A stretch of 15,197 bases of DNA from Syntrophaceae bacterium (GTDB lineage Bacteria; Desulfobacterota; Syntrophorhabdia; Syntrophorhabdales; WCHB1-27). Positions 1 to 15,197 of the stretch are shown here, in pieces; position 1 is the first letter of the stretch; every line of letters starts with the position of its first letter. Both the position numbers and the translations under genes were made by a program. The notes below the pieces were generated by a model that was not told the origin of the DNA, did not search any database, and saw nothing but the letters and a program-made list of their open reading frames with translations. Where the stretch lies: the NCBI GenBank assembly GCA_003165115.1, contig PLSJ01000484.1:5317-20513 (forward strand), written 5' to 3'.

Positions 1-513
1 TCCCCCGCCTGCTACAAGGTCCCGTCGGCGGTCCTCACGGATCACGCGCTCCTTCGCTATGTGAGGCGCACGTCGAGGCCCCTTGTCCTTTCAACGGGGA
101 TGTCGACGATGGAACAGATAAGAGATGCCGTAAGGCTGCTGGGTCCGGAAAACCTGATCCTCAACCATTGCACCAGTACCTATCCGTGTAAGCCGGACGA
201 GCTGAACCTGCGCGCGATCCGGACGCTACGGGCGGAATTCTCCTGTCCCGTCGGCTATTCGGGGCATGAGACAGGCCTGCAGACTACCTATGCCGCCGTG
301 GTCCTCGGGGCATGTTTTATAGAGCGGCACATAACGCTGGACCGCTCCATGTGGGGGAGCGACCAGGCCGCCTCGGTCGAGCCGCCCGGTTTCGCGCGCC
401 TGGTGAGAGATATCAGGGTAATCCAGCGGGCCATGGGGGACGGAGTGAAAACGGTATATGAGAGCGAGGTCCCCGTGATGAAAAAGCTGAGAATGGTCAA
501 CAGGAAGCACTAG
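1..513 (+). CDS. neuB: NeuB/NANS-family sialic (nonulosonic) acid synthase, 3' part
   Basis: The gene enters from the left edge; the frame is open from base 1 and ends at TAG 511-513, so about 170 C-terminal residues are visible. The family condenses phosphoenolpyruvate with N-acetylmannosamine, its 6-phosphate or a related hexose to form a nine-carbon sialic-type acid in the cytoplasm. Visible TIM-barrel signatures are the STGMS strand, NHCTSTYP, VGYSGHETG and ERHITLDRSMWGSDQAAS. The GYSGHETG and ERHITLD forms resemble animal NANS (sialic acid 9-phosphate synthase) more than the GYSDHT form common in bacterial NeuB. The protein stops soon after the barrel (EVPVMKKLR and a few residues), so the C-terminal SAF/antifreeze-like domain of full-length NeuB is absent. 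The ATG/GTG codons near base 61 are internal, because the upstream codons also read as NeuB sequence. The next gene starts 4 bases later. The family is clear; the exact sugar product is not. Confidence 0.88.
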   Translation, partial: SPACYKVPSAVLTDHALLRYVRRTSRPLVLSTGMSTMEQIRDAVRLLGPENLILNHCTSTYPCKPDELNLRAIRTLRAEFSCPVGYSGHETGLQTTYAAVVLGACFIERHITLDRSMWGSDQAASVEPPGFARLVRDIRVIQRAMGDGVKTVYESEVPVMKKLRMVNRKH

Positions 514-517
514 CCCC

Positions 518-2161
518 GTGGGGAAAATATTGCCGGATCGGGAACCGTCGGTAGAAAGACGCTATTTCTACAAGCTTATGTCTCACTTCGTGGGCGTCCT
601 CATGGGGTTCGCCGTCATGGTGTTCGTCCCACGGTCACTCGGTCCCGTCAATTTCGGGTATTTTGAGTTCGTTACCGATAATTTCACTACTATCCTGACC
701 ACCCTCTCCCTTTCTTTTCCGTCTGCCTATTTTTACTGGATATCCCGAAAAGGGCACAAGGAGAATTGCGACGTCGCAACGGGGGTCAATATTTTATGGC
801 ACGTGGGTGTCATTATCTTCTTTGCCGTCTTTCTCGGTGCATCGGTCGCCGGAGGATTTCATTCATATATATGGCCGAAGATCCCGGTGTGGGTGTTATG
901 GAGCGGCCTGTTTTTCGCCGGCTTTTCCTTTTTGTTTCAGTTCCTGAATTACATCGCCGACGGAAGGGCGTTGACCGTGGATCTGGAGCGGTTCCGGATG
1001 GCGCAAAACATCCTGCGGGCGAGCGGCCTGGCAATCCTGTTCTTTATCGGCTTCCTGACGCTGCGGACCTATTTTTTGCTCCAGACCTCCGTGCTCGCGA
1101 TGATAGTGCTCGGACTGGGAGTACAACTGGCCCGGAAGAAGGCCCTCAACCCGATGTCCTTCGGACTTTGGAGACATCGATGGCGGGATATCGCGGCATA
1201 TCTCACCTTCACGAAGGATTACGTGAAGCCTCTCTTATGGCTGTACCTTTTCAATGTGGGTTATTCGCTGTACGACCGCTGGTTCCTGCAGGTTATCGGT
1301 GGACCGGAAGAACAGGGCTTTTACGGCATTGCCTTCAAGTTCGGGGCATTGGCCTTCATTTTTACGAGTGCTATGACCCCCATCCTCACCAGGGAATTCG
1401 CGCATGCATACGAAGAGGGAGATAAGGAAAGACTGCGGGGTCTTTTTAACCGGATTCAGGTCTTTCTCTTCATCGCGACCGTGTGCGGGGTATACATATC
1501 GGTTCAAAGCGGGAACATAGTGCGCCTGGTCGCGGGAAAGGAGTTTTTGCCCGCGGTCGTGCCTATCTCCATAATGGCTCTTTATCCGATCCATCAAACC
1601 TTCGGGCAGCTCAGCGCGGCGTTGTTGTTGTCCACCGGTCAAACACGGTTGTTCGGCATCATCGGCATACTGGTTATGGTGCTCGGGGTCCCTCTCACGT
1701 ATTTTTTGATCGCGCCGAGGCGGTTTCCCCTTCCGGGAATGGAGATGGGGGCGATGGGTCTCGCGATAAAAATGATCGTCGTCCAAATAATAGGGACCAA
1801 CCTCCAGCTCTATTTCAATGCCAGGTATCTCGGTTTTTCATTTGCAAAATGGCTGTGGTTCCAGGCAAGGGTGATAGCGATAGTCTATACGATAGCCGGT
1901 CTGTCGAAAATGACCGAGCGACTGGGTGATGTGCATTGGAACGACCATATCGCCGGCATGTGGCTGCCGAAGAATGCGGCGCTTCACACGGTCCTTCCGA
2001 AAATGGTCTTCTTCGGGATGACCTATTTCCTGCTCGTCGCGATCCTGATAACGGTGTACCCGTCGATAGCAGGCATCTCCTGCGATGAGATAAAGCGCTA
2101 CTTTATCGGCCCGGCGACAGGCCGCATTGCACGGTCGCTCCGAAGGAGGAAGGGACGGTGA
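518..2161 (+). CDS. Wzx-type polysaccharide flippase (MOP superfamily)
   Basis: An integral membrane protein of 547 residues with many hydrophobic segments along its length, of the oligosaccharide flippase type in the MOP exporter superfamily. Such proteins move undecaprenyl-diphosphate-linked repeat units across the inner membrane. The N-terminus has the family look: a short charged lead, then the first membrane helix, then VPRSLGPVNFGYFEF (compare PRxLGPxxFG). A GTG start at 518 is chosen because it keeps the RRYFYK lead seen in these proteins and has AGGAAG at 502-507 about 10 bases upstream; the in-frame ATG at 578 would remove it. The protein is longer than usual for Wzx (roughly 400-500), with a polar stretch between hydrophobic segments in its last 90 residues. 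It follows the NeuB-like gene by 4 bases and its stop overlaps the next GTG (GTGA). Substrate specificity cannot be read from the sequence. Confidence 0.85.
   Translation: MGKILPDREPSVERRYFYKLMSHFVGVLMGFAVMVFVPRSLGPVNFGYFEFVTDNFTTILTTLSLSFPSAYFYWISRKGHKENCDVATGVNILWHVGVIIFFAVFLGASVAGGFHSYIWPKIPVWVLWSGLFFAGFSFLFQFLNYIADGRALTVDLERFRMAQNILRASGLAILFFIGFLTLRTYFLLQTSVLAMIVLGLGVQLARKKALNPMSFGLWRHRWRDIAAYLTFTKDYVKPLLWLYLFNVGYSLYDRWFLQVIGGPEEQGFYGIAFKFGALAFIFTSAMTPILTREFAHAYEEGDKERLRGLFNRIQVFLFIATVCGVYISVQSGNIVRLVAGKEFLPAVVPISIMALYPIHQTFGQLSAALLLSTGQTRLFGIIGILVMVLGVPLTYFLIAPRRFPLPGMEMGAMGLAIKMIVVQIIGTNLQLYFNARYLGFSFAKWLWFQARVIAIVYTIAGLSKMTERLGDVHWNDHIAGMWLPKNAALHTVLPKMVFFGMTYFLLVAILITVYPSIAGISCDEIKRYFIGPATGRIARSLRRRKGR
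2143..2150 (+). promoter_or_regulatory. Strong ribosome binding site for the three-domain gene
   Basis: AAGGAGGA lies 7 bases before the GTG at 2158, inside the 3' end of the flippase gene. It is close to the perfect anti-16S complement and is the best Shine-Dalgarno I see in the window. It supports the GTG start and suggests that this protein is well translated within the polycistron. Confidence 0.75.
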
Positions 2162-4677
2162 AGGCGGTGATTTTAGCGGCGGGGTACGGCAACCGCTTGC
2201 GTCCCCTGACGGAGAACACGCACAAGACATTGCTGGTGGTCAACGGCAAAACGATCATCGAGGGCATTATCGACAGCCTGCTGGATCACGGCATCGGCGA
2301 CATAACCATTGTCACGGGGTATCTCGACTCCATGGTGGCCGGTTTTGTCTCGACGAAATACAAGGGAGTCAATTTCACGTTCATTCACAATCCGCGTTAC
2401 GCCGAAACGAATAATATTTATTCTCTCTCCCTGGCGATGAACGGGATAGAGCTCGACGACGATGTCCTTCTGATAGAGTCGGACCTGATCTACGAGCCGT
2501 CGCTGATAAGGCGGATCATCGAATCGAAATACGCGAATGTCGCCCTCGTGGACAGGTTCAGGAGCGGCATGGACGGGACCGTCGTGCCGGTCTCCAACCA
2601 CGTCATCACGAATATTATCCCGCCCCATCTCCAGGACAGCGCGTTCGACTTTACGTACAAGTATAAAACGTTGAATATTTACAAGTTTTCAAAGGAGTTT
2701 TGCCGGACGACGTTCAAACAACTGCTCGCCGACTACGCGAAGGTGATCGATGACAATTGTTATTATGAGCTGGTCCTCGGAATCCTGATCTACATGCAGA
2801 GGGAGACGATTTTCGCGGAAATCGTCGAAGCCGGACAATGGGCGGAGGTGGATGACCCGAACGACCTGGTCGTCGCAGAATTCATTTTCAATAAAGAGAA
2901 CAGGCCCGGTATCCTGGAGGAGAGCTTCGGTGGTTATTGGAATTACAACCTGACGGACTTCTGCTTCATCCGCAACATGTATTTCCCCCACGGCTCGATG
3001 CTGTCGGAAATGAGAAATAATTTGCCCGGTCTGGTAGCCAATTACGGCAGCAGGCAAAAGGTGTTGAACCAGAAACTGGCCTTCTTCCTGCTGTGCAGGA
3101 AGGAAAACCTCAACATGCTGAACGGGGCTTCACAAATTTACCCGATGCTGGCCGCCCGCTTCGGCGGCACGCGTGTCCTGCTGCCTCAGCCGACGTTCGG
3201 AGAGTATCCCCGTATATTCAGGCATTGCGAGTACTACTCCGACCAGGTGGGTATCGACCTCGATCAAGTCGAGGAAAAAGCGAGAGGCTGCGAAACGGTC
3301 GTATTCGTCAATCCCAACAACCCCACCGGAAGCCTGATCGACACGGCATGGATTTTCGATTACGCGGCCAGGGTGCCCGGTAAGACGATCATCGTGGACG
3401 AGTCGTTTATCGATTTTTCACGGGTCGGCTCGATAATCGACCTGCTCGAAGGAAGACCGCTGGAGAACGTCATCGTCATCAAGAGTCTCAGCAAGTCTCT
3501 CGGGATCCCCGGCATCAGGATCGGTTTCACCTACTCCTGCGATCGGGGGTTCAACGAGGCTGTTCACGACAGCCTGCCCATCTGGAACTCCAACAGCTTC
3601 GCGGAATATTTCCTGGAAATCGTCCTGAAGCACAGGAGATCGCTCGAACTCTCCTACAAGGCCACCATCAGGGACCGCGAGGCGTTGGCCGCTCGACTGG
3701 GCGGATTGGACTTCGTGGAACGGGTGTACCCGAGCGGCGGTAATTTTCTCCTGGTCGAATTCAGCAAAGGCCGCACCGAATTATCGTCGTTGACGAAACT
3801 CCTCCTTGCCCGGTACGCCATTCACGTCAAAGATGTCTCCGCCAAATTTACCACCGGCAGGTATTACCTGCGCATCGCGGTCCGGCTGCCCCATGAAAAC
3901 GAGATGCTCGCCGCGGGTATGGAGGAAATATTTCACCGCCACTACGGTCCGAAGTGGAAAGCGGTGTGGAGCGGCCGTCATCTGGGGGAGATCGAAACGT
4001 CCGGAAGAAACGGCGCCATCCTTCGGAGGCTCATAGAAGCGGACGGGTTCGACAGGGGCAACGGAAGGATCGGGGTCGAGGCATGGAAACAATACATCCG
4101 GTCGGTGCGTGAAAGGATCTCATTGAAAGACACGGATTCGCTTTTTGAAGTCGGCTGTGGCTCGGGGGCGTTTCTTTACCCATTCTATCTCGCCGACCAC
4201 CGCGTGGGCGGGATAGATTACTCCGGCCCGCTGATAGCCGCGGCGAGGACAGTCATGACAAATATGGATTTCAGGAATTGCGACGCCATTCATCTGGATT
4301 GCCGGGAGAGCTATGATTATGTGGTCGCCAACAGCGTATTCTTTTACTTTCCCGATTACGGGTACGCCCTGGAGGTCTTGCGAAAAATGCTCAAAAAGTC
4401 GAATAAGGGCGTGTTGGCCCTGGACATCCCGGACCTGAAACGAAGGGAAGAGTGCGAAAGCGCCCGGCGGCAAGCCCTGCCGCCCGGCGAGTACGAAAAA
4501 ATATATCACGGCCTGAGCCATTTATATTTCGATAAAGAGTGGTTCCATGAATTTGGCATGAGAAACAACTGCAAGGTCGATATATTCGACCAAAATATCG
4601 CTGAATACGGAAACGCCAGGTTCCGGTTCAACTGCGTGATCTCGAAAAGCGGACCCGGCGGGCCGGACGATGCCTAA
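2158..4677 (+). CDS. Three-domain fusion: LicC-like nucleotidyltransferase, HisC/CobD-like aminotransferase, SAM methyltransferase
   Basis: 839 residues in three enzyme modules. Residues about 1-245 form a sugar/choline-phosphate nucleotidyltransferase: LAAGYGNRLRPLT near the N-terminus, ESD with D109 as likely metal ligand, and EVDDPNDL at 230-237, as in LicC-type cytidylyltransferases. Residues about 290-605 form a class I/II PLP aminotransferase of the histidinol-phosphate/CobD type: NPNNPTG at 385-391, D414 in VDES, Schiff-base K446 in SLSKSLGIPGIRIG, and R572 in YYLRIAVR. Residues about 650-839 form a class I SAM methyltransferase: EVGCGSG at 664-670 and acidic D687 in GGIDYS. All key residues appear intact. 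Inference: it makes a CDP-activated amino-alcohol phosphate (serinol, ethanolamine or a methylated form) for the LicD protein encoded next. A nucleotide-activated amino sugar is the alternative. GTG start, GTGA overlap upstream and 8-base overlap downstream suggest translational coupling. Domain calls are firm; substrates are not. Confidence 0.85.
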   Translation: MKAVILAAGYGNRLRPLTENTHKTLLVVNGKTIIEGIIDSLLDHGIGDITIVTGYLDSMVAGFVSTKYKGVNFTFIHNPRYAETNNIYSLSLAMNGIELDDDVLLIESDLIYEPSLIRRIIESKYANVALVDRFRSGMDGTVVPVSNHVITNIIPPHLQDSAFDFTYKYKTLNIYKFSKEFCRTTFKQLLADYAKVIDDNCYYELVLGILIYMQRETIFAEIVEAGQWAEVDDPNDLVVAEFIFNKENRPGILEESFGGYWNYNLTDFCFIRNMYFPHGSMLSEMRNNLPGLVANYGSRQKVLNQKLAFFLLCRKENLNMLNGASQIYPMLAARFGGTRVLLPQPTFGEYPRIFRHCEYYSDQVGIDLDQVEEKARGCETVVFVNPNNPTGSLIDTAWIFDYAARVPGKTIIVDESFIDFSRVGSIIDLLEGRPLENVIVIKSLSKSLGIPGIRIGFTYSCDRGFNEAVHDSLPIWNSNSFAEYFLEIVLKHRRSLELSYKATIRDREALAARLGGLDFVERVYPSGGNFLLVEFSKGRTELSSLTKLLLARYAIHVKDVSAKFTTGRYYLRIAVRLPHENEMLAAGMEEIFHRHYGPKWKAVWSGRHLGEIETSGRNGAILRRLIEADGFDRGNGRIGVEAWKQYIRSVRERISLKDTDSLFEVGCGSGAFLYPFYLADHRVGGIDYSGPLIAAARTVMTNMDFRNCDAIHLDCRESYDYVVANSVFFYFPDYGYALEVLRKMLKKSNKGVLALDIPDLKRREECESARRQALPPGEYEKIYHGLSHLYFDKEWFHEFGMRNNCKVDIFDQNIAEYGNARFRFNCVISKSGPGGPDDA

Positions 4678-5449
4678 AAGGGTACCTCCGGGCATCACAA
4701 GCGCAGAGGCGGACGTAACTCAGACCGATGCCCGCGTGAGCGAGACCCTCTTTCGGGAGGCCGCCGCCATCCTACGGAAGAGCGTGGTCTTTTTTTGGCT
4801 GGACCAGGGGAGCCTTCTGGGCTGTATCCGGGACCGGCAGTTGATCGCATGGGACCACGATATCGATTTCGGCGTGTGGAAAGATCGGGCGGACCGGGAC
4901 CTGTTGATCGGCGGCTTCGAGGAGAGGGGCTTTCGCATGGAGGATATTCCGCGGGAGATGGATTGCATCCACTTCGTGCGCGGACGCGGGAAAAAGGTCG
5001 ATATCACGTTTTATGAGCAAAACGGCTCGGCGGCCACCACGATGTGGCTGGCGCCGAGAGGCGGGTTATTCCGGAAAGTGGCGCGAAGAATCGAGGATTG
5101 CCTGGAACAGCCGGGAGGCAGCGAAGGCGGAATCCGGGATAGTACCCTGAAAGTCGTCGCCGTCGATGCCTTTAAAGGGATGGTACGCCGTCTGCCGGAC
5201 TCCTTGCGAAAAAAGATGCTCTCCCGGATCGGCAGCCTGAATCTGCGCTATCCCTGTGCCGGGGTCGTAAAATGGCATGTCCCCCTCGATGTCTTCGGGT
5301 CTTTCAGGGAGATCGATTTCCTCGGTGCGCGTCTGCACATCCCCGCGGAGCCGGAAAAGTATCTCTCCTTCGTGTATGGCGCGGATTGGCGGACGCCGAA
5401 AAGAAAATGGGACTGGTGGAAGGAATGCGGCGGGCTGGAGGCCCTTTAG
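4670..5449 (+). CDS. LicD-family phosphotransferase (phosphocholine-type glycan modification)
   Basis: 259 residues with the LicD/fukutin-like nucleotidyltransferase-fold signature: DQGSLLGCIRD starting at D45, then WDHDIDFGV at 61-69, and a C-terminal YGADWRTPKRKWDWW typical of the family. LicD proteins transfer phosphocholine or similar phospho-alcohols from a CDP carrier to a sugar on surface glycans, in the cytoplasm before export. The usual core motif is WDDDID; here the middle residue of the acidic trio is H63, leaving D62, D64 and D66. The ATG at 4670 overlaps the preceding gene's TAA (4675-4677) by 8 bases, which couples it to a protein with a LicC-like domain. That pairing is the main reason to infer that the two act in sequence. 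No strong Shine-Dalgarno precedes it, consistent with reinitiation. Donor and acceptor are unknown. Confidence 0.8.
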   Translation: MPKRVPPGITSAEADVTQTDARVSETLFREAAAILRKSVVFFWLDQGSLLGCIRDRQLIAWDHDIDFGVWKDRADRDLLIGGFEERGFRMEDIPREMDCIHFVRGRGKKVDITFYEQNGSAATTMWLAPRGGLFRKVARRIEDCLEQPGGSEGGIRDSTLKVVAVDAFKGMVRRLPDSLRKKMLSRIGSLNLRYPCAGVVKWHVPLDVFGSFREIDFLGARLHIPAEPEKYLSFVYGADWRTPKRKWDWWKECGGLEAL

Positions 5450-5466
5450 ACCGTCCGGCGAAGACT

Positions 5467-5471
5467 GGGAG
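5467..5471 (+). promoter_or_regulatory. Ribosome binding site that sets the methyltransferase start
   Basis: GGGAG ends 4 bases before the ATG at 5476, in the 26-base gap after the LicD-like gene. The same frame is open back to 5272, but that extension lies inside the LicD-like gene and does not look like methyltransferase sequence. This site therefore favours 5476. Confidence 0.55.
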
Positions 5472-5475
5472 CACC

Positions 5476-6219
5476 ATGCGAAAACTCTACCAGACTGAAT
5501 GGCACGGTATCCCCTTCGCATCTTTTGCGGAAATGTCTTCAAACCCGGCCGGAGCCGATTTCTATGAGCGTTTCTACGCGGCTTTCTTCGAGAAATACGA
5601 GGATTGGTCACAACTCGACCGGAAATGGGTCCTCGGGAAATTGTCGGTCGCCGATTTCCTGATAAACCAGGCGAGGATTCCGCGAATATCCAGGATACTC
5701 TCTATCGGCTGCGGGCTGGGGATCATCGAGAAAACGCTTATCGACAGGGGCTACCAGGGCGTGGAAGTGACCGAGATCTCGTCGGTCCCGCTGCGCTGGA
5801 TCGCGCGACAGGTCCCCGAACAGAGGATCCACATAGGGCTGCTTCCCGCCTGCGTGCCGGACGGCAGCTTCTATGACGTGGTTTTCCTGTCGGCTGTGGA
5901 GAATTGCTTCGATGCGGAAGAATTGGTCTCCTTGTTAAAGGCAGTGAAAGCAAGGCTCCTGCCCGGCGGGCGCTGCCTGCTGTTCAGCGTTTCCTTCGAC
6001 TATCGGGTAAAGCCTCTCAGGGGCCTTTTGCGAAAGGTCAAAGCCGCCCTGCTCCTTCTTGGGATCACGACCGGCCTTCGGGGGCCGCGACAGTTCTGGG
6101 GATATATCAGAAGCCCGCTCGAATTGAAAGAGGCCATGCGGCAGGCGGGCTTTAGCGAAATTACCGGCGGCCTGGTCGATCCGGCCCACGACGACACCTA
6201 CTGGATCGAGGGCGTCTAG
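5476..6219 (+). CDS. Class I SAM-dependent methyltransferase
   Basis: 247 residues from ATG 5476. A Rossmann-fold methyltransferase core is visible: SIGCGLG at 76-82 (motif I, glycines 78, 80 and 82), an acidic residue (E100) at the end of the next strand, DVVFLSAVENCF (motif II region) and LLPGGRCLLFSVS (motif III). About 70 residues precede the core and a basic, hydrophobic stretch follows it (RGLLRKVKAALLLLG), which might touch the membrane or form part of a substrate lid. It lies 26 bases after the LicD-like gene and 43 before the next start. Inference: it methylates a sugar hydroxyl, or the transferred amino-alcohol or phosphate group. It is unlike the methyltransferase domain of the upstream fusion in its visible motifs, so a simple duplication is not evident. 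Substrate unknown. Confidence 0.75.
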   Translation: MRKLYQTEWHGIPFASFAEMSSNPAGADFYERFYAAFFEKYEDWSQLDRKWVLGKLSVADFLINQARIPRISRILSIGCGLGIIEKTLIDRGYQGVEVTEISSVPLRWIARQVPEQRIHIGLLPACVPDGSFYDVVFLSAVENCFDAEELVSLLKAVKARLLPGGRCLLFSVSFDYRVKPLRGLLRKVKAALLLLGITTGLRGPRQFWGYIRSPLELKEAMRQAGFSEITGGLVDPAHDDTYWIEGV

Positions 6220-6484
6220 ACGTGGACCCTTTGCCTCGCATGGAGGGCGTAGGCGTGCCGGCATGATTAGAAAAGTCGTCTTTCTCACCGACAATCCGTT
6301 CAATGACAGGGATTACAGGATTTTTGGGTTTGAAATCCTCGAAAGCAGAGGATTTCCCATGGAAGCCTGGGATTGCAGCCCCGTCGTCTATCCCGAGGTC
6401 TCCCGCAGCTACGTGCCCCCTGATGTATTTAAGGGTAAAAACCTGCGGGTCTTTCGGACGGAGAAAGACGTGCTGGATGCGATC

Positions 6485-6490
6485 GGGGGG
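6485..6490 (+). other. G6 homopolymer at the frameshift point
   Basis: Six consecutive G bases mark the point where protein-like reading passes from the first frame to the second. Reading one G twice (a -1 slip), or having seven G, gives ...AIGG followed by DKADTAV without a break. Homopolymers are the usual place for sequencing indels, for slipped-strand mutation and for transcriptional slippage. Confidence 0.7.
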
Positions 6491-6720
6491 ATAAGGCGGA
6501 CACCGCCGTCCTGACCTACCTCGATTTCACCTGGAGGCACCTGCGCATCTTCAGGGCGCTGAGAATCAGCAATCATGTATTTAATGTAAAACACCTCGTC
6601 GGCGAGCTGCCCCCGGTCGAAGTACCGCGAAAGCGGTCTATCCTTTCGAAGGCGGCGGGTTTTTGTGCACAGCCGGACAGGCTCCTGAATTATGCGGTCA
6701 GGAGGATACCGTACAGGCTC

Positions 6721-7455
6721 ATGGGATTGAAGCCGGCCGATATCGTTCTGGCGGGCGGCGGCGAAACGCTGCCTTCCGGGTACCCGAGCCCGGCGGGCTC
6801 GCGGATAATCTGGTGCCACGCCCTGGATTACGATGCGTACCTGGCCCTGGAGCGGCAAGGGGCCGGCACGCGTCGTCATCCGCGTGGTTATGCCGTCTTC
6901 CTCGACCAGTACGTGCCTTTCCATCCCGACCATCTCTACGACAGGAATAGCGCGCGCTACGACCCGGACGAATACTACTCCACGATGGTGCGCTTCTTTG
7001 ACGCTTTCGAACGACGGACCGGCTTGCGGGTGAAAATTGCGGCGCATCCGAGGTCGAAATATGAGGAGAAGGGAGACCTGTTTCAAGGCAGAGAGGCTAT
7101 CCGGGGCGAATGCGCCGAATTGGTGCGCGATGCGGCCGTCGTGTTGGCGCACGGCAGCGTCGCGCTTAACTTCTCGGTGTTGTACGGGAAACCGGTCATA
7201 TTCATGACGCTCGATATGTTCAGGGATACCTTTCTCGGGTCCGTGATCGATGAAATGGCCCTTCTCCTGGGGAAATCCCCGATAAACATCTCGCATCCCC
7301 CGGAGACGGATTTTGAGGCGGAATTCCGCTACGACAGGCCGAAATACGAACGTTACCGGGAATCGTTCATCAAGCGAAAAGGCACGCCCCAACAACTTGC
7401 CTTTCACATACTGGCCGATTATCTGACGCAGCCCGACGACCGGGGAAGTCTCTGA
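6721..7455 (+). CDS. C-terminal part of the frameshifted glycosyltransferase-like gene
   Basis: The first ATG, GTG or TTG available in the downstream frame is the ATG at 6721, so without frame correction or slippage only these 244 residues could be made alone. They keep the likely donor-binding half (AAHPRSKYE, then HGSVALNFSVLYGKPVIF) but lack about 150 N-terminal residues, so a stand-alone functional product is unlikely. No convincing Shine-Dalgarno is seen before 6721. The next gene starts 11 bases after its stop. Confidence 0.45.
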   Translation: MGLKPADIVLAGGGETLPSGYPSPAGSRIIWCHALDYDAYLALERQGAGTRRHPRGYAVFLDQYVPFHPDHLYDRNSARYDPDEYYSTMVRFFDAFERRTGLRVKIAAHPRSKYEEKGDLFQGREAIRGECAELVRDAAVVLAHGSVALNFSVLYGKPVIFMTLDMFRDTFLGSVIDEMALLLGKSPINISHPPETDFEAEFRYDRPKYERYRESFIKRKGTPQQLAFHILADYLTQPDDRGSL

Positions 7456-7466
7456 ATACCACGTCT

Positions 7467-8693
7467 ATGCTCAGGAACGTCATCATCGTAAATGATACGT
7501 CATACGTGAACGGCGGCGCCAGCCAGGTAGCCTTGACGTCGGCGCTCGCGCTCGCGCGGCACGGTTTCGATGTCACCATGTTTTCCGCGTCGAAACCGGT
7601 GGCGCCCGAACTCCGGTTTTCGCCCCTGAGAGTCGTTTCCACGGGCCAACATGAGATTTTGACCGATCCTAACCGATTGCGGGCAGCCTTGCAGGGCATA
7701 TGGAATTTCAAGGCGGCCCGCCTTATGCTCGGCCTGCTCAGGGGCCTTGACCCGTCACAAACCGTCGTACACGTGCATTCGTGGAGCAAGGCTTTGTCTT
7801 CGGCCCCTGTGAGGGTGGCCTTAACACAGGGATACAGGGTAATCTGCACGATGCACGACTACTTCCTGGCATGTCCCAATGGGGGCTTTTTTAGCTATCC
7901 CTCTTCGCTGGTTTGTCACCGCACTCCTCTATCGTTCTCCTGTCTCGTCGAAAACTGCGACGTGAGAAGCTACCCCCAGAAGATATGGCGGGTCGGGCGC
8001 CACATCGCGCAGAGATACGCGGGACTCCTCCCCGATGGATTGAGGAACTTTATTGCCGTTTCCGATTTCGGCAAACGGGTCCTGCAACCGTTTCTGCCTT
8101 TGCGCGCACATATACACCGCATCGATAATCCGGTCGATGTGCTAAAGGCGCCCCCGGCGGACACGGGAAATAATGACGCATTCGTGTTCGTGGGGACGCT
8201 GGCGGAACATAAAGGACCGCTCTTACTGGCCGCCGCCGCGCTGCGGGCCGGAGCGCGGATAGTCTTCGTGGGCAGCGGCCCTCTCGAAGAGCGGATATCC
8301 CGTTTCTATCCTTCGGCCTTGATAACGGGATGGCTGCCGAGAAACGAGACGATTAAGGCGATCCGACAGGCAAGGGCACTCGTGCTGCCGTCTTTATCGT
8401 ATGAAAACCAGCCCCTCGTGGTTGCGGAAGCCGCTGCCGTGGGCGTGCCCGCCATAGTCTCCGATCGTTCCGCCGCGCGTGATATGGTCGAGGACGGCGT
8501 GACGGGTTTATGGTTTAAAGGCGGCGACCGGGACGATCTGGCGGAGAAGATGAGACGCCTGCAGGACCCGCGGTCGGCCGCCGCGATGGGCTCGGCCGCC
8601 TATCATCGATACTGGAGCCGTCCGTCTTCGATGGAGAATCACCTTAAAGAACTGATCGGGGTATATGCGCACGTATTGGGTGCCGGGGGATAG
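7467..8693 (+). CDS. Glycosyltransferase family 4 (GT-B fold)
   Basis: 408 residues with a GT4 layout. The N-terminal acceptor half begins with VNDTSYVNGGASQVAL, the glycine-rich loop near the start of such enzymes. The C-terminal half has VFVGTLAEHKGPLLL and the catalytic EX7E motif E313-E321 inside SYENQPLVVAEAAAVGVP, followed by SDRSAARDMV. Retaining transfer from a nucleotide sugar to a lipid-linked glycan at the cytoplasmic face is the family role. The acceptor half has HDYFLACPNGG followed by cysteines at 136, 150, 159 and 164, an arrangement that could bind a metal or form a structural cluster; cysteines near this HDY motif are known in other GT4 enzymes. The start is the ATG at 7467, 11 bases after the preceding stop. 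Sugar specificity is unknown. Confidence 0.88.
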   Translation: MLRNVIIVNDTSYVNGGASQVALTSALALARHGFDVTMFSASKPVAPELRFSPLRVVSTGQHEILTDPNRLRAALQGIWNFKAARLMLGLLRGLDPSQTVVHVHSWSKALSSAPVRVALTQGYRVICTMHDYFLACPNGGFFSYPSSLVCHRTPLSFSCLVENCDVRSYPQKIWRVGRHIAQRYAGLLPDGLRNFIAVSDFGKRVLQPFLPLRAHIHRIDNPVDVLKAPPADTGNNDAFVFVGTLAEHKGPLLLAAAALRAGARIVFVGSGPLEERISRFYPSALITGWLPRNETIKAIRQARALVLPSLSYENQPLVVAEAAAVGVPAIVSDRSAARDMVEDGVTGLWFKGGDRDDLAEKMRRLQDPRSAAAMGSAAYHRYWSRPSSMENHLKELIGVYAHVLGAGG

Positions 8694-8719
8694 ACGCACC
8701 GGTCCCGGTGATAAGAGCG

Positions 8720-9526
8720 ATGGCGCCAAAGGTCAGCATCAATCTCTGCTGCTACAACTCCGAAAAGTATTTGCGGCGGACCCTCGCGAGCATCACGGAG
8801 CAGACGTACGGCGACTGGGAGCTCGTTGTCATCAACGACGGGTCCACGGATTCGACCGGGACCATAGTCCGGGAATATGTGAGGAAAGGCTACCCCATAG
8901 TCTCTCATTATCAGGAGAACCGTGGGCTGGCATATTCGCGCAACAAGGCGCTGGCGCTTTCCGGCGGGGAATATATCGCTTTTATCGATGATGACGACGT
9001 GTGGGACGGGACGAAGCTGGATAAGCAGGTCCGGGCATTGGCATCGAACCGGGACTCCGCGCTGGTTTTCACTTATTGTGATGCGTTGCTCCCCGGCGGC
9101 GCGCAAAGACCGCTCAACAGGTCGCGGATAACGGATCTCCCCCTTTCGTCTTTCTCGAAAGCGCACAACAGGCGGTTGTTGCTTCGCTGCGGCTGTTTCA
9201 TCGCGCTAAGCTCGGTCATGGCGAGGTCCGAGCCGGTCAGGCTGGCGGGGGGCTTCAACCCGCGCTTCTCCTATGTCGAAGACTACGACATGTGGCTGAG
9301 ACTGGCGGGCACCTATGACTTTTCGCTCGTTCCCGAAGTGTTGTGCCTGTGGCGGCGACACGACGGCCAGTCCACGGTGACGATGCACAAAAGGGCGCTC
9401 ACCGAGGAAATCGCCATAAACCTCCGTTACCTGGGATCGGAGGGGGTCGATATGCTCACCAGGGCCCATATCGTCAGGAACGTATGCAAGTTTCTCCTGC
9501 GCAGGTCCCTCAACCTGAAGAGGTAA
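8720..9526 (+). CDS. Glycosyltransferase family 2 (GT-A fold)
   Basis: About 268 residues. The GT-A signatures are MAPKVSINLCCYNSEKYLRR at the start, NDGSTDS with D40 for nucleotide binding, and FIDDDDVW with D90-D93 as the metal-binding DXD-type motif. Later come EDYDMWLRLAG (likely catalytic-base region) and LCLWRRH, both common in inverting GT2 enzymes of polysaccharide loci. I prefer the ATG at 8720, since it places MxPKVS at the very N-terminus as in homologous enzymes; an in-frame GTG at 8708 would add four residues. It starts 26 bases after the GT4 gene and ends 36 bases before the polymerase gene. It should add one sugar to the lipid-linked repeat on the cytoplasmic side. Donor and linkage cannot be read from the sequence. 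Confidence 0.9.
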   Translation: MAPKVSINLCCYNSEKYLRRTLASITEQTYGDWELVVINDGSTDSTGTIVREYVRKGYPIVSHYQENRGLAYSRNKALALSGGEYIAFIDDDDVWDGTKLDKQVRALASNRDSALVFTYCDALLPGGAQRPLNRSRITDLPLSSFSKAHNRRLLLRCGCFIALSSVMARSEPVRLAGGFNPRFSYVEDYDMWLRLAGTYDFSLVPEVLCLWRRHDGQSTVTMHKRALTEEIAINLRYLGSEGVDMLTRAHIVRNVCKFLLRRSLNLKR

Positions 9527-9562
9527 GGGAGACCGGCCCGCAAGGACCGGCGTCCACCCTGA

Positions 9563-10876
9563 ATGGTCAAATATCTGCTACGCTTCATCGAATATTCGAT
9601 AGACCTCGTCCTTATCGCCGTTCTTTTTTTCGACCTGACCGCCAATTATTGGGTCCGGGCGATGGTGGAAGGCCGGGTTTCTTACGTCATCCTCGCACTC
9701 TTTTTCTGGTCCCTGTTCCTTGCGCTGATGGGCAAGAGAAAGGATATGCGTCTTACCGGGGGCGTGCTTCGGGTATTGATATCGATCGCGTGCTTCGGGG
9801 CATGGGCGTTCGTCAATTTCCTTTTCGATTCCGGCGATTATGCAAGCCGCCTGAGAATCTACACCTCTCTGGTCGCGGGCTGCATCATTGCCGCCGCCGG
9901 TATCCTGAGGCCGGGGAAATTCTTCGACATCCGTCTCCTTTCAGGCATCTACGCCCTGATGATAATCCTTTCGGCCTATGCGCTGCTCTTTTATCCATCC
10001 TATCTGGAGTCGATGAACGTCGATGCCCCATTCGTCTTCTACAGCCTGCCGGGCGAGGTGGATAAAAATTCCTTCGCCTACATGCTCCTGTTCGGTTTCC
10101 TTATAGGTCTCTATATACTCCATCACATCGAGAGCACGCTCCCGAGAAGGCTCATGTACCTGCCCCAGCTATTCCTTGTTGCCCTGCTTTTCAACACGGG
10201 TTCCAGGCAGGCCCTTCTCATGATGCTCGTCTTTGTGCTCGTTTACGTGAAAAACATCGCGCCTTATTTACTGCGGTCCCGCAAGGCCCTCGTCAGGCAT
10301 CTCTTTTTCGCCCTGCTGGCCGTGCTCGTCCTTTCGGCCCTGGTGCTCTCTTCCGGCAATGCACGACTGCTCTTTTACCGGCTCGGGTTTGCGCCGGACG
10401 AGGGTGGCGAATACGGCGAGACGGCACAGAGAAGCGATGAGCTGAGGAAGCAGGTTTCGGCGGACAGCCTCGGCAGGTTCCTCTCCTCTCCCATAACAGG
10501 GACCGGCCCGGCGGATACCGTCATCGAACAAACCCAAAGTTTTGAGGTGTCGGAGCATAACTACCTGTTGCACCTAGCCTCCAGCGAGGGGATTATCGGG
10601 CTCGCGTGCTTCATCGCGATATTTTTCTTCGCGTACCGGTGTTTTCACCGCGCGGCGTCCCGGTGTGAAGGAAAGACCTTGGGCGACGTCGTCCCGGTTG
10701 CGGTCATTCAATCGATGCTCGCGATAGTTTTTTTGAGCCTGCTCTTTTCTCCGATGAAGAACCTGCACTGGATAGTGCTCGCGTGGGTCGTCAATTTTAC
10801 ACAGATGCCGCGTGAGTCCGCGCCGTTCCCGCCTCCTCGTCGGGAAGAGGCGGTCATGATCGGTGACGGGATATGA
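9563..10876 (+). CDS. Wzy/WaaL-like O-antigen polymerase or ligase
   Basis: 437 residues, largely hydrophobic with roughly ten or more membrane segments and one larger polar loop near residues 275-320. Matching signs of the O-antigen ligase/polymerase family are FNTGSRQALLMML (the tgSR motif at the start of a membrane segment) and, after the loop, GTGPAD...EHNYLLHLASSEGIIGL, the equivalent of the HNxYL...GxxGL motif. Such proteins join repeat units at the periplasmic face. Polymerase (Wzy) is the likelier role because a flippase, a priming transferase and a Wzz-type gene are in the same locus, but ligase proteins share these motifs. The ATG at 9563 has only a distant AAGGA upstream. The last four bases overlap the next gene (ATGA). 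Confidence 0.8.
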   Translation: MVKYLLRFIEYSIDLVLIAVLFFDLTANYWVRAMVEGRVSYVILALFFWSLFLALMGKRKDMRLTGGVLRVLISIACFGAWAFVNFLFDSGDYASRLRIYTSLVAGCIIAAAGILRPGKFFDIRLLSGIYALMIILSAYALLFYPSYLESMNVDAPFVFYSLPGEVDKNSFAYMLLFGFLIGLYILHHIESTLPRRLMYLPQLFLVALLFNTGSRQALLMMLVFVLVYVKNIAPYLLRSRKALVRHLFFALLAVLVLSALVLSSGNARLLFYRLGFAPDEGGEYGETAQRSDELRKQVSADSLGRFLSSPITGTGPADTVIEQTQSFEVSEHNYLLHLASSEGIIGLACFIAIFFFAYRCFHRAASRCEGKTLGDVVPVAVIQSMLAIVFLSLLFSPMKNLHWIVLAWVVNFTQMPRESAPFPPPRREEAVMIGDGI

Positions 10877-12042
10877 GAGTCGCCATCGTCCATGACTGGC
10901 TGGTGACGTACGGAGGGGCTGAGCGGGTCCTGGAACAAATGCTTTCCGTATTTCCCGAATCCGACCTCTTCAGCGTCGTCGACTTCCTGGGCAAGGGGCA
11001 GCGGGGTTTTATTCGAGAGAAGGCGGTCCACACCTCCTTTGTCCAGAAACTGCCCTTTGCCGCAAAAAACTACAGAAGCTACCTGCCGCTCATGCCCCTC
11101 GCAGTCGAACGCTTCGACCTGTCGTCTTACGACCTCGTTATTTCCAGCTCCTACGCGGTGTCGAAAGGGGTGCTTACCGGCCCCGATCAGTTGCATCTGT
11201 GTATGTGTCACTCACCGATGCGTTACGCCTGGGACCTCCAGCATCAGTACCTGAAAGAAGCCGGTTTGAACAGCGGCATCAAATCGTGGATCGCGGGCTG
11301 GATATTGCACGAGATAAGATTATGGGATTACAGGACCGCCAATGGAGTAGATGCGTTTATCGCAATTTCGCAGTTCATCGCGAGGCGCATCTGGAAAACG
11401 TACCGGCGGGAATCGACCGTCATTTACCCGCCGGTGGACGTCGACAATTTCACTTTCGTCGAAAAGAAAGCGGATTATTACCTTACGGTTTCCAGAATGG
11501 TGCCGTACAAAAGGATCGACCTGATCGTCGAGGCGTTTTCGCACCTGCCGGACCATAGGCTCGTCGTCGTAGGGGATGGACCCGACTTTCACAAGATACG
11601 GCGTAAGGCCGGGAAGAACGTCGAGCTCCTGGGCTACCAGTCCTTTTCGGTGTTGAGGCAGTACCTGCAGAACGCCCGCGCCTTTGTTTTCGCCGCCGAG
11701 GAGGATTTCGGAATAGCGCCCATCGAGGCCCAGGCCTGTGGCACGCCGGTTATCGCACTCGCCAGGGGCGGTGCGTTGGAGACCGTAAGAGGCTTGGACC
11801 GGGATCGACCTACCGCCGTATTTTTCGAAGAACAGGAGAGGGAATCTCTCATAAGGGCCGTAGGGCTTTTCGAAGCGAACAGGGAGAAGATCGACCCACA
11901 GTGGTGCAGGGTGAATGCCCTGCGGTTCTCCCCTTCCCGTTTCAGGGCGGAGTTTACGGACTTCGTGGACAGGCAGTGGGACCTGTTCCGGGCCGTGAGG
12001 ATTCATGGAAAAGGTCCAAAAGAGACATACGGGAGTGGATGA
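10873..12042 (+). CDS. Glycosyltransferase family 4, WbaZ/mannosyltransferase-like
   Basis: 389 residues. The N-terminus MRVAIVHDWLVTYGGAERVL, then CMCHSPMRYAWDL and AISQFIARRI, are typical of a GT4 subgroup often annotated as mannosyl- or related transferases in O-antigen and capsule loci. The C-terminal half has YYLTVSRMVPYKRIDLIVEAF and the EX7E motif E277-E285 in EEDFGIAPIEAQACGTPVIA. Start codon ATG 10873 overlaps the polymerase stop (ATGA), indicating coupled translation. Its stop at 12040-12042 lies 3 bases before the priming transferase, a neighbour pair that fits early assembly steps, so it may add the second sugar. Mannose as donor is suggested only by family resemblance. Confidence 0.87.
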   Translation: MRVAIVHDWLVTYGGAERVLEQMLSVFPESDLFSVVDFLGKGQRGFIREKAVHTSFVQKLPFAAKNYRSYLPLMPLAVERFDLSSYDLVISSSYAVSKGVLTGPDQLHLCMCHSPMRYAWDLQHQYLKEAGLNSGIKSWIAGWILHEIRLWDYRTANGVDAFIAISQFIARRIWKTYRRESTVIYPPVDVDNFTFVEKKADYYLTVSRMVPYKRIDLIVEAFSHLPDHRLVVVGDGPDFHKIRRKAGKNVELLGYQSFSVLRQYLQNARAFVFAAEEDFGIAPIEAQACGTPVIALARGGALETVRGLDRDRPTAVFFEEQERESLIRAVGLFEANREKIDPQWCRVNALRFSPSRFRAEFTDFVDRQWDLFRAVRIHGKGPKETYGSG

Positions 12043-12045
12043 GCC

Positions 12046-13437
12046 ATGCGCGTGTACCTGTCCAGGCTGGGGATCGCTTTCAGGATTGCCGACACCCTTC
12101 TCATAGTCTGTTCCCTCGTATTCGCCTCCTGGCTGCACGACTACCCCTGGGACCCTCATTTCAGCTTCCTCGCGCTCTGCGCCGCGATCCTCTTCCATTT
12201 CCTCGCGAGACACAGCGGCCTTTATCTTTCATGGCGCGTGACTTCGGGGCTGGAAGAAAGCAAGAGCGTCATCGCCGTCTGGTCGTGCGTCGTCCTCGTC
12301 ATCTTGCTGATCGGGTTCATCACCACCCTTACCGGTGAATACTCCCGCAGGGTCTTCATCACCTGGTTCGCGAGCTCCCAACTGGCCCTCATCTTTTGGC
12401 GCCTGGCCATTCGCGCCTTCCTGAGAACTGTCCGCCGGAAAGGCAAGAACGGAAAGTCCGTCGCCATAGCGGGAGCAGGAGCCCTCGGCGTGAAGGTGGC
12501 CGGCGTCATCCGGAACGCCCCCTGGATGGGGTTCGAGATATATGGCTTTTATGACGATTTCGCGGAAAAGCATAGCAGACCGGTGACAGGGTCGGATGCG
12601 GAAGTGAAAGGCGACCTGGACCGGATGGTAGAGGATGCGGCCACGGACGGCCGCATAAATATCGTCTACATGACGCTGCCCATGAGGGCCGAGGAGCGGT
12701 TGAAAGAAATAGTGGACAAATTGTCCGATACCTCGACTTCGGTCCACCTGGTGCCCGATTTCTTCACCCTGGACCTCCTCAATGCCCGCATGGTGGACAT
12801 GGACGGGATTCCGACCATCAGCGTCTATGAAAGCCCGTTTCACGGTCCCGGCGGGTGGCTCAAGCGGGTGGAAGATATGCTCCTGAGCGGCCTTATCCTG
12901 CTCGGCGCGTTGCCGCTCATGACCGCCATCGCCCTGGGTGTCAAACTTTCGTCTCCCGGACCGGTCTTTTTCACGCAGCGGCGTTACGGCGTGGACGGGA
13001 AGGAGATCGGGGTGCTGAAGTTCAGGACCATGACGGTGTGCGAGGACGGCGCCGTTATCCCGCAGGCCAGGAAGAACGACCGGCGGGTAACGGGGTTTGG
13101 GGCTTTCCTGCGCAAGACTTCCCTGGACGAGCTTCCCCAGTTCATCAACGTGCTGCAGGGGACGATGTCGATAGTCGGCCCGCGGCCGCACGCGGTGGCC
13201 CACAACGAATATTACCGGCGTATCATCCCCCGCTATATGCTGCGGCACAAAGTGAAGCCCGGCATCACCGGGTGGGCGCAGGTCAACGGCTGGCGCGGTG
13301 AGACCGACACGGTCGAAAAGATGGCCAGGAGGGTGCAGTTCGACCTGGACTACATGAGGTGTTGGTCTTTTTGGCTCGACGTGAAAATCATATGCAAGAC
13401 GGTAGCGAAAGGGTTTACGGACAAAAGTGCCTACTAG
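12046..13437 (+). CDS. WcaJ-type polyprenyl-phosphate glycosylphosphotransferase (priming enzyme)
   Basis: 463 residues in the three-part layout of the long family members. Four N-terminal membrane segments (about residues 10-125) come first, then a soluble nucleotide-binding-like domain (about 135-255) beginning SVAIAGAGALGVKVAG. The C-terminal catalytic domain follows from K273: KRVEDMLLSGLILL membrane hairpin, SSPGPVFFTQRRYG, KFRTMTV at 325-331, SLDELPQFINVLQG with the D361-E362 pair, SIVGPRPH, and KPGITGWAQVNGWRGET near the end. Enzymes of this type transfer a hexose-1-phosphate, often glucose-1-phosphate, from UDP-sugar to undecaprenyl phosphate, starting each repeat unit. Length and motifs are complete, so it is probably active. 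It starts 3 bases after the GT4 gene. The first sugar is not certain; glucose or galactose is the usual choice for this group. Confidence 0.92.
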   Translation: MRVYLSRLGIAFRIADTLLIVCSLVFASWLHDYPWDPHFSFLALCAAILFHFLARHSGLYLSWRVTSGLEESKSVIAVWSCVVLVILLIGFITTLTGEYSRRVFITWFASSQLALIFWRLAIRAFLRTVRRKGKNGKSVAIAGAGALGVKVAGVIRNAPWMGFEIYGFYDDFAEKHSRPVTGSDAEVKGDLDRMVEDAATDGRINIVYMTLPMRAEERLKEIVDKLSDTSTSVHLVPDFFTLDLLNARMVDMDGIPTISVYESPFHGPGGWLKRVEDMLLSGLILLGALPLMTAIALGVKLSSPGPVFFTQRRYGVDGKEIGVLKFRTMTVCEDGAVIPQARKNDRRVTGFGAFLRKTSLDELPQFINVLQGTMSIVGPRPHAVAHNEYYRRIIPRYMLRHKVKPGITGWAQVNGWRGETDTVEKMARRVQFDLDYMRCWSFWLDVKIICKTVAKGFTDKSAY

Positions 13438-13546
13438 ACCCGAAGGCATGGGCGGCCCGGCATCACGCGCGCCAGGGAGAGGGACCGTCCAGGCACACCA
13501 TGCGGCAAACCAAGGTCCACGCCGGTAAGGGGACAGGAAGGGCCGG

Positions 13547-13553
13547 AAGGGAG
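13547..13553 (+). promoter_or_regulatory. Ribosome binding site of the Wzz-type gene
   Basis: AAGGGAG ends 5 bases before the ATG at 13559. It favours ATG 13559 over the adjacent in-frame GTG at 13556. The 121-base gap before this start (13438-13558) holds no other feature I can support and no clear terminator. Confidence 0.55.
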
Positions 13554-13558
13554 AGGTG

Positions 13559-14098
13559 ATGGAAGAGCGGCGACAGGACGATGAGATCGACCCTATGGAC
13601 TACCTGAGGGTAGTGTGGCGCCATAAACGGCTGATAGCGTCGATCATGGCGGTGGGGGTGGTGGGAACGGCCATAGCCTCCCTGATAATGACACCGGTTT
13701 ACGAGTCGAGGGCCGTGATCGTTCCCGCCGGAATACAGTCCAAAGACCAGGGCGCGGCGTCGGGTTTTCTTGCCATGCAGTTCGGCTTCGCCCCTCCCGT
13801 GACCCCCGCCTCGGTGGAAATCGTCAACCTGCTCAAGAGCAATATCTTGCGCGAAAGGCTCATACGCACGCACGATCTCCTGCCGCTTTTCTTCACGAGA
13901 AAGCAGATGCGGGGAAAGACGGAGAACCAGTTGCTATGGGACGGCATCAGGTACCTCGAAAAAAGGACGACCGTCAACTTTAATCAAAAAGACAACCTGA
14001 TCACCCTCTCCTGCCGATACATGGACCCAGGGAAAGCGCGCGACCTGGCGGCCGGCATGCTCGCGGGCCTGAACGATTATAGCGTTCCCCATAATTAA
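13559..14098 (+). pseudogene. Wzz-type chain-length determinant, truncated by an IS630 insertion
   Basis: The start is typical of the Wzz/chain-length family: DEIDPMDYLRVVWRHKRLI leads into a first membrane helix (about residues 22-44), then TPVYESRAVIVPAG, then FLAMQFGF and ASVEIVNLLKSNILRERLI. Such proteins sit in the inner membrane with a periplasmic domain and set polymer length. The host reading stops at D173; the insertion sequence begins at 14080 and supplies the last codons and the TAA at 14096-14098. The product of 179 residues would lack the periplasmic coiled coil, the second membrane helix and any C-terminal kinase domain, so it is almost certainly not functional. The rest of the gene would lie beyond the right edge of the window. 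A Wzc-like tyrosine kinase cannot be excluded as the original form. Confidence 0.82.
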
Positions 14099-14103
14099 TT
14101 CTC
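14080..14103 (+). repeat. Left terminal inverted repeat of the IS630 element
   Basis: The outer part reads TAGCGTTCCCCATAA and the inner part ends TAATTCTC. It pairs with the reverse complement of 15172-15195 at 20 of 24 positions, with mismatches at repeat positions 1, 5, 10 and 16. It contains the transposase stop codon (14095-14097 on the - strand) and the new stop of the truncated Wzz frame (14096-14098). Confidence 0.85.
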
Positions 14104-15117
14104 GATTGGCGTTGCGGCAGAGGCAACTTTCGTCGGATTATCCATCAACTCGCAAAGAGCGTGATCGGCTCTTTCGATCAGGGCGGCTTTGCTCCTGCAG
14201 TGGATGTTCGTGAAGTGCTCGGCCTTCATGAGGAGCCATATTCGTTCTATGGGGTTGAAGTCGGGCGAATATGGAGGAAGATAGAGAGGCTCGAAGAAAT
14301 GCCAGTTGAGCTTCTTCCGTTTATGCCAGGAGGCGTTGTCGAGGATGAGGATATTCCGTTTTCTGGCGGGTGTGATCGATGCCGCCGCTTCATCGAGGAA
14401 GACCTGAAAAACCTCCGTGTCGCAATGACTCGCCTCAATGGCGAAGAACTCTCCCATGCGAGGACAGACGGTCCCAACAATGTTTAGCCTGACGTGATCG
14501 CCGTTATGGACTACTCGAGGCTTCGATCCTTTGATTGCCCAACTCCGACGCGGTTTCGGCTCGCCGTCAATCCCCGTTTCGTCGCCATACCACAACTCCA
14601 CATCTTCATCTTCTGCAAGAGTGCGCAACCGGACGAGGAACTTCTCGCGGAGTTCTTCATCCTGCCTGTCCGGCCAGGGCTGAGGCACTTTCAAAACATA
14701 GCCCTTTTCATGCAGGAGGCGGCGCACCGTCTCGTACGAACATTCCACCTTATACTTCTCGGCGATATGGCCATGGAAGGCGGTCGCGGTCCAGAAGGTC
14801 CTCTGGGCGCGGCCCGGTTCCTCGAACTCTTCGAGGATCTCCTCCTTTTGACTGCCCGAAATAAGAGGAGTCCGCCCCGGTCTCTTTTTGGCGACGAGGC
14901 CGTCGACGCCGTACAGGTTGAAGGCTCTGACAATCTTTCTTACTGCGTCGTCAGTCAGTTCGACTATTTTCATAACCTGTTCCCGGGTGGAACCGACGAG
15001 GAGCATGATAACGACGAGACATCGCCGATCCGTTTCCTTGTTTCCCGCTTTTCGAGCCGCCTGGAGATCGGCAAGGGATGCGTTCTCGGGATTGGGTGCG
15101 AGAGTCTTCTGGGCCAC
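14095..15117 (-). CDS. IS630-family transposase
   Basis: 340 residues on the - strand. Residues about 20-140 hold helix-turn-helix DNA-binding segments (EQVMKIVELTDDAVRKIVRAF, then SYETVRRLLHEKGYVLK as a second winged-helix-like part). The DDE catalytic core follows with D179 in WYGDETGID, D260 in LILDNASWH and E291 in PPYSPDFNPIERIW, a layout typical of IS630; the D260-E291 spacing of 30 residues is on the short side. All three catalytic residues are present and the frame is uninterrupted, so it could be active. The start is GTG (15115-15117); an ATG 7 bases upstream is out of frame. The stop lies in the left terminal repeat. The enzyme cuts and pastes the element into TA dinucleotides. Confidence 0.92.
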   Translation of the reverse strand: MAQKTLAPNPENASLADLQAARKAGNKETDRRCLVVIMLLVGSTREQVMKIVELTDDAVRKIVRAFNLYGVDGLVAKKRPGRTPLISGSQKEEILEEFEEPGRAQRTFWTATAFHGHIAEKYKVECSYETVRRLLHEKGYVLKVPQPWPDRQDEELREKFLVRLRTLAEDEDVELWYGDETGIDGEPKPRRSWAIKGSKPRVVHNGDHVRLNIVGTVCPRMGEFFAIEASHCDTEVFQVFLDEAAASITPARKRNILILDNASWHKRKKLNWHFFEPLYLPPYSPDFNPIERIWLLMKAEHFTNIHCRSKAALIERADHALCELMDNPTKVASAATPIEN

Positions 15118-15171
15118 GATCCATAGATAACCATAAATCTAGGGGAATGTCTAGATATAACAACGTCATAT
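15118..15171 (-). promoter_or_regulatory. AT-rich leader of the IS transposase with a small inverted repeat
   Basis: This AT-rich stretch between the transposase start and the right terminal repeat should hold the transposase promoter. It includes an inverted repeat, ATCTAG at 15137-15142 and CTAGAT at 15151-15156, separated by 8 bases. On the - strand TTGTTA followed 16 bases later by TAGATT is a weak promoter-like pair. The inverted repeat could be an operator or transposase binding site; this is a guess from position. Confidence 0.35.
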
Positions 15172-15195
15172 GAGAATTATTTATGAGGAATGCTC
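15172..15195 (-). repeat. Right terminal inverted repeat of the IS630 element
   Basis: It begins GAGAATTA on the + strand and ends GGAATGCTC, directly followed by TA, the last two bases of the window. It is the partner of 14080-14103. Confidence 0.85.
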
Positions 15196-15197
15196 TA

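Follow-up and report, generated by a model that had tools for sequence, protein, structure and literature searches.

The classical source of the phosphocholine and phosphoethanolamine tags that decorate surface glycans is scavenged choline, processed by the Lic pathway. In this pathway LicA and LicB take up and phosphorylate external choline, and in the O-antigen cluster of Proteus mirabilis O18, as described in PMC8027243, LicC-like CDP activation and LicD transfer are encoded beside wzx. A 2023 survey of phosphocholine-bearing bacteria reports that some species have no known route and that novel pathways may remain (PMC10434233).

A LicC-like cytidylyltransferase is also found in PntC-AEPT of Treponema denticola (Tde1415; 6pd1 and 6pd2), where it stands N-terminal to a PLP enzyme that supplies the amine. 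The PLP domain of PntC-AEPT is a 2-aminoethylphosphonate (AEP) transaminase annotated as "class V," and the protein serves phosphonates and has no methyltransferase domain. Decarboxylation of serine phosphate is represented by a stand-alone enzyme of a cobamide operon, which the PDB title of 6oux names as SMUL_1544, decarboxylase from Sulfurospirillum multivorans. In the Campylobacter jejuni capsule, Cj1436 converts serine phosphate into ethanolamine phosphate and Cj1437 forms serinol phosphate; the two are separate proteins, and their amines are described as linked to glucuronic acid through amide bonds, with no CDP activation (PMC12409886).

Here we analyzed a window of 15,197 nucleotides from a Syntrophaceae MAG (75.4% complete), in which a single gene joins a nucleotidyltransferase (NT), a PLP domain (AT) and a SAM methyltransferase (MT). 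It shares with PntC-AEPT the order of its first two domains, with the Lic pathway a LicC-like domain and a LicD neighbor, and with Cj1436 and Cj1437, as these have been described (PMC12409886), a place in a surface-polysaccharide locus. The LicC/PntC logic, the serine-phosphate decarboxylase and LicD transfer are known separately. What is apparently new is that one chain combines them with a methyltransferase, and that the amine-modifying slot is exchangeable, neither of which we have found described in the open-access literature. Within that literature (subscription papers and preprints being outside its scope), we found no paper in which a nucleotidyltransferase shares a chain with a serine-phosphate decarboxylase or with a methyltransferase, and the main text of a paper on Proteus O clusters (PMC5560731) does not contain the terms licD, aminotransferase or ethanolamine.

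O-Phospho-L-serine is an intermediate of ordinary serine synthesis. On balance, and with some reserve, we favor the reading that the fusion protein by itself makes a CDP-activated, N-modified ethanolamine from phosphoserine, LicD then moving the tag to a surface glycan. The AT domain would decarboxylate O-phospho-L-serine to phosphoethanolamine, and the NT domain would join phosphoethanolamine to CMP from CTP, giving CDP-ethanolamine. The MT domain would methylate the amine with SAM one to three times, before or after CDP coupling, and the LicD-family protein would attach phospho-(N-methyl)ethanolamine to an O-unit sugar, the O unit being the presumed product of the neighboring WcaJ, glycosyltransferase and Wzy genes. 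Unlike the Lic route, such a pathway would start from phosphoserine and would make the tag without an outside supply of choline or ethanolamine. What the analysis shows is the domain content, the relatives of each domain, the conserved residues and a gene neighborhood that recurs; from these we infer the four reactions and the order in which they run, how many methyl groups are added and which sugar accepts the tag.

A three-domain gene in a surface-polysaccharide cluster

By its Pfam and NCBIfam gene content, the window is part of a surface-polysaccharide cluster, with the following features.

1-513: end of a gene for a NeuB-type synthase
518..2161, forward strand: polytopic membrane protein of 547 aa, probably an O-unit flippase (Wzx) from its hydrophobic sequence and gene position
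2158..4677, forward strand: fusion gene (NT-AT-MT), single uninterrupted frame with a GTG start, 839 aa
2158..2892, forward strand: domain 1 (residues 1-245), LicC/PntC-type nucleotidyltransferase, predicted CTP:phosphoethanolamine cytidylyltransferase (Pfam NTP_transferase)
2905..3948, forward strand: domain 2 (about residues 250-597), PLP fold-type I, predicted O-phospho-L-serine decarboxylase (Aminotran_1_2)
3958..4656, forward strand: domain 3 (about residues 601-833), class I SAM methyltransferase, predicted ethanolamine N-methyltransferase (Methyltransf_12/11/25)
4670..5449, forward strand: LicD-family transferase, 259 aa (PF04991)
5272-6219: second methyltransferase-like ORF
Within the window: two group-1 glycosyltransferases and one family-2 glycosyltransferase
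9563..10876, forward strand: Wzy-type polymerase/ligase (PF04932 Wzy_C, 43.4 bits; cut-off, 31.7)
12046..13437, forward strand: WcaJ-type undecaprenyl-phosphate glucose phosphotransferase, surface-glycan initiator (TIGR03023, 536 bits; cut-off, 411; Bac_transf)
Within the window: a Wzz-type protein

On the contig beyond the window, neuB is preceded by a CTP_transf_3 (CMP-sugar synthetase-like) gene, and this gene in turn by an ABC transporter. The membrane protein at 518-2161 had no Pfam match even at an E value of ≤1 and no NCBIfam match; in a Pedobacter locus (L011), a Polysacc_synt protein occupies the equivalent slot. No LicA- or LicB-like gene was recognized in the window.

The original prediction had described the gene at 2158-4677 as one continuous frame with three domains, and this held for the forward-strand ORF of 839 aa. 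A script found all of the key residues at the positions claimed for them: D109, EVDD (230-233), NPNNPTG (385-391), K446, R572 and EVGCGSG (664-670). Pfam matched NTP_transferase (7.5e-13, residues 2-116), Aminotran_1_2 (5.5e-26, residues 291-580) and Methyltransf_12 (5e-10, residues 664-747), each above its curated cut-off. The AlphaFold2 model of the whole protein had a mean pLDDT of 92.4 and a pTM of 0.79. The gene shares 4 nt with the ORF before it and 8 nt with the LicD-family ORF after it.

A homologue search with the fusion protein returned 4,131 proteins at an E value of ≤1e-3, and the architecture figures that follow come from 120 listed of these 4,131. The combination of NTP_transferase, Aminotran_1_2 and Methyltransf in one chain, for which a search had been proposed, was present in 9 of the 120, namely the query itself and 8 further proteins of 48-67% identity at 99-100% query coverage. 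Since eight other proteins among the 120 share the architecture, the fusion is genuine and not an accident of assembly. NT and AT occurred together in 119 of the 120, including the 9 that also carry MT, and the remaining protein (P0014) is an AT-MT fragment; the two-domain NT-AT form is thus far more common than the three-domain form. The nearest relative among the matches listed (P0008, 81% identity) stops where MT would start. In the Pedobacter locus, MT is a separate gene with a 4-nt overlap with NT-AT, which suggests that the fusion may well have come from the joining of two overlapping genes.

The PLP domain as a predicted phosphoserine decarboxylase

The original prediction had called the AT domain a HisC/CobD-like aminotransferase and assigned to it the synthesis of serinol phosphate from dihydroxyacetone phosphate. 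The best NCBIfam match of AT was CobD (TIGR01140), at 161.7 bits against a cut-off of 290.55, and HisC (TIGR01141) scored 128 bits against a cut-off of 276.55. Because both scores fall below their cut-offs, a plain HisC and a plain CobD were rejected.

We then compared residues in an alignment of NT-AT rows, PDB chains and the CobD and HisC of the window's own genome. The residues noted in AT were K446 (the PLP lysine), R572, R576, F417 and W476. At six sites tabulated for 17 NT-AT rows (the diverged NT-AT rows being placed in the tree only), D267, F417, S443, W476, A574 and R576 were present in all 17 and in both CobD rows, and 6oux matched the NT-AT rows at the five of these sites that it covers (F417, S443, W476, A574 and R576). 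The four HisC rows have K/R, Y, T, F/Y, T/S and G at these positions and differ from AT at 6 of 6. Usable ORFs for alignment came from 54 of the 67 loci in the range L020-L086.

In a tree built by maximum likelihood from 70 rows (23 of 93 having been omitted beforehand by locus range, not by residues, and the bootstrap being not quite settled), 28 NT-AT rows grouped at 100/99 with 6oux and with L018, in which a Dehalococcoidia MAG encodes AT as a gene of its own. HisC stood apart at 100/100, and the two CobD rows fell elsewhere. The fork joining 6oux with the diverged NT-AT rows had a support of only 91/65. A diverged NT-AT protein, used as query against plasmid records, led to a Sulfurospirillum gene in a cobalamin operon that is annotated "norcobamide biosynthesis serine-O-phosphate decarboxylase." Its product agrees with the 6oux chain and is 30% identical to the AT domain of the window; SMUL_1544, at 28-30% identity, is the nearest annotated relative, in the same clade. 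From the domain tree, the residues and this nearest annotated relative, AT is therefore predicted to be a serine-O-phosphate decarboxylase.

These results bear on what the AT domain would do to its substrate. As a transaminase it would convert dihydroxyacetone phosphate into serinol phosphate, as Cj1437 does, and NT would then form CDP-serinol. Cj1437 and Cj1436 are described as acting side by side in one capsule locus, so that both chemistries occur in this enzyme group (PMC12409886), and a fold comparison with the whole model, whose listed matches cover residues 250-597, placed CobD, SMUL_1544 and HisC chains within a few Z units of one another, leaving transaminase and decarboxylase undivided. 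The HisC-type residues, however, are missing at all six sites, and AT groups with the serine-phosphate decarboxylase. In a comparison set that holds no Cj1437 sequence, the tree and the residues thus make the serinol route unlikely, and we give it a small chance. A phosphoserine decarboxylase is the more likely assignment for AT on sequence grounds, and the serinol-phosphate transaminase was rejected as first choice. The proposal that one polypeptide could make an activated, possibly methylated amino-alcohol phosphate is supported by the union of a LicC/PntC-like NT, a PLP enzyme and MT in one chain; its serinol-phosphate transaminase step is not supported.

The CobD similarity raises a different substrate, O-phospho-L-threonine, from which AT would form 1-amino-2-propanol phosphate for coupling to CDP-aminopropanol. 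CobD is the best family match of AT, and CobD structures are among its closest folds. Against this, AT groups with the serine-phosphate enzyme and away from the CobD rows, and the window's genome already has its own CobD elsewhere (L087, 339.8 bits, over the family cut-off). We regard the threonine-phosphate substrate as highly improbable.

Predicted CDP activation and the LicD neighbor

Among solved structures, the NT domain was closest to LicC (1jyk, 2.7e-18) and PntC (6pd1, 3.6e-12), and a profile search gave the same two at 3.4e-25 and 6.9e-20, respectively. It had been proposed that a LicC-like NT shares its chain with a PLP enzyme and MT, and the sequence bears this out. The fusion of a cytidylyltransferase to a transaminase in PntC had been cited as a precedent with a PLP enzyme of a different subgroup; this is correct, 6pd1 being annotated as "class V" whereas the AT domain of the window, which resembles CobD and SMUL_1544, matches Aminotran_1_2 only. 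By sequence, NT does not appear confined to hexose-1-phosphates, LicC and PntC being its nearest relatives, and a sugar-1-phosphate nucleotidyltransferase was rejected on account of these relatives and of the PntC-type glutamates.

These glutamates, Glu104 and Glu196, lie near the primary amine of AEP in PntC, whereas LicC has Asp at both equivalent positions and a larger pocket for choline (PMC6697681). In a profile alignment, with the chain index taken as the residue number, they align with E107 and E204 of NT, neither of which varies in two alignments (20 of 20 rows in one, 18 of 18 in the other). We therefore read the NT pocket as one that would suit a small primary or little-methylated amine, and methylation to choline, if any, may follow CDP coupling.

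The same glutamates are consistent with a phosphonate substrate. Phosphonoalanine is the C-P analogue of phosphoserine, and AT might decarboxylate it to AEP, which NT would couple as CMP-AEP in the manner of PntC. The best whole-chain Foldseek match of the fusion protein was PntC-AEPT, and two loci (L017 and L133) have PEP mutase and phosphonopyruvate-decarboxylase-like genes beside NT-AT, so that some NT-AT proteins may have a phosphonate role. These two were, however, the only ones among 28 NT-AT genomes with PEP mutase (PF13714) within 5 kb, each of their clusters holds a separate cytidylyltransferase-like domain of its own, and the window's genome, at its 75.4% completeness, gave no PF13714 match. 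For the fusion protein we consider phosphonoalanine very unlikely and retain phosphoserine as the favored substrate.

The original prediction had left out the LicD gene that adjoins the fusion gene, which adds a transfer step to the proposed pathway. The ORF at 4670-5449 matched PF04991 with 41 bits (cut-off, 22.6), the match being confined to residues 42-71 (30 profile residues), and its best NCBIfam match, the Mf1 cholinephosphotransferase, scored 51.7 bits, below the cut-off of 225. It is the only LicD match in the window's genome. The LicD-family protein Mf1 is described as moving both phosphocholine and phosphoethanolamine from CDP donors (PMC11982090), and by analogy the product of 4670-5449 is predicted to transfer a phospho-amino-alcohol from CDP to a glycan.

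To explore the neighborhood of NT-AT more widely, we examined 28 genomes, namely the window's own, 11 of the 12 genomes of the MT survey (without G435), G508 and 15 further Fibrobacterota. This set covers 17 of the 23 Fibrobacterota with NT-AT, the others being G787, G811, G812, G818, G879 and G896. LicD matches were present in 18 of the 28 genomes and absent in 10, and in 14 of the 18 they lay within 5 kb of NT-AT, compared with 0.1 expected from random placement, a null that is lenient since NT-AT and LicD both favor polysaccharide clusters. The count used 30 of 34 LicD rows, the other four being second pieces of the same genes; one match (G430) is below the family cut-off, and the count without it is 13 of 17. 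CDP-OH_P_transf proteins were found beside NT-AT in L010 (weak), L130, L018, Rahnella and Erwinia, and Glyphos_transf proteins in L016 and L126. LicD, CDP-alcohol phosphotransferases and Glyphos_transf proteins all use CDP-alcohols, and such neighbors fit NT as a cytidylyltransferase.

The methyltransferase and a proposed exchangeable third slot

The MT domain was modeled with a pLDDT of 92 and a pTM of 0.90. Neither sequence nor fold comparison singled out a substrate for it, and its match to phosphoethanolamine N-methyltransferases was no better than to other small-molecule methyltransferases. It is possible, although in our view less likely than not, that NT and AT act as proposed while MT, its fusion serving no more than co-expression, methylates a sugar, the phosphate or a lipid-linked unit. 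Standalone relatives of MT are common (479 matches), which agrees with such a role. On the other hand, same-family MT genes (E ≤ 1e-30) were found in 4 of 12 NT-AT genomes and all four lay within 1.4 kb of NT-AT, and diverged relatives place other amine-modifying families in that slot. Separate MT genes of this family stand beside NT-AT in L009, L011, L015, L017 and the Gloeothece locus L147, and in the Pedobacter locus L011 and in L147 the gene order is NT-AT, MT, LicD, unfused. L011 comes from Pedobacter sandarakinus, and in Gloeothece verrucosa PCC 7822 the three genes are plasmid borne. For MT in the fusion protein we retain the predicted methylation of the amine.

A search of Fibrobacterota found NT-AT in 23 of 167 genomes, 10 at 56-61% identity and 13 at 35-37%. 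We fetched 12 diverged loci (34-37% identical), 11 from Fibrobacterota and one from a genome of the Sphingobacteriaceae family. In 10 of these 12 a gene overlaps the 3' end of NT-AT, and it is Octopine_DH-like in six and OCD-like in four, the assignment resting on Pfam for 3 of the 6 and 3 of the 4 and on BLAST cluster for the rest. The other two loci are L134, which ends at a contig edge, and L141, which has no Octopine_DH or OCD gene.

The opine-dehydrogenase and OCD families are, like MT, amine modifying by family. The presence of two unrelated reductase families in the same slot suggests that these proteins N-alkylate the amine reductively. N-[(R)-1-carboxyethyl]ethanolamine phosphate (R-Cet-EtnP) is a reported component of Proteus O antigens (PMC9630907). 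We tentatively propose, at rather less than even confidence, that NT-AT is a widespread, modular and choline-independent route to zwitterionic surface tags, in which a core of phosphoserine decarboxylase and cytidylyltransferase would make CDP-ethanolamine and the exchangeable third slot would set the tag. With MT the tag would be an N-methylated ethanolamine up to choline, and with an octopine-dehydrogenase- or OCD-like reductase an N-carboxyalkyl ethanolamine such as R-Cet-EtnP; the MT form could be a missing phosphocholine pathway.

If this is true, a single gene plus licD would make ethanolamine-type surface tags from a central metabolite, and environmental bacteria and some archaea would widely carry such a route. 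The opine-dehydrogenase and OCD variants would be gene candidates for N-carboxyethyl-ethanolamine phosphate, and for enzyme engineering the fusion would offer a one-polypeptide CDP-(methyl)ethanolamine synthase.

The gene is patchy in its distribution, as judged from the few homologues in three samples: the window's order (1 of 46 genomes) and a sample of its phylum (1 of 395), the one in each case being the window's own, and a sample of the Pedobacter family (2 of 351). Phage or plasmid cargo was rejected as an explanation, since none of 50,697 phage records matched and, at an E value of ≤1e-30, 18 of 72,556 plasmid records did, H1 alone among these reaching 80% query coverage.

Phosphonate genes and the NT-AT module

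Proteins that join a nucleotidyltransferase domain and an aminotransferase-fold domain in one chain (NT-AT), which are predicted to make a CDP-ethanolamine-type product, were found beside phosphonate genes at two loci in other genomes. At both, the NT-AT gene is adjoined by PEP mutase, phosphonopyruvate-decarboxylase-like and cytidylyltransferase-like genes:

L017, 5246-9753: additionally a methyltransferase from the same family as the one in the window, together with a class V aminotransferase
L133, 2921-8212: additionally an iron alcohol dehydrogenase

The phosphonate module and the NT-AT module lie in a single cluster at each of these loci.

Other gene contexts and plasmid relatives

In the Fibrobacterota loci L126-L129 and L131, the NT-AT gene is preceded by a conserved run of Glyphos_transf-like, DUF3413/sulfatase (YejM/PbgA-like) and YidC-like genes, with the Pfam assignments taken from L126 only. 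LicD, the transferase gene beside the window's NT-AT gene, is absent from these loci, and their NT-AT proteins perhaps serve membrane lipids or lipid A. The genes at the 3' end of diverged NT-AT genes in L135-L144 are octopine-dehydrogenase-like in some loci and OCD-like in others, and both kinds are candidates for forming an N-carboxyalkyl ethanolamine phosphate.

The NT-AT plasmid islands of Rahnella (L149) and Erwinia rhapontici (L150) are near-identical, containing NT-AT, CDP-alcohol phosphatidyltransferase, HAD, HAD-IIIC, SDR, ATP-grasp and MFS genes. On Priestia megaterium pBM700 (L151), an NT-AT relative (31% identity) adjoins two ATP-grasp genes, an AAC(3)-type acetyltransferase, a DXR-like gene and an isoprenoid enzyme, in what looks like a small natural-product cluster. 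Plasmid matches H8-H18 are relatives at 25-32% identity on rhizobial plasmids, including Sinorhizobium fredii NGR234; most are annotated as histidinol-phosphate transaminase, and several match in the aminotransferase part only.

Closest relative and 3' end of the window

P0008, the closest relative of the window protein (2158-4677) among the matches listed (81%), ends at the start of the methyltransferase domain.

Two features lie at the 3' end:

Wzz-type ORF, 180 aa (Wzz, 9.5e-12)
14095-15117, opposite orientation to the Wzz-type ORF: DDE_3 transposase gene

Within 13556-15117, the Wzz-type ORF reaches as far as the edge of the transposase gene, which looks like an insertion that cuts the window's chain-length gene.
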